Shown here in pieces: positions 1 to 64,000 of a DNA stretch of 64,000 nucleotides. A program made the translations under genes and the position numbers. How positions within the stretch are numbered: the stretch's first letter is position 1; every line of letters starts with the position of its first letter. Under the pieces are notes generated by a model. That model saw only the letters and a list, made by a program, of their open reading frames with translations, did no database searches and was not told the origin of the DNA. The DNA is taken from assembly GCF_001244545.1 (NCBI RefSeq), contig NZ_LN852696.1, positions 62,001-126,000 on the forward strand, in the 5' to 3' direction. The stretch comes from Candidatus Stoquefichus sp. SB1 (GTDB lineage Bacteria; Bacillota_I; Bacilli_A; Erysipelotrichales; Coprobacillaceae).

Positions 1-33
1 ATCAGCAGTTGAATCTGTAATTATTTTAATCAT
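1..33 (-). CDS. DegV family (fatty-acid binding FakB-like) protein, N-terminus only
   Basis: Only the first 11 codons are in the window; the gene runs off the left edge. The peptide MIKIITDSTAD is the characteristic start of DegV proteins, which bind fatty acids and, as FakB, present them to the FakA kinase. A strong ribosome site (AAGGAGAT on the minus strand, about 39-46) precedes the ATG at 33-31. The start overlaps the end of the MarR gene, so the two are translationally coupled. Family knowledge: FabT/MarR-type regulators and FakB/DegV proteins often belong to the same lipid circuit. The identification rests on a short stretch. Confidence 0.7.
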   Translation of the reverse strand, partial: MIKIITDSTAD

Positions 34-454
34 TTTTATCTCCTTGTGTCATATGCATTCTGACTGTATGTAACATTTTTTCGAGAAGTTGTACTTCTTC
101 AGGACTAAAAATATTTTCGATATCACCAAGAACTTTTTTAATAAAACGATCATTATCACGATAAAATACTAAGAACTTTTTTGTAACTTGTAAACGATAA
201 GATCTTTTGTCTTCCTTACTTACTTCTTTAATAAGATAGCCTTTTTCAATAAGTTGATTAATTTTATATGTCGCATTGGGTTGAGAAATTCCCATATACT
301 TAGCATATTCAAGAATAGTTGGATGTCCTAGCATATAAATAATATCTAGGCTAAATGCTTCTTGCATTGTTAATTCAGTTGAATTCGCACACATAGAGGC
401 ATAGAAATTCATTTTGAAGAGGTTATAAACCGATTGAAATTCTTTAGTTAACAT
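26..454 (-). CDS. MarR family transcriptional regulator
   Basis: A 142-residue protein with the winged-helix layout of MarR repressors: N-terminal dimer helix, a recognition region near residues 50-75 (EYAKYMGISQPNATYKINQL), a wing region with SKEDKRSYR near 79-87, and a C-terminal dimer helix. It starts after a good ribosome site (GGAGGTGCAAC on the minus strand). A perfect 20-bp palindrome overlaps its own transcription start, so autoregulation is likely. The downstream overlapping gene is DegV-like, so an inferred role is control of fatty-acid uptake or membrane lipid genes, as for FabT; the ligand cannot be told from sequence. Confidence 0.85.
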   Translation of the reverse strand: MLTKEFQSVYNLFKMNFYASMCANSTELTMQEAFSLDIIYMLGHPTILEYAKYMGISQPNATYKINQLIEKGYLIKEVSKEDKRSYRLQVTKKFLVFYRDNDRFIKKVLGDIENIFSPEEVQLLEKMLHTVRMHMTQGDKND

Positions 455-473
455 GTTGCACCTCCTTTGATGA

Positions 474-493
474 TACTTAAAATATTTTAAGTA
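474..493. promoter_or_regulatory. Perfect 20-bp palindrome, probable MarR operator
   Basis: TACTTAAAATATTTTAAGTA reads identically on both strands. It lies just downstream of the -10 box of the marR promoter and covers the expected transcription start, a classic repressor position. Binding by the adjacent MarR protein is inferred. Confidence 0.65.
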
Positions 494-494
494 C

Positions 495-522
495 AGTATA
501 ATCTATTTTTTATCATTGTCAA
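495..522 (-). promoter_or_regulatory. SigA-type promoter of the marR-degV operon
   Basis: On the minus strand a consensus -35 TTGACA (522-517) is followed after 16 bp by TATACT (500-495). The palindromic operator begins 2 bp further downstream. Confidence 0.7.
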
Positions 523-544
523 CTAAATAATTAAAATATTTGAA

Positions 545-1018
545 TTAAATGAAATAAAAAAGTAAAGCAATAATCACAGAAACCAAAACGTCACTTATAT
601 AATGAACACCAGCTAAAATCCGACAAAGACTCATCATACTTGCTACAATCAATGCAAAAACACCAAGATAAAGATTAACAGGTAAACAGACTAATGCAAT
701 AATAAAAGCACTCACAGTATGACGACTAGGGAATGATTCACCATGTTTATGACCAATAAGAGGCTGAATATTCATTGCATCATATGGTCGCGGACGATTC
801 ACGATTTTTCTAAAAAGAGTGACAACACTAAATGCAGCCAATGGTTTCCAAATGGTTTCTATAAGTAAAGGATTCCCAGACCATAATAAGTATAAACATA
901 CACAAGGATATATCATAAAGGTTATTAATGGAAAAAATTTTGTAATCAATAGAATCGTTTTTTCCAATAAAGGAAATTGACGAATATAAGCTAACATTGT
1001 TCTATAAAACGTTTCCAT
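545..1018 (-). CDS. PAP2 family phosphatase, integral membrane
   Basis: A 157-residue membrane protein with the three PAP2/acid phosphatase signatures in order: K-x6-RP as KIVNRPRP (about 71-78), PSRH within SFPSRH (about 96-101), and R-x5-H-x3-D as RILAGVHYISD (about 133-143). Several hydrophobic segments surround them. Family members remove phosphate from lipids such as undecaprenyl diphosphate or phosphatidic acid at the outer face of the membrane. The exact substrate is not visible. The protein is somewhat shorter than typical bacterial PAP2 enzymes (about 180-230 residues) but all catalytic motifs are present. Confidence 0.85.
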   Translation of the reverse strand: METFYRTMLAYIRQFPLLEKTILLITKFFPLITFMIYPCVCLYLLWSGNPLLIETIWKPLAAFSVVTLFRKIVNRPRPYDAMNIQPLIGHKHGESFPSRHTVSAFIIALVCLPVNLYLGVFALIVASMMSLCRILAGVHYISDVLVSVIIALLFYFI

Positions 1019-1173
1019 CCTATCACCCTTTCTTTCTTATTATAGCGAAAAGTATAGATAATGACAAACAAATTAAGGTAAGAATGTATACGTTATGAAA
1101 AACAAAAAGTTATACCTCTTTTTGTAAAGAATAAGTATAACTTAAAATGCATGGAATCATCTATAAATACGTA

Positions 1174-1599
1174 TTATTTTCGATTTTCAAAACGCTGTTT
1201 TTCAATAGAGGAAATAATATCCCAAAGAGTTTTTTGACTTGTTTCTATCTGATTGAAAATATGATAAGGATCTTTAATAACTAGAGATGATTTTTTCAAT
1301 ACTTGAATAAAAGAAATCAGTTCATCTCTAGTGGTATTATTGAAGAATATAGTAGTATCGACACTTGTTTGATTTTTAAGTTTTATAGTCAATGTTATAG
1401 TTATTGTTGAACTTCTAAAGAAATCCTGTATTCCATAAGTGACAAGACATTCTTGAATATCTTTAAAATAAAAGATCTGCTCCTGTTTCTTTCCTTTCAA
1501 TCTTTCAAGATTACTTAACAAATCATAATATATTATAACTTGTTGCTCATTATCAATAAGACATCCATGTTTTTTTGAACCAATTAAATATTTATTCAT
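1174..1599 (-). CDS. Hypothetical protein, possibly PH-like fold
   Basis: A 141-residue soluble protein without signal peptide or membrane segment. It is rich in beta-strand-like alternation in residues 1-100 (for example STITITLTIKLKNQ) followed by a helical tail, which would suit a bacterial PH-like or YcxB-like domain, but no diagnostic motif is present. A GGAGG ribosome site lies just upstream (minus strand, about 1606-1610). It stands alone between the PAP2 gene and divergent ychF. No function is assigned. Confidence 0.55.
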   Translation of the reverse strand: MNKYLIGSKKHGCLIDNEQQVIIYYDLLSNLERLKGKKQEQIFYFKDIQECLVTYGIQDFFRSSTITITLTIKLKNQTSVDTTIFFNNTTRDELISFIQVLKKSSLVIKDPYHIFNQIETSQKTLWDIISSIEKQRFENRK

Positions 1600-1779
1600 T
1601 TTTAATTCCTCCTATAATCTATATTATAATTGAATAATAAAAATCAATCCTATTTCTTAGCATGAAAAACAAATAAATATCATGGAGTACAATGATGAAT
1701 AATAAAAAGCTTTGAGTATATTTTCAAATCATCGTTTAAATATCTTTTATGTCTAAAGAACAATGCAGAGAGAAATGAC

Positions 1780-1808
1780 TTGTATTTTAGAGTGTTTTTA
1801 GATAAAAT
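1780..1808 (+). promoter_or_regulatory. Probable promoter of ychF-srtB
   Basis: TTGTAT (1780-1785) is separated by 17 bp from TAAAAT (1803-1808), placing the transcription start about 20 nt ahead of the ychF ribosome site AAGGAG. Confidence 0.5.
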
Positions 1809-1835
1809 GAATAGGAAGTTAAGGAGTGATATGAT

Positions 1836-2936
1836 ATGGCATTAACAGCAGGTATTGTGGGGTTACCAAACGTAGGAAAATCAACATTATTTAATGCAAT
1901 TACAAATGCACAAGTTGAAGCAGCGAATTATCCATTCGCAACGATTGATCCTAATGTAGGTGTGGTTGAAGTTCCAGATCATCGTTTAGATGAACTGACG
2001 AAAATTTTTAAACCTAAGAAAACAATTCCCACAACATTTGAATTTACAGATATTGCAGGGCTTGTCAAAGGGGCTAGTCGTGGTGAAGGTTTAGGTAATA
2101 AGTTTTTAGCGAATATTCGTGAAACAGATGCAATTTGTGAGGTTGTTCGTTGTTTTAGGGATAAAGATATTACCCATGTTGATGGTGATGTTGATCCAAT
2201 AAGAGATGTTGAAACAATTAATTTAGAGTTGATTTTTGCTGATCTTGAAACAGTTGATAAGCGTATTGGAAAAATTGAAAAGAAAGCAAAATCAGGAGAC
2301 AAAGAATCTAAAGCAGAAATGGATGTTTTAGCACCAATTAAAGAAGTATTAGAGGCTGGTAAACCAGTACGTACGATTGATTTTAGTAAAGAAGAAATCG
2401 ATATTGTGAAACAATATACATTATTAACAATGAAGCCACTTATTTATGTTGCTAATCTAGGTGAAGAAGATTTAGAGAATCCTGAAAGTAATCCTTATTA
2501 TGTTCAATTAAAGAATTATGCTGAAAAAGAAGGATGCGATGTTGTTCCTATTTGTGCTAAAATTGAAAGTGAATTAGTAGGATTAGATAAAGAAGAAAAA
2601 GATATGTTCTTAACAGATTTAGGAATTGATGAAAGTGGATTGGATAAGTTGATTAAAGAAGCTTATGCATTGCTTGGATTACATACTTTCTTTACTGTGG
2701 GAGCAGATGAAGTCCGTGCATGGACATTTAAAAAAGGAATGCTTGCTCCTGAAATGGCAGGTATTATTCATACAGATTTCCAAAAAGGATTTATTAAGGC
2801 TGAAACATATAGTTATGATGATTTAATGAAATTTGGTAGTGAACATGCTTTAAGAGATGCAGGAAAGATTCGTCAAGAAGGGAAACAATATGTAGGACAA
2901 GATGGTGACATTATGTTCTTCAAGTTTAATGTCTAA
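1836..2936 (+). CDS. ychF: Redox-regulated ATPase/GTPase YchF (Obg family)
   Basis: At 366 residues this is full length for YchF. The P-loop GLPNVGKST is at residues 9-17 and the switch-II motif DIAGL at 72-76. The C-terminal ~85 residues form a TGS domain. YchF is a cytosolic P-loop protein that prefers ATP, binds ribosomes and modulates oxidative stress responses and translation. The start ATG at 1836 follows AAGGAG with good spacing; an ATG five bases upstream is in another frame. Its stop codon overlaps the start of the sortase gene (TAATG), so the two are one operon. Identification is very secure. Confidence 0.97.
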   Translation: MALTAGIVGLPNVGKSTLFNAITNAQVEAANYPFATIDPNVGVVEVPDHRLDELTKIFKPKKTIPTTFEFTDIAGLVKGASRGEGLGNKFLANIRETDAICEVVRCFRDKDITHVDGDVDPIRDVETINLELIFADLETVDKRIGKIEKKAKSGDKESKAEMDVLAPIKEVLEAGKPVRTIDFSKEEIDIVKQYTLLTMKPLIYVANLGEEDLENPESNPYYVQLKNYAEKEGCDVVPICAKIESELVGLDKEEKDMFLTDLGIDESGLDKLIKEAYALLGLHTFFTVGADEVRAWTFKKGMLAPEMAGIIHTDFQKGFIKAETYSYDDLMKFGSEHALRDAGKIRQEGKQYVGQDGDIMFFKFNV

Positions 2937-3667
2937 TGAAAGAGAGATTAAGAAAGATTGTTCTTGTTGTTTGTGTCATTGTCTTTGTATATTCAGCAGT
3001 TCAGTTAGGAATAATTTTTTATGATTATTATATGATTGAAAAAGAGTCTACAGAATTGGTAGAGGAGTATGTTGAGCAGATAGAAGACAATAATCCAGAG
3101 CATCGTACGATTCATTTTGATGAACTTTTAAAAACTAATAAAGATGTCATTGGCTGGCTCTATATTCCAGATACAAAAATTGATGAACCTATTTTAAAAG
3201 GAAAAGATAATGATACATATCTATATACTGATATCTATAAAAAAAGTAATAAAGCTGGGTCAATCTTTATTGATGAAATTAATAAAGGTGATTTCAGTGA
3301 TGATAATACAATTATCTATGGACATAATATGAAAAATGGTTCACGTTTTCATGATTTAAGATATTTTATAGAAAATGATTATTTCCAAAAGCATCCACTT
3401 ATATATATTTATTTGCCTGATGGAACAGTCAATGTATATAATGTTTTTGCTTCATGTGTTATTAAATCAACAAGCGATTTATATCAAAAAGGAATTCAGT
3501 ATTCAAAATATATTCAATCTGTTTTAAAACAGGCTTCTGTTAAAGGAACTGTTAGTGATGAAGAAAAACCACTTATTATGTTAAGTACATGTTATAATGG
3601 AACAGATAATCGTTATGTTGTTTATGCACAATTAAAAGAAAATGTAAAAGAGTCATCGGTTCAATAA
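2936..3667 (+). CDS. Class B sortase
   Basis: A 243-residue type II membrane protein: short cytosolic start, a membrane anchor at about residues 8-28, then an extracellular sortase domain. The catalytic triad is visible: His130 in IIYGHNM, Cys219 in MLSTCY and Arg226 in NRYVVY. The spacing and the phrase GSIFIDE are typical of class B. Sortases join surface proteins to peptidoglycan or pili through a C-terminal sorting signal. No LPXTG/NPQTN-type substrate is encoded in this window, so the target is unknown. Translational coupling to ychF (TAATG overlap) is unusual. Confidence 0.92.
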   Translation: MKERLRKIVLVVCVIVFVYSAVQLGIIFYDYYMIEKESTELVEEYVEQIEDNNPEHRTIHFDELLKTNKDVIGWLYIPDTKIDEPILKGKDNDTYLYTDIYKKSNKAGSIFIDEINKGDFSDDNTIIYGHNMKNGSRFHDLRYFIENDYFQKHPLIYIYLPDGTVNVYNVFASCVIKSTSDLYQKGIQYSKYIQSVLKQASVKGTVSDEEKPLIMLSTCYNGTDNRYVVYAQLKENVKESSVQ

Positions 3668-3683
3668 ACCGATGGCTCTTTTT
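3649..3683 (+). terminator. Intrinsic terminator after srtB
   Basis: The stem AGAGTCATCGGTT / AACCGATGGCTCT, with one mismatch, is followed by TTTTT. It begins inside the last codons of the sortase gene. Confidence 0.85.
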
Positions 3684-3700
3684 GTCTATCCGAAGATAGC

Positions 3701-4021
3701 TTAGGAAGATTGAGTTTCAATAATGCTTACATGATAGTATTCACATAAAAGTGAGAACTCATATAAGTGATCTTCATTAGAAAATAAGCGTTTAAGATTG
3801 TCAACCAGAATAATATCAATACGATTTGTCTTGATATATGGTAACAGTTGGATAATGGGGTATCTTTGAAAACTGTTTCCAGAATTCGTTTCTTTAGTTA
3901 CACCAATAATCTCCATGTTTTTCTGTTTGGCAAATGAGAATAATTTATCTTCTTGATAGTTCAAGAGATATGAGTGTGAATGAGATAAAACGCGACAATA
4001 GATCCAAACTCTTTGTTTCAA
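3701..4021 (-). CDS. Stand-alone serine recombinase (resolvase) N-terminal domain
   Basis: A 106-residue protein that matches only the catalytic N-terminal domain of large serine recombinases: WIYCRVLS at the start (candidate nucleophile Ser in RVLSHS), the EIIGVTKETNSGNSF segment, and IDIILVDNLKRLFSN near residues 68-82, which corresponds to the usual VLVxxLxRLxR helix. The DNA-binding and zinc domains are absent. It is either a degenerate relic or a member of the short resolvase-domain proteins seen in many Firmicutes. It has its own ribosome site (AGGAGGC). Function is not assigned. Confidence 0.65.
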   Translation of the reverse strand: MKQRVWIYCRVLSHSHSYLLNYQEDKLFSFAKQKNMEIIGVTKETNSGNSFQRYPIIQLLPYIKTNRIDIILVDNLKRLFSNEDHLYEFSLLCEYYHVSIIETQSS

Positions 4022-4373
4022 TAAATCAGCCTCCTTTTCTTGTTATAAAAGCAAGCGAAGAAACTAAGACTTGAATCGACCTTTCTTAAGAAACATAACT
4101 TATCATCCTCCTTCTGATATCATTATCTCATAAATCATAAAATAATGTTTTTAAAAACCGTAAATGAACACCGATATATTGGTGTTTAAGATATTTTTTT
4201 GAGAATAAAAGTTCCATTTTTGTTGATGAAATGAGAAAAAATATGAATAGATGGAATAAAAATCCCAATATATACCAAATAAATAAAACACTATTTCCTT
4301 TTTGAAATAATTGTGCTAGTTTATAAATGTAACGTAACCTAGGCCGTACAAAAATAATTTGAGGAGGAAATAT
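4022..4373. other. 352-bp intergenic region
   Basis: No gene is visible. It contains a short near-palindrome (AACACC...GGTGTT, 4167-4186) followed by a T run, and must hold the promoter of the PTS operon; no convincing -35/-10 pair was found. AT content is high throughout. Confidence 0.5.
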
Positions 4374-5678
4374 ATGTTAGAAAGAATTGCTAACAAACTT
4401 TTACCAATTGCAACCAAACTTTCACAACAACGTCATTTGAGTGCAGTAAAAGACAGTTTTATTATTTCAATGCCATTAGTTATGGCAGCATCTTTATTTG
4501 TTTTGTTAAATGCATTAGGAACAAACTTCTTCAATACTGATATATTTTCAGGAATTGCTACTGTTGTTAATCAGGGGACACTTGGTGTTTTATCAGTTCT
4601 TATTGCTTTTACAACAGCTAATAATTTAGCTGAATATTATTTAAGTGTTAAGCCTGAACTTGCTGATTCAGGATTTACAAAAATACATGCTGGGGGATTA
4701 GCAGTGGCTTTAATGTTTATGTTAATGCCAGTAACACAGCAAATTGCAGTTGAAGGATTAACTGATCCAGCTGTTATTTCAGGAATGTTTGCACAGGAAT
4801 TAACATCAAGTAGTGGATTGATTTATTCTTTATTGACTGCTTTGATTGGAACTGAAATTTTTGTGAGATTCGCATCTATTCGATGTTTAAGAATTAAAAT
4901 GCCAGAAAATGTTCCACCTGCAATTGAAAAATCATTCAATGCATTAATCCCAGAACTGATTACAATTACTATTTTTGCTATGGTGGTTTTTGGATTGGAT
5001 CAAATTTGGGGATTAACAATTCCAGATATTATTACAGCGGTTATTTCTAAGCCGTTAAGTAGCTTTGTTTTATCATCACCAGGATTGATTTTCTTACAGT
5101 TTATATCTGATTTATTATGGGTATTTGGAATTCATGGTTCTTCTATTTTATCACCTATTAGAAGTGCTCCAATGTTAGATGCATTAACACAAAACATTGC
5201 AGCCAGTGGAGCCAATGCACCAATTCCTAATATTGTCACTGAACCATTTATGAATATGTATGGATTAATTGGCGGTGGTGGATGTATCCTTGCCTTAGTT
5301 ATTGCTATCTTTGTTGTATCAAAACGTCAAGATCATAAAACTGTTGCGAAACTTGGACTTGTTCCTTCTTTATTTAATATATCAGAACCTATTATGTTTG
5401 GGTTACCTGTTGTCATGAATCCTATTTTTATGATTCCAGCTATTATTGTGCCATCAATCAATTTGGTGATTGCATATATTTTAACTAATATGAATCTAGT
5501 AGGAAGAGTTGTTGCACAGGTACCATGGATTACACCACCAGGATTCTATGCTTTCTTTGCAACTGGTGGAGATATTTGGGCAGCAGTATTATCTATTGCA
5601 TTATTGATTTTAGATGTCATCATCTATATTCCATTTGTAAAAGTAAGTAATAAAGTTGAAGAAAATATAAAAAATTAA
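4374..5678 (+). CDS. PTS transporter subunit EIIC, lactose/cellobiose family
   Basis: A 434-residue membrane protein beginning MLERIANKLLPIATKLSQQRHL, the standard start of CelB-type EIIC proteins (residue 1-15 part followed by SQQRHLSAVKD). It has about ten hydrophobic segments, the IHG segment (VFGIHGSS), and NISEPIMFGLPVVMNP, the conserved substrate-binding region of the family. I start at 4374 because AGGAGGAAA ends six bases upstream; an earlier TTG would overlap that site. It is the first gene of an operon with a RpiR regulator and a GH3 enzyme, so a beta-glucoside or related disaccharide is the inferred substrate. No EIIA or EIIB is encoded nearby; they must come from elsewhere. Confidence 0.92.
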   Translation: MLERIANKLLPIATKLSQQRHLSAVKDSFIISMPLVMAASLFVLLNALGTNFFNTDIFSGIATVVNQGTLGVLSVLIAFTTANNLAEYYLSVKPELADSGFTKIHAGGLAVALMFMLMPVTQQIAVEGLTDPAVISGMFAQELTSSSGLIYSLLTALIGTEIFVRFASIRCLRIKMPENVPPAIEKSFNALIPELITITIFAMVVFGLDQIWGLTIPDIITAVISKPLSSFVLSSPGLIFLQFISDLLWVFGIHGSSILSPIRSAPMLDALTQNIAASGANAPIPNIVTEPFMNMYGLIGGGGCILALVIAIFVVSKRQDHKTVAKLGLVPSLFNISEPIMFGLPVVMNPIFMIPAIIVPSINLVIAYILTNMNLVGRVVAQVPWITPPGFYAFFATGGDIWAAVLSIALLILDVIIYIPFVKVSNKVEENIKN

Positions 5679-5697
5679 CAAAAAGTAGGGAAAAACA

Positions 5698-6507
5698 ATG
5701 AACAATGAGATTATTATAAAAATTAAAAGTTTATTTCCAGATCTAACCAAATCAGAAAAAAGAGTCGCACTCTATGTCAATGAACATTTTCATCAAATCC
5801 TCTATTTAAGTATTGGGGATTTAGCAAGTCAATGTGAAGTAGGTGAAACAACAATACTCCGTTTTTGTAAACGTCTGGGGTTTTCGGGATACTATGAGTT
5901 AAAACAGCAAGCTATTTTGCAAATTGAAAAAGAAGATCAACATGAAACAAAATATTCTCATAAAACATTAAATAATATTCATACTATGGTTCAAGAAACA
6001 ACACAGTTATTAGATAATGATAAGTTGAGTGAAACAGCGAAAATGATTATGAATAGTCAGACTATTTATGTTTTTGGAAGTGGATTTTCTGGTTTGACGG
6101 CTAAAGCCGCACAAATGCGTTTAACATCTTTTGGATATAAATGTATTGTTGCAGATGATAAATATTTACAAGTTTTATCAGCGAATGTGATGGGAAAAGA
6201 TGATGTTGCATTAGGATTAAGTATTTCAGGAGAAAACTCATCAACAATTGAATCAATTCATTTAGCTAAACAAAATGGTGCAAAAATTATTGCTATAACA
6301 AATCATGAAGAATCTTCATTAGCTAAACTTGGACATATTGTTCTTTTAACTGCTGGAAAAGAGATGGGAAGAGAAGGAAGTACTTTAATTACTGAAATGT
6401 CTCAGTTCATTGTTTTAGAAATGCTTTTTGAAAAGTTACATGAATTAGATAAAGAGAAAATTGAAGATATGAATTATAAGGTTTCATATTATATTAGAGG
6501 AGAGTAG
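5698..6507 (+). CDS. RpiR/MurR family transcriptional regulator
   Basis: A 269-residue protein with an N-terminal RpiR helix-turn-helix (residues about 1-75, including LASQCEVGETTILRFCKRLGFSGYYELK reduced here to its hallmark TILRFCKRLGF) and a C-terminal SIS sugar-phosphate binding domain (about 105-240, with YVFGSGFSG and LGLSISGENSSTIE). Such proteins sense phosphorylated sugars delivered by a PTS. It sits 19 bp after the EIIC gene and 3 bp before the GH3 gene, so it almost certainly controls this operon. Confidence 0.9.
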   Translation: MNNEIIIKIKSLFPDLTKSEKRVALYVNEHFHQILYLSIGDLASQCEVGETTILRFCKRLGFSGYYELKQQAILQIEKEDQHETKYSHKTLNNIHTMVQETTQLLDNDKLSETAKMIMNSQTIYVFGSGFSGLTAKAAQMRLTSFGYKCIVADDKYLQVLSANVMGKDDVALGLSISGENSSTIESIHLAKQNGAKIIAITNHEESSLAKLGHIVLLTAGKEMGREGSTLITEMSQFIVLEMLFEKLHELDKEKIEDMNYKVSYYIRGE

Positions 6508-6510
6508 TGA

Positions 6511-8754
6511 ATGACTATATCGAATGATAAAATAGATGAACTCATATCCCAAATGACATTAAATGAAAAAGTTGGTCAATTAAATCAACATCTTTATGGA
6601 TGGCAATGTTTTTATAAGAATAAAAATGGAGAGTATGAATTAACACAGTTTTTTAAAGAACATGTTAAAAAATTTGATGGGATTGGTGCCATTTATGGAG
6701 TTTTAAGAGCTGATGCCTGGTCTGGTATGAATGAAGTCAATGGAGTGACAAAAGAAGAAAGTGCAAAAGTTATTCAAATGATTCAAGATTATATTCAAGA
6801 AAATACCAGATTAAAAATACCTGCACTTATTACTGAAGAATGCGTCCATGGTCATCAGGGATTAAATAGCATGATGTATCCTACAAATATAGGTATGGGG
6901 ATGAGCTGGAATCCTCAGTTATTACAAGATATTTGTCAGGAAGTTAGCTATGAATTGGCGAGTAAAGGTGGACATTTGGCTTTGTTTACTGGATTGGATG
7001 TTATGCGTGATCCACGCTGGGGACGAAGTGAAGAATGTTTTAGTGAAGATAGTTATTTGACAAGTCAAATGACCAGTGCAGCAGTGAAAGGATTTCAAGA
7101 TAATGATTGGCAGGTAGGGGTTGTTTTAAAACATTTATGTGCCCAAGGAGCCTGTGCTGGCGGACATAATTCTGGAGCAGCATCAATAGGACCACGAGAA
7201 TTGCGGGAAATCTTTTTACCACCAGTTGAAGCCGGAATAACAAGTGGCGCAAAAGGTGTGATGGCAGCTTATAATGAAATAGACGGAATACCCTGTCATA
7301 TCAACAAGCCATTATTAACAGATTTGCTCAGAGGAGAATATGGCTTTCATGGAATTGTCATGGCTGATGGATGTGCTTTGGATCGGCTATCAATGATGGA
7401 TTTAAATATTCCTAAAATGGCGGCAAAGGCAAATCAGGCTGGAGTTGATTTGAGCTTATGGGATCATGTGTATGTTCATCTTGAAGAAGCGGTTAAGCAG
7501 GGATATTTAACAGAAGAAACACTCAATAAAAGTGTATATAGAATTTTGAAGTTAAAAAGTGAGTTAGGTTTATTTGACAAAAAACAGATGAGTAAGAGAG
7601 TATCTCATTCAAAAGAGTTAGCTTTACAGGCAGCTAGAGAATGTCAGGTTCTGCTAAAAAATGATGGGATTTTACCATTAAGACAAGATATAAAAAAAAT
7701 TGCTGTTATTGGACCAAATGCTAATAATATCATGAATATGCTGGGAGATTATACATCATTTCAAAAAGAACAAGATGTGATAACACTTTATCAGGGGATT
7801 CAAGAGTTAGCAGGTCGTGATATTCAGGTTGAGTATGCATTAGGCTGCCATATTCGTGATTGTTCAAATGAATATCTTGAAGAGGCTATTGAACTAGCAC
7901 AAAAAAGTGATGTTGTTATTTTGGCGATTGGTGGTTCAAGTGCACGAAATTTTAAAATGGAATTTGAAAGTAATGGGGCTGTAAAAACAAGCTATGATAA
8001 AAATGAGATGAATTGTGGTGAAAATGTTGATATGGCTTCATTAGAATTAGAAGGTTTACAAGTTGAATTGGTGAAACGTATAAAACAGGTTAATGATCAG
8101 ATTGTGACTGTTTTAATTCAAGGACGACCTCATGCGATTGAGAACATTGTTGATGAAAGTCGGGCAATATTAGCAGCGTGGTATCCTGGAAATCTAGGTG
8201 GTCAAGCTATTGCAGAAACACTATTTGGTCAAAATAATCCAAGTGGAAAATTATCTATGTCTTTGCCACGTTCATCAATGCAATTGCCATGTTTTTATAA
8301 TGGTAAGTATTCTGGAGCGAAGGAAGATTATATTGATATGTCTGGGAAGCCATTATACCCATTTGGATATGGATTGAGTTATAGTCAGTTTGATTATACT
8401 GATATCAAATTATCTCAAGACACTATAACTATCAATGAATTAGAAAGTCAGGGATTAGACATTCGTCTAAAAATAAGTAATTTAAGTCATTATGACGGTT
8501 ATGAAATTGTTCAGATTTATTTGATTGATAATGAATCTTCTATTACACGAAGATATAAAGAACTCAAAGCATTTCAAAAAGTTTTTATAAAAAAACAAAG
8601 TCAACAGGAAATATCTATTCATTTAAATAGCGATGCATTTAAAATATGGGATTATGAAATGAAGCATATTATTGAAAGTGGTACAGTAGATATTTTAATC
8701 GCTAAAAATTCAGAAGATTATATAACAAAAACATTAACAATATTAGAAGTATAA
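6511..8754 (+). CDS. Glycoside hydrolase family 3 beta-glucosidase-like
   Basis: A 747-residue protein without signal peptide, hence cytosolic. The GH3 N-terminal barrel contains MRDPRWGRSEECFSED (165-180), KHLC (207-210) and GIVMADG with the likely nucleophile Asp286. The C-terminal alpha/beta sandwich (about 375-600) is followed by a fibronectin-III-like domain with YPFGYGLSYSQF. This is the BglB-like arrangement. Together with the upstream PTS IIC it would cleave an imported beta-linked sugar; because PTS products are phosphorylated, the true substrate may be unusual. The ADG in place of SDW around the nucleophile is a notable variant. Confidence 0.9.
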   Translation: MTISNDKIDELISQMTLNEKVGQLNQHLYGWQCFYKNKNGEYELTQFFKEHVKKFDGIGAIYGVLRADAWSGMNEVNGVTKEESAKVIQMIQDYIQENTRLKIPALITEECVHGHQGLNSMMYPTNIGMGMSWNPQLLQDICQEVSYELASKGGHLALFTGLDVMRDPRWGRSEECFSEDSYLTSQMTSAAVKGFQDNDWQVGVVLKHLCAQGACAGGHNSGAASIGPRELREIFLPPVEAGITSGAKGVMAAYNEIDGIPCHINKPLLTDLLRGEYGFHGIVMADGCALDRLSMMDLNIPKMAAKANQAGVDLSLWDHVYVHLEEAVKQGYLTEETLNKSVYRILKLKSELGLFDKKQMSKRVSHSKELALQAARECQVLLKNDGILPLRQDIKKIAVIGPNANNIMNMLGDYTSFQKEQDVITLYQGIQELAGRDIQVEYALGCHIRDCSNEYLEEAIELAQKSDVVILAIGGSSARNFKMEFESNGAVKTSYDKNEMNCGENVDMASLELEGLQVELVKRIKQVNDQIVTVLIQGRPHAIENIVDESRAILAAWYPGNLGGQAIAETLFGQNNPSGKLSMSLPRSSMQLPCFYNGKYSGAKEDYIDMSGKPLYPFGYGLSYSQFDYTDIKLSQDTITINELESQGLDIRLKISNLSHYDGYEIVQIYLIDNESSITRRYKELKAFQKVFIKKQSQQEISIHLNSDAFKIWDYEMKHIIESGTVDILIAKNSEDYITKTLTILEV

Positions 8755-8776
8755 AATATTTTTGACTCCCTTAATG

Positions 8777-8817
8777 AAACAAACACAAATTGATTTTAAT
8801 AAAGTGTTTGTTTTTTT
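8777..8817 (+). terminator. Terminator after the GH3 operon
   Basis: AAACAAACAC pairs with GTGTTTGTTT across a 17-nt loop and leads into a T run. Confidence 0.75.
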
Positions 8818-8922
8818 CTTATAAAATGGAAAATAATACTAATCAATAAATTGATTAAATCAATAGAAATCGTTAATAATTTCAATTAGAGTTCATATGA
8901 TAGAAAGGAAAAGAGGTGTAGT

Positions 8923-10923
8923 ATGCTCACACAATTTCATGAAAAGGCACAAAAAGCAATTGTGATTGCTGAGAGTATTGCTTTTGATTTAGGACATAGT
9001 AGTGTTGGAAGCGAACATCTTCTCTTGTCTCTTTTAAAGATGAAAGATAGTCCTTTTTCAAAAATATTAAAGGCATATCAAGTTGATGATGAAATGATAT
9101 ATGAGGATATTGTAAGGTTGTTTGGAGAAAAAGATATTCAACCTTTTTATATGGAATATAGCGAAGTTGTCAAAAAGATATTAGAAGATGCAATGAGTAT
9201 GAGTAATGCAAAAAAAGAAAATAAAGTTTCTTTAAATACATTATCAATTGCTATGCTAATGCAAAGAGAAAGTGTTGCTGTTGAATTATTAAATAAGTAT
9301 CATGTTCCTTTTGAGGATGTTAAAAAAGAATTAAGTGAAGAAAAATCATTACTACATGAATTAGATTTAATTCATGAATTGACGAATTTTAACACATTGG
9401 TAAAAAAACAAGAGAAACTCATGATTGGACGTGATCAGGAATTAGAACAACTTTTTTTAACTTTATGTAAAAAAGAGAAGAATAATGCATTATTAATTGG
9501 TAAGGCAGGGGTAGGTAAAACTGCTCTTGTTGAAAAATTAGCTTTAAAAATTAATAATCATGAGGTTCCAGATGCACTCAAGAATAAAGTGGTTTATGAA
9601 TTAAATTTATCAAGTATTGTTGCTGGAACAAAATATCGTGGTGAATTTGAAGAGAAGTTTAAAAAAATTATTGATAAAGTGATTCAAGCCAAAGAGGCTA
9701 TATTATTTATTGATGAAATTCATAATTTAATTGGTGCTGGAGGAGCAGAAGGGGCTATAGATGCTTCCAATATTTTAAAGCCATATCTTGCTAGAAAAGA
9801 TTTAACAATTATTGGAGCAACCACAATTGAAGAATATTATAAATATTTTGAAAAAGATCAAGCAATGAATAGACGTTTTGCAGTCATTAAATTAAAAGAA
9901 AATACACAAACGGAAACAAAAGCCATATTACAAGGATTAAAGCCTCAATATGAAAATTATCATCATATTCATATTGAAGATCAATTACTTGATGATGTTA
10001 TTCAATTATGTGATGATTATTTAATCCAACGTGTTTTTCCAGATAAAGCATTAGATGTTTTAGATTTAGCTTGTGTTAAAGCCAATTTTCTGCATCAGGA
10101 TAGTTTAGAAAAATCAAATATCGAAAAAGTTATAGAAGAAATAACAGGTATGACACTTAGTCCTTTTTCTTATCACAATCTAGAACAAGAATTGAAAAAA
10201 GTCATTATTGGACAAGATCAGGCACTTCATACAATTGTAGAATCTTTAGAATCATTAGCTCAATATCCGCATGCCCATAAACCTAAAGGTGTTTATTTGT
10301 TGGTTGGAAGCAGTGGTATTGGGAAAACACAAACAGCGAAAGAACTTGCAAGATTGTTAAATAGACACTTTGTTAAACTGGATATGTCAGAATATAGTGA
10401 ACCAAGCAGTGTTTCTAAAATTATTGGTTCACCTCCAGGATATGTAGGTTATGATGATCATTCTTCATTATTGCATGAAGTCATTTTACATCCTAATAGT
10501 ATTCTATTATTAGATGAAATTGAAAAGGCTCATCCTCAAGTTATGCATTTATTTTTACAGGTTTTTGATGAAGGTGTCCTTAAAGATAACCATCATCATC
10601 AAATATCATTTAAAGATACATTAATTATTATGACTTCAAATGTCATGTCGCAAAATAAACCAAGTGTTGGATTTAAGAAAAAAGCCTATTCAAAAGATAG
10701 TTTAAAAGAAGTATTTAGTGAAGAATTCTTAAATAGAATTGATGAAATCGTTCCATATCAATTATTGCATAAACAAGCGTTAAAAGATATATTGATACAA
10801 AATGCACCCATTCATCTTTCAACGACTATGATTAATGATATTTTAACAGATTATGATTATACAATTGGAGCACGTGGAATACTGACCAAGATGAAGAAAT
10901 ATATTGTATCAAAAAATAGATAG
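8923..10923 (+). CDS. ClpC/ClpE-like AAA+ unfoldase lacking the middle domain
   Basis: A 666-residue HSP100 protein. Residues 1-145 are a double Clp-N domain. D1 carries Walker A GKAGVGKT (193-200) and Walker B ILFIDE (260-265). D2 carries Walker A GSSGIGKT (462-469), Walker B LLLDE, SPPGYVG pore motif and NRIDE arginine-finger region. The loop motif SVGF in D2 matches the VGF/LGF ClpP-binding loop, so partnership with ClpP is likely. The coiled-coil/UVR middle domain of ClpC (about 60 residues) is missing: only about 20 residues separate D1 and D2. That explains the shortness against ClpC at about 810. No CtsR box was found upstream. Confidence 0.88.
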   Translation: MLTQFHEKAQKAIVIAESIAFDLGHSSVGSEHLLLSLLKMKDSPFSKILKAYQVDDEMIYEDIVRLFGEKDIQPFYMEYSEVVKKILEDAMSMSNAKKENKVSLNTLSIAMLMQRESVAVELLNKYHVPFEDVKKELSEEKSLLHELDLIHELTNFNTLVKKQEKLMIGRDQELEQLFLTLCKKEKNNALLIGKAGVGKTALVEKLALKINNHEVPDALKNKVVYELNLSSIVAGTKYRGEFEEKFKKIIDKVIQAKEAILFIDEIHNLIGAGGAEGAIDASNILKPYLARKDLTIIGATTIEEYYKYFEKDQAMNRRFAVIKLKENTQTETKAILQGLKPQYENYHHIHIEDQLLDDVIQLCDDYLIQRVFPDKALDVLDLACVKANFLHQDSLEKSNIEKVIEEITGMTLSPFSYHNLEQELKKVIIGQDQALHTIVESLESLAQYPHAHKPKGVYLLVGSSGIGKTQTAKELARLLNRHFVKLDMSEYSEPSSVSKIIGSPPGYVGYDDHSSLLHEVILHPNSILLLDEIEKAHPQVMHLFLQVFDEGVLKDNHHHQISFKDTLIIMTSNVMSQNKPSVGFKKKAYSKDSLKEVFSEEFLNRIDEIVPYQLLHKQALKDILIQNAPIHLSTTMINDILTDYDYTIGARGILTKMKKYIVSKNR

Positions 10924-10934
10924 TTTACAATGAT

Positions 10935-10973
10935 GTGCACCCCATAATTTGGACAAACAAATTATGGAGGTGT
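10935..10973. repeat. Long intergenic hairpin, possible IS-end relic
   Basis: CACCCCATAATTTG (10938-10951) faces CAAATTATGGAGGTG (10958-10972) with one extra base, giving a 14-bp stem. The wording resembles ends of IS3-family elements (TGTGCACCCC... ...GGAGGTGTA), but no transposase is nearby. It has no T run and is not a normal terminator. Confidence 0.35.
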
Positions 10974-11198
10974 ATTTTATTATCGTTAATTTATGGTAAT
11001 CTGATTTTCAATTCTAATAATAATATCTGGAGAGATACTAAATTTTTTAGAAGTCAACATTTATATAAATAATATTTTTGTTATAAGGCTTTGATATATT
11101 CATTTCAACTCATATAATAAGATAAGGTGCATTTATGACACACACATGATATACTTGAATTATGTTTAAATATATATGCAAAAATAAAACGAGGTGCT

Positions 11199-11972
11199 AT
11201 GATGGAAGAATATGTTTTACAAGCTAAGAATTTAACAAAAATATATGGACTTCATACAGAAAATGAGTTTGAGGCCTTACATAGTATTGATTTTGCAGTC
11301 CGTTTGGGAGAATTTATTTGTGTAATGGGACCAAGTGGTAGTGGGAAATCAACTTTTATTAATAATATTTCAACAATTGATATCCCAACATATGGATCAG
11401 TACGTATTCATGATATAGACATAAGAACAATGTCATCTCAGGAAATTGGTCGATTTCGTTATCAAAACTTAGGTTTTGTTTTTCAGGATTTTAATTTGCT
11501 GGATACTCATACACTTTATGAAAATATTGCTATGCCTTTGGCTTTGGCAAAAGTGAAACAGGCAGATATTAGCCAGCGTGTCAAAGAGATGGCAGAGCAG
11601 TTTAATATTGCGCATCTGTTAAAGAAATATCCTTATCAATGTTCAGGTGGACAAAAGCAACGTGCAGCTATTTGTCGTGCTTTAATAGCAAATCCACAGA
11701 TTATTATTGCTGATGAACCAACGGGTAATCTTGATAGTGAAAATTCGCATGAACTGTTAATGTTGTTAAAGAGATTAAATGAACAAAATCATGTGACGAT
11801 TATTATGGTTTCACATGATCCACTTATTGCTTCCTATTCATCACGTTTAATCTATATTAAAGATGGTTATATTGAAGAGACATTAGAGCGTCATCAGTTA
11901 AGTCAGGATGAATATTTTGAACAGATTGTTGAATTGAATTCAGTAGAATCAAGGAGGCTTTTTCAAAAATGA
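11199..11972 (+). CDS. ABC transporter ATP-binding protein (MacB/BceA-type)
   Basis: A 257-residue nucleotide-binding subunit with Walker A GPSGSGKS (about 45-52), Q-loop FQDFN, signature CSGGQKQR, Walker B IIIADEPTG and the switch His in MVSHD. The conserved STIDIPTYG stretch is typical of the BceA/YxdL-type exporters that accompany FtsX-like permeases. It overlaps the permease gene by 4 bp. Such pairs remove or sense cell-wall-active peptides, but no dedicated two-component system lies next to it. A second ATG (11202) is equally possible as start. Confidence 0.93.
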   Translation: MMEEYVLQAKNLTKIYGLHTENEFEALHSIDFAVRLGEFICVMGPSGSGKSTFINNISTIDIPTYGSVRIHDIDIRTMSSQEIGRFRYQNLGFVFQDFNLLDTHTLYENIAMPLALAKVKQADISQRVKEMAEQFNIAHLLKKYPYQCSGGQKQRAAICRALIANPQIIIADEPTGNLDSENSHELLMLLKRLNEQNHVTIIMVSHDPLIASYSSRLIYIKDGYIEETLERHQLSQDEYFEQIVELNSVESRRLFQK

Positions 11973-13198
11973 TAAGGGAAGCTTTTCAATCTATTCAAGA
12001 AGATTTACAACGTTCTCTTTTTTACTGGCTAACTTTTGTTTTAACAACTTTATTAATCTTTGTTTTCTTTCAAATTGCTTGTTCACCAATGATTGGAATG
12101 ACTTTTATTAATAGTCAAAATAATATTGTGACTTATTTAAGTGTTTTTGTGTTAGTGATTTGTCTTTTATCAGTCTTTTTTGCGAATGATTTTTATGTTA
12201 AGAAAAAAGCAAATGATTTAGCTGTTCGATTGGTTTGTGGAGCGACTTTTGTTCAATTGGCTGTTTTCTTATTATCACAGACTGTTATTTTGTTTATACT
12301 GGCTATTCCTTTTGCAATGGTGATTTCTGTTATTATTTTATGGCTTTTACCATTTACAGTGCCATTAACTCAAGAAGGGTTTTGGGTTATGATAACAATG
12401 CTTTTATGTGAGATTTTCTGGTGTACTATTTTGAATTTAGGGTATGCTTATCGTAGTTCTATTGTCATGCTGATGCAAGGTGACCGTGCTCAAAAAACAA
12501 CACGTATTGCTTTACCTTTTCATTTTCATATATCAACAAAAAAACGTTTAAGTCTGATTATGTTTATTGGACCTCTTGTTTTTATTTATATATATGGAGA
12601 TGTTCCATCATCTTTTATTCTTTTTTCTATGGTTGGAATGATTGGGATGCGGCAATGTTTACGACAAATATTGATTCCTTATATTGATGATTATATTCAA
12701 GAACATTTAGAAAATCCTTATCAGTTAGCTTATTTAGGTTTTTTAAGACGAGATATTATTTATATGGAAAACTATATTGTTTTTTTAATTACAAGTGTGA
12801 TTTTAATGATAGGTTTATTTGTGATGGGGTTAGATGATACTGTGTATCAAGCATTGATTTATATGACTTATGTTGCAATGAATTGTTTGTTATCATTAAC
12901 GATACTGTTTCGTTTTGCAACAGAAACAGTAGGACGTCAAAAACTTTTTTTGACATTAATGCGAATTGGTTATCAAAAACATGATTTATATAAAATGATT
13001 CAAAAGGAAATAACACTTTTTTATAGTATAATATTAGGATTGAATTTATTTTATATGTTACATATATTTATATCTTTATTGATTCATCAGTTTATGAATA
13101 TTTATATGGTGATGTTGCTTACTATAGGAGTATGTATACCATTATTATTATGTGGATTTATTAATTACTGGCAATATAAAAAACAGATGGAAATGTAG
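11969..13198 (+). CDS. FtsX-like ABC transporter permease
   Basis: A 409-residue membrane protein with hydrophobic segments near residues 15-35, 50-70, 100-125, 140-160, 200-240, 270-310 and 345-395, encoded in a 4-bp overlap with its ATPase. It has no large extracellular domain like that of BceB (about 650 residues), so it is a compact relative. Substrate is unknown; lipid, lipoprotein or peptide traffic at the membrane is inferred from the family. Confidence 0.75.
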   Translation: MIREAFQSIQEDLQRSLFYWLTFVLTTLLIFVFFQIACSPMIGMTFINSQNNIVTYLSVFVLVICLLSVFFANDFYVKKKANDLAVRLVCGATFVQLAVFLLSQTVILFILAIPFAMVISVIILWLLPFTVPLTQEGFWVMITMLLCEIFWCTILNLGYAYRSSIVMLMQGDRAQKTTRIALPFHFHISTKKRLSLIMFIGPLVFIYIYGDVPSSFILFSMVGMIGMRQCLRQILIPYIDDYIQEHLENPYQLAYLGFLRRDIIYMENYIVFLITSVILMIGLFVMGLDDTVYQALIYMTYVAMNCLLSLTILFRFATETVGRQKLFLTLMRIGYQKHDLYKMIQKEITLFYSIILGLNLFYMLHIFISLLIHQFMNIYMVMLLTIGVCIPLLLCGFINYWQYKKQMEM

Positions 13199-13227
13199 AA
13201 AGATCACTCAAGTTATAGTGATCTTTT
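13199..13227 (+). terminator. Terminator after the ABC pair
   Basis: AAAGATCACT pairs with AGTGATCTTT across an 8-nt loop, followed by TT. Confidence 0.8.
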
Positions 13228-13368
13228 TGAATGATTTGTTTTTAATTTATATTTGATGAAATAGTGGAAGAAAATAGATGGAATCTGCTTTTTGTAAAAG
13301 CATAGAAAAAGTTATGATTTAATGGTAGAATATACATATCGTAGACATTTATAAAATGGAGAAATAAA

Positions 13369-13884
13369 ATGATTGTGTTGATAACCGGTGCCTCACATAC
13401 AGGCAAAACAGCCCTTGCTCAAAGAATGCTTGAAAAATATCAGTATCCCTATTTATCAATAGACCATTTAAAAATGGGATTAATTCGTAGTCAAAATACA
13501 AAACTAACACCAATGAGTGATGAACAAGCCCTGACTCAGTATTTATGGCCTATTGTTTGTGAAATGGTTAAGACTGCTATAGAGAATGGACAAAATTTGA
13601 TTGTAGAGGGATGTTATATTCCTTTTGATTGGTCAAATGATTTTGAAAAAGAGTATCTTGATTATATTAAATATTATTGTCTGGTGATGAGTGAGGATTA
13701 TATTAAAAAATATTTTGAAAGTATTAAAGGGTATGCCAATATCATAGAAAGACGTTTAGAAGATGAGAGTTGTACTTTAGAAAGTGTTTTAGAAGATAAT
13801 GCTCGCTTCTTAAAGCGGGCTCAAAGTCATAATGTGAATTATTTACTGATTGATGATAAGTATGAAATCAATATTGATGAATAG
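13369..13884 (+). CDS. P-loop NTPase, small-molecule kinase-like
   Basis: A 171-residue soluble protein with a Walker A GASHTGKT (7-14) at the start and a later NLIVEGCYIPF segment, the pattern of 2-phosphoglycerate kinase-like or shikimate kinase-like small P-loop kinases. An Arg-rich lid region (ERRLEDES) follows. Substrate cannot be named. It starts after GGAGAAATAAA and stands alone between a terminator and ispD. Confidence 0.7.
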   Translation: MIVLITGASHTGKTALAQRMLEKYQYPYLSIDHLKMGLIRSQNTKLTPMSDEQALTQYLWPIVCEMVKTAIENGQNLIVEGCYIPFDWSNDFEKEYLDYIKYYCLVMSEDYIKKYFESIKGYANIIERRLEDESCTLESVLEDNARFLKRAQSHNVNYLLIDDKYEINIDE

Positions 13885-13928
13885 TTATAAATTGGTATTA
13901 ATGATAGTAAAAATAGGAGGCAATGAGA

Positions 13929-14564
13929 ATGTATAGTGTAATTATTTTATGTGCTGGTAAGGGAACAAGAACAGGTTTGCAATACAATAAGATGCTTTAT
14001 CAAATAAACGACAAAACAATATATGAAATGACTCTTGATTGTTTTAGACAAGATTCTAGATGTCAACAAATTATTGTTGTGACACAACCCTATGAAAGAG
14101 ATACATTTAAGCAGTTATCTGATGATCAAAGAATTATATTTGTTGATGGTGGAGTAGAGCGACAAGATAGTGTGTATGAAGGACTTCAGCATGTGACATC
14201 TCAATATGTATTGATCCATGATGGCGCAAGACCTCATTTGAAAAAACAATCTATTGATGCATTACTGACATGTCTAGATACCCATAAAGCATGTTTATTA
14301 ATGGTCCCTTGTAAAGATACAATTAAAAGAGTTGTTGATGGACAGGTTATTGAAACTTTAAAGCGAAGTGAATTAATGCAGGCTCAAACACCTCAGGCTT
14401 TTCATACTGATATTGTAAAGGAAGCTTATCGTCAAGGAATTTTGGCTCATTATGAAGCTACTGATGATGCGCAGATGGTAGAGATGTTTAGTCATGAAAA
14501 GGTTTATGCTGTAATGGGTGATTATGAGAATTCTAAAATAACAACAAAAGAAGATTTGATATAA
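13929..14564 (+). CDS. ispD: 2-C-methyl-D-erythritol 4-phosphate cytidylyltransferase
   Basis: The enzyme couples CTP with MEP in the non-mevalonate isoprenoid pathway. The nucleotide loop is ILCAGKGTR near the start. The IspD signature VLIHDGARPHL is near residues 94-104, and a TPQAF motif and TDDAQMVE follow. Length (211 residues) is slightly short of the usual 225-235. I prefer ATG 13929 because AGGAGG (13915-13920) is 8 bp upstream; ATG 13923 would be only 2 bp away. The rest of the MEP pathway is not in the window. TarI-type CTP:ribitol-5-phosphate transferases are close relatives and cannot be fully excluded. Confidence 0.85.
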   Translation: MYSVIILCAGKGTRTGLQYNKMLYQINDKTIYEMTLDCFRQDSRCQQIIVVTQPYERDTFKQLSDDQRIIFVDGGVERQDSVYEGLQHVTSQYVLIHDGARPHLKKQSIDALLTCLDTHKACLLMVPCKDTIKRVVDGQVIETLKRSELMQAQTPQAFHTDIVKEAYRQGILAHYEATDDAQMVEMFSHEKVYAVMGDYENSKITTKEDLI

Positions 14565-14628
14565 TTTATTTGTTTATGCATAGAATGATTAATGGAAATG
14601 TTTATGTAAATGAAATGGGGGAAAGAAA

Positions 14629-15762
14629 ATGAGAAAAAAGCGACAAAGTATAACTGTTATTCTCATTTTGTTGTGTATAAGTTTTATTGTTTATTTCTTT
14701 TTTCCACAAGTTTCATGTACCCTTTCTTCCTTTAATAAAAGAGCTGTTTGGTTAACTTATTCAGATTTAGCTAAGTTTTCATATGAATCAAAAAAAGCAT
14801 TTATTAATGATTTTGAAGAAGCAATAGACAATGTTGAAAAATATAAAAATAATACAGTCATCGTACAAGTGAGACCTTTTGCTGACGCTCTCTATCAATC
14901 TCAAATATTTCCTATTTCAAAAGTGATTACACAAAGATCATCATTATCTTTTGATCCTTTAGAAGAGATGGTTAAAATTGCTCATGATCATGGTTTATCT
15001 ATAGAAGCATGGATTAATCCCTATCGAATTTCTCTCAATAAAACAACATATCAGCAATTTATCCAATTATCACCAAAAAGTTCATGGTTAGAAGATACAA
15101 GCAAATCTATAGGATATGCCACCTTTAAATATATTTTGAATCCTGCAAGTCAGGATGTAAGAGATTATATTGTTGCTGGAGTGAAAGAAATTGTAGAAAA
15201 TTATGAAGTAGATGGCATTCATTTTGATGATTATTTTTATGTTGATGGAACACATACAGGAACAACGCAGAATCAGAGACTAGATAATGTGAATGTCTTG
15301 ATTCAAGATGTTTATCAAAGTATTAAAGCAATTAATCAAAATGTCACTTTTGGAATTAGTCCTCAGGGTAATTATCAAAATTGTATCAATGAAGGTGCAG
15401 ATGTTGATACATGGTTAAAGGAAGAAGGGTTCATTGATTATCTTATGCCACAGATATATTGGAGTGATCAATATGGAACTGATGGAAAAACAAAGATGTT
15501 TACAAATCGAACAAAACAGTTTGCTGGATTAAAGCGTCGAGATGATGTTATTTTGTATGCTGGTTTAGCTTTGTATCGTGCTGGAGAAGAAGCTGATGTT
15601 GATCAAGGATGGCAAGCAACATCTGATAATTTATCTCAACAAATTCAAATTCTTTATCAAAATAAATATCAGGGATATAGTTTGTTTAATTATTCTTCAT
15701 TATTAAAAAGGACTGGTCAAAAAGAAATGGATGAACTGATTAGAGCCCATCCCTATAATTAA
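14629..15762 (+). CDS. GHL10-type (YngK/DUF187) glycosyl hydrolase-like protein
   Basis: A 377-residue membrane-anchored extracellular protein: TM segment at about residues 8-27, then a TIM-barrel domain with AVWLTYSDL, IVQVRPFADALYQS, IEAWINPYRIS, VDGIHFDDYFY and DYLMPQIYW in the order seen in YngK-like proteins. These are thought to act on envelope or extracellular polysaccharide, though biochemical data are sparse. The DDYFY segment probably carries catalytic acids. It precedes, convergently, an amidase of the cell wall. Confidence 0.87.
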   Translation: MRKKRQSITVILILLCISFIVYFFFPQVSCTLSSFNKRAVWLTYSDLAKFSYESKKAFINDFEEAIDNVEKYKNNTVIVQVRPFADALYQSQIFPISKVITQRSSLSFDPLEEMVKIAHDHGLSIEAWINPYRISLNKTTYQQFIQLSPKSSWLEDTSKSIGYATFKYILNPASQDVRDYIVAGVKEIVENYEVDGIHFDDYFYVDGTHTGTTQNQRLDNVNVLIQDVYQSIKAINQNVTFGISPQGNYQNCINEGADVDTWLKEEGFIDYLMPQIYWSDQYGTDGKTKMFTNRTKQFAGLKRRDDVILYAGLALYRAGEEADVDQGWQATSDNLSQQIQILYQNKYQGYSLFNYSSLLKRTGQKEMDELIRAHPYN

Positions 15763-15765
15763 TTC

Positions 15766-15793
15766 TTGACTTATCTAAAAGTTATGTTAAGAT
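15766..15793 (+). promoter_or_regulatory. SigA-type promoter for a small RNA
   Basis: TTGACT (15766-15771) and TAAGAT (15788-15793) are separated by 16 bp. They lie just after the GHL10 stop codon, and no reading frame follows on this strand before a terminator. Confidence 0.6.
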
Positions 15794-15799
15794 AACAAC

Positions 15800-15887
15800 G
15801 AGCCGACATAAAACCTATTTCGCCTTTATAGGTGTCGAGAAATAGGTGGATGTTAAAAAGAAAGATGAGTTTCATCTTTCTTTTAAT
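15800..15887 (+). ncRNA. Candidate structured small RNA, about 88 nt
   Basis: From the predicted start near 15800 the transcript can form CGAC-ACCTAT / ATAGGT-GTCG (15803-15838). It can alternatively form the longer pairing ACCTATTTC / GAAATAGGT (15813-15847); the two share the ACCTAT arm and exclude each other. An intrinsic terminator closes the unit. There is no coding frame and the next gene is on the opposite strand, so this looks like an independent RNA gene, not a leader. No Rfam family was recognised. Confidence 0.5.
15857..15886. terminator. Bidirectional terminator
   Basis: AAAGAAAGATGA / TCATCTTTCTTT with a 3-nt loop and A/T tracts on both sides. It serves the small RNA on the plus strand and the amidase gene on the minus strand. 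Confidence 0.85.
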
Positions 15888-16494
15888 TTTCTAAAGAATC
15901 AAGAAATTTTTCCCATTCTTCAGGATAATCCACAAAATATTTAGGACATATTTTTTTAGTGACGTCATAGTGTCTAATAATATTGTCTTGACCTAGATGA
16001 TAAGTTTTCATTAATGCCTGAACAAGTTTTTGAAGGGATTGATAAGTTTGGGTATTGAATTTTCCACTTTTATCAGGATGACAGCATTCAATAGAAATTG
16101 TATCTTTATTACGGTTATTAGAAGCATAAGCAACTTCATTTAAAGGAATACACTGAATAATTTCTCCTTTTAATCCAATAATAAAATGGCTTGATACAGA
16201 AGCTGTTTTTTTATTTTTAAGACTTTCAAAATAATCATGATTATTTTGTGCAGTAGAGCCTGGATTCGCTGTGTAATGAACAACAATGCCATTAACTCTC
16301 GGTAAATTTTTTCCACTTCTTGAATAAGGATTAACAGTTAAAAACTGATGTTGAATAGATAAACCTTCAACATTATATTCTTCGATGTCATTATGTCTTG
16401 TTGTAATATAGTATCCCCCGCCAATTCCTAAAATAATGAGGAAAATAAGCATAAATAATATTCCTTTTTTTAGTTTCTTTTTCTTTCTTTTCAT
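15883..16494 (-). CDS. Membrane-anchored N-acetylmuramoyl-L-alanine amidase (Amidase_2)
   Basis: A 203-residue protein: lysine-rich start, TM segment at about 10-30, then an amidase_2/PGRP domain. Zinc ligands are visible as the His of VVHYT and the His of RHYDV, with Cys of KICPKYF as third ligand. The enzyme cuts the bond between MurNAc and the stem peptide at the cell surface. Start at 16494 follows a ribosome-like GGGGTGAAAAA sequence. The adjacent GHL10 protein is also an envelope enzyme. Confidence 0.88.
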   Translation of the reverse strand: MKRKKKKLKKGILFMLIFLIILGIGGGYYITTRHNDIEEYNVEGLSIQHQFLTVNPYSRSGKNLPRVNGIVVHYTANPGSTAQNNHDYFESLKNKKTASVSSHFIIGLKGEIIQCIPLNEVAYASNNRNKDTISIECCHPDKSGKFNTQTYQSLQKLVQALMKTYHLGQDNIIRHYDVTKKICPKYFVDYPEEWEKFLDSLEN

Positions 16495-16664
16495 TTTTTC
16501 ACCCCATTTGTCGATTCCATTATGACAGAAAATATAGATAATGTATTAATAAATAAAGAATAACTTCTTAAGAAATATGAAATAATGATAAAGTTATTGT
16601 AAATCATTTGATAAAAAATGTATAGTATTCATATGAAATTGATAAAGAAAGTTGAGATGAGATA

Positions 16665-17093
16665 ATGATGTATAGAATAGGAGTCATTTCTGACACACAT
16701 AATGTTTTAAGAGAAGAAGTTTTGGATATTCTTAAAGATTGTGATTATATTCTACATGCTGGTGATATTATGCAAGAGGATATTCTTGATAGATTAAAAG
16801 CATTGACGCAAGTGATTGCAGTTAAGGGCAATAATGACCAATTAGATTTAGATGATGAGATATTTTTTAGTATAGGGGGATTTCGTTTCTATATGACTCA
16901 TCAGATAAAAGAATGGCAGGACACAGACTTTTATATATATGGCCATTCCCATCGGTATGAATGTTATCAGAAAGAGGGGATTCAATATTTGAATCCTGGG
17001 AGTTGTGGTCGAAAAAGATTCTCTTTACCATTAACATATGCTTTGATTGATATTGATGGTGATCGTTATACAATAACTCAGATGCGATTATAA
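16665..17093 (+). CDS. YfcE/MJ0936-type metallophosphoesterase
   Basis: A 142-residue enzyme with the calcineurin-like motifs in order: ISDTHN (8-13), HAGDI (31-35), KGNND (54-58) and YGHSH (93-97), plus NPGS near 112. These bind two metal ions. Family enzymes are manganese-dependent phosphodiesterases of about 150-180 residues. Two adjacent ATG codons (16665, 16668) could start it; both follow a GAGATGAG region. Confidence 0.85.
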   Translation: MMYRIGVISDTHNVLREEVLDILKDCDYILHAGDIMQEDILDRLKALTQVIAVKGNNDQLDLDDEIFFSIGGFRFYMTHQIKEWQDTDFYIYGHSHRYECYQKEGIQYLNPGSCGRKRFSLPLTYALIDIDGDRYTITQMRL

Positions 17094-17239
17094 AGAAATT
17101 ATAGTCAATAGAAGCTTAGCGTTGTCTTATTTTTAATGATAAAAGGACAAAATGATTATATGTTATAATTGTATTATTATGTTCATTACTTTTAAGAGAA
17201 TGAAGTAACTATGAAAATGCAAAAATAATGATAAATTCA

Positions 17240-17268
17240 TTGTAATTTGAATTTCTTTATGATATAAT
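17240..17268 (+). promoter_or_regulatory. Promoter of rpsF-ssb-rpsR
   Basis: TTGTAA (17240-17245) and a perfect TATAAT (17263-17268) with 17-bp spacing. Confidence 0.75.
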
Positions 17269-17297
17269 GCATAAGCATGTAAAAATATTTACTGCCT

Positions 17298-17319
17298 GTC
17301 TGCATATGAGTATGTAGAC
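17298..17319 (+). promoter_or_regulatory. Leader hairpin ahead of rpsF
   Basis: GTCTGCATA / TATGTAGAC with a TGAG loop lies 17 nt before the AGGAGGAGG site of rpsF. Many Firmicutes rpsF leaders bind the S6:S18 complex for feedback control; this hairpin is in the right place but the family consensus was not checked. Confidence 0.45.
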
Positions 17320-17345
17320 CATAGACCATAGGAGGAGGTAAAAAG

Positions 17346-17630
17346 ATGAACAAATATGAAATTATGTTTATTGTAAAACCAGACGTTGAAGAAGATGCAA
17401 GAAATGCAATTATCGAAAACTTCAAAAAAGTATTAACAAATACTGAAGGAACTGTAGATAATGTAAACGAATGGGGATTACGTGATTTAGCTTACGAAAT
17501 CAAAGATTATACTAAAGGATATTATGTTGTTATGGATACAACAACAACTCCAGCTAATATTGCTGAATTCGAACGTTTATCACGTATTAATGCAAGCATG
17601 TTACGTCATTTAACTCTTAGAAGAGATTAA
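17346..17630 (+). CDS. rpsF: 30S ribosomal protein S6
   Basis: At 94 residues this is the standard length. It begins MNKYEIMFIVKPDVEE and contains EWGLRDLAYEIKDYTKGYYV, the typical core, and ends in the LRHLTLRRD segment. S6 binds the central domain of 16S rRNA with S18, which is encoded two genes downstream. A very strong GGAGGAGGT site precedes it. Confidence 0.98.
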   Translation: MNKYEIMFIVKPDVEEDARNAIIENFKKVLTNTEGTVDNVNEWGLRDLAYEIKDYTKGYYVVMDTTTTPANIAEFERLSRINASMLRHLTLRRD

Positions 17631-17644
17631 GAGGTGCGTAATAT

Positions 17645-18100
17645 ATGATTAATCGTGTCGTACTCGTTGGTAGAATGACAAGAGACCCAGAACTAAGAAG
17701 AACAAATACTGGTGCTGCTGTAACAAGTTTTACATTGGCATTAAATCGTAATTTTCAATCTGCTGATGGACAACAAGCTGATTATATCAATTGTGTTGTT
17801 TGGAATAAAGTGGCTGAAAATGTTGAGAGATATTGTTCAAAAGGATCTTTAGTTGGTGTAGAAGGAAGACTACGTTCTCGTAGTTATGATAATGCACAAG
17901 GACAAAAAGTATATGTTGTAGAAGTTGTATGTGATAGCGTTCAATTCTTAGAAACGAAAGCTGCTAGGGAAAGAGCACAGCAACAACAACCTCAAGTGGA
18001 ACAAGATAATTTCTATGATATGAAAACAGTGGATTTAGAAAAGGATTTTGATAATTCTTTTGATTCATTTGATATCATGGAAGATGACATTCAATTTTAA
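17645..18100 (+). CDS. ssb: Single-stranded DNA-binding protein
   Basis: A 151-residue SSB: OB-fold at residues 1-105 ([40 protein letters not shown]), a Gln-rich linker, and the acidic tail ending DIMEDDIQF, which recruits repair and replication proteins. Placed between S6 and S18 as in most Firmicutes. Confidence 0.98.
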
Positions 18101-18114
18101 GGAGGATAAGACTT

Positions 18115-18345
18115 ATGGCATTCAAAAGACAAAGAATGGGTAGAAAGAAAGTTTGCTACTTTACAAAAAACAAGATTGATTACATTGATTATAAAGATGT
18201 TGAATTATTAAAAAGATTCGTTTCTGCAAATGGAAAAATCATTCCTAGACGTGTAACAGGAACAAGCGCTAAATACCAAAGACAATTAGCATCAGCTATT
18301 AAACGTGCTAGACAAATGGCATTATTACCATACGTTGGTGAATAA
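18115..18345 (+). CDS. rpsR: 30S ribosomal protein S18
   Basis: A 76-residue basic protein with the S18 core ([50 protein letters not shown]). It follows ssb by 14 bp with a GGAGG site and ends the operon ahead of a strong terminator. Confidence 0.98.
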
Positions 18346-18358
18346 TTAAAGTAAGAAA

Positions 18359-18385
18359 ACCTTGATAAATTCAAGGTTTTTTCTT
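18359..18385 (+). terminator. Terminator after rpsR
   Basis: AACCTTGA / TCAAGGTT stem followed by TTTTT. Confidence 0.88.
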
Positions 18386-18386
18386 T

Positions 18387-18660
18387 TTATATTAAAATCT
18401 ATTAACTTTATATAATATAAAAAATCATAAAATAAGAAAAATATACTCTTTGATATATCCATATAACTAAAAAGTTTAATACATAAAAATGACATAATAT
18501 GATAAAATTCCTGATGAAAACAGACATTTATAATAAATGTTATCTTTTCAAATCAAGTTCTATCCTTTATAATGAAATTTATCCTTTAAAGGAAGTCAAT
18601 TGAGATATATTCAGTTAATCATATTATGTTATAATGAGACTGTTTAAGAAAGGAGTTCCT
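18387..18660. other. Intergenic region ahead of the DUF2232 operon
   Basis: No gene is seen. A TATAAT at 18630-18635 is the likely -10 box; its -35 is weak. The predicted transcription start near 18642 lies after the ATG at 18634 and so rules that ATG out as the start of the next gene. Confidence 0.5.
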
Positions 18661-19572
18661 ATGGGAAAAACAAATACAAAGAAAATGGTTCAAGGGGCAA
18701 TGATTGCTGCCATCTTTGGTGCTTTGTCATTATTGAATACTTATACTGGAAGTATGTTTGATATATTTATTTGTTATGTTATGGTGATACCGCTTGTATG
18801 GTATGGTTACACATATACACTCAAAGACAATGCAATTGTGTGTGTTGTCGCAATGATTGTGATTGCAATGATGGGATTACCATTCTTTATTATCTCTTCT
18901 ATTTCTTCATGTCTGGCAGGACTATTTATTGGTGAAGCGTTAAAACGTCAGGCAAAAAAGGAAACAATACTTTTAGGAACCTTGGTTGTTACTTTTTTGA
19001 ATAATATTTTGATTTATGAAGTGTTTTCAGGGTTACTAGGTATTCATTTTATGGCTGAAATGGAAGAAATGTATATGACAATGATTCAACCAATCACGGC
19101 ATTGTCACAAAAGATTTCGCTTGATTTCTTTTTGTCCATGGCACCATTAGTGATCTTATTAACATCAGTTATGGAAATGTATGTTATTTTACTATTATGT
19201 CAAATCACTTTAACGAGATTAAATATTCAGTTTCCTGGATCATTTCATATTGCAACTATGCATTTAAGTCGTAAAACGGGTTTGATTTTAGTTGTTTTAT
19301 TGTTTGGATCATATGTTGTACAGAATTTTATTGGATATCAAAGTGTTTATCTTTCTTATGCTTATACAATAGCAGTGGTGACGTTTGCATTACAGGGACT
19401 TTCTTTTTTATCATGGTTGTTGATTATGAAAGAAAAGCCAAGATGGATGATTCTTGTTTTTATAGGAATCCTTATACCAATGGTCAATAGTTTATATGTA
19501 GTCGTAGGAATCATAGATATATTTAGTGATTTAAGGGCAAATTTATTGTATAATGGACATAGCAACGATTAA
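18661..19572 (+). CDS. DUF2232 (YybS-like) membrane protein
   Basis: A 303-residue protein with about eight TM segments (for example residues 10-30, 35-55, 60-80, 110-130, 155-185, 215-240, 245-265, 270-290). It occupies the yybS position, directly upstream of gdpP, rplI and dnaB, an order kept across Firmicutes. Start ATG 18661 follows AAAGGAG; the earlier in-frame ATG overlaps the promoter. Function is unknown, although structural likeness to ECF-transporter S components has been noted for the family. Confidence 0.85.
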   Translation: MGKTNTKKMVQGAMIAAIFGALSLLNTYTGSMFDIFICYVMVIPLVWYGYTYTLKDNAIVCVVAMIVIAMMGLPFFIISSISSCLAGLFIGEALKRQAKKETILLGTLVVTFLNNILIYEVFSGLLGIHFMAEMEEMYMTMIQPITALSQKISLDFFLSMAPLVILLTSVMEMYVILLLCQITLTRLNIQFPGSFHIATMHLSRKTGLILVVLLFGSYVVQNFIGYQSVYLSYAYTIAVVTFALQGLSFLSWLLIMKEKPRWMILVFIGILIPMVNSLYVVVGIIDIFSDLRANLLYNGHSND

Positions 19573-19585
19573 GGAGGGATGAATC

Positions 19586-21547
19586 ATGACAAGAAGAATT
19601 ATTCAGATAAGAAATCTTATTGTAGGTTTATTAATTGGTGAATCAGTCTTATTATTTGGATTGTATCTTCTTATTAACCACTCTATGTTGTTTGCTTTTG
19701 CTGTATATGCTCTTGTAAAGAATATTATTTTATTTATTATTTTTGCTTATTTGTCATATCTTTTAGAAACAAATAATATGAGTGTTTCTGAGGCTTTGAA
19801 TATTGATGCAAAGAATGCTTTGATTTTTGGTGGTATTGCATTGATTCAGTATGATGAGACAAGAAATGTTGTTTGGACAAGTGATTTGTTTAAAGAAATG
19901 AATATTAATATTGTGGGAGTAAAATTACTGGAATGGCAACCACATTTAGCTTCATTATTTGATGATGAAGATATTAAAGTGATTGATATTAAAGGAAAAC
20001 GTTTTGAAGCGTATAATAGTAAGGAAACAAAATTAATTTATTTAAAAGATGTGACACAATTTTTATCTTTACAACAGGATTATTTAGATCAACAGGTTTG
20101 TATGGCTTACATTACAATAGATAACTATGAAGAGACATTAGAAAATGCTGATGAACCTAAAATGGCACTTATTCAATCAAAATCAAGACAAGTTATTGTT
20201 GATTGGGCTTATTCTAACGGAATTATTATTAGAAGGTTTAAGTCCGGTGGTTATTTGGCTTTTTTTAATGAAAGAATTTATAAAAAGCAAGTTGAAAATA
20301 AGTTTGCTATTTTAGATACATTTAAAGAAATGTCTAGAGAACTTGATGAGGTTATGACTTTAAGTATTGGAATTGGACGAGATTCACGTGTTTTAAGAGA
20401 ATTAGATGATATGGCATCAAATGCTTTAAATCTGACTTATTCTCGTGGTGGAGATCAGGTGGCTGTCAAATCTGGTGATGATAATGTTAAGTTTTTTGGT
20501 GGAAATAGTGATACATTTGAAAAAAGTAGTAAAGTACGAGCAAGAGTCATTGCCCAGTCTTTAGCTGGCTTGATAAAGAATTCTGGATTGGTACTGGTGA
20601 TGGGACATAAAAATTCGGACTTGGATTCATTTGGAGCATCATTAGGTGTGGCTAAGATTGCGAAGGCTTATGGAAAGAAAACGAATATTGTTTTGGATTT
20701 TGATTCAATTGAACAAAAGACGAAGAATGTTGCAAATTTAGTAAAATCTGATGAAAGATATAAAGGGCTTATCGTCAGTTATACTGAGGCTATGGAACGT
20801 ATTGGAAAGAATACTTTATTAATTATTGTTGATAACCATAAGCCAAGTTTGGCTATTTCTAATGCATTGCTTGAGCGAGTGAAAAATAAGGTCATTATTG
20901 ATCATCATCGACGTGGTGAAGAGTTTATTGAAGCGCCTGTTTTAACTTATTTGGAACCAGCGGCTTCAAGTACGGTTGAATTGGTTGTAGAATTATGCGA
21001 TTATCAAAATACAGAAGTTGATATGAATGAATTAGATGCAACAATTATGTATGCTGGAATGCTTGTGGATACAAATAATTTCAAGCAAAGAGTGGGAGTG
21101 CGTACTTTTCAATCCGCAGCATATTTAAAAGAATTACAAGCAAATGTAACTCAGGCATATGAATTTTTAGAAGATTCATATGAAGAAACTTTAAAGAAAC
21201 TTTCTGTAACACAGAGATCATATCAATATAATCCATATATATTAATTTCCTGTGGGGAAGAAAATGAAGATTATACAAGAGCGATGCTTTCAAAGGCGAG
21301 TAATTCATTATTAGAAGTGAGTGGAATTAAAGCATCATTTACGATTGGACGTGTGTCAAAATCAGTTGTTGCAATTAGTGCAAGAAGTGCTAAAGATATT
21401 AATGTTCAAATTATTATGGAAAATATGGGTGGTGGTGGTCATTTTAGTATGGCAGCAGCCCAATTTGAAAATCAGAGTATAGAAGATGTACGTCTTTTAC
21501 TAGAAGAAAAAATTAAAGAATATTTAGATGATAGAGGTGAAGTATAA
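19586..21547 (+). CDS. gdpP: Cyclic-di-AMP phosphodiesterase GdpP
   Basis: At 653 residues it is full length. Two TM helices (about 10-30 and 35-55), a degenerate PAS region, a degenerate GGDEF (about 170-305) and a DHH/DHHA1 phosphodiesterase (about 335-645) are in order. The DHH motifs are [21 protein letters not shown] and the glycine-rich [11 protein letters not shown]. It hydrolyses c-di-AMP and so controls potassium and wall homeostasis. Its stop overlaps the rplI start (TAATG). Confidence 0.96.
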
Positions 21548-21993
21548 TGAAAGTGATTTTAACACAAGATGTAAAGAAAGTAGGAAAGAAAGGGGAAATT
21601 GTTAATGTTGCTGATGGATATGGTCAAAACTTTCTAATTAAGAATAAAATGGCTGTTTTAGCAACTGAACATGGGAAAGAAATTGTTGCACAGAATAAGG
21701 AAAAAGAACGTTTGCAAGAATTAGAAAATAAAAAGAAAGCCCAAGAGTTAAAGGATGTTTTAGAAGGGATTACATTAGAATTTTATTTATCTTCAGGGAA
21801 AGATGGGAAAACTTTTGGAAGTGTTTCTACTAAAAATATTGCTGAAGAATTATTAAAAAAACATGATATTAAAATTGATAAGAGAAAATTTATTAATGCA
21901 AGACCAATTCAAGCTTTAGGGTATACAAGATTAGAAATTGAATTATATAAAGATGTGATTGCAACGATTAAAGTGCATTTACAAGAAAAATAA
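21547..21993 (+). CDS. rplI: 50S ribosomal protein L9
   Basis: At 148 residues it is full length: [30 protein letters not shown] is represented by its hallmark DGYGQNFLI (23-31), followed by a long helix (about 42-75) and the C-terminal rRNA-binding domain. It binds domain V of 23S rRNA. Start overlaps gdpP stop. Confidence 0.98.
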
Positions 21994-22005
21994 GGAGGTA
22001 GGAAG

Positions 22006-23376
22006 ATGGCTAGAGAATATCCACATGATATAGAAGCAGAAAGATCTTTATTGGGATCAATGTTAATATCAGGTGATGCATGCCAAAGTATTTTAAGCCT
22101 TGCGACAAAGGAAGATTTTTATTTAGATAGCCATCGCCTTCTTTTTGAGGCTATGCAATTTATAGATAGTCAAAATAATCCTGTGGATGTAACAACATTG
22201 ACATCTTATCTTATTGATAAGAAACTATTAGAAAAAGTTGGGGGAGTAGAATATTTATTGCAATTAAGTGAATCTGTTCCTACAACTGCTCACAGTGAGT
22301 ATTATTTGAAGATTTTGAATGAAAAATCTTTGTTAAGAAGATTGATTCAAGAGTCAACTGAAATTATTGATCAGGCTTATGGTGATATAGGGAATTTAAA
22401 TGATTTTATTGGTGAAGCAGAAAAAAACTTTTTAAATGTCACAAGAGATCGTAATGCTGGAGAATTTCAGGATGTAAAATCTGTTATTCAAAAGGTTACA
22501 GATCGACTTGTGATGTTACAAAAATCTGATGGAAAAATATCAGGTGTCAAAACAGGATACTATGATTTGGATAAATTAACATCAGGATTTCAAAAAGGTG
22601 ATTTAATCATTTTAGCAGCAAGACCATCTGTAGGTAAAACTGCTTTTGCATTGAATGTGGCTTATAATGTATCTTATAAATCTGATGAAGCAGTTGCTGT
22701 TTTTTCATTGGAAATGCCTGCTGAACAATTAATTCAGCGTATTATTTGTTCGGCTGGTAGTCTGAATGCAGAATCTTTACGATCAGGTTCTATTTTAAAA
22801 GAGAATAATGAAAGATATTATGCAGCAGCAGATAAAGTTTCAAAATGTAATCTTTATATTGATGATACGCCTGGTATTCGTGTTGGGGAAATTGCTGCCA
22901 AGTGTCGTAGATTAAAGAGAGATCACGGCATTAAATTAATTGTTATTGACTATTTACAATTGATTTCAGGACCAGCCAATAGTCGAGAATCTCGTCAACA
23001 GGAAGTTTCAGATATATCAAGACAATTAAAAATGATTGCCAGAGAATTAGAAGTCCCTGTTATTGCATTAAGTCAGTTATCACGATCTGTTGAAAAACGT
23101 GATAATAAGCGACCAGTACTATCTGATTTAAGAGAGTCAGGAGCAATCGAACAAGATGCCGATATTGTTTCTTTTATTCATCGTGAAGATTATCAAGATC
23201 CTAAAAAAGAAGCAGAAACACAAGGGGCTACAGATATTATCATCGCTAAGCATCGTAATGGTGCTTTAGCAGATATTCGTCTTGTTTTCTTAAAACAGTA
23301 TAGTAAATTTGCTAATCCTGCCCGTGGCGATCAGCAGATTAATCCACTTGAGGGTGTAAAAGATATAAGAACATAA
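22006..23376 (+). CDS. dnaB: Replicative DNA helicase DnaB
   Basis: A 456-residue hexameric helicase (named dnaC in B. subtilis). The N-terminal domain (PHDIEAERSLLGSML, about 5-19) is followed by the RecA-like motor with Walker A ARPSVGKTAF (about 206-215), Walker B LIVIDYLQL, and DLRESGAIEQDAD sensor region. It ends the DUF2232-gdpP-rplI-dnaB operon and is followed by a terminator. Confidence 0.98.
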   Translation: MAREYPHDIEAERSLLGSMLISGDACQSILSLATKEDFYLDSHRLLFEAMQFIDSQNNPVDVTTLTSYLIDKKLLEKVGGVEYLLQLSESVPTTAHSEYYLKILNEKSLLRRLIQESTEIIDQAYGDIGNLNDFIGEAEKNFLNVTRDRNAGEFQDVKSVIQKVTDRLVMLQKSDGKISGVKTGYYDLDKLTSGFQKGDLIILAARPSVGKTAFALNVAYNVSYKSDEAVAVFSLEMPAEQLIQRIICSAGSLNAESLRSGSILKENNERYYAAADKVSKCNLYIDDTPGIRVGEIAAKCRRLKRDHGIKLIVIDYLQLISGPANSRESRQQEVSDISRQLKMIARELEVPVIALSQLSRSVEKRDNKRPVLSDLRESGAIEQDADIVSFIHREDYQDPKKEAETQGATDIIIAKHRNGALADIRLVFLKQYSKFANPARGDQQINPLEGVKDIRT

Positions 23377-23405
23377 AGTAAGGATATCGAATCTTTACTT
23401 TTTTT
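23373..23405 (+). terminator. Terminator after dnaB
   Basis: AAAGTAAGGAT / AATCTTTACTTT, an imperfect stem, followed by TTTTT. Confidence 0.7.
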
Positions 23406-23457
23406 GTTATACAAAATAGTGTGTTATAATAAAGAAAAAGGATAAGGGGAATCAAAT

Positions 23458-24120
23458 ATGAATATAGCAATTATTGATAGTGATAAGAACTTTTGTAGTC
23501 ATTTATCTCAAATGATTAAGAACTTATATAATCATGAACTATTGGTTTATGTTTTTGATGATATCGTTGATATGGAAAATGTAGACCAGGAGTTTAAAAT
23601 TATATTTTTGAATGCAGATGATCCCAAAATATCAGGCTTAAAGTACAGTAAGATGAACTACGATAAAATTATAGTTTTTATCGCTGATACAGGTAAAAAT
23701 ATGAAAAAAGCATTTGGTCCAAATGTTTATGCATTTATATTAAAAACTGATGACTGTGTCGAAGCGGAAGTTGAAGAAGTACTAGCTATGATAATAGAGC
23801 AAAATTATATTGTATTGAATATTCATAGAGAGAACAAATATTTCTTTTTTAAAGATATACTCTATGTTCAATATATTGGTAGTAATAATGTTGCTTTTGT
23901 CTATCATAATCAACAATATATTTATAAAGGGTGTTCATTAAAGAAAATGCAATCTCTTTTAAAAAATCAATTTATCCATGTTGATCAATCAACACTTGTG
24001 AATAAAGACAAAATGATTCATTTTAATGGTCGTCAACTATATATAGATGGAATTAGACAGTCATTTGATGTAAGTGTCCGTAATAGAACTAAAATTAGAA
24101 AGGCAATGTTCAGACAATAA
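23458..24120 (+). CDS. LytTR family response regulator with degenerate receiver
   Basis: A 220-residue protein. Residues 1-115 resemble a receiver domain (MNIAIIDSDKNF, with the usual acidic pocket reduced to D7, D9) but the phospho-acceptor is replaced by the segment IIFLNADDPK. Residues 125-218 are a LytTR DNA-binding domain with the marks IHRENKYFFFKDILYVQ and FIHVDQSTLVNKDKM. No kinase is adjacent. It is directly upstream of the peptide/ABC locus and of a paired direct repeat with LytTR geometry, so it probably activates that locus, as AgrA-like regulators do in bacteriocin clusters. Confidence 0.85.
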   Translation: MNIAIIDSDKNFCSHLSQMIKNLYNHELLVYVFDDIVDMENVDQEFKIIFLNADDPKISGLKYSKMNYDKIIVFIADTGKNMKKAFGPNVYAFILKTDDCVEAEVEEVLAMIIEQNYIVLNIHRENKYFFFKDILYVQYIGSNNVAFVYHNQQYIYKGCSLKKMQSLLKNQFIHVDQSTLVNKDKMIHFNGRQLYIDGIRQSFDVSVRNRTKIRKAMFRQ

Positions 24121-24150
24121 ACGAATAACAATAAAAAGCAAACGAATAAC
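24121..24150. promoter_or_regulatory. LytTR-type binding site: two 9-bp direct repeats
   Basis: ACGAATAAC occurs at 24121-24129 and 24142-24150, giving 9-bp repeats separated by 12 bp (21-bp period). This is the spacing used by AgrA/ComE-type LytTR proteins. The second copy ends about 10 bp before the -35 position of the promoter below. Base agreement with the published consensus is partial. Confidence 0.6.
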
Positions 24151-24159
24151 TATAAAACT

Positions 24160-24188
24160 AAAAATATTAATAAATGATATGATATAAT
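24160..24188 (+). promoter_or_regulatory. Activator-dependent promoter of the peptide/ABC operon
   Basis: A good -10 TATAAT (24183-24188) has no recognisable -35 box at the right distance (AAAAAT, 24160-24165), as expected where an activator bound at the repeats just upstream recruits polymerase. Confidence 0.5.
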
Positions 24189-24297
24189 AAAATTAAAGAA
24201 AAAGGATACTGATTGCGTGATTTGATAATAGAGATTGAAATTGGGGAAGGTAGTATTGATATGATTCGTATAAAAAACATGACTTTTTTTACAAAAA

Positions 24298-24685
24298 GTG
24301 AAATTGTCTCTCATTTCTATTGCGCTTGTTGGTTCACTAGGGTTTACAAATGTTTTTGCCAGCAAAACAACAATAAGTAGGGTTCAGTATAATGCTAAAA
24401 ATACTCTGTTTGAAACCAAAACAACAAACACAGGTAAAACTGGAGCAGAATTTGAATTGGTGACTGGGAGTCCAAGGCGTATTATTATAACAACTTTTAG
24501 TGAAGATATGAAAAAATTATATCAAAGTGGATTAGTTGTTACTGAGAATGGTGGGGAAAAAAAACCAAGACTATATTGCTGGAAGTTTTTCTAGCAAAGG
24601 AACGAAAATTGCTATATCATATGGCGATTGTGATGGTGGAGTTGGCATATCATATTCAACAAACGGCTATATTGATTATTATTAG
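24298..24685 (+). pseudogene. Secreted peptide gene, lactococcin 972-like, frameshifted
   Basis: Reading from GTG 24298 gives a signal peptide (KLSLISIALVGSLGFTNVFA, cleavage after VFA) and a mature part with TKTTNTGKTGAEF. After 24554 an eight-A run shifts the frame to an early TAG. With one A fewer the frame continues sensibly (AGSFSSKGTKIAISYGDCDGG, then YSTNGYIDYY) to 24685. The start is also odd: no ribosome site precedes the GTG, whereas ATG 24261 or 24279 would join this frame if a seven-T run lost one T. Size and layout resemble lactococcin-972-type bacteriocins followed by ABC immunity genes. It is either decayed, phase-variable, or affected by homopolymer sequencing errors. Confidence 0.55.
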
Positions 24686-24735
24686 AATTTATTGTATCCT
24701 TTTTCTCTTTCTTAAAAGTAATGGAGGCTATTTAT

Positions 24736-25551
24736 ATGCTAAGACAGTTACGTTATGATTTTTCAATGTTTTTTAAAAGAACACCATTTTTAATCATTTG
24801 TTCAATACTTATCCTTTATATTTTTCTGTTAACTTTTTCATCTATATACGATAGAAATAATATTCAGTTACAATATTATGGATCAGCGTATATGGCTAAT
24901 TTAATTATGAGTCAGAGTTCGCTGTTTCGCTACACATCATTAGTTTTGGTTTTTCCATTAATTGTTGCGATTCCGATTGGCATAATGATGATAAAAGAGA
25001 AAAGCAGTCTTACTCATATATTGATAAGGAAGAATAAGAAAGTTTATATTATTTCTAAATTGATGACATCTTTTATAATTGGTTTTCTGATGATGTTTAT
25101 GACTGTAGGATTTGCAATCTTATTTGGGTATATTATTTTTGGAGAAGAACAAAGCTTTTATAATCATCCTATGAGATTGTTTTTTGGTTATAGCACGAGA
25201 GGGATAACTACAACCTTACGTTATTATAATCTGTATTTTCTTAATCCTGTACTTTACCTTGGTATGTATTCTTTGTTATCTTCGATAATGATGGGTATTG
25301 TGGCACAATTAACAATGGTTATTGCCTTGTTTACAAAGTTTAAGGTTGTTATATATGGTGGTGTATTCATGCTTTCAATGCTAACTGTTTTTGTTCATCC
25401 GATGGTTGTTCCTTTTTATGAACTTCTAGCACCATATTGTTATGTTTCTAACAATTTGATGAATGCCCAATATTTTTATCCTATTGCGTTTTTTCTGATA
25501 TCAATTATCGCAGCGATTGTATTTGTAAGAAAAGATGTTATGTTAAAATGA
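24736..25551 (+). CDS. ABC-2 type membrane protein (permease-like)
   Basis: A 271-residue protein with six hydrophobic segments (about 17-37, 75-95, 110-140, 180-205, 210-230, 245-265), the usual topology of ABC-2 permeases. I start at 24736, where GGAGG is 7 bp upstream; an ATG at 24721 would place that site inside the gene. It overlaps the next membrane protein gene by 4 bp. With the ATPase two genes on, it probably exports or gives immunity to the peptide encoded upstream. The specific role is inferred from position only. Confidence 0.65.
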   Translation: MLRQLRYDFSMFFKRTPFLIICSILILYIFLLTFSSIYDRNNIQLQYYGSAYMANLIMSQSSLFRYTSLVLVFPLIVAIPIGIMMIKEKSSLTHILIRKNKKVYIISKLMTSFIIGFLMMFMTVGFAILFGYIIFGEEQSFYNHPMRLFFGYSTRGITTTLRYYNLYFLNPVLYLGMYSLLSSIMMGIVAQLTMVIALFTKFKVVIYGGVFMLSMLTVFVHPMVVPFYELLAPYCYVSNNLMNAQYFYPIAFFLISIIAAIVFVRKDVMLK

Positions 25552-26813
25552 ATAGTCGATTATATAATAGGATAAAAAGTTGCCTCTATATATTTGCATT
25601 TATGATATCCATTGCAATGAAATGGACTGTTCCTGGAGAGGATGGACCATTTGCATTTATTGTTATTAATCAAATTATTTATTTTCCTATGTTATTGATG
25701 ATTGGATTTATGTATTTTCATTATCGTTATTATCGTAATACATTTATACAGACAAGATTTAAGAGTTTACAAGAAGTGAGATACCATCATTTTCAATCAA
25801 ATATTTCAGAAGCAATAGAATTCTTGGTGTGGCAAATAGTCATTGCAATCATTCTAGGGTTTCAGACATTTTCATTGGAAAGTTTTTATTCATTAGCTGT
25901 TATTATCTTGACTTTATTATTGATGTACCTTGCTTATACAATGATTTATACAACAATTCTAGAAATAACAAAACAATATTATTATGCATTTATAACGTGT
26001 GGAGTTCTACTCATAGCATTTCGTATTATTGTGCATACTCAGTTGAGTCTTGGGTCATATACATTGACTTATGAGGGACTAAGTGGAAATTATATTTTAA
26101 TAGTTGCTTATTTATTTGTGATTGTATGTTGTGTAGTGATTAATAAACTTTATTTTAATCAAAAAAGGAAACTGAGAATAGATAAGAGAATAATGATGTT
26201 AGCTGGTTGTATTTTTGTAGAAATTGTTTCTGAATTATTTTTACGTAATCAATCATTGATAGATACATCGTTGTCATTAAATAATTATTATGGTTTTATG
26301 CAAAGCAATGAATTGTTTGTGACTTTGATATGGATGATTCCAAAAATTATGTTGATGTATATAGGATTTATGATGTTTTGTGAGAGATATCGATTAAATT
26401 ATACTTTCTATGCTGTTAGGATTAAGAGTAAAAGAAAATGGGTTCATCAAATCATGAAAGAACTTTATTTGTTTATATTCATTGTTGTTTGTAGTAAATT
26501 TGTTTTTCATTGTTTGTTTTATCAAGTATTTGATTTCTCATTAGTATTAATGTCCTGTCAGTATTTTTTCTATAGTATTGTATTGTTAAGTTTATTGATT
26601 GTTGGTTATATCATTACAAAATCTGAAAGTATATTTAATTCAATTATTATTGCTTATGTCATTGTTGTTACATTTATAGGTATGATGGAAATTGTACCAT
26701 TACAATTCTTATTATTGGATGATCATCTTATAACAACACTATGTTATCTTTGCTTTATATTTATCATCTATAATATCATTGTTTATCTTATGAACCATCA
26801 TGAATATTATTAG
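25548..26813 (+). CDS. Polytopic membrane protein, probable ABC permease partner
   Basis: A 421-residue protein with around twelve hydrophobic segments and short loops, unusually rich in Ile, Tyr and Phe. No family motif was recognised. The 4-bp overlap with the gene before and the ABC ATPase 9 bp after place it in the same transport operon, perhaps as the second permease half. It is not like the large 'bacteriocin-associated integral membrane protein' of other lactococcin-972 loci in length (about 650-700). Confidence 0.6.
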   Translation: MNSRLYNRIKSCLYIFAFMISIAMKWTVPGEDGPFAFIVINQIIYFPMLLMIGFMYFHYRYYRNTFIQTRFKSLQEVRYHHFQSNISEAIEFLVWQIVIAIILGFQTFSLESFYSLAVIILTLLLMYLAYTMIYTTILEITKQYYYAFITCGVLLIAFRIIVHTQLSLGSYTLTYEGLSGNYILIVAYLFVIVCCVVINKLYFNQKRKLRIDKRIMMLAGCIFVEIVSELFLRNQSLIDTSLSLNNYYGFMQSNELFVTLIWMIPKIMLMYIGFMMFCERYRLNYTFYAVRIKSKRKWVHQIMKELYLFIFIVVCSKFVFHCLFYQVFDFSLVLMSCQYFFYSIVLLSLLIVGYIITKSESIFNSIIIAYVIVVTFIGMMEIVPLQFLLLDDHLITTLCYLCFIFIIYNIIVYLMNHHEYY

Positions 26814-26822
26814 GAGGTCATT

Positions 26823-27458
26823 ATGAAAATAGAACTTACCAATATTTCCAAAGTCATTAAAAATAGAATTATATTACAAAATGTGAATATGGAAATGGAA
26901 AGTGGACATATTTATGCTTTTGTAGGAACGAACGGTAGTGGCAAAACAATGTTAATGAGAATATTATGTGGGCTTGTTTATGCAAGTGAAGGAAAAGTGA
27001 TTTGTGATGGTCAAGAGGTTAATTTTCATAAAAGGGTTCCTTATTCTTTAGGTGTGATTATAGAAAAACCAGAGTTTTTTAATGAAATGGATGCACAAGA
27101 GAATTTGATGACACTAGCAAGATTAAATCATAAGATAGGGATACAAGAGGTTTCACAAGCTATTGAAAAGGTGGGTTTGAGTGCGAGTGATACAAAAAAA
27201 GTAGGTGAGTATTCATTAGGAATGCGACAAAGGCTAGGGATTGCTCAGGCAGTTATGGAAAGTCCTGATGTTATCATTTTAGATGAACCGACGAGTGGCT
27301 TAGATGAAGATGGTGTACAACTGATATATCATATTCTTAAAGAAGAAAAAGCCAAAGGGAAATTAATTATTATATCATCTCATCAAAAAGAAGATATTAA
27401 AGAATTGAGTGATATGATCTATTTGTTTAAGAATCAGACGGTGATATCTAATGAATAA
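26823..27458 (+). CDS. ABC transporter ATP-binding protein
   Basis: A 211-residue ATPase: Walker A GTNGSGKT (about 38-45), signature YSLGMRQRLG, Walker B VIILDEPTSG and switch His in SSHQKED. The YSLGMRQR form is typical of ABC-2 drug or bacteriocin exporters. It overlaps the following gene by 8 bp. The signature context matches CcmA/BcrA-type ATPases that work with ABC-2 permeases. Confidence 0.92.
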   Translation: MKIELTNISKVIKNRIILQNVNMEMESGHIYAFVGTNGSGKTMLMRILCGLVYASEGKVICDGQEVNFHKRVPYSLGVIIEKPEFFNEMDAQENLMTLARLNHKIGIQEVSQAIEKVGLSASDTKKVGEYSLGMRQRLGIAQAVMESPDVIILDEPTSGLDEDGVQLIYHILKEEKAKGKLIIISSHQKEDIKELSDMIYLFKNQTVISNE

Positions 27459-28215
27459 GAAAATAATAGTCTTTGTTTTAACAATTATTCTTACCATTGC
27501 AGGAAGTTTCTATTTAAAGTCAAAAACAGTATCAACAACATTTGAAGAACAATATCAGAAATTTAAGACAGTACAGTTTAATGATGCTTATTGTAATTTT
27601 GGTCCATCTAGAGTTAATGATTTTGATATTTATCATGATGTTCAAAATATTGATGAATTGGTCCGAAAAAGTCAAATTATAGCAAGAATTCATTTTGTTG
27701 AACGACAACAGAAATATAGTACATTTTATTCAAAAGTGAAAGTTGTTCAGTTATTTAAGGGAAAATTATCAAGCGAAGATATTGTTATTTATGAGCCAAT
27801 GTCTATTCGAAGTGATATATTATCTATTGAAGTTGTTCATAAACCAATGGATGATTCATGTGATTATATTGTTTTCTTGCAACAAGCGATTCCTGATGAT
27901 AATCAGCATTTTAATTTAGTGAATAGCGCTTTAGGAATGATACCAATGAAATCTCAGTTTAATGTTAAAAGATTAAAAACAAAATTATATGATGAACAAG
28001 TTAAAATAGCGAGAACGGAATTTGAAAAATATGATTTTTTTGACATTCAGTATCATTTTTCAAAGGATGAAGTCACTGTAAATATGGATGGTTATTCTGT
28101 GATAGATGATATTGAGGTTTACGAAAAAACAAAACAACTTCTTTTTGATTGCTATAGTCAAATATTAAAGGAATATGGAGATATGGAAGGGAAGATTGTT
28201 TTTGAAGATTCATAA
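27451..28215 (+). CDS. Membrane-anchored extracellular protein of the ABC locus
   Basis: A 254-residue protein with an N-terminal TM/signal segment (about 4-22, no lipobox) and an extracellular domain. The stretch VKVVQLFKGKLSSEDIVIYEP resembles OB-like/TIMP-like secreted domains in which strand and turn alternate, but this is weak. Cotranslated with the ATPase (8-bp overlap), so likely part of the same export or immunity machine. No function is assigned. Confidence 0.6.
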   Translation: MNKKIIVFVLTIILTIAGSFYLKSKTVSTTFEEQYQKFKTVQFNDAYCNFGPSRVNDFDIYHDVQNIDELVRKSQIIARIHFVERQQKYSTFYSKVKVVQLFKGKLSSEDIVIYEPMSIRSDILSIEVVHKPMDDSCDYIVFLQQAIPDDNQHFNLVNSALGMIPMKSQFNVKRLKTKLYDEQVKIARTEFEKYDFFDIQYHFSKDEVTVNMDGYSVIDDIEVYEKTKQLLFDCYSQILKEYGDMEGKIVFEDS

Positions 28216-28238
28216 AAGTTTTTTGGAAAGTTATACGA

Positions 28239-28267
28239 AAAAACAGCATCCAACTGATGCTGTTTAT
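28239..28267 (-). terminator. Convergent terminator
   Basis: AAACAGCATC / GATGCTGTTT with a CAACT loop; the run of six T lies on the minus strand, so it mainly ends the zinc-ribbon gene while facing the ABC operon. Confidence 0.8.
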
Positions 28268-28650
28268 GTTCTTTGATCAAATTGTTGATGGCATGAAGGA
28301 CAAGTGACTGTAATTTCACCTTTTCCTTTAGGAACTCGTAAATATTGATGACAGTGAGGACACTTTAAATATTTATGAGTTTTTCTATATTTCCATTTGT
28401 TTTGTTGTCGTCTAAAGAATTTTCTAATTCCTTCTGTCTTTTGTAAAAACCAATCATTTTCTGCACGTCTTTTATAATATTGTTTAGAAAGCATTCTAAA
28501 CAATGTATATATAATTAATCCATAACAGATAAAAGAGAGGAAAGGAAAGAAGAGGGACAATACTGCCATAATAATATAAGTCACAAATAAAAAGTTACCA
28601 AATTGATCAACGCCATATCTTCCGTACATAAAATTTCTAAGCCATTTCAT
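28264..28650 (-). CDS. Two-TM protein with C-terminal zinc ribbon
   Basis: A 128-residue protein: two hydrophobic segments at about 18-40 and 42-60, a basic linker, and a zinc-ribbon with CPHC...CPSC (ligands in LKCPHCHQYL and VTCPSCHQQF) near the C-terminus. The start ATG at 28650 follows AGGTGA; further ATGs upstream overlap the ribosome site. Its promoter region contains the left attachment repeat of the mobile element. Function unknown. Confidence 0.72.
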   Translation of the reverse strand: MKWLRNFMYGRYGVDQFGNFLFVTYIIMAVLSLFFPFLSFICYGLIIYTLFRMLSKQYYKRRAENDWFLQKTEGIRKFFRRQQNKWKYRKTHKYLKCPHCHQYLRVPKGKGEITVTCPSCHQQFDQRT

Positions 28651-28686
28651 TTTCATCACCTGCATTCTATTATAAAGTCGAATTAT

Positions 28687-28703
28687 GAATGAAATATGTA
28701 CAA
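28687..28703. repeat. attL core repeat
   Basis: GAATGAAATATGTACAA, identical over 17 bp to 38926-38942. Flanking bases differ on both sides (T...C here, A...A at the right). Confidence 0.75.
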
Positions 28704-28736
28704 CATTATATTTCTGTTTTTTAATAAATCAGAAAA

Positions 28737-28755
28737 ATATTGATTTAATCAATAT
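28737..28755. repeat. Inverted repeat at the element's left end
   Basis: ATATTGAT-TTA-ATCAATAT, a perfect 8-bp inverted repeat between the att core and the integrase stop codon. Possible recombinase accessory site or weak terminator for the integrase transcript. Confidence 0.4.
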
Positions 28756-28781
28756 AAATTTAATTGTATGAATATTTAAAA

Positions 28782-29909
28782 TTAATTTATTTGTTTATTT
28801 GGGGTAATTTTGGGGTAATTGACATTATCTTTGTTATTAAAAACGCTATTAATAGCCATTCGTTCAATATCAATATTACTATGCGTATAAATGTTTAGGG
28901 TTGTTTGTACATCGGCATGTCTTAGTAGTTTTTGTGCCACTGTTGGGTTTACACCGTGCATAACTAGATTACTAGCGTAAGTGTGTCTAAGCATATGAAA
29001 ATGAAATCTAAAAGGAATGTGTTTGTTTAATTCACTTATTTTCTCATTTATATAACCATGTTTAATATATCTCCCATCTTTACGAACGCATATAATATCA
29101 TAAGGATTTTCGTCAAACCAATCAAGAAGAATGTTTTCTAAAGGCTCGGCAAGTGGAACAATTGCATATGAGGTTTGAGTTTTCATTTTCCCTATGTATG
29201 GTTTATTTACCCTATTTTCTAGTTTCTTATTAAAAGAGATAGTATGATTATTAAAATCTATATCATTTTTTTCGAGTGCTAGTATTTCGCTAATTCTTGC
29301 ACCAGTATACCAACCAATTTGCAAAGCAATATATATGCTACGTAGATCAAATTGATCATTTATAAAATAATTGGATATTAAAATAAACTCATTCCATGTA
29401 ATTGTTTTTTTATCTTGGTCATTGTTTGTTTTGTTTCCTTTAACAATTATATAAGGCATAGGATTGTTTTTTATATATCCACATCTAATCGCATGTTTAA
29501 AGACAAGATTAAACACAATTTTATAATGATTACATGTATATCTATTTTTTTCTTTACCAATCTTATTGAAAAATTCTTGGATCATATTGTAATTGATGTT
29601 TATAATCCATGTTTTATATATTTTCTCTTTTTTCATTGATCTGATAACTTGCTCATAAGCTCTACATGTAGCAGGGGCATATCTATCTTTTTCAAGTTCA
29701 TAGTATTCATTCCAAACAATTGCAAAAGTTTTCTTGCATGGTTCAAAATATGAACCATTCTTATTTACGTCATATTTAACTTCTATTTCCCAATTTTCAG
29801 CTTGTCCTTTTGTCTTAAACCCACCTTTCTTATATCGTGTACCCTTGTACATAAAAGCATTGTCATACACAACTTTCCCATTCTTTAGTTTTCTTTCTGT
29901 AATACTCAT
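28782..29909 (-). CDS. int: Tyrosine recombinase/integrase
   Basis: A 375-residue phage-type integrase. The N-terminal arm-binding domain (about 1-60, with VYDNAFMYKGTRYKKGGF) is of the AP2-like kind. A core-binding SAM-like domain (62-160) and the catalytic domain follow. Active-site residues are Arg205 (TGARISE), His305 and Arg308 (HMLRH), His331 and nucleophile Tyr341 (NIYTHSN). The last codons cross the left arm-type repeat, a common arrangement. The gene is at the element's left end and points outward. It should integrate and, with the excisionase-like protein, excise the element. Confidence 0.95.
   Translation of the reverse strand: MSITERKLKNGKVVYDNAFMYKGTRYKKGGFKTKGQAENWEIEVKYDVNKNGSYFEPCKKTFAIVWNEYYELEKDRYAPATCRAYEQVIRSMKKEKIYKTWIININYNMIQEFFNKIGKEKNRYTCNHYKIVFNLVFKHAIRCGYIKNNPMPYIIVKGNKTNNDQDKKTITWNEFILISNYFINDQFDLRSIYIALQIGWYTGARISEILALEKNDIDFNNHTISFNKKLENRVNKPYIGKMKTQTSYAIVPLAEPLENILLDWFDENPYDIICVRKDGRYIKHGYINEKISELNKHIPFRFHFHMLRHTYASNLVMHGVNPTVAQKLLRHADVQTTLNIYTHSNIDIERMAINSVFNNKDNVNYPKITPNKQIN
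28800..28820. repeat. Probable left arm-type integrase site
   Basis: GGGGTAATTTTGGGGTAATT (28801-28820, plus the T at 28800) contains GGGGTAATT twice in tandem. The same 21 bp occurs at 38792-38812. Each lies about 100 bp inside an att core, as expected of arm sites bound by the integrase N-terminal domain. It also encodes residues 364-370 of the integrase. Confidence 0.6.
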
Positions 29910-29932
29910 ATAAAATCCTCCTTTTTAACTTC

Positions 29933-29961
29933 TTGAATAATGTGTTATCTTAAGTTATAAT
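29933..29961 (+). promoter_or_regulatory. Promoter of the int-leader antisense RNA
   Basis: TTGAAT (29933-29938) and TATAAT (29956-29961) with exactly 17 bp between them, directed away from int on the plus strand. Confidence 0.6.
29942..29957. repeat. 16-bp sequence repeated inverted at the right end
   Basis: GTGTTATCTTAAGTTA is found in inverted orientation at 38818-38833. Both lie within the element and outside any gene; it may be a binding site for excisionase, integrase or a regulator. Confidence 0.5.
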
Positions 29962-29967
29962 AGGAGC

Positions 29968-30040
29968 ATAAATAAAAACGTACGCCAATATGTTTTATTT
30001 ATACTCGAGCGTTCCCTAGTGCCAATAGGGGCGCTTTTTT
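29968..30040 (+). ncRNA. Candidate 73-nt antisense/trans-acting RNA
   Basis: Transcribed from the promoter just upstream and closed by a terminator. It is antisense to the leader of the int transcript. Its 5' part ATAAAAACGTACGCCAAT (29972-29989) is also an exact 18-nt complement of the leader of the replication initiator mRNA (31724-31741), 10 bases before that gene's ribosome site. Weaker complementarity continues for about 12 more bases. Regulation of rep and int by this RNA is inferred. Confidence 0.5.
30008..30040 (+). terminator. Intrinsic terminator on the plus strand
   Basis: AGCG(T)TCCCTA / TAGGGGCGCT with a seven-base loop, then TTTTT. Both neighbouring genes are on the minus strand, so it can only end a plus-strand RNA. 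Confidence 0.7.
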
Positions 30041-31154
30041 ATTTGTTTTTAAAATATTCTTCTATTTCTTTTGCATTATTAAAAACTACAGTTTCAATTT
30101 CTCTGCTATCAATTTTTGTTTGTAAATCGTTTAAATGTTCTTTCTCTTTTTGTATTTTTAAGTTTATATCTTTCATTCTTTTTTCTAGTTCTTCTATTCG
30201 TTCTTGCTTTGAATTTGATATATAGGAACCGTTATCATAAGTATAATCTTCATAATCGTATTCAATTAGCCAATGATTTAATTGAGTACTTTTATAATCA
30301 AATAGTAAATCTTCAATATGTGTGCTTGGATCTTTATTTGTAAATGAAACATTTCCACCTACTGTGTACATAGGAATATCAGCCGATAACTCTTGTGACT
30401 TGTCAATGCCATAATTTGTATAAAAATCTTCTTCTAATTGTGCTAAAAGATCTGTTAATAGAAAATCTATTTTTAAAGATTTTATATACTGTTGAAATTC
30501 ATCTAACAAAGGGTAGCTATATTCTTTATGAAATGTTATAAAGTAATCTTTTATACTGTTAAAGAAATCAAGTTGTTTCTTAGTTGTTTTTAAAGAGCGT
30601 TGTAAACTATCGATTCTATCTTTATCATTATAATCTAATGGCAATAAGTCATAATCTACCATATATTTATCGTCTTCCTTGAGGTATTGAGGAATAACGT
30701 TTATACATTTTGCTAATTTTTCTAAGTTGGAGTAACTTGGTTCTGATTTGCCACTTTTATAGTTGTTTAACGTACTAATTGAGAAGTAGTAATCAGTATT
30801 TTCAGAGTCTTTGACAATATCTTCTAGTGTTCTGTTATAGAAATATTTTTCCTTTGCTATTGCTATCCTAACACGTTTAGCAAATACTGATTTATCATGT
30901 TTATTATCTTTTTCATTATTTTCTCTATCATATACTTTAAATAATGTCTCTAATGTATTAGTATAATGTAATTTCTCTTTACAATAGTTAAATATTATAG
31001 TTTTCTGTTCATATGTAAGTTTTTTTCGTAAATAAATAATATTACTAAAATAGTTATCTTTGTTTTCTATATTTCTATTTAGTAAATTTATTATATTTAT
31101 TCGATCTTCTTTTGAAACAATTTGTTTAAGCTGTTTATATTCTTTATTTTTCAT
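30039..31154 (-). CDS. Large HTH regulator, candidate element repressor (Stl-like by position)
   Basis: A 371-residue protein with a central XRE-type helix-turn-helix (about residues 90-155; LEDIVKDSENTDYYFSISTL reduced: SISTLNNYKSGKSEPSYSNLEKLAKCINV has the classic recognition/linker pattern in ISTLNNYKSGKSEPS). The C-terminal ~55 residues (about 312-358) look coiled-coil, rich in Glu and Lys. It lies between int and the divergent xis-rep promoter, which is the place of the master repressor in PICIs and temperate phages. Repressor function is inferred from position and fold. Confidence 0.7.
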   Translation of the reverse strand: MKNKEYKQLKQIVSKEDRINIINLLNRNIENKDNYFSNIIYLRKKLTYEQKTIIFNYCKEKLHYTNTLETLFKVYDRENNEKDNKHDKSVFAKRVRIAIAKEKYFYNRTLEDIVKDSENTDYYFSISTLNNYKSGKSEPSYSNLEKLAKCINVIPQYLKEDDKYMVDYDLLPLDYNDKDRIDSLQRSLKTTKKQLDFFNSIKDYFITFHKEYSYPLLDEFQQYIKSLKIDFLLTDLLAQLEEDFYTNYGIDKSQELSADIPMYTVGGNVSFTNKDPSTHIEDLLFDYKSTQLNHWLIEYDYEDYTYDNGSYISNSKQERIEELEKRMKDINLKIQKEKEHLNDLQTKIDSREIETVVFNNAKEIEEYFKNK

Positions 31155-31236
31155 AATACCTCCGCTTATAGTTGATAATATAAAATATTAGATAAAAGTT
31201 GATATATACAAATATTTATATTTATCTTACAATGTA

Positions 31237-31265
31237 ATTGTACTTGATGATGATTAAATAGTCAA
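31237..31265 (-). promoter_or_regulatory. Promoter of the repressor gene
   Basis: On the minus strand TTGACT (31265-31260), 17 bp, TACAAT (31242-31237). Confidence 0.65.
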
Positions 31266-31279
31266 TAGATAATCAAGTA
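31241..31279. promoter_or_regulatory. Candidate operator, 8-bp inverted repeat across both promoters
   Basis: TACTTGAT (31241-31248) and ATCAAGTA (31272-31279) are exact inverted repeats enclosing both promoters of the lysogeny-type switch. Confidence 0.5.
31244..31273 (+). promoter_or_regulatory. Promoter of the xis-rep operon
   Basis: TTGATG (31244-31249), 18 bp, GATAAT (31268-31273). It overlaps the opposing repressor promoter almost completely, so the two cannot fire together. Confidence 0.5.
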
Positions 31280-31310
31280 TTGATGTCAAATAAAGTTAAG
31301 GAGGGTTAAT

Positions 31311-31481
31311 ATGAATAACAGGGACATTAGAAATCTATTAAAAGAGAAAGGTTTGTATCATTGGCAATTAGCTGATTGTTTGGGAATTAGTGAACCGACA
31401 TTAACAAGAAAACTTAGAAAAGAATTATCGCAAGAAGAAAAAGAAAAAATCATCAAAGTTATTAATGAAATGGAGGCATAG
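31311..31481 (+). CDS. Small HTH protein (Cro-like)
   Basis: A 56-residue protein preceded by GGAGGG. The segment WQLADCLGISEPTLTRKLRK (18-37) is a helix-turn-helix with the usual A-x3-G-x5-L/T spacing. First gene of the rightward operon, overlapping promoter control expected; by position it is the Cro/Str counterpart of the divergent repressor. Confidence 0.72.
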   Translation: MNNRDIRNLLKEKGLYHWQLADCLGISEPTLTRKLRKELSQEEKEKIIKVINEMEA

Positions 31482-31485
31482 AAGA

Positions 31486-31719
31486 ATGGAAGAATTGAAG
31501 ATGCTATCACAAGATGAAGTTGCTGAACTTTTAAACACAACAAGACAACATGTATCAATACTACGTGATATTGGTATCTTGAGAGCGACAAAGACTGGTA
31601 AGGGGTATATGTTTAGTCAACAAGAGATTAAGGAGTTTCAAGAGCAATACAAAGGTTATGATGTAAGTAATAAATTTAAGGCTATCGAGAGCTATAAAGC
31701 AGTAAACAACATAAATTAA
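31486..31719 (+). CDS. Excisionase-like HTH protein (MerR/HTH_17 type)
   Basis: A 77-residue protein starting MEELKMLSQDEVAELLNT, then TTRQHVSILRDIGILRATKTGKGYMFSQQEIKEF: an HTH_17/excisionase winged helix (about 7-55; motif LNTTRQHVSILRDIG). The start ATG 31486 is 9 bp after GGAGG; upstream in-frame codons lie in the previous gene. Such proteins bend DNA at attachment sites or regulate early operons (AlpA-like). Confidence 0.72.
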   Translation: MEELKMLSQDEVAELLNTTRQHVSILRDIGILRATKTGKGYMFSQQEIKEFQEQYKGYDVSNKFKAIESYKAVNNIN

Positions 31720-31723
31720 ATAC

Positions 31724-31741
31724 ATTGGCGTACGTTTTTAT
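31724..31741 (+). promoter_or_regulatory. Leader sequence of the initiator mRNA, target of the antisense RNA
   Basis: ATTGGCGTACGTTTTTAT is the exact reverse complement of 29972-29989. In the mRNA it sits 10 nt upstream of the GGAGG of the initiator gene, so pairing could affect translation. Confidence 0.5.
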
Positions 31742-31768
31742 GTTGTTAGAGAAAGGAGGTTGCTTGAT

Positions 31769-32593
31769 TTGTCAAAAGGTACATTTTTATATGATAGTAT
31801 AGTTAGACAAAAGGATATTAATATAAATGCAAAAATTATTCTTTGTCAATTGATCTATCTCACACAAAGTAATGATAATGAGTCATGCAATCCTAGCTTT
31901 AACTATTTAGCACAATATTATAATATTTCAAAACGTAATGTAATAAGGACAATTGAAAAGTTGATAGAAGAAGATTATATAAGCAAAGAACCAATCTATG
32001 AAACAAATACAAAATGTAATAAATCTAATGCTTATTACATGACTGAAAAAACTTTAAATTTAATGAATGTAGATAGTGACAGAATGTCACCACGTGATGA
32101 CAAAATGACACCACATGAGGTAGTGACAAACTGTCATCAGGGTAGTGACAAATTGTCCAAAGGTAGTGACAAAATGTCACCCAAAATAAATATAAATAAT
32201 AATTTAAATATTAATAATACTATTATGTCAAAAGTGCCTTATCAAGAAATAGTAAATTTGTTTAATGAAGTATGTTGTAGATTGTCTAAGGTTACTAAAT
32301 TAACAGATGCTAGAAAGAGAACAATTAAAGCAAGATTTAACGAATATGACCAAGATATAGAAGTATTTAAAACTCTATTCAATAAAACAAATGAGAGCGA
32401 TTTTCTATGTGGTGTAAATCAAAACAAATGGAAATCTAATTTTGATTGGCTATTAAAACAAAACAATATGGCTAAGGTATTAGAAGACAGGTATAAAAAT
32501 AAAAATGAAAAACAAAATAAATTAATTGAAAGAGAGGTTATAGATTATGAACCAATTGAACCAGAGTTCAGAGATGATCAAATTAAATTTTAA
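31769..32593 (+). CDS. DnaD-like replication initiator
   Basis: A 274-residue protein with an N-terminal winged helix (about 1-95, SFNYLAQYYNISKRNVIRTIEKL abbreviated: YYNISKRNVIRTIEKLIEED), a low-complexity linker (about 105-150) and a C-terminal helical region (about 155-245, with FLCGVNQNKWKSNFDWLL). The C-terminal FxxWKxxFxWLL-type segment is typical of phage DnaD/RepA-like initiators. TTG 31769 is taken as start because AAAGGAGG ends 9 bp before; an earlier TTG overlaps that site. The linker is encoded by iterons and an AT-only tract, so the gene contains its own origin, as in lambda O. Confidence 0.75.
   Translation: MSKGTFLYDSIVRQKDININAKIILCQLIYLTQSNDNESCNPSFNYLAQYYNISKRNVIRTIEKLIEEDYISKEPIYETNTKCNKSNAYYMTEKTLNLMNVDSDRMSPRDDKMTPHEVVTNCHQGSDKLSKGSDKMSPKININNNLNINNTIMSKVPYQEIVNLFNEVCCRLSKVTKLTDARKRTIKARFNEYDQDIEVFKTLFNKTNESDFLCGVNQNKWKSNFDWLLKQNNMAKVLEDRYKNKNEKQNKLIEREVIDYEPIEPEFRDDQIKF
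32074..32181 (+). repeat. Five iterons, candidate replication origin
   Basis: Five copies of TAGTGACAAAATGTCACC or variants, cores starting at 32078, 32099, 32125, 32147 and 32168 (spacing 21, 26, 22, 21 bp). Each is a partial dyad GTGACA-n3-TGTCAC. They encode the repeated SDKMSP-like linker of the initiator. Spacing near two helical turns is typical of initiator-binding iterons. Confidence 0.75.
32183..32219. other. AT-only tract, candidate DNA-unwinding element
   Basis: 37 consecutive A/T bases directly after the fifth iteron, encoding Lys/Ile/Asn residues. The iteron-plus-AT arrangement is that of lambdoid and many phage origins. Confidence 0.65.
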
Positions 32594-33320
32594 TGAAGTA
32601 AGTAGAAAGTTAGTGAGACAATGTTCAACATGTGGCGAATATATATACCATGTTACACGTACTGATGGCAAGGAATTTAATACTGAATGTCGTTGTATTG
32701 AAAGAGTAAGAGATATTGAAGAAATGGAAAGAATGAAAAATGATAAAACTACAATCATTGAGTATAATAAACAACATTGTGGCTTTACCAAAAGAGATAT
32801 AGAAGATGTTAATGCTACTTTTAGAACATCAAAAGGCAACATTAAAGCATATAATACATTAATTAGCTATGCTAATGCTTTTAGTGATGATACATCTTTA
32901 GGTTTCTATATCTACGGAAATGTTGGAGTAGGAAAAAGTTTGCTTGCTAAAAAGGTGATGAAGATATTATTGTCTAATGGATATAGCACATATATAACAA
33001 ATATTATTCAGCTGATGAAAGATATAAAAAGTGAGGTTCCAAAGTTTAAAAGTGATACATTGAGAAAGTGTCAAGAAGTTGATCTATTAGTGATTGATGA
33101 TATTGGAACAGAAAAGCCAACTGATTTTGATATGGAACAAATGTTTTTAATCATCAATAGCAGATATGAGAATAAAAAACCTATAATATTTACATCAAAT
33201 TGCAAGTTAGATGATATAGTACAAAAATATGATATGTTTGGTAGAATATACTCACGTATAGTAGGCACAACACAATTCTTAGAAATTGTTGATAATGACA
33301 ATAGAGTGCATAAACAGTAA
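32547..33320 (+). CDS. DnaC/IstB-like AAA+ ATPase (helicase loader)
   Basis: A 257-residue protein. The N-terminal zinc-binding-like part has CSTCGEYIYH and CRCIE (about 26-52). Walker A YGNVGVGKSLLAKK (about 122-135), Walker B DLLVIDDIGTE and sensor FTSNC follow. Loader proteins deliver the host DnaB helicase to an origin. It overlaps the end of the initiator gene by 47 bp, fitting joint action at the internal origin. The start follows GAGAGG 9 bp upstream; ATG 32574 is an alternative. Confidence 0.9.
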   Translation: MNQLNQSSEMIKLNFNEVSRKLVRQCSTCGEYIYHVTRTDGKEFNTECRCIERVRDIEEMERMKNDKTTIIEYNKQHCGFTKRDIEDVNATFRTSKGNIKAYNTLISYANAFSDDTSLGFYIYGNVGVGKSLLAKKVMKILLSNGYSTYITNIIQLMKDIKSEVPKFKSDTLRKCQEVDLLVIDDIGTEKPTDFDMEQMFLIINSRYENKKPIIFTSNCKLDDIVQKYDMFGRIYSRIVGTTQFLEIVDNDNRVHKQ

Positions 33321-33502
33321 TATTTTACATAGTGATAGAACCTTACAAAACCTTACTTTTTCATTTATGTAGCAACTAGACAAAACCCAACATTTTAATG
33401 TTATGAAGTCGAGCTAAGTCGAGGATAAAATATTTAACACCGAAGTAACACTGAGAAATTGATGTTTTAGATTGGAGAAGCAATATATGTTGATGTATAT
33501 TT

Positions 33503-33850
33503 ATGAATAGAAAAGATAAAATAGCTTATCTAGAACGATATAAAAAATTAAAAGATAAATTCGAGTATTTGGATAATAAATTGAAAGATCCTGATACATT
33601 TAATTATCATCATGTTAAGACAACAGTACATCAAAGTCTTGAAGAAAGAATATATGAGCGTGATAAGGCATATGAAGATATGATATATGCTCATATAGAA
33701 ATTAACAGATTGGTTGAACATGATTTGTTATTGGGCTATAAGTATACAACGGATATGTATGATTATGAGATTGCTAAAATGCTAGGTATAACAATGAAAC
33801 AATTTAATAGGCAATTAAGAGAGTCGTTGGACAGACTAGAAATTAAATGA
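33503..33850 (+). CDS. Hypothetical phage-type regulator (ArpU/sigma-like tail)
   Basis: A 115-residue protein: N-terminal helices rich in Lys/Asp, a central coiled stretch, and a C-terminal segment (about 85-115; DYEIAKMLGITMKQFNRQLRES) that reads like a helix-turn-helix as in ArpU or sigma region 4 proteins. In phages and satellites such genes control late transcription. The function is inferred weakly. Confidence 0.55.
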   Translation: MNRKDKIAYLERYKKLKDKFEYLDNKLKDPDTFNYHHVKTTVHQSLEERIYERDKAYEDMIYAHIEINRLVEHDLLLGYKYTTDMYDYEIAKMLGITMKQFNRQLRESLDRLEIK

Positions 33851-33870
33851 TTAAAAGTGAGTAGAATTGT

Positions 33871-33987
33871 ATGAAATCGTTAATAAAAATACGAGAAAAG
33901 TTGAACATAAAAAAGAATGATTTAATTCAATATTTAGATATTTTAGAGTCTCCAAAAAGAGGACGGTTTAAAATTGAGCTATCCTAA
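33871..33987 (+). CDS. Possible 38-residue peptide
   Basis: A short frame (MKSLIKIREKLNIKKND and on) with the amphipathic start of an HTH protein but too short for a full domain. The ribosome site (AAGTGAG) is weak. It may be a truncated regulator. Low confidence. Confidence 0.3.
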   Translation: MKSLIKIREKLNIKKNDLIQYLDILESPKRGRFKIELS

Positions 33988-34454
33988 ACCAATCGAAAAA
34001 TTGGTTCGCTTGCTTTCCAAAAAAGGAAAGGGAAAAATTACCCAATCATATTCTAAACGAATGATAATTCACTTCGTTAGATTTCTAAAATTTTAGAAAA
34101 CGTATTATTGCTTTCTCAAAATTGAGTAACCAATGAACCTAAAAGCACATAGGTTATAGTCATTATTAACTAAGAGTCGCATAACACAACATTAGCAATA
34201 CTTGAGGTGTGAAAGTTTTAGCACCCTAAACAATACTTAGGGCGGGAATACTCATTCTCTCATTCATTAGAAATGATATGGGGTCTTGAAAGCACCTACC
34301 CCTTTGAATAAAATTATCTATAAAGCTTACTAAAAATTTAGTAAGTAATAATTGAAATGTTTATAGGGCTTTCGCTCGATTTTGAGTAAAAGTACATTTT
34401 TTTAATCGATTTACAATGAATGAAAGTGTATAATATAAAAAGGGGTTAAGATGT
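33988..34454. other. 467-bp noncoding block with many palindromes
   Basis: No gene is visible. Stems include AACCAAT/ATTGGTT (33987-34006), the perfect 18-bp palindrome TTTCTAAAATTTTAGAAA (34082-34099), CCCTAA/TTAGGG (34223-34241) and CTTACTAAA/TTTAGTAAG (34326-34345). The density of pairings between 34190 and 34345 suggests a structured RNA or a second cis-acting (packaging or replication) site. Confidence 0.45.
34087..34110. repeat. Imperfect direct repeat, copy 1
   Basis: AAAATTTTAGAAA-nn-GTATTATTG; a second copy at 34917-34940 differs at two positions. Similarity is weaker for another 20 bp. The pair flanks the membrane protein gene. Confidence 0.5.
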
Positions 34455-34853
34455 ATGGTAATTAAAATAAAAGATAGTGATAAATTAAGTACCAATATGA
34501 TAATGAATATTAGAGTGCAATATCTTATTAAGAAAAAGAGAGTTCATTTGATTATAAAATATTGTATACTACTTATAATAGGTATGCTAAATTGTTTTAT
34601 GTATCAAAAGTTAAGTTCGGTAATGTTTGTTTTAGATTCTAATTCTGTTTTTTCAACAATTTCAATTACTGTTAGTTTAACAGCATTTGCTTTCTCTTAC
34701 TTAATATATCAGTATCAGATTATTGATTTATTAGATAAAGAATTATATGAGCTATGTACAGATTTATATAAAAAAGACGCTTTATATTCAAACGGTGAAG
34801 AATTTTATTTAAAAAGAATATTGGATATAAAAGTAAAAAAAGATAAAAAATAA
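34455..34853 (+). CDS. Two-TM membrane protein of the element
   Basis: A 132-residue protein: basic cytosolic start, two hydrophobic segments at about 33-53 and 70-95, and a charged C-terminal tail (about 96-132) ending DIKVKKDKK. No family was recognised. It is cut off from its neighbours by noncoding DNA and flanked by an imperfect direct repeat, so it may be a separately acquired cargo gene. AAGGGG ribosome site at 34438-34445. Confidence 0.55.
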   Translation: MVIKIKDSDKLSTNMIMNIRVQYLIKKKRVHLIIKYCILLIIGMLNCFMYQKLSSVMFVLDSNSVFSTISITVSLTAFAFSYLIYQYQIIDLLDKELYELCTDLYKKDALYSNGEEFYLKRILDIKVKKDKK

Positions 34854-34916
34854 TGTATACTTTTTGAGAAGTTCACACAAAAAGATTGCAACTAATTTAT
34901 CATAATAATGAATTCC

Positions 34917-34940
34917 AAAATTTTAGAAAGAGTATTATTG
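34917..34940. repeat. Imperfect direct repeat, copy 2
   Basis: Matches 34087-34110 at 22 of 24 positions; see that entry. Confidence 0.5.
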
Positions 34941-35015
34941 TCTGCTTAAAATTGAAATATCAATATAGTTGGGCAACTCAAAATGTAATATACTTAAAAG
35001 TACATAATATGTGAA

Positions 35016-35050
35016 AAAAGAACCTAAGATGCTAAATCTTAAGTTCTTTT
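35016..35050 (+). terminator. Terminator
   Basis: AAAAGAAC-CTAAGAT / ATCTTA-AGTTCTTTT; near-symmetric with A and T tracts, so usable in both directions. It separates the plus-strand membrane gene from the three minus-strand genes that follow. Confidence 0.7.
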
Positions 35051-35215
35051 AAATTGGCTCAAATTTCAATTCTAAGAGACTTTTATATAAATTGGTATAA
35101 ATGTTCATGATTATATAGTTACATTTGTAAGGTGTTGAAATTTGATGGTTTATATATAATTGTAATGTCTTGCATTGGAATTCTATTGTAAAATAAAAGA
35201 ATAGCATATAACATG

Positions 35216-35422
35216 CTATTCTTTATCAAGAAAATATTTTCTTAATTCATTAGATAATTCTTGAAATTCTTGATCTTCTTTTGATAAATCATAATCACTC
35301 ATTGTTTTAGCGTACATTTCGCTTAAATCTTGATCTAGTGCACCTGATAAAGGATAAGTTTTGTGATTTAAACAATATAGCAAAGCAAGTAATTTTTTTG
35401 TATATTCTTCCATGTTATCCAT
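35216..35422 (-). CDS. Hypothetical acidic protein
   Basis: A 68-residue, mostly helical, acidic protein (MDNMEEYTKKLLALLYCLN, SKEDQEFQELSNELRKYFLDKE) with a good AGAGGTAAAAA ribosome site. No domain was recognised. Last of three minus-strand genes that start at 36170, probably one transcript. Confidence 0.5.
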   Translation of the reverse strand: MDNMEEYTKKLLALLYCLNHKTYPLSGALDQDLSEMYAKTMSDYDLSKEDQEFQELSNELRKYFLDKE

Positions 35423-35472
35423 TTTTTTACCTCTTTTTAGATTAATGGGATTAAGTAATTTAGTAATATCTA

Positions 35473-35898
35473 TTAATCTATTATTTTATTAAATTTAATA
35501 GTACCTTTAAAAATGTTAATTTCATATTGTTTTAAATAAACATATTGTCCATCATTGCTGATAAATTCTTTCATTCTCATTAAATCTGTTGTTGGATTAT
35601 GTAATGTACATTCAAAAGATAAATTATAAGCCTCAACGATATCTCCAATATATCCGAATAATATTGATGTAATCAAATAGTGTGATTTTTGTTTAATTAA
35701 ATCATGATAATCATCTTTTCTAATCATTAACTGATTAAGTGTTAACGTTTCTTGACCATATGGATATGGGTAGTGAGTCAATAATTCAATTAATTGATTA
35801 TTGCTTAAAGAATTAATTTCTAAATGAACATCTTTTTCAATATTGTTATTTTTATTTTTCATTTGTATTTTATAAGCCATTTTTACTTTTGTAAACAT
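35473..35898 (-). CDS. Hypothetical protein
   Basis: A 141-residue soluble protein with a GGAGGGAT ribosome site. No motif was recognised; the alternating pattern at both ends with a helical centre suggests a small alpha/beta fold. Situated between two small genes, the upstream one HTH-like, in an accessory operon on the element. Confidence 0.5.
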   Translation of the reverse strand: MFTKVKMAYKIQMKNKNNNIEKDVHLEINSLSNNQLIELLTHYPYPYGQETLTLNQLMIRKDDYHDLIKQKSHYLITSILFGYIGDIVEAYNLSFECTLHNPTTDLMRMKEFISNDGQYVYLKQYEINIFKGTIKFNKIID

Positions 35899-35924
35899 CT
35901 TATCCCTCCGTATAATTTTCCTTT

Positions 35925-36170
35925 TTATTCTTTACTTGTGATATCTTTTTTGTCAAATTCAATAATAATCTTGTCTGTTCCTTTATCAGCAAAACATAGT
36001 TTAGTATCTGTTAATTCAGCTAATTTGATAAGATCATCACTTGTAAATGAGTCTCTAGCATATTTAGTTGTTAATGCTTGAGGTTTAGACAATCCTAATG
36101 CATTTGTTAATTCAATGCTTTTTTTATTTTTTAATGATAATAATGCTTTTATTTTATTTGATTTAACCAC
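35925..36170 (-). CDS. XRE-like HTH regulator
   Basis: An 81-residue protein starting at GTG with GGAGGTGAT upstream. IKALLSLKNKKSIELTNALGLSKPQALTTKYARDSFTSDDLIKLAELT follows the pattern of small Cro/CI-type proteins in which KSIELTNALG is the first helix pair, ALTTKYARDSF the recognition part and DDLIKLAELT helix 4. It probably controls its own three-gene operon or the divergent small genes. Confidence 0.65.
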   Translation of the reverse strand: MVKSNKIKALLSLKNKKSIELTNALGLSKPQALTTKYARDSFTSDDLIKLAELTDTKLCFADKGTDKIIIEFDKKDITSKE

Positions 36171-36303
36171 AATATCACCTCCATATATAACATTGTATCA
36201 TAAATCATAATGAATTAAATAGAAATATAAATAGATTATAATAAAATCATATTAATTTATACAAATATATTGAAAAATAAATCAATTTGATTTATACTGT
36301 TGG

Positions 36304-36325
36304 TGTAAGATAAATAAATCTTACA
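36304..36325. promoter_or_regulatory. Inverted repeat in the divergent region 36171-36379
   Basis: TGTAAGAT / ATCTTACA with a 6-nt loop, midway between the HTH gene and the 38-residue gene; candidate operator. Confidence 0.4.
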
Positions 36326-36379
36326 AGAACGGGGCTTATTTCTTATACAACTGAATATAAAAATGAAAGGAATTTAGCG

Positions 36380-36496
36380 ATGACTATGAAAGAGGTGTTA
36401 GTCTTGGTTATAGATTTAATAAAACCAAACGAACACATGACATTGGAAAAGATAGTCATAGATAAAGAAAAGGTCATTATTACATTTAAAAGATAA
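36380..36496 (+). CDS. Small protein, 38 residues
   Basis: MTMKEVLVLVIDLIKPNEHM and on, preceded by AAAGGAA. An amphipathic small protein with no recognised family. A T-rich antisense terminator lies just after its stop. Real translation is plausible from the ribosome site but unproved. Confidence 0.4.
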   Translation: MTMKEVLVLVIDLIKPNEHMTLEKIVIDKEKVIITFKR

Positions 36497-36507
36497 TGAC
36501 CAACAGA

Positions 36508-36553
36508 AATAAAAAAGGCAAGTTACTCCGCTAAAAGTCACTTGCTTGCCTCG
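36508..36553 (-). ncRNA. Candidate antisense RNA 1, about 45 nt
   Basis: Minus-strand promoter TTGATT (36587-36582), 16 bp, TATAAT (36565-36560). The transcript would be almost entirely one hairpin (GGCAAG / CTTGCC with inner pairs, 36550-36517) ended by six T (36516-36511). It lies directly upstream of the decayed toxin-like gene, whose mRNA leader it would oppose, as in type I toxin-antitoxin loci. Confidence 0.5.
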
Positions 36554-36606
36554 TTCTCTATTATAATGATTTAAAAGATAAAATCAAGGTGGAGGCGATA
36601 ATAAAA

Positions 36607-36699
36607 ATAACAATTTAAGAAATTAATCTTATTCTAGTCATTATAAGTATGTTTGAATTATTTATATCTTTATTCATTAAGTACAAAGATATTAATTAA
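36607..36699 (+). pseudogene. Decayed toxin-like peptide gene
   Basis: The frame reads ITI-stop-EINLILVIISMFELFISLF and aligns position by position with the intact peptide 230 bp downstream (MSIYEFNQLLLIDSVFELFVILAL). The start ATG has become ATA and the conserved Tyr codon is TAA. A GGTGGAGG ribosome site (36588-36595) survives at the right place. Confidence 0.6.
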
Positions 36700-36790
36700 A
36701 AGAAGTGTCCCTATCAATAATAAGGACACCTTAAGGTTATTTACTGCTACCAACAGTATTTAACCTAAGTGTTATAAAAACACCTCTACA
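36697..36790 (-). ncRNA. Candidate antisense RNA 2, about 94 nt
   Basis: Minus-strand -10 TATAAT (36802-36797) with a weak -35 TTTCAT (36825-36820) at 17 bp. The RNA covers two strong hairpins (36739-36766 and part of the AGTGTTATAA/TTATAACACT dyad, 36768-36807). It ends at GTGTCC/GGACAC (36729-36705) followed by a T-rich tail. It would oppose the leader of the intact toxin-like gene. Confidence 0.4.
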
Positions 36791-36838
36791 AAGTAGATTA
36801 TAACACTCCTATCAAAAAAATGAAAGAGAGAAAATGTT

Positions 36839-36937
36839 ATGAGTATTTATGAATTTAATCAATTGTTATTAATAGATAGTGTGTTTGAATTATTTGTTAT
36901 ATTAGCACTGTTAGGTATGAAGAGAGGTAAAAGATGA
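36839..36937 (+). CDS. Toxin-like hydrophobic peptide (holin-like/type I toxin style)
   Basis: A 32-residue peptide: MSIYEFNQLLL, a hydrophobic middle (about 8-26) and a positive tail GMKRGKR. This matches the plan of 'putative holin-like' type I toxins of Firmicutes (M-x-x-Y-E start, one TM helix, basic end). Its stop overlaps the start of the next gene (ATGA). Toxicity is inferred from form and from the antisense RNAs nearby. Confidence 0.55.
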   Translation: MSIYEFNQLLLIDSVFELFVILALLGMKRGKR

Positions 36938-37236
36938 TAAGCAGAATTTCTGATATATGGTTAGAAGAATTAGGAAAAACTACCATTCCAGGTATTCCAA
37001 ATTACATTACAACTATCAAACGAATACCAGAATTTTTTAACGAAGAAAATTTATTAATGTGTATGATCTTAGCTTTTAATTTTGGAGAATTAAGAGGTAG
37101 AGAATGTGAAAGAGATCTCATTAAGCGAAATGCTTCAGCTTGTTTTTATAATATGCGTTCTTATGCAGATGCACATAATGGTGAATTGCCTAATAGTCAA
37201 GAAGACTTAAAAAAGTGGGTACATCACCATGATTAA
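36934..37236 (+). CDS. Hypothetical protein coupled to the toxin-like peptide
   Basis: A 100-residue soluble protein (MISRISDIWLEELGKTTIPG..., EFFNEENLLMCMILAFNFGELRGRECERD). The FGELRGRE-x2-RD segment is shared in style with small phage and satellite proteins, but no family was recognised. It begins within the stop codon of the toxin-like gene and its own end overlaps the next frame, so four small genes form one translationally linked run. Confidence 0.5.
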   Translation: MISRISDIWLEELGKTTIPGIPNYITTIKRIPEFFNEENLLMCMILAFNFGELRGRECERDLIKRNASACFYNMRSYADAHNGELPNSQEDLKKWVHHHD

Positions 37237-37393
37237 GATACAACAAGCACCAATTAGTTTTATTTATAACCCTAAGGGTACAAACAGTTTCCTTGTATGT
37301 TATGCTCCTGAAGATGATAAAATCGAAGTATTTAGAAGAGCTTATCAATATGTTAAATATTCTTTGAAAAAGAAAGGTGAGAAAAATGAATGA
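37229..37393 (+). CDS. Small hypothetical protein, 54 residues
   Basis: Overlaps the gene before by 8 bp and the gene after by 8 bp. It contains APISFIYNPKGTNSFLVCYAP with beta-strand character and a basic helical tail (RRAYQYVKYSLKKKGEKNE). No family was recognised. The double overlap argues that it is real. Confidence 0.45.
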   Translation: MIKIQQAPISFIYNPKGTNSFLVCYAPEDDKIEVFRRAYQYVKYSLKKKGEKNE

Positions 37394-37649
37394 TATAAAA
37401 AAAGAAGAAGTCGAGAAATTGTATTATCAATGGGTAAATGAAAATATAAATAACACATATGAAGAAAAAGAGTCATTATCAAAAATAGATTATTTAGTTC
37501 AACAAAACTTAAATAGTATATTATCAAAGAGGTTTCTGGATGATCTGGCAGATGTTCTTATAGAATGTTGTGCATCAAGTGAACGATTAGGGTTTATTTA
37601 TGGTTTTGACAAAGCGTCACGACTTATATTAGGTAAAGTTGTTAAATGA
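37386..37649 (+). CDS. Small helical protein, DUF6809-like in style
   Basis: An 87-residue helical protein (MNDIKKEEVEKLYYQWVNEN...). The ending ERLGFIYGFDKASRLILGKVV is like the FIYGFRLGA-type C-terminus of small Firmicutes helical proteins (DUF6809). I start at ATG 37386, six bases after AAAGGTGAG; a GTG nine bases upstream overlaps that site. Function unknown. Confidence 0.5.
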   Translation: MNDIKKEEVEKLYYQWVNENINNTYEEKESLSKIDYLVQQNLNSILSKRFLDDLADVLIECCASSERLGFIYGFDKASRLILGKVVK

Positions 37650-37822
37650 CAGAAAAAGAAAGGGTTATCTTAAAACACTGATAGTTCTCTAATGCTTATG
37701 TAAGTTTAACCAATAGTGATCATACGCTTAATTGTGAAAGATGAGATAATATTAATATGGGAATATCTGAAATATTAAAAGAGATTAAAGAAATTAGAAA
37801 AGTTGAATGTAATTATTTATAC

Positions 37823-37860
37823 AAACACTTACTTATTGTTAGTAGGTGTTTTTTTTTATA
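37823..37860 (+). terminator. Terminator ahead of the DUF2971 gene
   Basis: CACTTAC / GTAGGTG with a short loop followed by nine T. Confidence 0.8.
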
Positions 37861-37906
37861 AAAATGACAGTTGAGTATGTTATACTTGATTTAAGAGGTG
37901 ATATTA

Positions 37907-38776
37907 ATGGAAGAATGGCAAAAGCAATTTTATGATAATTATGTCAATAATAAATTAAATGATGCAGAATCTTTACTGTGTAAAAATATGCCAAGTTCAT
38001 TTATTAAATTTTATCCTGGTATATCAGATAAAAACAAGAATTACTCATTAAAAGCACTTAAAGATGAAACTTTGTGGATGTCATCACCAAATGAATTTAA
38101 TGATCCTTTTGATTGTCCAATGTGCATTGGAGAAGAAAATATTATTAATCAGATACTTGAATACTTAGAAAATTGTGGTATCAATAAATTTAAAGAGCAA
38201 CTCTTAAATAATATTAGTAAAGATATGAAAACTAAATCTGAGATAGCATCAATGATTTTTAACAAACAATTAAAAGATATACGAGAACAATTATTTATTA
38301 GTTGTTTAACAGATATAAATAATTTAAAGTCTTCTGTTATGTGGGCACATTATGCAAATAATCATAGAGGTTTTTGTATAGAATATGACTCAAAAAAATT
38401 GAAAGAGTTGAATTATGTTTACATTCCAATTAAATATAGCACTTTATTTGAACCAAGTTGGATGTATTCATTTCATAATTCAATAAAAAAATTGATATTT
38501 AACTCTATATATGTAAAGTCAAATGAGTGGGGGTATGAAAAAGAGTGGAGATTTCATGATATTAATGAAAAGTATAAGAATCAAAAAGGTTATACAATTA
38601 AGGTTCAAGGAACAATCAAAAATGTTTATTTAGGATATAGAGTTGATAAACAATTGGAAAAAGAAATAATAGAAATATGTAGGAAGAAAAAAATAAATGT
38701 TTATAAAATGAAAATGAAAAATAACTCATTTCAATTACAATGTGAGCTTATTGAAGATAAAAAAGATAGTAAGTAA
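37907..38776 (+). CDS. DUF2971 family protein, element cargo
   Basis: A 289-residue soluble protein with the DUF2971 landmarks: LWMSSPNEFNDPFDCP near residue 55, FISCLTDINNLKSSVMWAHYANNHRGFCIEYD in the middle (key phrase MWAHYANNHRGFCIEYD), and EWGYEKEWRF later. DUF2971 proteins are often found in mobile elements and defence-rich regions; the activity is not established. Start ATG 37907 is 6 bp after AGAGGTG. It has its own terminator on both sides and is the last gene before the right attachment end, the usual place for accessory cargo. Confidence 0.8.
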   Translation: MEEWQKQFYDNYVNNKLNDAESLLCKNMPSSFIKFYPGISDKNKNYSLKALKDETLWMSSPNEFNDPFDCPMCIGEENIINQILEYLENCGINKFKEQLLNNISKDMKTKSEIASMIFNKQLKDIREQLFISCLTDINNLKSSVMWAHYANNHRGFCIEYDSKKLKELNYVYIPIKYSTLFEPSWMYSFHNSIKKLIFNSIYVKSNEWGYEKEWRFHDINEKYKNQKGYTIKVQGTIKNVYLGYRVDKQLEKEIIEICRKKKINVYKMKMKNNSFQLQCELIEDKKDSK

Positions 38777-38790
38777 ATTTACTATCTTTT
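38761..38790. terminator. Bidirectional terminator at the element's right end
   Basis: AAAAGATAGTAA / TTACTATCTTTT, 12-bp perfect stem, 6-nt loop containing the DUF2971 stop codon. It abuts the right arm-type site. Confidence 0.8.
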
Positions 38791-38791
38791 A

Positions 38792-38812
38792 TGGGGTAAT
38801 TTTGGGGTAATT
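38792..38812. repeat. Probable right arm-type integrase site
   Basis: Identical to 28800-28820 over 21 bp (tandem GGGGTAATT). It lies 114 bp inside the right att core. Confidence 0.6.
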
Positions 38813-38817
38813 CTATT

Positions 38818-38833
38818 TAACTTAAGATAACAC
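38818..38833. repeat. Inverted copy of the 16-bp int-leader sequence
   Basis: TAACTTAAGATAACAC is the exact reverse complement of 29942-29957. Its presence here shows that the element extends at least to 38833, beyond the arm repeat. Confidence 0.5.
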
Positions 38834-38925
38834 TTTTTAACACAAAATTTTAAAATCTTAATAAATATTGCATAAAACAACTCAAATTAACCTCTATTTA
38901 CTTATTTCATTTTTTACATCAATAA

Positions 38926-38942
38926 GAATGAAATATGTACAA
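38926..38942. repeat. attR core repeat
   Basis: GAATGAAATATGTACAA, identical to 28687-28703. With its right flank it forms AATGAA-N11-TTCATT (38927-38949), inverted 6-bp arms around a short centre, the usual form of a tyrosine recombinase core in the empty site. Confidence 0.75.
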
Positions 38943-38992
38943 ATTCATTTTATTTTATAGTATAATGATATCTTGTGGAGGTTGAGATTGCT

Positions 38993-39583
38993 ATGTATAA
39001 TCAATATCGAGAAGGATGGCTAGAAGTTATTTGTGGATGTATGTTTGCAGGAAAAACTGAGGAACTGATTAGACGCATTAATGTCCTTTCTTTTGCTAAG
39101 AAAAATATAATTGTTTTTAAACCAAAAATTGATAATCGTTATTCAGAAACTGAAATTGTTTCTCATGCAGGAACCAGAGTTCCTTGTATTGTTGTAGAAA
39201 ATTCAAAGGAAATATTAAAATATATTAAACCTAATACAGATGTTGTTGCGATTGATGAAGTGCAATTCTTTGATCAGGATATTGTAGATGTATGTGAATA
39301 TCTAGCTGATAAAGGTTTACGTGTAATGGTTGCAGGATTAGATAAAGATTTTAGAGGTGAACCTTTTGGTGTGTTGCCAGAATTATTGACACGTGCTGAA
39401 TTTGTAACTAAACTAACTGCTGTTTGTGCAAAATGTGGAGCACCAGCAACACGTACACAAAGACTTGTCAATGGTAAGCCAGCTTCTTTTGAGGACCCAA
39501 TAGTATTAGTAGGAGCTGTTGAACATTATGAGCCAAGATGTCGACATTGCCATGAAATTTTAAATAAACCACATAAATTTTAA
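38993..39583 (+). CDS. tdk: Thymidine kinase
   Basis: A 196-residue type II thymidine kinase: P-loop GCMFAGKT (15-22), Walker [11 protein letters not shown], lasso region, and a structural zinc site with CAKCG and CRHCH. It phosphorylates thymidine in the salvage pathway. I start at ATG 38993, 11 bp after GGAGG; an upstream GTG would overlap that site. A TATAAT at 38961-38966 is the -10 box; its -35 position falls in the attR core, so insertion of the element rebuilt the promoter. Confidence 0.96.
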
Positions 39584-39681
39584 AAGTTCATAATCAAGAC
39601 ATATTTATCGTTTATATTAATAGATGTCGAAAGACAAATACGATAGTATTGATTCCCCTCAAATCTATCATATATCCCTAA

Positions 39682-39712
39682 GAAAGAGATGCCTCCCCAA
39701 AGCATCTCTTTC
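39682..39712 (+). terminator. Terminator after tdk
   Basis: GAAAGAGATGC / GCATCTCTTTC with a 9-nt loop and a T-rich tail. Confidence 0.75.
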
Positions 39713-39768
39713 ATTTTGTATAAATGTATATTTTTAAATAATAAAGTGATAATAAATAAGGTGAGAAT

Positions 39769-40140
39769 ATGAGACTATGGCATCAGAATTTAATCAATAA
39801 ATTACCATCGCAACAATTGTTAGGCCAACATCGAGAAATCTGTGCATTACGTGGATTAGCTTGGAACAAGAGACATCGTATAGTGAATTATGTATTTGAA
39901 CATCCATATGAATATTTATTTGCATTTCATTTATTGGTTATTGCTGAAATGGAAGAGAGAGGATATCATGTGGATGAGTTATGGAAAGATATAAGGTATC
40001 GTGGAAAAAGAGTTGGTTATGATGAATCATTGCTAAATAAGGATGTGGTTGTCATTAAAACACCTATTTATTGTGAACATAATGAAGACTATTTGAAGGA
40101 ATGTATTATGAATTTACATCAAAAGGGTGTCGATATTTGA
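39769..40140 (+). CDS. TIGR02328-type protein (pyrimidine-dimer glycosylase-like)
   Basis: A 123-residue protein with the family start MRLWHQNLINKLPSQQLLGQHRE, then CALRGLAWNKRHRIVNYVF and an HLLVIAEMEERGY segment. The WH...LLGQHRE pattern is shared with T4 endonuclease V-like proteins, in which the N-terminal residue and a Glu act in base excision; that activity is not proved for this family. Stand-alone gene with GGTGAGA ribosome site. Confidence 0.78.
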   Translation: MRLWHQNLINKLPSQQLLGQHREICALRGLAWNKRHRIVNYVFEHPYEYLFAFHLLVIAEMEERGYHVDELWKDIRYRGKRVGYDESLLNKDVVVIKTPIYCEHNEDYLKECIMNLHQKGVDI

Positions 40141-40259
40141 AGATGAAATTCACAACAATTCCAAATAATGTTCATATATCGTTCATATTGACAAGGTATA
40201 TTAAAGGTGTAAAGATAATAGAATTCATAAAAACTCCCTTTAAAATATGTATTCTAAGG

Positions 40260-40291
40260 AAGAACTGGATATTCATTCAGTTCTTCTTTTC
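40260..40291 (+). terminator. Terminator
   Basis: AAGAACTG / CAGTTCTT with a 10-nt loop, followed by CTTTT. Confidence 0.75.
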
Positions 40292-40334
40292 GTTATAATT
40301 AAAATTCAGTATAATAGATTTGTGAGGTAAAAAT

Positions 40335-41159
40335 ATGAATTATAATATTGAAAGTTATACAGGTCCATATATTCAAAAAACAAATAATCATTTATATATT
40401 GCTCCATCTCCTTCTTTAAAAAGTATTGTTGCTCATTATACAATTACTTTTTCTAATGAACAAAATACCATTCCTGAAGGCAGTGTATTGAATCTTATAC
40501 CAGATGTAAGTGGCTGTTTTGTATTTAAGTTTTTTGATCAGTTAAGTATTAAAGTATGGGGACCAACGACAAAGGTTGTGACTGTGCCTAATGATCTTAA
40601 TACTTTTCCTTGTCGCTTCTTTGTGGAATTTTTGCCAGGAGGATTATATCGTATTTTAGGTCAATCTGTTGGACAATTGTTAGATTTGAAAAAGGAATTA
40701 GTAGAAATCAATGCACTAGTTTATCAGGAAATTGTACAAGAAATATCACATTTTCAGACTTTTGATGAAATCGTTCCTTTCATTGATCAAATATTATGTA
40801 GAGAAATGAAGAAACACTCTATTCATAAAGAAATATATCAGTGGATAGAAAAAGTTCATTTATCATCAGAAGATATATCAATGCAACAAATTGCTCAAAA
40901 TCTTCATATGAGTGAAAGACAAATCAATCGTTATTTTCATAAATATATTGGTATGAGTATGAAAAAGTTTTCTAAGATTATTAATGTTAATCGTTTGATT
41001 CAAGAGATTTCAGACAAGAAATTATTAGATTTAGCATATGATTATGAATATTTTGATCAAGCTCATTTTAATCATGTTTTTAAAGAAATATGTGAAACAA
41101 CACCTTCACATTATCTTGAGAATATGTCCGATTTTTACAATGAATTATATAAATTTTAA
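40335..41159 (+). CDS. AraC family transcriptional regulator
   Basis: A 274-residue protein. Residues 1-150 are a beta-rich sensor domain of the kind with NLIPDVSGCFVFKF and FVEFLPGGLYRILGQS (DUF6597-like). Residues 165-265 hold the two helix-turn-helix motifs of AraC (ISMQQIAQNLHMSERQINRYFHKYIGMS in part: MSERQINRYFHKYIG; later DYEYFDQAHFNHVFKE). It precedes DUF3795 and glyoxalase genes and may respond to a small electrophile or drug, by inference. Confidence 0.88.
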   Translation: MNYNIESYTGPYIQKTNNHLYIAPSPSLKSIVAHYTITFSNEQNTIPEGSVLNLIPDVSGCFVFKFFDQLSIKVWGPTTKVVTVPNDLNTFPCRFFVEFLPGGLYRILGQSVGQLLDLKKELVEINALVYQEIVQEISHFQTFDEIVPFIDQILCREMKKHSIHKEIYQWIEKVHLSSEDISMQQIAQNLHMSERQINRYFHKYIGMSMKKFSKIINVNRLIQEISDKKLLDLAYDYEYFDQAHFNHVFKEICETTPSHYLENMSDFYNELYKF

Positions 41160-41187
41160 TTATAATAAAATGTAAGGAGGACAATAT

Positions 41188-41448
41188 ATGGTAGAGTCAA
41201 GATGTGGTATTTTATGTAGTCAATGTGAATATAAAGAATCAATGGGATGCTTAGGATGTTTGAATATAAGTCAACCATTTTGGGGTGAACAATGTGTGAT
41301 TAAAGATTCTTGTGAAAGTAAAGGATATCAACATTGTGGAGAATGTGATACTTTTCCATGTGCGTCATTAAAAGCTTTTGCTTATGATGAAAAACAAGGT
41401 GATAATGGTTTAAGAATTGAACAATGTAAAAAATGGGGGAAGGAATAA
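41188..41448 (+). CDS. DUF3795 cysteine-rich protein
   Basis: An 86-residue protein with ten cysteines in the DUF3795 pattern: CGILCSQCEY, GCLGCL, CVIKDSC, HCGECDTFPC. It probably binds zinc or an iron-sulphur centre. Typical partner of AraC and glyoxalase-like genes in Firmicutes. Overlap-free, 1 bp before the next gene start. Confidence 0.85.
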   Translation: MVESRCGILCSQCEYKESMGCLGCLNISQPFWGEQCVIKDSCESKGYQHCGECDTFPCASLKAFAYDEKQGDNGLRIEQCKKWGKE

Positions 41449-41449
41449 A

Positions 41450-41920
41450 ATGAAGTATTGTGGAAGTTTATATGTTATTGATGATGCACAAAGAACAAAA
41501 CAATTTTATAAAGATCTTTTTGGTTTAAGAGTCATTCAGGATTTTGGAGCGAATTTTGTCATGACTGGTGGTATTTCTTTTCAAACAAGAGATAGCTGGA
41601 AAACATTTATTCATAAAGAAAATGAAGATATCGTTTATGGTGGGTGTGATGGAGAAATTTATTTTGAAACTGATGATATGGATGGATTTGTAGAATTGTT
41701 AAAAAATTATGATGATATTCAATATGTTCATCCTTTGCAAACTCATGATTGGGGTCAAAGAGGAATTCGTTTTTATGATCCAGATCATCATATTATTGAA
41801 GTTGGTGAAAAATTGAGTTGTGTTGTCAAACGTTTTTATCAAGAAGGTATGAGTGTTGATGAGATTTCAAAGAAAACAATGTTATCAGCAAAAATAGTAG
41901 AGAGATTAATGAAAAAATAA
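41450..41920 (+). CDS. Glyoxalase/bleomycin-resistance protein with HTH-like tail
   Basis: A 156-residue VOC-fold protein (MKYCGSLYVIDDAQRTKQFYKDLFG... ending GIRFYDPDHHIIEVGE), about 120 residues long. A C-terminal extension (about 122-156; VKRFYQEGMSVDEISKKTMLS) looks like a helix-turn-helix. ATG 41450 is preceded by AAGGAA; an earlier ATG lies in the previous gene. Substrate unknown; metal ligands of the VOC fold are only partly identifiable. Confidence 0.85.
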   Translation: MKYCGSLYVIDDAQRTKQFYKDLFGLRVIQDFGANFVMTGGISFQTRDSWKTFIHKENEDIVYGGCDGEIYFETDDMDGFVELLKNYDDIQYVHPLQTHDWGQRGIRFYDPDHHIIEVGEKLSCVVKRFYQEGMSVDEISKKTMLSAKIVERLMKK

Positions 41921-41924
41921 AGGA

Positions 41925-41960
41925 CGCTTTTATCATGAAATATTGATAAAAGTTTTTTTG
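41925..41960 (+). terminator. Terminator after the glyoxalase gene
   Basis: CTTTTATCA / TGATAAAAG stem followed by TTTTTTT. Confidence 0.85.
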
Positions 41961-42006
41961 TTTGTAAAAGAATATGTTATACTAATGAATATAAGGAAGT
42001 GGTTAA

Positions 42007-42846
42007 ATGAGTTGCATAATTAGAATTCATGAAGCGAGACCGATATTAACAGATACTGAAATTGAAATTGCAGATTTTATATTAGAAAACAAGTTTGACA
42101 TTGTTAATGATTCAACACAAACATTAGCGCTAAAAACCAAAACGTCACCAGCTGCTATTATTCGCTTTTCAAAAAAAATAGGATTTTCAGGGTTTTCGCA
42201 ATTAAAAATAGAATTAGCTAAAGATTTGTCTAACGATTCCATGGAATTTGATAATTTATTAGATCCTCATGAAAATATAGATTCTTTAATAAAAAAAGCA
42301 TATCATTCAAATATTCAAACAATTGAAAAAACTTATGGTTTAATTGATCCTAAGGTTATTGAAAGAGTATCACAAGAGATTATTTTATGTCGTAATATTT
42401 ATTTGTTTGGAATTGGGGGATCTGGTACAGTATGTGAAGATTTCCAACATAAGCTTTTAAGAATAGGGAAGACATCCATTTATTATGCAGATACACATCT
42501 CCAATTAACTGCAGTACCAAACATGCAAGAAGATGATTTGGCATTTTTTATTAGTTATAGTGGAAAAACAAAAGAAGTTGTGACTGCTGCAAAATGGGTG
42601 AAACAAATGGGAATGAAGTCTGTTGCAATCACACAATCAGCTTATAATGATTTAGGAAAATTAGTAGATATGGTGATTACAATTCCCATTGAAGAAAAAG
42701 AATTAAGAATTGGAGCGACGTCTTCTAGGCTTTCTTCTTTGATTGTTATTGATTTGTTATATTATGCAATTGCAAGACATGATAAAGAAGAGACTCATAA
42801 ACGAATAGTGGATACAAGACAAATTATCGATGAAATACAGAAGTAA
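42007..42846 (+). CDS. RpiR/MurR family regulator of the MurNAc cluster
   Basis: A 279-residue protein: N-terminal RpiR HTH (about 1-78, TKTSPAAIIRFSKKIGFSGF) and SIS domain (about 110-250; LFGIGGSGTVCEDF, FISYSGKTKEV). Its neighbours are anmK and murQ, so it is the probable MurR-type repressor that senses MurNAc 6-phosphate. It is transcribed convergently to anmK. The palindromes in the anmK/murQ interval are its likely targets. Confidence 0.88.
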   Translation: MSCIIRIHEARPILTDTEIEIADFILENKFDIVNDSTQTLALKTKTSPAAIIRFSKKIGFSGFSQLKIELAKDLSNDSMEFDNLLDPHENIDSLIKKAYHSNIQTIEKTYGLIDPKVIERVSQEIILCRNIYLFGIGGSGTVCEDFQHKLLRIGKTSIYYADTHLQLTAVPNMQEDDLAFFISYSGKTKEVVTAAKWVKQMGMKSVAITQSAYNDLGKLVDMVITIPIEEKELRIGATSSRLSSLIVIDLLYYAIARHDKEETHKRIVDTRQIIDEIQK

Positions 42847-42862
42847 AATTCTGTATTTTTTG
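42836..42862 (+). terminator. Terminator of the murR-like gene
   Basis: ATACAGAA / TTCTGTAT with a GTAAAA loop, then TTTTT; starts within the last codons. Confidence 0.8.
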
Positions 42863-42865
42863 TAT

Positions 42866-42892
42866 AAAAAAAGCCATTTTAAAATGGCTTAG
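42866..42892 (-). terminator. Terminator of anmK
   Basis: Perfect palindrome AAGCCATTTTAAAATGGCTT with a T run on the minus strand; convergent with the previous terminator. Confidence 0.85.
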
Positions 42893-44021
42893 GAGTTATT
42901 TGTCCAAGAATAACATAACGCTTTGCACCAGTAGATGATTTGACATTAGAAGGATGATGGTTCAATGTTTCATTTCCCAATATAGCAAAAGCAATGGCTT
43001 CTTTAGCATCGCTAGAATAACCAATTTCATCTTGGGTATAAACAGGAATAGGTGATAATTCATCTTTAATGAATTGAATTAATGTGTCATTGTGACTACC
43101 GCCACCACCAATAATGACATCATCTAAAGAATATTTTGAAAGAATGTCCCTTTGGTAATGAAAGGCTATACTTTTAGCGGTAAACATTGTAAATGTTGTA
43201 ATAATATCTTCTTTTTTACAGTGAGCGTATTTTTGTAGAAGATTTTTTACAAAGAATTCCCCGAAGTCTTCTCGACCAGTTGATTTAGGAGGAATTTTTT
43301 GCATATAAGGATGATTCATTAATTCATCAAGTAATGATGGAATTATTTCTCCTTGTTTTGCAATTTGTCCATGGTCATCATAAGGAATATTGTATAAAAG
43401 ATGACAAGCTTCATTAATCATCATGTTTCCAGGTCCTGTATCGAAAGCAAAAATATCATCAATATCTAAAGAACCATTTAAGAATGTTAAATTACCTATT
43501 CCACCAATATTTTGAAGAACTCTGTTTTTATGTGGCTGGCTATAGAGAATATATTCACTATAAGGGACCAAAGGAGCTCCTTGACCACCAGCTGCCATAT
43601 CCATCACTCTAAAATTAGAAATAACAGTTGTTTGAAGCTGATAGGCAAGAATCGCTGCTTCACCAATTTGTAAAGTAGATCGACATAAAGATTTTTTATC
43701 TTCTGGAATATGAAAAATTGTTTGTCCATGACTAGCGATATAGTCAACCTTTTCTAATGGGAAATTGGCTTTTTTTAGTAATGTTTTTACAGCATCAGTG
43801 AAAACATAACCTAATTCAAAATTCAAACTACAAATAAGATCGCTATGAGAATGTTTTAAGGAACATGCTTTTTTAATCCTTTTCACAAGTTCTTTGTTGA
43901 GTGGATACTCATTATAGTCGATCACTTCTAATTGTGTGCTTGTGCCAAATCCAGTTATTTTTATAAGAACAGTGTCAATTCCATCCAATGATGTTCCTGA
44001 CATAATACCTATACCATACAT
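42879..44021 (-). CDS. anmK: Anhydro-N-acetylmuramic acid kinase
   Basis: A 380-residue enzyme that opens and phosphorylates 1,6-anhydro-MurNAc to MurNAc 6-phosphate. The start GIGIMSGTSLDGID is diagnostic, followed by SHGQTIFH, GGIGNLTFL, FDTGPGNMMIN and GREDFGEFF. Full length for the family. It is divergent from murQ, its next enzyme. AGGAGGTAC precedes the ATG. Confidence 0.96.
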   Translation of the reverse strand: MYGIGIMSGTSLDGIDTVLIKITGFGTSTQLEVIDYNEYPLNKELVKRIKKACSLKHSHSDLICSLNFELGYVFTDAVKTLLKKANFPLEKVDYIASHGQTIFHIPEDKKSLCRSTLQIGEAAILAYQLQTTVISNFRVMDMAAGGQGAPLVPYSEYILYSQPHKNRVLQNIGGIGNLTFLNGSLDIDDIFAFDTGPGNMMINEACHLLYNIPYDDHGQIAKQGEIIPSLLDELMNHPYMQKIPPKSTGREDFGEFFVKNLLQKYAHCKKEDIITTFTMFTAKSIAFHYQRDILSKYSLDDVIIGGGGSHNDTLIQFIKDELSPIPVYTQDEIGYSSDAKEAIAFAILGNETLNHHPSNVKSSTGAKRYVILGQITPKPF

Positions 44022-44044
44022 AAATGTACCTCCTTTTTATGAAT

Positions 44045-44073
44045 ATTGTATTATTTATGAAATAAAATTTCAA
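44045..44073 (-). promoter_or_regulatory. anmK promoter with MurR-type operator on its -35
   Basis: Minus strand TTGAAA (44073-44068), 17 bp, TACAAT (44050-44045). The -35 box is covered by the palindrome TGAAATAAAATTTCA (44058-44072). Confidence 0.65.
44058..44072. promoter_or_regulatory. Operator palindrome 1, TGAAAT-N3-ATTTCA
   Basis: Exact dyad with a 3-bp centre. The same dyad recurs at 44186-44200, 128 bp apart, one per divergent promoter. Binding by the RpiR/MurR protein is inferred. Confidence 0.65.
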
Positions 44074-44184
44074 TATTAATATTGATATATTATAATAAAT
44101 ATGTAAAAAATACGCAAAAAGGAATAAAATTTCTGTTTAATAAAGAATAATATGAAATAAATTAACAAATATTTAATAAATATA

Positions 44185-44213
44185 TTGAAATAATATTTCA
44201 AATGATGTAGAAT
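44185..44213 (+). promoter_or_regulatory. murQ operon promoter with operator on its -35
   Basis: TTGAAA (44185-44190), 17 bp, TAGAAT (44208-44213). Palindrome 2 overlaps the -35 box exactly as at anmK. Confidence 0.65.
44186..44200. promoter_or_regulatory. Operator palindrome 2, TGAAAT-N3-ATTTCA
   Basis: TGAAATAATATTTCA; see palindrome 1. Confidence 0.65.
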
Positions 44214-44237
44214 GAAGTTGAAAGGAGGGGAAAGTAA

Positions 44238-45146
44238 ATGCCAAAAGATTTAAGTTTGCTGATGACAGAACAACAGAATACAAATACGCTACATATAGAT
44301 GAGATGGATACTATGGAAATCTTAAAGACAATTAATCAAGAAGATCAAAAAGTTGCATTGGCTGTAGAAAATGAACTTGCTGCTATTTCTAGAGCTGTAG
44401 ATGCAATTTATAAAAAAGTATCATGTGGTGGAAGGCTTATTTATATTGGAGCGGGAACTTCAGGACGTTTAGGTGTACTAGATGCATCAGAGTGTCCACC
44501 GACCTATGGCGTTTCACCATCACTTGTGCAAGGTGTTATTGCCGGAGGACCTCAAGCATTATTAAATGCAATAGAAGGTGCAGAGGATTCTCTAGAACTT
44601 GCTAAAAAAGATTTGGAGGACATTGCATTATCTGAGCATGATGTTGTTTGTGGTTTAGCTGCTTCAGGACGTACACCATATGTTATAGGTGGACTTGAAT
44701 ATGCAAACCAGCTAAAGGCTACAACTCTATCAATTTGCTGTGTAGAAAATGGATTGATTTCAGGTGTTGCTCAGTATCCAATTGAGGTGAAGGTAGGACC
44801 AGAAGTCATCACAGGATCAACAAGAATGAAGGCAGGAACTGCGCAGAAGATGGTGCTTAATATGTTATCGACTTCAGTCATGATCAAACTTGGTAAAGTC
44901 TATGGTAATTTAATGATTGATGTTCAGCCTACAAATGAAAAATTAAAGGAAAGAGCAATTGGGATTGTTGAAACCTGTACAGAACTTTCAACAATAGAAG
45001 CGAAAAAATTATTAGAGACGACAGGCTACGATGTTAAATGTGCTATCTTGATGGAAAAAACTGGATTAGATTTTGCATCATGCCGAGATTTATTATTAAA
45101 ATATCAAAACAACGTTGCAAAAGTGATAAGACAGTATAAGAAATAA
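44238..45146 (+). CDS. murQ: N-acetylmuramic acid 6-phosphate etherase
   Basis: A 302-residue SIS-fold lyase that splits D-lactate from MurNAc-6-P, giving GlcNAc-6-P. Diagnostic stretches: IYIGAGTSGRLGVLDASECPPTYG (core GAGTSGRLG), VCGLAASGRTPYV, and EVITGSTRMKAGTAQK. Full length. First gene of a rightward operon; AAAGGAGGGG ribosome site. Confidence 0.97.
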   Translation: MPKDLSLLMTEQQNTNTLHIDEMDTMEILKTINQEDQKVALAVENELAAISRAVDAIYKKVSCGGRLIYIGAGTSGRLGVLDASECPPTYGVSPSLVQGVIAGGPQALLNAIEGAEDSLELAKKDLEDIALSEHDVVCGLAASGRTPYVIGGLEYANQLKATTLSICCVENGLISGVAQYPIEVKVGPEVITGSTRMKAGTAQKMVLNMLSTSVMIKLGKVYGNLMIDVQPTNEKLKERAIGIVETCTELSTIEAKKLLETTGYDVKCAILMEKTGLDFASCRDLLLKYQNNVAKVIRQYKK

Positions 45147-45162
45147 TAAAGGAGTGATTGAA

Positions 45163-45516
45163 ATGGCGACAAAAGTTGTAACACCTAATTATAAAAAAGT
45201 GAAGAGAATAAAAAAAGTAGATGTAGATACATCTCCAATTCCAAAATTTAGTTATAAAAGTGCCTTTATCATTGTCATAAGTGCTGCGTTCTCTTGCTTT
45301 TTCCTCCCAAACATGCTTGCAATTTTTGGAGTAGATACAAGAATCACAACAATGATAGGAAATGCTGTTATTATAAGTTTTGCCGTTTGTTATTGTCATT
45401 ATTTTATAGAAACGGATAAAGGTTTTCATAAAAACTTTATCAGAATGTATTTGGGATTTTTTATAGCAATCGGAATTATTAGTTATTTCTGGTTGTATAT
45501 TGGACTTTATATGTAA
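45163..45516 (+). CDS. Small four-helix membrane protein of the MurNAc operon
   Basis: A 117-residue protein: basic start (MATKVVTPNYKKVKRIKK), then three hydrophobic segments (about 30-50, 56-75, 92-115). No family was recognised. It sits 16 bp after murQ and just before the PTS gene, so may assist transport. I start at ATG 45163, where GGAGTG lies at optimal distance; a GTG nine bases earlier is inside that site. Confidence 0.6.
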   Translation: MATKVVTPNYKKVKRIKKVDVDTSPIPKFSYKSAFIIVISAAFSCFFLPNMLAIFGVDTRITTMIGNAVIISFAVCYCHYFIETDKGFHKNFIRMYLGFFIAIGIISYFWLYIGLYM

Positions 45517-45535
45517 AAGAAAGGGGATTAAGTTC

Positions 45536-46834
45536 ATGATAGATAAATTAACAATGTTTTTTGATCAAAAATTATCTGGACCTATGGAAAAACTAGCACA
45601 ACAAAGACATTTGCGTGCTGTTAGAGATGGTATCGTTGCAACCTTGCCATTAATTATTGTAGGTTCATTCTTCTTAATTATTGCTATGCCACCACTTCCA
45701 CAAGATTGGGAAATATACCAATTTTTAAATGGAAATGCAGCAACAATTATGCTTCCATATCGTATGACTATGTTTATTATGACGGTTTATGCGACATTTG
45801 GGATTGGATATAGTTTAGCTGAATCTTATAAGTTAGATAGATTAACTGGTGGGATTTTAGCAATGATTGCTTTCTTGTGTACAATTACACCTATATCTGT
45901 AGTACCAGAAGCAGCAGAAGTTGCTGGCGTTTCTGGATGGGTTATGCCAATGGCTAATTTAGGTGGTGGTGGACTCTTTGTTTCCATTATTGTATCATGC
46001 TTAGCAGTAGAGATTTATCGTTTAACATCAAAATCTAAGTTTAAAATTACAATGCCAGCTCAAGTGCCACCAGCAGTAGCACGTTCATTTGAGGCATTAA
46101 CACCAACAATTGTTGTGATTGTGGGAATGGCTTGTATTACATATTTTATAGGATTCGATTGGCATGGGGCAGTCGCAACTGTTGTATCACCTCTTGTTAA
46201 AGCTGCTGATAGTTTACCAAGTGTCTTATTATTAATTTTCTTAATTACAGGATTCTGGTCTTTTGGTATTCATGGTGTTTCGATTATTGGTTCATTAGCA
46301 AGACCTTTATGGTTGCAATTAATTGATGCCAATACAGCAATGGCTGCTGCTAATCAAGCACCTACAGCAATCGCTGCTGAACCATTTTTCCAATGGTTTA
46401 TTTGGATTGGTGGTTCAGGATGTACAATAGGACTTGCTATTTTAATGGCATTCCGTGCTAAATCTAAATATGCAAGTTCATTAGGAAAAACATGTATTGT
46501 TCCATCTTTATTCAATATTAATGAACCAGTAATTTTTGGAACACCAATTGTTTTAAATCCAATTCTAATTATTCCATTTATTGTTGTTCCAATGGTATGT
46601 GCAACGATTGCTTGGATATTTACTTCACTCAATTTTGTAGATAAAGTCGTTATGACAGCACCTTGGACATTGCCAGGGCCAGTAGGAGCATATCTTGCAA
46701 CTGGTGGAGATTGGCGAGCTGCCGTCCTGAATATTTTCCTAATTGCTGTATCAGTTATTCTTTACTATCCTTTCTTTAAAATTTATGATAATAATTTATT
46801 AAAGGAAGAACAAGGACAACCAATTGAAGAATAA
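45536..46834 (+). CDS. PTS transporter subunit EIIC of the MurNAc cluster
   Basis: A 432-residue membrane protein of the lactose/cellobiose EIIC type: MIDKLTMFFDQKLSGPMEKLAQQRHLRAVRD at the start (hallmark QQRHLRAVRDG), WSFGIHGVS and LFNINEPVIFGTPIVLNP. It differs from MurP of E. coli, which is a glucose-type EIIBC. Context makes a MurNAc-containing sugar, perhaps GlcNAc-MurNAc, the likely cargo. No EIIA/EIIB is nearby. ATG 45536 follows AAGGGG; an earlier ATG lies in the previous gene. Confidence 0.92.
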   Translation: MIDKLTMFFDQKLSGPMEKLAQQRHLRAVRDGIVATLPLIIVGSFFLIIAMPPLPQDWEIYQFLNGNAATIMLPYRMTMFIMTVYATFGIGYSLAESYKLDRLTGGILAMIAFLCTITPISVVPEAAEVAGVSGWVMPMANLGGGGLFVSIIVSCLAVEIYRLTSKSKFKITMPAQVPPAVARSFEALTPTIVVIVGMACITYFIGFDWHGAVATVVSPLVKAADSLPSVLLLIFLITGFWSFGIHGVSIIGSLARPLWLQLIDANTAMAAANQAPTAIAAEPFFQWFIWIGGSGCTIGLAILMAFRAKSKYASSLGKTCIVPSLFNINEPVIFGTPIVLNPILIIPFIVVPMVCATIAWIFTSLNFVDKVVMTAPWTLPGPVGAYLATGGDWRAAVLNIFLIAVSVILYYPFFKIYDNNLLKEEQGQPIEE

Positions 46835-46843
46835 AAAAGAATA

Positions 46844-46872
46844 GCCTGGCAAATGCTGGGCTTTTGCTATAG
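46844..46872 (+). terminator. Weak internal hairpin
   Basis: AGCCTGGC / GCTGGGCT with mismatches, followed by TTTTG; possibly partial termination between the PTS and GH1 genes. Confidence 0.4.
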
Positions 46873-46884
46873 AAAGGGAATTAT

Positions 46885-48312
46885 ATGAAAAAAATATTAT
46901 GGGGTGGAGCAACTTCATCAAGTCAATATGAGGGTGGGTATCATCTTGATTATAAAGGGTTAGATACTCAAGATTGTCGTCCTTATTTTCCTAGGACTAC
47001 GCATTCAACAACTCAGACACGTTTATTGAATAAACAAATAGTTAATCAAGCAAAAGCTTATCAAGGAGTTGGTAATTATCCTTTTCGCCAAGGAAGTGAT
47101 GGTTATCATCATTTTCAAGAAGATATTGAGCTTTTAAAAGAGTTAGGAATTGATATTTATCGTTTTTCAATATCATGGGCAAGAATATTTCCCAATGGTG
47201 ATGAAAAATACCCTAATGAGATAGCATTACAATATTATGATCAAATGATTAAACAATTAAAAGAAGCAAATATAAAAATATTTATAACGATTAATCATTA
47301 TGCTATACCTTTATATTTAATTGAAAAATATGATGGTTGGAAGAATCGTCAAATGATAGATTATTATTTCCGATTCGCAAAAGTTTTATTGGATAGATGG
47401 AAAGATGATGTTGATTATTGGTTACCTTTTAATGAAATTAATGCTGGATATTTTAGTCCGTATAATGGTGTTGGATTAATGAAAGATAATGATGAAGATT
47501 ATAATCAATCAGAAATATTTCAATCATTACATCATCAATTTGTTGCTAGTGCGAAGGTTATTGAATATGGTCATCAGCATGTTAAAGGACAGTTTGGGTG
47601 TATGGTTGCGAGTTTTTGTTACTATGCTTTGACACCTAAACCAGAAGATAATTTTAAGTTGATTCAAGATGAAAATTATTATCAATGGTTTTGTATGGAT
47701 GTCTTATCAAGAGGCTATTACCCTACATATATGAGACGTTTCTTTTTAGAACACCATATTGATATTAACGTAACACAATCAGATGAAGAATTATTATTAC
47801 AGCATACTTCTGATTTTATTTCTTTTTCATATTACTCATCGAGCGTAGTTGCAGCTAAAGCGGCTGATCAGACTGCAGGGAATCTTGTATCTACAATTAA
47901 GAATCCATATTTAAATGCTACAAAATGGGGCTGGCAAATTGACCCTATTGGAATAAGAGTGACATTAAATCAATTTTATAATCGTTACCAAAAGCCGATT
48001 ATTATTGCTGAAAATGGATTGGGCAGTCAAGATGTGTTAGAATTAGATAAGACTGTTCATGATTTGTATAGAATTTCATATTTACAAGAACATTTTCAAC
48101 AGATTCAAGAAGCCCAAAATGATGGAGTTGACATTATAGCTTATTGTTTATGGGGAATTATTGATATTGTTTCAGCAGGAAGCTGTGAAATGGAAAAAAG
48201 ATATGGTGTTGTTTATGTTGATGCCAATAATGAAGGTGAAGGAAGTTATTGTAGATATAAAAAAGATAGTTTTTATTGGTATCAGAAATTTATTGAAAAT
48301 TATCATCAATAG
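46885..48312 (+). CDS. Glycoside hydrolase family 1, 6-phospho-beta-glycosidase type
   Basis: A 475-residue cytosolic enzyme: acid/base Glu184 in LPFNEIN, nucleophile Glu376 in IIAENGLG, N-terminal GGATSSSQYEGG. The C-terminal SCEMEKRYGVVYVD has the Ser...Lys-Arg-Tyr-Gly set that binds the 6-phosphate in phospho-glycosidases. In this cluster it may hydrolyse a PTS-phosphorylated GlcNAc-MurNAc type disaccharide or related beta-glycoside; the usual enzymes for that are GH3 or DUF871. The specificity is inferred. Confidence 0.92.
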   Translation: MKKILWGGATSSSQYEGGYHLDYKGLDTQDCRPYFPRTTHSTTQTRLLNKQIVNQAKAYQGVGNYPFRQGSDGYHHFQEDIELLKELGIDIYRFSISWARIFPNGDEKYPNEIALQYYDQMIKQLKEANIKIFITINHYAIPLYLIEKYDGWKNRQMIDYYFRFAKVLLDRWKDDVDYWLPFNEINAGYFSPYNGVGLMKDNDEDYNQSEIFQSLHHQFVASAKVIEYGHQHVKGQFGCMVASFCYYALTPKPEDNFKLIQDENYYQWFCMDVLSRGYYPTYMRRFFLEHHIDINVTQSDEELLLQHTSDFISFSYYSSSVVAAKAADQTAGNLVSTIKNPYLNATKWGWQIDPIGIRVTLNQFYNRYQKPIIIAENGLGSQDVLELDKTVHDLYRISYLQEHFQQIQEAQNDGVDIIAYCLWGIIDIVSAGSCEMEKRYGVVYVDANNEGEGSYCRYKKDSFYWYQKFIENYHQ

Positions 48313-48322
48313 GAGGAAATAA

Positions 48323-49417
48323 ATGAAAAAGTTAGGAATTTCATTATATGTAGAAAAATCTAATCTAGAAGAAATGAAAACATATATAGATAAAGCACAA
48401 AAAGCAGGCTTTTCTCGTATCTTTTCATGTTTATTATCAGTTAATGAAAGTGTTGAAAAAATAAAATCTGATTTTTCAATTATTAATCAATATGCTCATG
48501 AAAAAGGATTTGAAATTTTTGTAGATGTCAGTCCTAAAGTGTTTGATAAGTTAAATATCAGTTATCAGGATTTAACATTTTTTAAAGAAATAGGTGCTGA
48601 TGGAATTCGTTTGGATGCTGGATTTAGTGGGAGTGAAGAAGCACTTATGACTTTTAATTCTCAAGGATTAAAGATAGAAATAAATATGAGTAATGATACA
48701 CATTATATTGATACAATAATGGATTATTGTCCTAATCGTAGTCAATTAGTCGGCTGTCATAATTTCTATCCACATCGTTTTAGTGGTTTGTCATTGGAGC
48801 ATTTCTTAAAATGTACTCAAAATTTTAAGAAATATGGATTAAAAACTGCAGCTTTTGTATCAACAAATCAGCCAAACGCTTTTGGTCCATGGCCTACAAA
48901 AGAAGGATTACCAACATTAGAAATCCATCGTGAATTACCTTTAGATGTTCAAATTAAACATATGATATCGTTAGATGTCATTGATGATATTATTATTTCT
49001 AATTGTTATCCAAGTGATGAGGAGCTTAAAAGTATTTCACATATGCGATTAGATCTTGTGACATTTAATGTTCAACTTGTGGATTGTTTACCTGAAATTG
49101 AAAGAAAAATTGTTTTAGAGGAATTGCATTTTAATCGTGGTGATTATAATGAAAATATGATTCGTTCAACACAAAGTCGGGTTAAATATAAAGGGCATCA
49201 TTTTAAACTTTTCAATGTTCCTGAATATATTTATCCTGGTGATATTGTTATTGAAAGTTCAAAATATGGACATTATGCTGGAGAATTGCAAATTGCTAAA
49301 ACAAAAATGAAAAATAGTGGTAAAAGTAATGTTGTAGGGCATATTGTTGAAGCAGAAAGATTTTTATTGGAATATATAAAACCGTGGCAAAAATTTACAT
49401 TTTATGAGGTGAATTAA
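48323..49417 (+). CDS. mupG: DUF871 protein, MupG-like 6-phospho-N-acetylmuramidase
   Basis: A 364-residue protein with TIM-barrel and C-terminal beta domain. It starts MKKLGISLYVEKSNLEEM and has GADGIRLDAGFSG, LVGCHNFYPHRFSGLS and GPWPTKEGLPTLEIHR, all typical of DUF871. The S. aureus relative MupG cuts MurNAc-6-P-GlcNAc into MurNAc-6-P and GlcNAc, which here would feed MurQ and the kinase gene that starts directly after its stop codon. Confidence 0.9.
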   Translation: MKKLGISLYVEKSNLEEMKTYIDKAQKAGFSRIFSCLLSVNESVEKIKSDFSIINQYAHEKGFEIFVDVSPKVFDKLNISYQDLTFFKEIGADGIRLDAGFSGSEEALMTFNSQGLKIEINMSNDTHYIDTIMDYCPNRSQLVGCHNFYPHRFSGLSLEHFLKCTQNFKKYGLKTAAFVSTNQPNAFGPWPTKEGLPTLEIHRELPLDVQIKHMISLDVIDDIIISNCYPSDEELKSISHMRLDLVTFNVQLVDCLPEIERKIVLEELHFNRGDYNENMIRSTQSRVKYKGHHFKLFNVPEYIYPGDIVIESSKYGHYAGELQIAKTKMKNSGKSNVVGHIVEAERFLLEYIKPWQKFTFYEVN

Positions 49418-50305
49418 ATGGATTATATAGGAATTGATGGTGGTGGAACCAAAACTTCATTTGGATTATTTGATGAATATGGTCAATGTTTATATCAAGT
49501 GAATTATCCAACGTGCCATTTTTTGCAAGTTGGGTTTGATGGTTGTGCAAAACTTTTGAAAAAAGGTATAGAAGATATCTTAAAACTGTATCCTCATTCA
49601 TCTCAAGATTTAATTATCGGTATTGGTATTGCTGGTTATGGTAATGATAAAGTGATTCGTGAACAATTGGAATCTCATATTGAAAATGAGTTGATGGGAT
49701 ATCATTATGTTTTAACAAGTGATATGCATATTGCCTTAATTGGTGCGCTCAATGGACAAGATGGAATTGCTGTAGTGGCAGGGACGGGATCTATTGCTAT
49801 GGCACAAGCTGATTCACAAATATATCGTTGTGGGGGATGGGGCTATCAGTTAGGAGATGAAGGTTCAGCTTATTGGATTGGCAAGCAATTGTTAAATGAA
49901 TTTTGCAAGCAGGCAGATTTACGTCAACCAAGAGATGAAATATATGATTATCTTTTAGAATATTTTAAAATAGAAAATCCTTATCAATTAATATCTGCTA
50001 TTCATGGTATGAAAAATGAAAGAACAGAAATAGCAAAACTTGCAGTGGTATGTAGTGATTTTGCTAAAAATGGTCATACTGTTTGTCAGGACATTCTTAA
50101 GCAGGCTGGCAATCATATATCGCAATTAGTTAAAGGCTTATTGCCATACTTTGAACATGAAAAGCGTGTGACTTATTATGGTGGGGTTTTTCAAAGTGAT
50201 ATATTTAAGCAATCCTTTTGTTCGCAATTGAGTGATTGTGAATTGATAGAACCTATAAATAATGCTCTAGTAGGAGCGTATATGTTTGCAAAATCGAGTC
50301 TCTAA
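49418..50305 (+). CDS. BadF/BadG/BcrA-type amino-sugar kinase (NagK/MurK-like)
   Basis: A 295-residue ASKHA kinase: phosphate-1 loop MDYIGIDGGGTKTSFGL (GIDGGGTKT), VVAGTGSIAMAQ, RCGGWGYQLGDEGSAYWIG. Related kinases phosphorylate GlcNAc, and MurK of clostridia also MurNAc. MupG would release GlcNAc, so this enzyme can return it as GlcNAc-6-P. Directly adjoins the mupG stop codon, so cotranslated. Confidence 0.9.
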   Translation: MDYIGIDGGGTKTSFGLFDEYGQCLYQVNYPTCHFLQVGFDGCAKLLKKGIEDILKLYPHSSQDLIIGIGIAGYGNDKVIREQLESHIENELMGYHYVLTSDMHIALIGALNGQDGIAVVAGTGSIAMAQADSQIYRCGGWGYQLGDEGSAYWIGKQLLNEFCKQADLRQPRDEIYDYLLEYFKIENPYQLISAIHGMKNERTEIAKLAVVCSDFAKNGHTVCQDILKQAGNHISQLVKGLLPYFEHEKRVTYYGGVFQSDIFKQSFCSQLSDCELIEPINNALVGAYMFAKSSL

Positions 50306-50317
50306 GACTCTTTTTTG
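50296..50317 (+). terminator. Terminator of the MurNAc operon
   Basis: GAGTCT-CTA-AGACTC followed by TTTTTT, overlapping the kinase stop codon. Confidence 0.85.
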
Positions 50318-50364
50318 TTTAAAAGGAATATGGTATAATATCCAAAAATAGAGGGGGAGTCTGT

Positions 50365-51009
50365 ATGAAAAATATATTATTTGATTTAGATGGAACAATT
50401 ACTGATCCTTTTTTAGGTATTACAAAGTCAGTTGCTTATAGTTTGAAATCATATGGCATTGAAGTGAATAGTTTAGATGAGTTAAAAGTTTTTATTGGTC
50501 CACCATTAGATGTGTCTTTTCAAGAGTATTATCATATGAGTGAGAAGCAAAGTTTAGAAGCAGTTGAGAAATATCGAGAATACTTTTCTGATAAAGGATT
50601 ATATGAAAATAAAGTTTATGAAGGGATGGAAGATTTTTTACAGGCTTTGATAGATGATGGTATGAATTTGTATGTATGTACAAGTAAACCTTATGTTTTT
50701 GCGAAAAAGATATTAGAACATTTTCATTTGGATCAATATTTTAAGGGTATCTATGGTGCCAAATTAGATGGAACAAGGAAGAATAAAGGTGATGTAATTG
50801 CTTATTGTCTTAAACAAGAGGAACTGGACCCAAAGTGTTGTATTATGGTTGGTGATCGTCAGCATGATATTATAGGAGCACATGAGAATCAAATTCCATG
50901 TATTGGAGTTTTATATGGTTATGGAAGTCAAGATGAATTTGAAAGATATCAATGTGATTATATTGTACAAGATTTAAATGAATTAAAGGATGTTATTGAA
51001 AATGGATAA
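50365..51009 (+). CDS. HAD family hydrolase (phosphoglycolate phosphatase-like)
   Basis: A 214-residue HAD-IA enzyme. Motif I is FDLDGTITD (6-14), with cap domain to about 85, motif II VCTSKP, motif III Lys in RKNKG, and motif IV VGDRQHDI (about 162-169). These remove phosphate from small sugar or glycolate phosphates. It overlaps azlC by 8 bp. Confidence 0.88.
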   Translation: MKNILFDLDGTITDPFLGITKSVAYSLKSYGIEVNSLDELKVFIGPPLDVSFQEYYHMSEKQSLEAVEKYREYFSDKGLYENKVYEGMEDFLQALIDDGMNLYVCTSKPYVFAKKILEHFHLDQYFKGIYGAKLDGTRKNKGDVIAYCLKQEELDPKCCIMVGDRQHDIIGAHENQIPCIGVLYGYGSQDEFERYQCDYIVQDLNELKDVIENG

Positions 51010-51691
51010 AAGAGTTGTAAAAGAAGCTTTTTTGTCTTCTATTCCAGTGATGATGGGTTATATTGTATTAGGGATTGCTTTTGGAATGTTACTGGAAAGT
51101 AAAGGGTATGGTGTTATCTATGCACTATTGATGAGTGTTTTTATTTATGCAGGCAGTATGCAATTTGTAGCTATTAATCTTTTAACAAGTGGGGCCAGTT
51201 TAATCAGTGCAGCAATCATGACACTTTTAATTAATGCAAGACATATGGTTTATGGTTTATCAATGATTAAAAAGTTTGAAGGAATGGGAAAACTAAAACC
51301 ATATATGATTTTTTCTTTGACAGATGAAACTTATTCTTTACTTGTTGGCTCTCAGGTTCCAGATGGATGTGATCAAAAATATTATCTATTCCTTATTTCT
51401 TTCTTTGATCAATGTTATTGGGTTATTGGAAGTTTAATAGGTTCTTTGTTAAGTTCGTTTTTAACAATCAATACAACTGGCTTAGATTTTGCTATGACAG
51501 CCTTGTTTGTTGTAATTGTAGTAGAACAGTTTTTAACAAGTGATAAACATTTTTATTCCTATCTAGGATTTGGAGTGAGTTTGATTTGTCTTGTTCTATT
51601 TGGAAGTGAAGCATTCATTATTCCTTCAATGATTGGTATTCTTATTGGACTTATCATGATGTATCAAAAAGGAGGAAGAACAAATGCATGA
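51002..51691 (+). CDS. azlC: AzlC family branched-chain amino acid exporter, large subunit
   Basis: A 229-residue membrane protein: AFLSSIPVMMGYIVLGIAFGML at the start, YAGSMQFVAINLL and LINARHMVYGLSM, which are diagnostic of AzlC. With AzlD it exports branched-chain amino acids. The chosen ATG lies 11 bp after AAAGGA; an in-frame ATG 12 bases upstream overlaps that site. Confidence 0.93.
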   Translation: MDKRVVKEAFLSSIPVMMGYIVLGIAFGMLLESKGYGVIYALLMSVFIYAGSMQFVAINLLTSGASLISAAIMTLLINARHMVYGLSMIKKFEGMGKLKPYMIFSLTDETYSLLVGSQVPDGCDQKYYLFLISFFDQCYWVIGSLIGSLLSSFLTINTTGLDFAMTALFVVIVVEQFLTSDKHFYSYLGFGVSLICLVLFGSEAFIIPSMIGILIGLIMMYQKGGRTNA

Positions 51692-51998
51692 ATTGATATT
51701 AATTGCTGTTATCGCGTTCGTTACATTATTAACTCGTTTATTACCTTTTGTTCTTTTTAAAAAGCATTCTAGCCCTCTTATTGAGTATTTAGGAGATGTT
51801 TTACCATATGCTATTATGGCTATGTTAGTTGTTTATTGTTTGAAAAGCGTTAATCTATTGTCTGGCAATCATGGGATCTGTGAAATATTAGGTGTTGGAA
51901 CAGTTATTTTATTACATATTTTCAAAAGAAATACATTATTATCTATTTTTGGTGGAACACTTATTTATATGTTATGTGTTCAAGTTCTATTTGTATGA
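51684..51998 (+). CDS. azlD: AzlD family transporter, small subunit
   Basis: A 104-residue protein with four hydrophobic segments and the motif TLLTRLLPFVLF near the start, then YLGDVLPYAIMAMLVVYC. Overlaps azlC by 8 bp; forms the two-component exporter with it. Confidence 0.92.
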   Translation: MHELILIAVIAFVTLLTRLLPFVLFKKHSSPLIEYLGDVLPYAIMAMLVVYCLKSVNLLSGNHGICEILGVGTVILLHIFKRNTLLSIFGGTLIYMLCVQVLFV

Positions 51999-52000
51999 TT

Positions 52001-52026
52001 AAAAGTGTTTTGTAACACTTTTTTTG
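52001..52026 (+). terminator. Terminator after azlCD
   Basis: AAAAGTGTT-TTGT-AACACTTTT followed by TTTT. Confidence 0.88.
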
Positions 52027-52054
52027 TTATAATGAAGATAAGGAGGCTGAGATT

Positions 52055-52714
52055 ATGCGTGAAAATATGAAATATGACACAAATCAATATCAATTAAGAG
52101 AATCTGTTTTAAAGAGAATGATGCAAATTATTGCTCAACAAAGATATAAAGAAGCTGGTGGTACAGTCTTTTTTGGTGATTCTATCATTGAATATTGTGA
52201 TTTAGATAAATGGTTTCCCGATATAAAAAATAAGTATAATTGTGGGATTGGTGGCATCACTTCTGATATGTTATTGCATTTTCTTGATGAAGGTGTTATA
52301 AAATATGATCCCAAACAAGTATTCTTAATGATTGGTACCAATGATTTAGGAAATACAATGATGGCGAGTCCAAGAGATATTGCGTTAAATGTTAAGGAGA
52401 TAGTAGAAATCATTCACTATAATTTACCTGATTGTCAAATTTATCTTTTGAGTTGTATCCCATGTTTAGAAAAAGTTCATGGCTATAAAGCAACGAAACA
52501 GGGAATGAGAAGTAATGATGTATTAAAGATGATCTATAAGGAATATAAACGTAGCATTCCTTATGACTATGTTCAGTTGATAAATATCTATCCAGCATTA
52601 TGTAATAAAAAAGGTGATCCAATTGAAGATTATTATGTTGATGGATTACATATTAATGATGAAGGCTATATGAATTTAACAAAAGAAATATATCAGGGAA
52701 TGAATAAAAAATGA
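52055..52714 (+). CDS. SGNH/GDSL hydrolase
   Basis: A 219-residue cytosolic enzyme. Block I is VFFGDSIIE with the catalytic Ser. Block II Gly is in GIGGIT, block III is GTNDL, and block V is DGLHINDEGY with catalytic Asp and His. Family members are esterases/lipases or act on sugar acetyl groups. It overlaps the next gene by 4 bp. Substrate unknown. Confidence 0.9.
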   Translation: MRENMKYDTNQYQLRESVLKRMMQIIAQQRYKEAGGTVFFGDSIIEYCDLDKWFPDIKNKYNCGIGGITSDMLLHFLDEGVIKYDPKQVFLMIGTNDLGNTMMASPRDIALNVKEIVEIIHYNLPDCQIYLLSCIPCLEKVHGYKATKQGMRSNDVLKMIYKEYKRSIPYDYVQLINIYPALCNKKGDPIEDYYVDGLHINDEGYMNLTKEIYQGMNKK

Positions 52715-53268
52715 AAAAAATGATGATAGGGATTGTTTCTTTATCAATAGCCTTGGGTTTAATAGGAATAGGTATTTATTTTAAACAAAATGATGGATAT
52801 GAATTTAAGTATCAAGAAGATGTGATTGATGTTATTAAAGATGATTTACAAATGAGTGAAACGGAATTAACATATTTAAATGAAAAACATTACAAAAAAG
52901 ATGGTTTACATCTTTATATGATAGCTTTAGAAAATATAAACAATTATTATTTTTATATTTTTGAAGAAAAGTCAAATCAAAGGTATCAGAAGTATTATCA
53001 TTTTTCTTATTCAAAATCAGATGAATTGAAAGTTATTCATGATGCTAAAAGTCAATTGACAATAGCTTGTGGAAGTAATGAAGCAGGGAAGATAGCAGGC
53101 TTTGAAATTTGTAGAGCAGGTGCTGGTATAAGAACGATAGATGATAATGCTTATATTATTGAAGTATTTGATAATAATGATATTGATATTTTACCTGTTG
53201 ATGATCAAAAAGAAATCGTTAATGATTATACGATGAGAAGAACTTATATCAATGAAGGAGAACAATGA
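52711..53268 (+). CDS. Membrane-anchored hypothetical protein
   Basis: A 185-residue protein with an N-terminal TM segment (about 4-25) and an extracellular domain with many aromatic and charged residues. No lipobox and no family were recognised. Placed between two hydrolase genes with 4-bp overlaps at both ends. Confidence 0.6.
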   Translation: MKKMMIGIVSLSIALGLIGIGIYFKQNDGYEFKYQEDVIDVIKDDLQMSETELTYLNEKHYKKDGLHLYMIALENINNYYFYIFEEKSNQRYQKYYHFSYSKSDELKVIHDAKSQLTIACGSNEAGKIAGFEICRAGAGIRTIDDNAYIIEVFDNNDIDILPVDDQKEIVNDYTMRRTYINEGEQ

Positions 53269-54002
53269 TGCAAAAGTATTGTGAAATAGAAACATCAAAA
53301 GGTGTTATGCGTGGCTTTTTCCATACCCCTAAAAAAGAACGATTTCCTGTCTGTATTATTTTTCATGGATTTACAGGATGTAATACAGGCACAAAGTTTT
53401 CTTATACACAGTTATCTCGAATGCTAGAGGAACAAGGGATAGGAACGTTGCGTATGGATTTTTTAGGGAGTGGAAATTCAGATTTGAGTTTTAGGGATAT
53501 GACTTTTGAAAATGAACTGGAGTGTGCCTGTACTATTTTAAATGAGGTTTTAAGAATGCCATCAACACAAACCATTTATGTGCTTGGTCATTCAATGGGT
53601 GGCGCAATAGCCAGTGAACTAGCAAAACTTTATCCTGATCAAATTTCTAAGTTATGTTTATGGGCACCTGCGTTTCATCTTCCAACTGCGGTTGAATATT
53701 TAAAAGGTAAACAAGCGAAAGCGAATTATTATGATCATAATGGATTTGAAATTTCTGATGAATTTGTAGAAGATATATTGAAGAGAGATTTTTATGAGGA
53801 TTTAGACATTTATCAGAATCAGTTAATGATTATTCATGGTACAAATGATACAACGGTTCCTTTTGACATTTCTCAAAAATACTTATCTTTGTTTAAAAAT
53901 CCTGTTTTTTATCCAATTGAAGGAGCAACCCATAATTTTGATCAATTAGAACATATTCAAAAGGTTTTGACTCTGACATATAATTTTTTAAGAGATGCCT
54001 AA
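53265..54002 (+). CDS. Alpha/beta hydrolase (serine esterase)
   Basis: A 245-residue protein with oxyanion region IIFHGFTGC, nucleophile elbow GHSMGG (about 107-112), Asp in HGTNDTTVP and His in GATHNFD. Resembles the YqkD/cinnamoyl-esterase type. It starts at two adjacent ATG codons. Substrate unknown. Confidence 0.9.
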   Translation: MMQKYCEIETSKGVMRGFFHTPKKERFPVCIIFHGFTGCNTGTKFSYTQLSRMLEEQGIGTLRMDFLGSGNSDLSFRDMTFENELECACTILNEVLRMPSTQTIYVLGHSMGGAIASELAKLYPDQISKLCLWAPAFHLPTAVEYLKGKQAKANYYDHNGFEISDEFVEDILKRDFYEDLDIYQNQLMIIHGTNDTTVPFDISQKYLSLFKNPVFYPIEGATHNFDQLEHIQKVLTLTYNFLRDA

Positions 54003-54013
54003 GGGCATCTTTT
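53992..54013 (+). terminator. Terminator after the hydrolase operon
   Basis: AGATGCC / GGCATCT with a short TAA(G) loop, then TTTT; overlaps the stop codon. Confidence 0.8.
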
Positions 54014-54123
54014 GTCTTTCATTGTTGTTTATGAAAACGCTATCTCTTTTTGCGGTGTGTAATGAATTGATGAAAAGGCTGATAAAGAGAAGACTTTTTG
54101 TGTAGATACAATTATATTTTTAG

Positions 54124-54151
54124 TTGTGTTTTGACATAATTGTGATATAAT
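54124..54151 (+). promoter_or_regulatory. Promoter of typA
   Basis: TTGTGT (54124-54129), 16 bp, TATAAT (54146-54151). Confidence 0.6.
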
Positions 54152-54181
54152 CAAAAAGGCGAAAAGGAGTGCGTAAAATAG

Positions 54182-55999
54182 ATGAATAACATTAGAAATA
54201 TAGCAATTATTGCACACGTAGACCACGGTAAAACAACTTTGGTTGATCAATTATTAAAGTTATCTGGAACATTAGAAGATAATGAACAGATTGCTGATAG
54301 AGCTATGGATTCAAATGCCATAGAAAGAGAAAGAGGAATTACTATTTTAGCTAAGAATACAGCTATTAATTATAAAGACTATCGTATCAATATTATGGAT
54401 ACACCAGGTCATGCTGACTTTGGTGGAGAAGTAGAACGTATCATGAATATGGTTGATGGTGTTTTATTGGTTGTTGATGCTTATGAAGGAACAATGCCTC
54501 AAACACGTTTTGTATTAAAGAAAGCTTTAGAAGCAAAGGTTAAACCTATTGTTGTTATTAATAAAGTAGATAGACCAGTTGTTCGTATTAATGAAGTTAT
54601 GGACGAAGTCTTAGAATTATTTATGGAATTAGGTGCTGATGATAATCAGTTAGATTTCCCAACTGTATTTGTTTCAGCGTTGATGGGAACATCTAGTTTA
54701 GATTCTGATATTTCTACACAGGTTCCTAATATGGATTGTTTATTTGATATGATTATCCGTGAGATTCCTGCACCTTTGGTTGATGAAGAAGGTGATTTAC
54801 AGTTCCAGCCAGCTTTATTAGATTATAATGATTATGTTGGACGTATTGGAATTGGACGTATTCAAAGAGGAAAGATTCATGTTAATGAAACTGTTGTATG
54901 TTTACGTGCTGATGGAACAAAAACACAATTTAGAATTCAAAAATTATTTGGTTTTATTGGTTTACATAGAATTGAAGTTGAGGAAGCAAGTGCCGGTGAT
55001 ATTGTTGCCGTTGCAGGTTTAGCAGATATTGGTGTTGGTGAAACAGTTTGTGCTTTAGGAAATGAAGAAGCTTTACCATTATTACGTATTGATGAACCAA
55101 CAATTCAAATGGTTTTTGGAACAAATACTTCACCTTTTGCAGGTAAAGAAGGAAAATTTGTAACAGCAAGTAAAGTTGAAGAAAGATTATTTAAAGAAAC
55201 AAATCGTGATGTATCATTAAAGATTGAGAGAGTTCCTAATGCTGAAGAATGGGTTGTATCAGGACGTGGAGAATTACATTTATCAATCTTAATTGAAAAT
55301 ATGCGTAGAGAAGGTTTTGAATTACAAGTTTCTAAACCTAAAGTTATCATTAAAGAAATAGATGGTGTGAAATGTGAACCATATGAAGAAGTTTTTATTG
55401 AAGCACCTGATGAATGTATTGGAAGTGTTATTGAATCTTTAGGATTTAGAAGAGGTACATTAGAAAATATGGAATCAGATAATGGAATGACAAAAGTTCA
55501 TTATATTATTCCATCTCGTGGATTAATTGGTTTTATGACGAATTTCTTAACAATGACAAAAGGATACGGAATTATCAATCATTCATATTTAGATTATCGT
55601 CCAATGGAAGGTGATACGGTTGGAGAAAGACAATTAGGTGTTCTTGTTTCAATTGATTCAGGACAAACAACTGCTTATGCTTTAGGTGGTGTTGAAGATC
55701 GTGGAGTGCTATTTGTAGGACCAGGAATTAATGTTTATGAAGGAATGATTGTGGGAGAACATAGCCGTGATAATGATTTGGTTGTTAATGTCACAAAAGG
55801 AAAACAATTAACAAATACCCGTTCATCTACAAAAGATTCAACAGTTGTTTTAAAGAAACCTAGATTCTTTAATCTTGAAGCATGTTTAGATTATATTAAT
55901 GATGATGAACTTGTTGAAGTAACACCTGAAAATATTCGTTTAAGAAAACGTTTATTAACAGAAAATGAAAGAAGAAAAGCATATAGACAAAGTAATTAA
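54182..55999 (+). CDS. typA: Translational GTPase TypA/BipA
   Basis: A 605-residue ribosome-associated GTPase. G1 AHVDHGKTT, switch region RERGITI, G3 DTPGHADFGGEV and G4 NKVDR are in order in residues 10-135, followed by EF-G-like domains and the TypA-specific C-terminal domain (VHYIIPSRGLIGFMTNF, NHSYLDYRPMEGD). It acts in ribosome assembly and stress growth. AAAGGAG site and own promoter. Confidence 0.97.
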   Translation: MNNIRNIAIIAHVDHGKTTLVDQLLKLSGTLEDNEQIADRAMDSNAIERERGITILAKNTAINYKDYRINIMDTPGHADFGGEVERIMNMVDGVLLVVDAYEGTMPQTRFVLKKALEAKVKPIVVINKVDRPVVRINEVMDEVLELFMELGADDNQLDFPTVFVSALMGTSSLDSDISTQVPNMDCLFDMIIREIPAPLVDEEGDLQFQPALLDYNDYVGRIGIGRIQRGKIHVNETVVCLRADGTKTQFRIQKLFGFIGLHRIEVEEASAGDIVAVAGLADIGVGETVCALGNEEALPLLRIDEPTIQMVFGTNTSPFAGKEGKFVTASKVEERLFKETNRDVSLKIERVPNAEEWVVSGRGELHLSILIENMRREGFELQVSKPKVIIKEIDGVKCEPYEEVFIEAPDECIGSVIESLGFRRGTLENMESDNGMTKVHYIIPSRGLIGFMTNFLTMTKGYGIINHSYLDYRPMEGDTVGERQLGVLVSIDSGQTTAYALGGVEDRGVLFVGPGINVYEGMIVGEHSRDNDLVVNVTKGKQLTNTRSSTKDSTVVLKKPRFFNLEACLDYINDDELVEVTPENIRLRKRLLTENERRKAYRQSN

Positions 56000-56027
56000 T
56001 GGAGGCAGTTATGCCTTCATTTTTTGA
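55997..56027 (+). terminator. Terminator after typA
   Basis: AATGGAGGCA / TGCCTTCATT with a GTTA loop, followed by TTTT. Confidence 0.85.
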
Positions 56028-56088
56028 TGTGGAATAATATATAAATAAATGGTATAATTATTTATATTTTGGGGAAGGGGAATAAAAA

Positions 56089-56994
56089 ATGAAAAAATTA
56101 GTAGGTTTTGAGCAGATTGGTTTTACAGTCAATTCTCAATACAATTGTGCCTATGGAACAATTGATGGATATCAGTTTGTTGTTACGTTTTTACCACAGC
56201 CAAGACAGTATTCAATTATGACTACTGTAAAAGCTGATGAAGAGACAGGAGCTATGGAGCAATATTTAGAAAATATGGATAAAGGAACATTTATCAATTG
56301 GGCAGTATACAAAGATAATGCGGTTGTCATCAATGTTAAGAATCAAAAAGCACTTGATGTATGGGCATTACAAAAAATAATGCAGGATGTTGCTTTGGCT
56401 TCATCACAAAATGGTTATGTTCAATGCTGTCGTCATTGTGGTGAAGAAGTTGCTATTTATCCATCAAGTATTAATGGGCATATAGATTTGGCATGTGAAA
56501 GTTGTTTGGCTAGATTCACAAGTCAACAGCCACCAATAAAAGATGTCAATTTACCATTAGGAATTGTTGGATCATTAATAGGATCAGTTATTGGCATTGC
56601 TGTATGGGTTTTGATTTATCAATTAGGGTATGTTGCCGGAATTACTGGGTTTATTATGGCTGTCTGCGCTTTTAAAGGTTATGAATTATTAGGTGGACGG
56701 ATTGATAAGAAAGGTGTTTATATTGCGATTATTATTTCAATTATTATGCTAGCAGTTGCTGAGATGATTTGTCTTGGTATTGAAATTCATGCACTTTATA
56801 GTGATTATTATGCGATTTCATTCTTTGATGCCATGTCTGTTGTTCCATCTTTCTTGGGTGAAAGTGAAATTATGGGAGCAGTATTAGGAGATTTAGGATT
56901 TGGATATGTTTTCATGGCAGTTGCAAGCTTCTCATATATTAGGAATATCCAAAAAAGAGTGAATACAGAAGGTGTTATTGAACGTATTGGATAG
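56089..56994 (+). CDS. Zinc-ribbon membrane protein of unknown function
   Basis: A 301-residue protein. Residues 1-120 form a soluble domain, followed by a zinc ribbon CCRHCGEEV...CESCLARF (about 120-150) and four hydrophobic segments (about 160-180, 185-200, 215-240 and 268-285). The two-part plan (cytosolic ribbon plus TM helices) is common in Erysipelotrichia but has no assigned role. Stands alone between two terminators. Confidence 0.65.
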   Translation: MKKLVGFEQIGFTVNSQYNCAYGTIDGYQFVVTFLPQPRQYSIMTTVKADEETGAMEQYLENMDKGTFINWAVYKDNAVVINVKNQKALDVWALQKIMQDVALASSQNGYVQCCRHCGEEVAIYPSSINGHIDLACESCLARFTSQQPPIKDVNLPLGIVGSLIGSVIGIAVWVLIYQLGYVAGITGFIMAVCAFKGYELLGGRIDKKGVYIAIIISIIMLAVAEMICLGIEIHALYSDYYAISFFDAMSVVPSFLGESEIMGAVLGDLGFGYVFMAVASFSYIRNIQKRVNTEGVIERIG

Positions 56995-57000
56995 ACAAAA

Positions 57001-57034
57001 AGAACGGATTATCGACATAAAATAGTCCGTTTTA
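57001..57034 (+). terminator. Terminator
   Basis: AACGGA-TTA / TAG-TCCGTT with an internal AT-rich loop, followed by TTTTATC. Confidence 0.7.
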
Positions 57035-57159
57035 TCTTTTTATTACAGAATTATCATAAATATATGAATAATAAAATGGGAAAATCATAAATTTCGGAAT
57101 AAAGTTTGTGTTAATTGCAAAAAAGTGTTATATTATCATTAATAAATGAGGGCAATCTC

Positions 57160-57188
57160 TTGAAAAAGTAATCGCTTTCATTTATAAT
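57160..57188 (+). promoter_or_regulatory. Promoter with a CcpA (cre)-type site in the spacer
   Basis: TTGAAA (57160-57165), 17 bp, TATAAT (57183-57188). The spacer holds AGTAATCGCTTTCA (57167-57180), whose complement TGAAAGCGATTACT fits the cre consensus TGNAANCGNWNNCW. Repression by CcpA would block polymerase directly. Confidence 0.6.
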
Positions 57189-57208
57189 ATGATTAAGGAG
57201 GACGGATA

Positions 57209-57427
57209 GTGAAACTTAAATTACAAGTACAATTTAATAATAAAAATGTTGAAACAGCAAATATTGAGAAATTAGTGAAAGAGGATGTTAAATCAAAAGG
57301 TGTCAAAATGACAACTGTTGATACATTAGAGGTTTACTATAAACCAGAAGATTCTTCAGTATATTATGTTGCGACAACAAAAACTGGTGAAGTTGTTGGA
57401 AATGATCAACCACTATACATTGGTTAG
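57209..57427 (+). CDS. DUF6465 family small protein
   Basis: A 72-residue protein (KLKLQVQFNNKNVETANIEKLVKEDVKSKG..., EVYYKPEDSSVYYVATTK), starting with GTG after AGGAGG. This pattern of a short helical half followed by EVYYKPE...YYV is that of DUF6465. Role unknown; often linked to phasin-like or polysaccharide proteins only by annotation. Possibly glucose-repressed through the cre site. Confidence 0.7.
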   Translation: MKLKLQVQFNNKNVETANIEKLVKEDVKSKGVKMTTVDTLEVYYKPEDSSVYYVATTKTGEVVGNDQPLYIG

Positions 57428-57461
57428 AACTTAATATTACAAAAAAATGATATACCCAAAA

Positions 57462-57497
57462 ATAAAAGAATCATATTTTATATATGGTTCTTTTTTC
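57462..57497. terminator. Bidirectional terminator between convergent genes
   Basis: AAAGAATCATAT / ATATGGTTCTTT with A and T tracts on the two sides. Confidence 0.7.
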
Positions 57498-59046
57498 TTG
57501 TATAAAGTAAATATGAGATAGCTGTTATTGTAATAATACCACAAATACAAAGCACTCCATACATAATTTGAAGTGATGCATTTGTTTGAGACTTTGGTGT
57601 CTTTTGAATTGTTTGTGTTTGATGAGATTGGTTTTGAGAAGGGGCTGTAGGTGATTGATTTTGAGAAGGTTTTGTAGAAGAATGATTTTGTGGAATTTGT
57701 TGATGATTTGAAGAAATAGGTTTTGTCTTTTTTAATTGAGGATGAGAAAAAATGTTTTCAGATAATGAAGGAAGAAGTATTGGTTTATCTTGAATCAATG
57801 GATTTTGTGGAAGTGGTTCTTGAACATTTTCATTTTCAGGATTTTCGGGTTGAGTGTTTTCAATATTTTGTTCAGGTTCTTTATTATCGATTTCAGCATC
57901 TTCTTCCTCTTCATGATCAGGAAGAATATCAATACCACCGCCACGACCACCTTCATAGTCACGATATGATAAATCATCTTCATCCATAACAGCAATATTA
58001 CTATTATACTCCTGATCATCTATATGAACCTTGATGTAATATTCAAGGTAAGAACTTTCATTAGCAATAATGAGATCGGTTCTATGATTGAAAGCAGCCT
58101 CTTCAATTCGAAAAGCTTCAGTCTGTATCCATTCATCGTTAACGTTGCTACGAATATAGATTTCATAGTCGGCTGGCAGTTGTTGATAGGAAAGTGTAAT
58201 TGTATGAAAGGTTTGCTGGTAAAATTGATTCCATTTTTTCTTAACATCAGTAATTGCTAAACCGCCAGGTGTAGATATCACTCTTGTTGTAGGGGTATAA
58301 AGTTGATGAATATCTGCTAATTGAAAGGTTTGATTATTGAATGGAATGTTTCCAGTCAATTGACCATGGTAAAAGTAATATTGATAAGGATTTAATTCAT
58401 TATATTCATTGATATTCCATTGAATTGGAAGATTATAAGCTTGGGTTTCTCCCTGATAACAGACATATATATAGTTATCAGTTTGAGGAAGCATCTGTGT
58501 AGTTAAAGGTTGATTGGAATTGAGAATGGTTGTATCTAAATAGGATTTATGTAAATAGTCATATAAAACAGGGTGTTTGGCATATTGTACACTTCCATTT
58601 ATGATATTTTTCTTATTAAGTTTTAAAGCAGAATTTTCAGATTGAATGGCTGCTGTTTGATGATCCAATGCATTGATTTGGATGGCTTCAAGGTTACAGA
58701 TTCCTTGTGGGAAAACTTGGATTAAACCATTCTCTCCACCTTCTCCTTGAATTATAATCTCAGTAAAATCATAAGAAATCAATGTAAGTTCAGATTGAAC
58801 ATAAATTGTAAATTGATTTGTATTGATAATCAAAGGAGCAGTAGGTAAAAGTTCTAATACAAATGTCTCATCAACAGTAATATCATCAGTAAGATCTAAA
58901 GTTCCGCCTGAACGTCGATGCTCAATAAGCCAATTTTTGAATTCAGAAAAATGAGCAGCTTCATTTTTTTGCGTTGCATAGGCTGGGATAGGGAGACAAA
59001 AGCAGTATAAACATGTTAAAATAAATACAGTGAATAAGCGTTTCAT
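57478..59046 (-). CDS. Secreted surface protein with Pro/Gln/Asn-rich stalk and C-terminal TM
   Basis: A 522-residue protein: signal peptide (MKRLFTVFILTCLYCFCLPIPAYA), a folded part (about 25-375) containing repeated beta-helix-like text, an acidic stretch, a disordered Pro/Gln/Ser/Asn-rich stalk (about 390-485) and a C-terminal TM helix (about 488-512) followed by a basic tail. No LPXTG motif, so it is held by the TM segment, not sortase. The start at 59046 follows AAAGGAG; a further ATG 15 bases upstream is inside that site. Divergent from the sensor kinase gene, so probably its target or partner. Confidence 0.7.
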   Translation of the reverse strand: MKRLFTVFILTCLYCFCLPIPAYATQKNEAAHFSEFKNWLIEHRRSGGTLDLTDDITVDETFVLELLPTAPLIINTNQFTIYVQSELTLISYDFTEIIIQGEGGENGLIQVFPQGICNLEAIQINALDHQTAAIQSENSALKLNKKNIINGSVQYAKHPVLYDYLHKSYLDTTILNSNQPLTTQMLPQTDNYIYVCYQGETQAYNLPIQWNINEYNELNPYQYYFYHGQLTGNIPFNNQTFQLADIHQLYTPTTRVISTPGGLAITDVKKKWNQFYQQTFHTITLSYQQLPADYEIYIRSNVNDEWIQTEAFRIEEAAFNHRTDLIIANESSYLEYYIKVHIDDQEYNSNIAVMDEDDLSYRDYEGGRGGGIDILPDHEEEEDAEIDNKEPEQNIENTQPENPENENVQEPLPQNPLIQDKPILLPSLSENIFSHPQLKKTKPISSNHQQIPQNHSSTKPSQNQSPTAPSQNQSHQTQTIQKTPKSQTNASLQIMYGVLCICGIITITAISYLLYTRKKNHI

Positions 59047-59076
59047 AATAACTCCTTTCATAAAGTAGGTGAAAAA

Positions 59077-60990
59077 ATGTATAAAAAGATAATAATGATT
59101 GTTATTGTATTGATTGCCACTATTTGTGGAATTATATCTTTATTTGTCTTTAATAATAAGTATAACAGTTTTAGTGATCAATCGCTATCCTTTCTCACAA
59201 AGGGACAGCAATTTGTAGATGTATTATTAGAACCAGATGAAATAAATGATAATGGAATTGATGTAAAAGTTGGTCAATATCAGAATTTATCTGCTTTTCA
59301 TCCACAACAAGATGCTTTTGGGAAAAGTACATTTGTATTTGAATATACATATCAAGGAAAAGATTCTTTTCTATCACTATATATTCAAGAACCGTTTAGT
59401 GTAACATATGTTTATGTTAATGGTGAACTCATTGCTCATAATGGCTCTTTTTCACCTTATCATGAACAGATCTCAGATATAGTTGTTTCTTTCCCAGCTC
59501 AAAAACATAATAAAATAGTTATCCAAACAGAAAACAGAAGTCATTATTATAGTGGCATTCAATATCCTATTGCTATTGGAGAAAGCCCACTTATTACACG
59601 TTTAATATTACAAAGAGTTGTTATTTATTGTTTGTTTTCTTTTTCATCATTGGCTATTGCCTTATATAGTTTGGTTTTATGGTTAAAAGATCGTCATCAA
59701 AAAGCTTATTATTTACATTTTGATTTTGGAATTTTTGCATTATGTTTTGGATTATATAGTTTATATCCTTTCTTTCCATTATTTCATTTACCAACACATA
59801 CATTGATTTATGCTTTACAAGATAGCCTTATTATGATGTGTTTATATATGGCTTATTTCATTATATTGAGATTAACACAATCTCAACAAAAAATGCATCA
59901 TTGGATGACTATTGGTTGTTTAAGTATGGTTTTCATCACTTTTGTTATGCCTTTTATCTTACCTTATCTTGGTGCGTTTGTTCCTGTTTATGGTTGGATA
60001 ATTTCACTTTATAAAATAGGGATTGCTTTATATATGTTATTTATTAGTATAAAAGCCTATTGGCAACAAAAACATAAAGGATTACTGTTAGGAACAATTG
60101 TTTATACAATCTGTTTATTTGTTAATGTGATTACAATGAATAAGTATGAACCAGCATCTTTGGCTTGGATAGAAGAGTTTGGAATGTTTGCATTATTGTT
60201 GTGCTTTGCTGGGTTAATGATTCAGCGTTCTCATCAGTTATGGCAAGAACATCAACAATTGAATTATCATTTACAAGAAGAAGTGAATCGTCAAACGCAA
60301 CAGCTGAGTGATCTCATGGAAGAAAGACAAAAACTATTAAGTGAAATGTTACACGATTTAAAAAAACCAATATCCACAGCTCAAACTTATTTACAACTTT
60401 TACAGCAAAAAGAAATCGTTACAGATCAGAATCTACATAAAGAACTTCAGGTTTTAGAAGATAAATATTCAATGATGAATCAGCAAATTTATCTCTTACA
60501 AACTTTAAATGCACAAGAGGAATTATCATTAGATTTCAAAGTTATTGATCTCAATCATTTCATTGAACAGTTTTATCAAATGTATTTACCTGATGCAGAA
60601 GTTTATGATATTTTCTTTCAGTATGAATTGTGTCCGTCAAAGTGTATGATTATGGGAGATGAACAACAACTCTTACGTATTTTCCAAAATTTATTTTTTA
60701 ATGCTTTAGCCGTAAGCTTTCCTCAGTCAACAATTCATATTCAGCTTCAATCAGATGATCAAAACGTAATGATTGTTTTTGAGGATAATGGAAAAGGAAT
60801 AGCAAAAGAACATATTGAACATATTTTTGAAAGAGGTTATACAACAAATGAAACACAGGATAGTAATGGCTTAGGTTTGTATATTGTGAAATCTATTGTG
60901 ACTTTTCATCATGGAACAATAAATGTTATATCAGATAATCATCAAACACGATTTACAATAACATTGCCACTTTTAAAAGAGCGTATTTAA
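59077..60990 (+). CDS. 7TM-type membrane histidine kinase
   Basis: A 637-residue sensor. After an N-terminal TM helix (5-25) comes an extracellular beta-sandwich (about 40-170) of the 7TMR-DISM kind, seven TM helices (about 180-385), a coiled-coil (386-425) and a HisKA domain with His426 in MLHDLKKP. The ATPase domain has NLFFNA, EDNGKGIA and GLGLYIV. The regulator follows after 91 bp. It may respond to a carbohydrate or envelope signal, as DISM domains bind ligands. Confidence 0.92.
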   Translation: MYKKIIMIVIVLIATICGIISLFVFNNKYNSFSDQSLSFLTKGQQFVDVLLEPDEINDNGIDVKVGQYQNLSAFHPQQDAFGKSTFVFEYTYQGKDSFLSLYIQEPFSVTYVYVNGELIAHNGSFSPYHEQISDIVVSFPAQKHNKIVIQTENRSHYYSGIQYPIAIGESPLITRLILQRVVIYCLFSFSSLAIALYSLVLWLKDRHQKAYYLHFDFGIFALCFGLYSLYPFFPLFHLPTHTLIYALQDSLIMMCLYMAYFIILRLTQSQQKMHHWMTIGCLSMVFITFVMPFILPYLGAFVPVYGWIISLYKIGIALYMLFISIKAYWQQKHKGLLLGTIVYTICLFVNVITMNKYEPASLAWIEEFGMFALLLCFAGLMIQRSHQLWQEHQQLNYHLQEEVNRQTQQLSDLMEERQKLLSEMLHDLKKPISTAQTYLQLLQQKEIVTDQNLHKELQVLEDKYSMMNQQIYLLQTLNAQEELSLDFKVIDLNHFIEQFYQMYLPDAEVYDIFFQYELCPSKCMIMGDEQQLLRIFQNLFFNALAVSFPQSTIHIQLQSDDQNVMIVFEDNGKGIAKEHIEHIFERGYTTNETQDSNGLGLYIVKSIVTFHHGTINVISDNHQTRFTITLPLLKERI

Positions 60991-61081
60991 TTGAAAATAA
61001 AAAAGGATATTCACAGGACAATGTAGAATGAAAAATAGACAGAATTTCTTTATAATAGAAGTAAATAGGGGGGAGGTCAAT

Positions 61082-61771
61082 ATGTGTAATTTATTATTTG
61101 TAGATGATGATGAAGTCTTGTTAGAGGAAGCGAAAGTTTATTTTAAGATGCATGGCTATGATATTGATGTCACACCAAATGGAGAGAAAGCTTTACAACT
61201 GATCCAATCAAAAGGATATGATTGTATTATTTTGGATATTAAACTACCAGATATAGATGGGTTTGAGGTTTGTGAGAAAATGCGTCAATTTATTTCAAAA
61301 CCAATTATTATGTTATCTAATTATACGGAGTTTGATGATCGTATATATGGATTAAAACTTGGAGCTGATGATTATGTATGTAAGCCATTCTCTTTTGAAG
61401 AATTAAATATGCGTATTCAGTTGCGTATTCAAGGTAATTATGCCAATAGAAAACCAGAGGTTATTCATATTGGGAAATTGGCTATTAATACGGGTACTTA
61501 TCAGGTTATATATGAAGATAAGTGTATTGATTTAGCACGTATTGAATTTGAAATTCTGATGCTATTGATTAATCAGCCAGGGAAGATTTATTCATATGAA
61601 CAAATTTATGATGCCATCTGGAAAGAACCACTCAATAAGAGTCGACATACATTACAAGCCAGAGTTGCTGATGTAAGACTAAAACTGAATAGTATTACAC
61701 ATAAAAAATACATTCAGACAGTACGTGGTAAAGGGTATCGTTTTGTAGATAATCCTGATAAAGATGAATAA
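61082..61771 (+). CDS. OmpR-family response regulator
   Basis: A 229-residue protein: receiver domain (1-120) with acidic pair DDD (8-10), phospho-acceptor Asp52 in LDIKLPD and Lys in KPF; winged-helix output domain (130-226) with YIQTVRGKGYRF. I start at ATG 61082 after GGGGGGAGG. An upstream ATG (61028) is unlikely because a TATAAT lies at 61051-61056 between them. Confidence 0.94.
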   Translation: MCNLLFVDDDEVLLEEAKVYFKMHGYDIDVTPNGEKALQLIQSKGYDCIILDIKLPDIDGFEVCEKMRQFISKPIIMLSNYTEFDDRIYGLKLGADDYVCKPFSFEELNMRIQLRIQGNYANRKPEVIHIGKLAINTGTYQVIYEDKCIDLARIEFEILMLLINQPGKIYSYEQIYDAIWKEPLNKSRHTLQARVADVRLKLNSITHKKYIQTVRGKGYRFVDNPDKDE

Positions 61772-61775
61772 AAAG

Positions 61776-61816
61776 GTCCAATGATGAGGGGATGAACTCA
61801 TCATTGGGCTTTTTGT
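61776..61816 (+). terminator. Terminator after the two-component operon
   Basis: CCAATGATGA / TCATCATTGG with a 10-nt loop and a CTTTTT tail. Confidence 0.85.
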
Positions 61817-61821
61817 ATTAA

Positions 61822-62451
61822 TTATTCTTTTTTTGCCATTTTGATTTGACCATTCAAGATGGCATTTTCATCAATTTTCAAGTGTTTAGTGAGAATATCA
61901 CCAGTTGTATGAGCAGTAGATGAAAGATGTAACAGTTCTCCGCAGTCAATATTTCCATTACATTGACAAGCAATAAAAATATTTTGTCCTTTCATATCAC
62001 CCTCGATAATACTATCCTGTTGAATTTCTAATTGAGAGTAACTTTCAATATGACCTTTAATATTTGAAGAAATAATGGTAATTTTCTGAGCAGTAATATC
62101 ACCAACAATAATAGCGTTATCAATAATTAAATGACCATTGATATGAATATTTCCAACGACCTTTCCTTTAATCTGAAGATCATTTTCAGCATTAATATGT
62201 CCTTGTATCTCTGTTCCTTTAGATATGATAGTTGGTTCATGAGCAGCTTTCTCATTTCCATGATATTTGATAGCCGTTTGGGTCTGTTTAACAATGGATT
62301 CTTTTGCTTTTTCTTCAGGTGTATGTTTCATTTCTGCTGATTGAGAAATTCTTGTTTGTATAGGATCATTTTCAATGTCATCATCTGTTTCGACAACTTC
62401 AAAATATCTATCAATAAAACCATTCTTTATTTTTTTAATTTTATCATTCAT
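61822..62451 (-). CDS. Bactofilin (polymer-forming cytoskeletal protein), copy 1
   Basis: A 209-residue protein. Residues 1-75 are a charged head, then a beta-helical bactofilin domain (about 78-200) with hydrophobic repeats such as GTEIQGHINAENDLQIKGKVVGN (core IKGKVVGNIHINGHLIIDN). Bactofilins form filaments at the membrane that affect cell shape and envelope synthesis. The last ~150 residues are identical to copy 2. Start follows GGGGGAGAAT. Confidence 0.9.
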   Translation of the reverse strand: MNDKIKKIKNGFIDRYFEVVETDDDIENDPIQTRISQSAEMKHTPEEKAKESIVKQTQTAIKYHGNEKAAHEPTIISKGTEIQGHINAENDLQIKGKVVGNIHINGHLIIDNAIIVGDITAQKITIISSNIKGHIESYSQLEIQQDSIIEGDMKGQNIFIACQCNGNIDCGELLHLSSTAHTTGDILTKHLKIDENAILNGQIKMAKKE

Positions 62452-62485
62452 ATTTTAAATTCTCCCCCTTTTTTCAGGTAATTTC

Positions 62486-62513
62486 ATTATATAACATTTA
62501 GATTGCGTGTCAA
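62486..62513 (-). promoter_or_regulatory. Promoter of bactofilin copy 1
   Basis: Minus strand TTGACA (62513-62508), 16 bp, TATAAT (62491-62486); both boxes match consensus. At copy 2 only the -10 is kept. Confidence 0.7.
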
Positions 62514-62691
62514 GGTGGGGGGATAGGGCATAATAATTGTTGTTTTTTTGGTTTAAATTGATATTTCAAATATCAAAATATTCTATTTGTAGCTGATAAG
62601 TTTATCGGACGTATTATTAGTCTCAAATGCATGATTGAAAAAAATATTAAATTATCTGATAAAGTCATATTTATATACTATAGATATAAAA

Positions 62692-62713
62692 CGGAAGATT
62701 TGAAAATCTTCCG
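62692..62713 (-). terminator. Terminator of bactofilin copy 2
   Basis: CGGAAGATTT-G-AAAATCTTCCG with T-rich sequence on the minus-strand side. Confidence 0.75.
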
Positions 62714-62766
62714 TATGGATTATAAAGCATGAACTCATTATAAAATTTTTTGCATTTGAAGAATAA

Positions 62767-63393
62767 CTATTCTTTTTTTGCCATTTTGATTTGACCATTC
62801 AAGATGGCATTTTCATCAATTTTTAAATGTTTAGTAAGAATATCACCAGTTGTATGAGCAGTAGATGAAAGATGTAACAGTTCTCCGCAGTCAATATTTC
62901 CATTACATTGACAAGCAATAAAAATATTTTGTCCTTTCATATCACCCTCGATAATACTATCCTGTTGAATTTCTAATTGAGAGTAACTTTCAATATGACC
63001 TTTAATATTTGAAGAAATAATGGTAATTTTCTGAGCAGTAATATCACCAACAATAATAGCATTATCAATAATTAAATGACCATTGATATGAATATTTCCA
63101 ACGACCTTTCCTTTAATCTGAAGATCATTTTCAGCATTAATATGTCCTTGTATTTCTGTTCCTTTAGATATGATAGTTGGTTCATGAGCAGCTTTCTCAT
63201 TTTCATGATATTTGATAGCCGTTTGTGCCTGTTTAACAATGGATTCTTTTGGCTTTTCTTCAGGTTTATGTTTTGCAACTGATGCCTGAGAAGCTTTTGT
63301 TTGTTTAGGGTCATCCTCATCCTCATCTGTTTCAACAACTTCAAAATATCTATCAATAAAACCATTTTTTATTTTTTGAATTTTATCATTCAT
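62767..63393 (-). CDS. Bactofilin, copy 2
   Basis: A 208-residue protein with the same plan as copy 1. Bases are nearly identical from the stop codon through about residue 60; the N-terminal head differs (VETDEDEDDPKQTKASQ here against VETDDDIENDPIQTRISQ) and is more acidic. A recent duplication or gene conversion is the simplest explanation. Its promoter has kept only the -10 box. Confidence 0.9.
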   Translation of the reverse strand: MNDKIQKIKNGFIDRYFEVVETDEDEDDPKQTKASQASVAKHKPEEKPKESIVKQAQTAIKYHENEKAAHEPTIISKGTEIQGHINAENDLQIKGKVVGNIHINGHLIIDNAIIVGDITAQKITIISSNIKGHIESYSQLEIQQDSIIEGDMKGQNIFIACQCNGNIDCGELLHLSSTAHTTGDILTKHLKIDENAILNGQIKMAKKE

Positions 63394-63529
63394 ATTTTTA
63401 TTCCCCCTTTTCGTGTAATTTTATTATATAACATTTTTAAATTATTTTGGGATTATGGGGATAAAAAGGAATTTCAACGGAGAAAGTATCAAAAAATAGG
63501 GAGGAAATATATTTATATTGCAAAAAAGT

Positions 63530-63543
63530 GAAATCGGTTCCAT
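63530..63543. promoter_or_regulatory. LacI-type operator, upstream copy
   Basis: GAAATCGGTTCCA; its complement TGGAACCGATTTC matches the downstream operator TGGAACCGGTTCT in 10 of 13 positions. It lies 18 bp before the -35 box. Confidence 0.5.
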
Positions 63544-63560
63544 AAATTTCATAAAATATA

Positions 63561-63589
63561 TTGACATAATGATTGATAGTGACTATAAT
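63561..63589 (+). promoter_or_regulatory. Consensus SigA promoter of the PTS IIBC gene
   Basis: TTGACA (63561-63566), 17 bp, TATAAT (63584-63589): a full consensus promoter. Confidence 0.85.
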
Positions 63590-63597
63590 ATCAAGTG

Positions 63598-63611
63598 TGG
63601 AACCGGTTCTA
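63598..63611. promoter_or_regulatory. LacI/ScrR-type operator, downstream copy
   Basis: TGGAACCGGTTCTA with the perfect core palindrome GAACCGGTTC (63600-63609), placed just after the -10 box. The upstream and downstream copies, about 68 bp apart, would allow a repression loop. Confidence 0.65.
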
Positions 63612-63635
63612 TATCGGTAAGAGGAGGAAGAAAAT

Positions 63636-64000
63636 ATGAATGAGAGTAAACAAGAAAAATATTTACGCATTTCTCAAGACCTTGTTAAATATGTTGGAGG
63701 TTTAGAGAATATTCAAGGTGTTGCTCATTGTGCAACAAGACTTCGTATTGTTTTAAAAGACAATGATCTTGCAAATATTGAAAAATTGGAAGATGTTGAT
63801 TTGGTAAAAGGGGTATTTATTGCTGGGGATCAGCTTCAATTGATTTTTGGGGCAGGTCTGGTTAATGATGTTTATGAAGTTTTTAGTCAATATACACATA
63901 CAGAAAATATGTCACTTGGCGATATTAAACAACAGAGTGCTAAAAAACAAAATCCTTTTCAGGCAGTGATTAAATCATTATCTGATGTCTTTATTGATAT
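63636..64000 (+). CDS. PTS EIIBC (sucrose/trehalose family), N-terminal part
   Basis: The first ~121 residues are in the window. After MNESKQEKYLRISQDLV the EIIB domain contains GVAHCATRLRIVL with phospho-Cys in HCATRLR, and GVFIAGDQLQLIFG; an EIIC part begins near the edge (NPFQAVIKSLSDVFID). This is the glucose-type EIIB used by sucrose, trehalose and beta-glucoside permeases. GAGGAGG site. Control by a LacI-type repressor is indicated by the flanking operators. Confidence 0.9.
   Translation, partial: MNESKQEKYLRISQDLVKYVGGLENIQGVAHCATRLRIVLKDNDLANIEKLEDVDLVKGVFIAGDQLQLIFGAGLVNDVYEVFSQYTHTENMSLGDIKQQSAKKQNPFQAVIKSLSDVFID

Follow-up and report, generated by a model that had tools for sequence, protein, structure and literature searches.

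What does a short structured RNA do that has its own promoter and terminator but no gene to control in cis? This question is raised by positions 15766-15887 of the window, i.e., of the 64,000 nt of contig NZ_LN852696.1 from Candidatus Stoquefichus sp. SB1 that were analysed. The initial annotation had described this stretch as a promoter, an RNA with two mutually exclusive folds and a terminator, and had proposed a trans-acting or ligand-sensing small RNA.

Promoter, terminator and genomic context

The RNA is located between two genes that are considered here as context only, a plus-strand gene for a glycosyl hydrolase-like 10 (GHL10) protein (14629-15762) and a convergent minus-strand gene for an N-acetylmuramoyl-L-alanine amidase (Amidase_2; 15883-16494). 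Since the preceding gene ends at 15762 and the next gene is on the other strand, there is no gene in cis at this locus, as the initial annotation had stated. The RNA contains no plus-strand ORF of at least 50 amino acids, and a short ATG frame at 15850 was seen by eye to vary among the homologues described below.

The promoter that had been claimed was found on the plus strand at 15766-15793. It is an extended -10 promoter composed of the hexamers TTGACT (15766-15771) and TAAGAT (15788-15793), which are separated by 16 nt and show 9 of 12 hexamer matches, with TGT in front of the -10 region. By itself its strength is ordinary (25 comparable sites within the same 3 kb versus 20.1 expected); the four homologues nevertheless all retain its layout. 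Six bases separate the -10 hexamer from GAGCCGAC (15800-15807, plus strand), a sequence that is invariant in the four members and whose first base is always located 7 nt after the -10 hexamer. Based on this constant spacing, the RNA probably begins with GAGCCGAC at about position 15800, and this 5′ end is a candidate pairing seed.

The claimed terminator was likewise identified. An intrinsic terminator of 13 pairs is present at 15856-15884 of the plus strand, being one of three terminator hairpins found versus 0.8 expected, and each of the four homologues has a terminator-like hairpin downstream of the RNA. At its far end, the hairpin at 15856-15884 extends into the amidase stop codon and could serve both strands; it is probably a bidirectional terminator common to the small RNA and the amidase gene.

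Homologues and covarying fold

A DNA search of the genus (two genomes) found the segment with 83% identity in the other genus member, G001. In G001 and in G019, the RNA is present at the same place, downstream of the amidase orthologues. Among the other relatives carrying the amidase gene, it directly adjoins a GHL10-type gene in G006 and is accompanied by a terminator-like hairpin without the small RNA in G030, and the remaining ones have other neighbours beside it. A first covariance model was built from the sequences of G000, G001, and G019, and the search with this three-member model revealed a diverged fourth member in G035 (E 1e-9). The latter is located elsewhere, with a gene for an RpiR-type regulator on its upstream side and an MFS gene on its downstream side, and has its own promoter and terminator; the terminator and about 100 nt separate it from the next gene. 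A 66-codon frame on the minus strand of G035 overlaps the small RNA (L161:1455-1655) and is probably not a gene.

In total, four members were found, three of which are closely related, in 4 of the 43 family genomes, with no credible one elsewhere and a single copy in the window; the covariance models were derived from the found members, and distant forms may be missed. Thirty-nine of the 43 family genomes were searched again with the covariance model R2. Within the order (315 genomes), the core pattern returned the four members and five sites taken for chance; these five (G141, G291, G248, G113, and G269) looked GC-rich, lacked the stem, and were left out of the count. In 395 genomes drawn from the class, the members of G000 and G019 were recovered together with three weak matches (E 0.004 to 0.006) that were not counted. 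Weak model matches in G011, G016, G107, G083, G197, G278, G561, G567, and others (best E 0.004 per genome) were also not counted; those shown in alignments lacked the conserved core, and the site of G011, whose sequence was read, had no promoter plus core. When 187 loci were searched for the promoter plus GAGCCG (or AAGCCG), the four members and two unrelated sites were obtained. Phages gave short chance matches only, and viral contigs gave none with a strict pattern and 120 stretches with a loose one, none of which matched R2 at E 0.1. A palindrome-like pattern yielded 119 chance stretches over the contigs; 20 of them were scanned with R2 and gave four weak matches (best E 0.0084), which were not taken as homologues, the stretches having been chosen for the same stem pattern.

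By sequence identity, the core is better conserved than its surroundings, including the neighbouring amidase gene: it is 91.1% identical to that of G001 and 85.7% identical to that of G019, compared to 79.8 and 79.4% for the amidase side (400 nt) and 64.4 and 62.2% for the promoter region (45 nt). An Rfam scan, which had been proposed as a check, returned no match in the window with release 15 at the gathering threshold and none for the homologous RNAs in L158, L159, and L161, and permissive thresholds gave nothing credible.

The folding energy of the 122-nt stretch was calculated to be -35 kcal/mol compared to -18.7 ± 3.1 kcal/mol for shuffled sequences, none of 200 being as good. The terminator contributes much of this energy; for the 66-nt core without terminator, a z value of -3.1 was obtained, with 1 of 200 shuffles as good. 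The predicted plus-strand fold consists of helix P1 (15805-15809 with 15850-15854, GACAU/AUGUU), helix P2 (15813-15821 with 15839-15847, ACCTATTTC/GAAATAGGT), and helix P3 with its loop (15822-15833, 15822-15825 pairing with 15830-15833). In P1, 89.5% of the cells are paired and no pair is compensatory. P2 (nine pairs, three of them compensatory) and P3 (four pairs, two compensatory) are 100% paired in the four homologues, i.e., all 13 pairs are complete in every member. Five of them change on both sides (C-G to U-A, C-G to A-U, U-A to C-G, C-G to U-A, and U-A to C-G) in a four-sequence alignment that was fitted to the P2/P3 hairpin and therefore favours it. When CGAC (15804-15807) paired with GUCG (15834-15837) is added to this hairpin, all 68 cells pair, the covariation score is equalled by one of 500 shuffles, and slid control structures have 32-48% of their cells paired. 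Of the two competing pairings drawn in the initial annotation, ACCTATTTC/GAAATAGGT thus proved to be conserved with compensatory changes, and the comparison of homologues and their covariation suggested there gave a positive answer for this hairpin.

As judged from these sequence comparisons, the RNA gene is solid and ordinary in kind, and it represents a small-RNA family that is absent from Rfam and supported by covariation. With high probability, the locus harbours a new stand-alone small RNA gene.

The rRNA leader as candidate partner

Trans action is the favoured and best reading of this small RNA, because no gene lies in cis, a promoter and a terminator are conserved with the RNA at two unrelated loci, and its 5′ end is conserved as well; this is the part of the initial proposal that is favoured here. 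The most specific candidate for a partner would be the 5′ end of the rRNA precursor. In G000, G001, and G019, GAGCCGAC shows full complementarity to GUCGGCUC, which is located at the predicted +1 position of an rRNA operon leader. In G035, the complementarity extends over 6 nt, the leaders of five of the six operons starting with GTCGGC (6 of the 8 letters). In the leader, GTCGGCTC again lies six bases after the -10 region, as does GAGCCGAC in the small RNA, and the first letters of the two RNAs would therefore be complementary.

The complement GTCGGCTC occurs 15 times in G000, 9 times in G001, 4 times in G019, and 25 times in G035, compared to 9, 4, 4, and 8 occurrences, respectively, for a control with the reversed pattern. 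Of these 53 places, 30 were read first and 2 of G000, the remaining ones away from plausible 23S positions, and 17 of G035 later, 3 of G000 were assigned to 23S rRNA by their distance to the 16S start, and 1 is the RNA gene. Among the sites read, the leader of an rRNA operon is the only place with GTCGGCTC common to G000, G001, and G019 besides the RNA gene and 23S rRNA.

When either the RNA or the leader was shuffled 2000 times, a helix at least as strong as the best ungapped one between the two arose 9 times with shuffled RNAs and once with shuffled leaders for G000, 4 and 3 times for G019, and 41 and 59 times for G035. These figures are post hoc, since the match had been selected following inspection of whole genomes, and they come in part from close relatives (G000, G001, and G019). 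In the window, about 1100 stretches with a length of 116 nt were compared, and 2 of them attained the strength of the G000 helix. Leaders of the GTCGGC type are present in all four genomes carrying the RNA versus 11 of the 39 others (Fisher p 0.011) and leaders with the 8-mer in three of the four versus 3 of the 39 others (p 0.006), both comparisons ignoring kinship and assembly gaps.

On balance, it appears slightly more probable than not that this complementarity is a coincidence and that the small RNA regulates mRNAs not found here, an alternative that concerns only the partner. The post hoc choice of the match argues for it, as does the fact that, of the 39 family genomes in which the search revealed no such RNA, 11 have leaders starting with GUCGGC, and three of these 11 (G005, G007, and G013) have the GTCGGCTC start. 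In several genomes without the RNA, the leader start can, as judged by eye, fold back on the leader, and such a hairpin partly explains the start. The same 8-mer complement is also present within 23S rRNA, and matches of this kind can evidently occur without having a role. Furthermore, duplex energies calculated with RNAduplex, allowing gaps, were not special: shuffled RNAs were as good in 213 of 500 cases for G000, 160 of 500 for G019, and 441 of 500 for the GUCGGC leader of G035, as well as in 158 and 285 of 500 cases for two leaders of the GCACUCGA type; for the G001 leader, of which 23 nt are available up to the contig end, the number was 12 of 500. Only one of the four readable rRNA operons of G000 starts with GUCGGCUC, the other three starting with GCACTCGAG, and three more 16S copies of this genome are too near to contig ends for the leader to be read. 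In three members, moreover, P1 is predicted to occupy the GAC of the seed to a large extent. What a coincidence does not account for is that the two complementary sequences occupy the predicted +1 of their respective RNAs and that, 23S rRNA aside, no other complement among the sites read is common to G000, G001, and G019.

Because the leader start also occurs in relatives without the RNA and the gapped duplex energies are unremarkable, pairing with rRNA is only suggested, and we consider it doubtful that the rRNA leader is a real partner of the small RNA.

Some further properties of these sequences were observed. After the -10 region, rRNA leaders of the family often start with GCACTC or GTCGGC (e.g., L350:605, L404, L405, L412, and L423), sometimes with both types within one genome, and many can form a short 5′ hairpin. 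A closely similar stretch with GTCGGCTC followed by CCTGTGGT(C/T)AATTCCACTTCCGTCAG is present in G019 and G035 (L311:1501 and L358:259); it is common to these two carriers of the small RNA and possibly belongs to a mobile element.

Alternative readings and proposed role

Helices P2 and P3 flank a 5-nt bulge on the plus strand (15834-15838; GUCGA, in G035 GUCGG), which is predicted to be unpaired. Its GUCG is invariant in the four members, with an unpaired probability of 0.81-1.00, and the flanking G-U and C-G pairs never vary, whereas the surrounding stem does. Conserved unpaired bulges are typical of protein sites. The RNA might accordingly be a protein-binding RNA in which the invariant GUCGR bulge with the two adjoining pairs docks a protein that is titrated or assisted by the RNA. 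This has a small but appreciable probability; it leaves the equal invariance of the 5′ end GAGCCGAC unexplained.

The GUCG of the bulge (15834-15837) could also form a pseudoknot with the CGAC of the 5′ end (15804-15807). This pairing fits all four members, and its pairs never vary. The only other alternative seen is that P1, the GUCG bulge, and an outside partner could compete for CGAC; the pairs vary too little for proof.

The second pairing of the initial annotation, CGAC-ACCTAT/ATAGGT-GTCG, fared differently from the first. It shows no compensatory pair, and 132 of 500 shuffles are as good on the cells paired. Forcing its CGAC/GUCG part costs 9.0 (G000), 9.6 (G001), 9.7 (G019), and 6.0 kcal/mol (G035), and the forced fold omits the ACCTAT/ATAGGT part in three of the four homologues; in G001 and G019, part of the fold can form, without covariation. 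Two mutually exclusive folds can be drawn, yet the second brings no gain over shuffles and is unsupported as drawn.

These data bear on the ligand-sensing part of the initial proposal, according to which the RNA would be an orphan element, a riboswitch left without its gene. Like the Rfam classes of riboswitches with an intrinsic terminator, it has a compact covarying fold followed by a terminator, it contains conserved unpaired bases, and for its CGAC both P1 and the bulge offer a possible pairing. Unlike them, it has no match to an Rfam riboswitch and no cis gene, a convergent gene lying downstream in G000, G001, and G019 and an independent terminator intervening in G035. As only one fold covaries, a riboswitch-like two-state element is unsupported, and we regard this explanation as very unlikely.

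Least probable of all is that there is no RNA gene and that only a shared bidirectional terminator matters, the rest being a fortuitous hairpin: the terminator is indeed common to the convergent amidase gene, and a terminator-like hairpin is also found in a relative without the RNA (L129), but the hairpin covaries, the promoter is kept in four genomes, in one of them at another locus, and the conservation exceeds that of the amidase gene.

The explanation that we prefer, with somewhat better than even confidence for the whole, is that of a small RNA about 85 nt in length that stands alone, does not code for protein, and acts in trans, with its 5′ end serving as pairing seed. The hairpin and the terminator would protect and present this 5′ end, GAGCCGAC would be the seed, and the small RNA would act by base pairing, a mode of action that we favour slightly. 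A more specific version, which we rate as rather unlikely, is an end-to-end pairing of the trans-encoded small RNA with the initial nucleotides of an rRNA precursor via the GAGCCGAC/GUCGGCUC octamers, which would couple it to rRNA synthesis. The 5′ spacer could then act as a sponge that absorbs the small RNA at times of rapid rRNA synthesis; alternatively, the small RNA could steer the processing or decay of the leader. In eukaryotes, U3 RNA pairs with the rRNA 5′ spacer, and a small RNA that pairs with this spacer and steers its processing would be somewhat similar.

In bacteria, the 23S antisense RNA of Helicobacter pylori is described as a small RNA that pairs with the leader of an rRNA precursor (Iost et al., 2019, as described in PMC8322730; PMC8708148); it is reported to be encoded opposite the leader and to lead to cleavage by RNase III (PMC8322730). 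The candidate pairing proposed here resembles this case in joining a small RNA with a rRNA precursor leader and differs from it in that the locus is separate from the leader and the match, predicted from sequence, comprises 8 nt. In Escherichia coli, as outlined in a passage of PMC7213987 on a report from 2015, the 3′ external transcribed spacer of a tRNA transcript pairs with small RNAs and acts as a sponge. The sponge version of our proposal would likewise use the spacer of a stable-RNA precursor as partner of a small RNA; here, it would be a rRNA 5′ leader in an unrelated bacterium, recognized in silico. In Salmonella, rRNA leader sequences dominate the ligands of the RNA chaperone ProQ in exponential phase, in a passage that names no small RNA partner of this kind (PMC9977716). 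Within the portion of the literature on small RNAs and pre-rRNA leaders that was covered, no trans-encoded RNA pairing with the first nucleotides of a rRNA transcript was found.

Rfam holds nothing equivalent to this RNA yet, and a covariation-supported family new to that collection would thereby be gained. If the rRNA leader were its partner, the small RNA would be linked directly to ribosome production via the 5′ end of the rRNA transcript.
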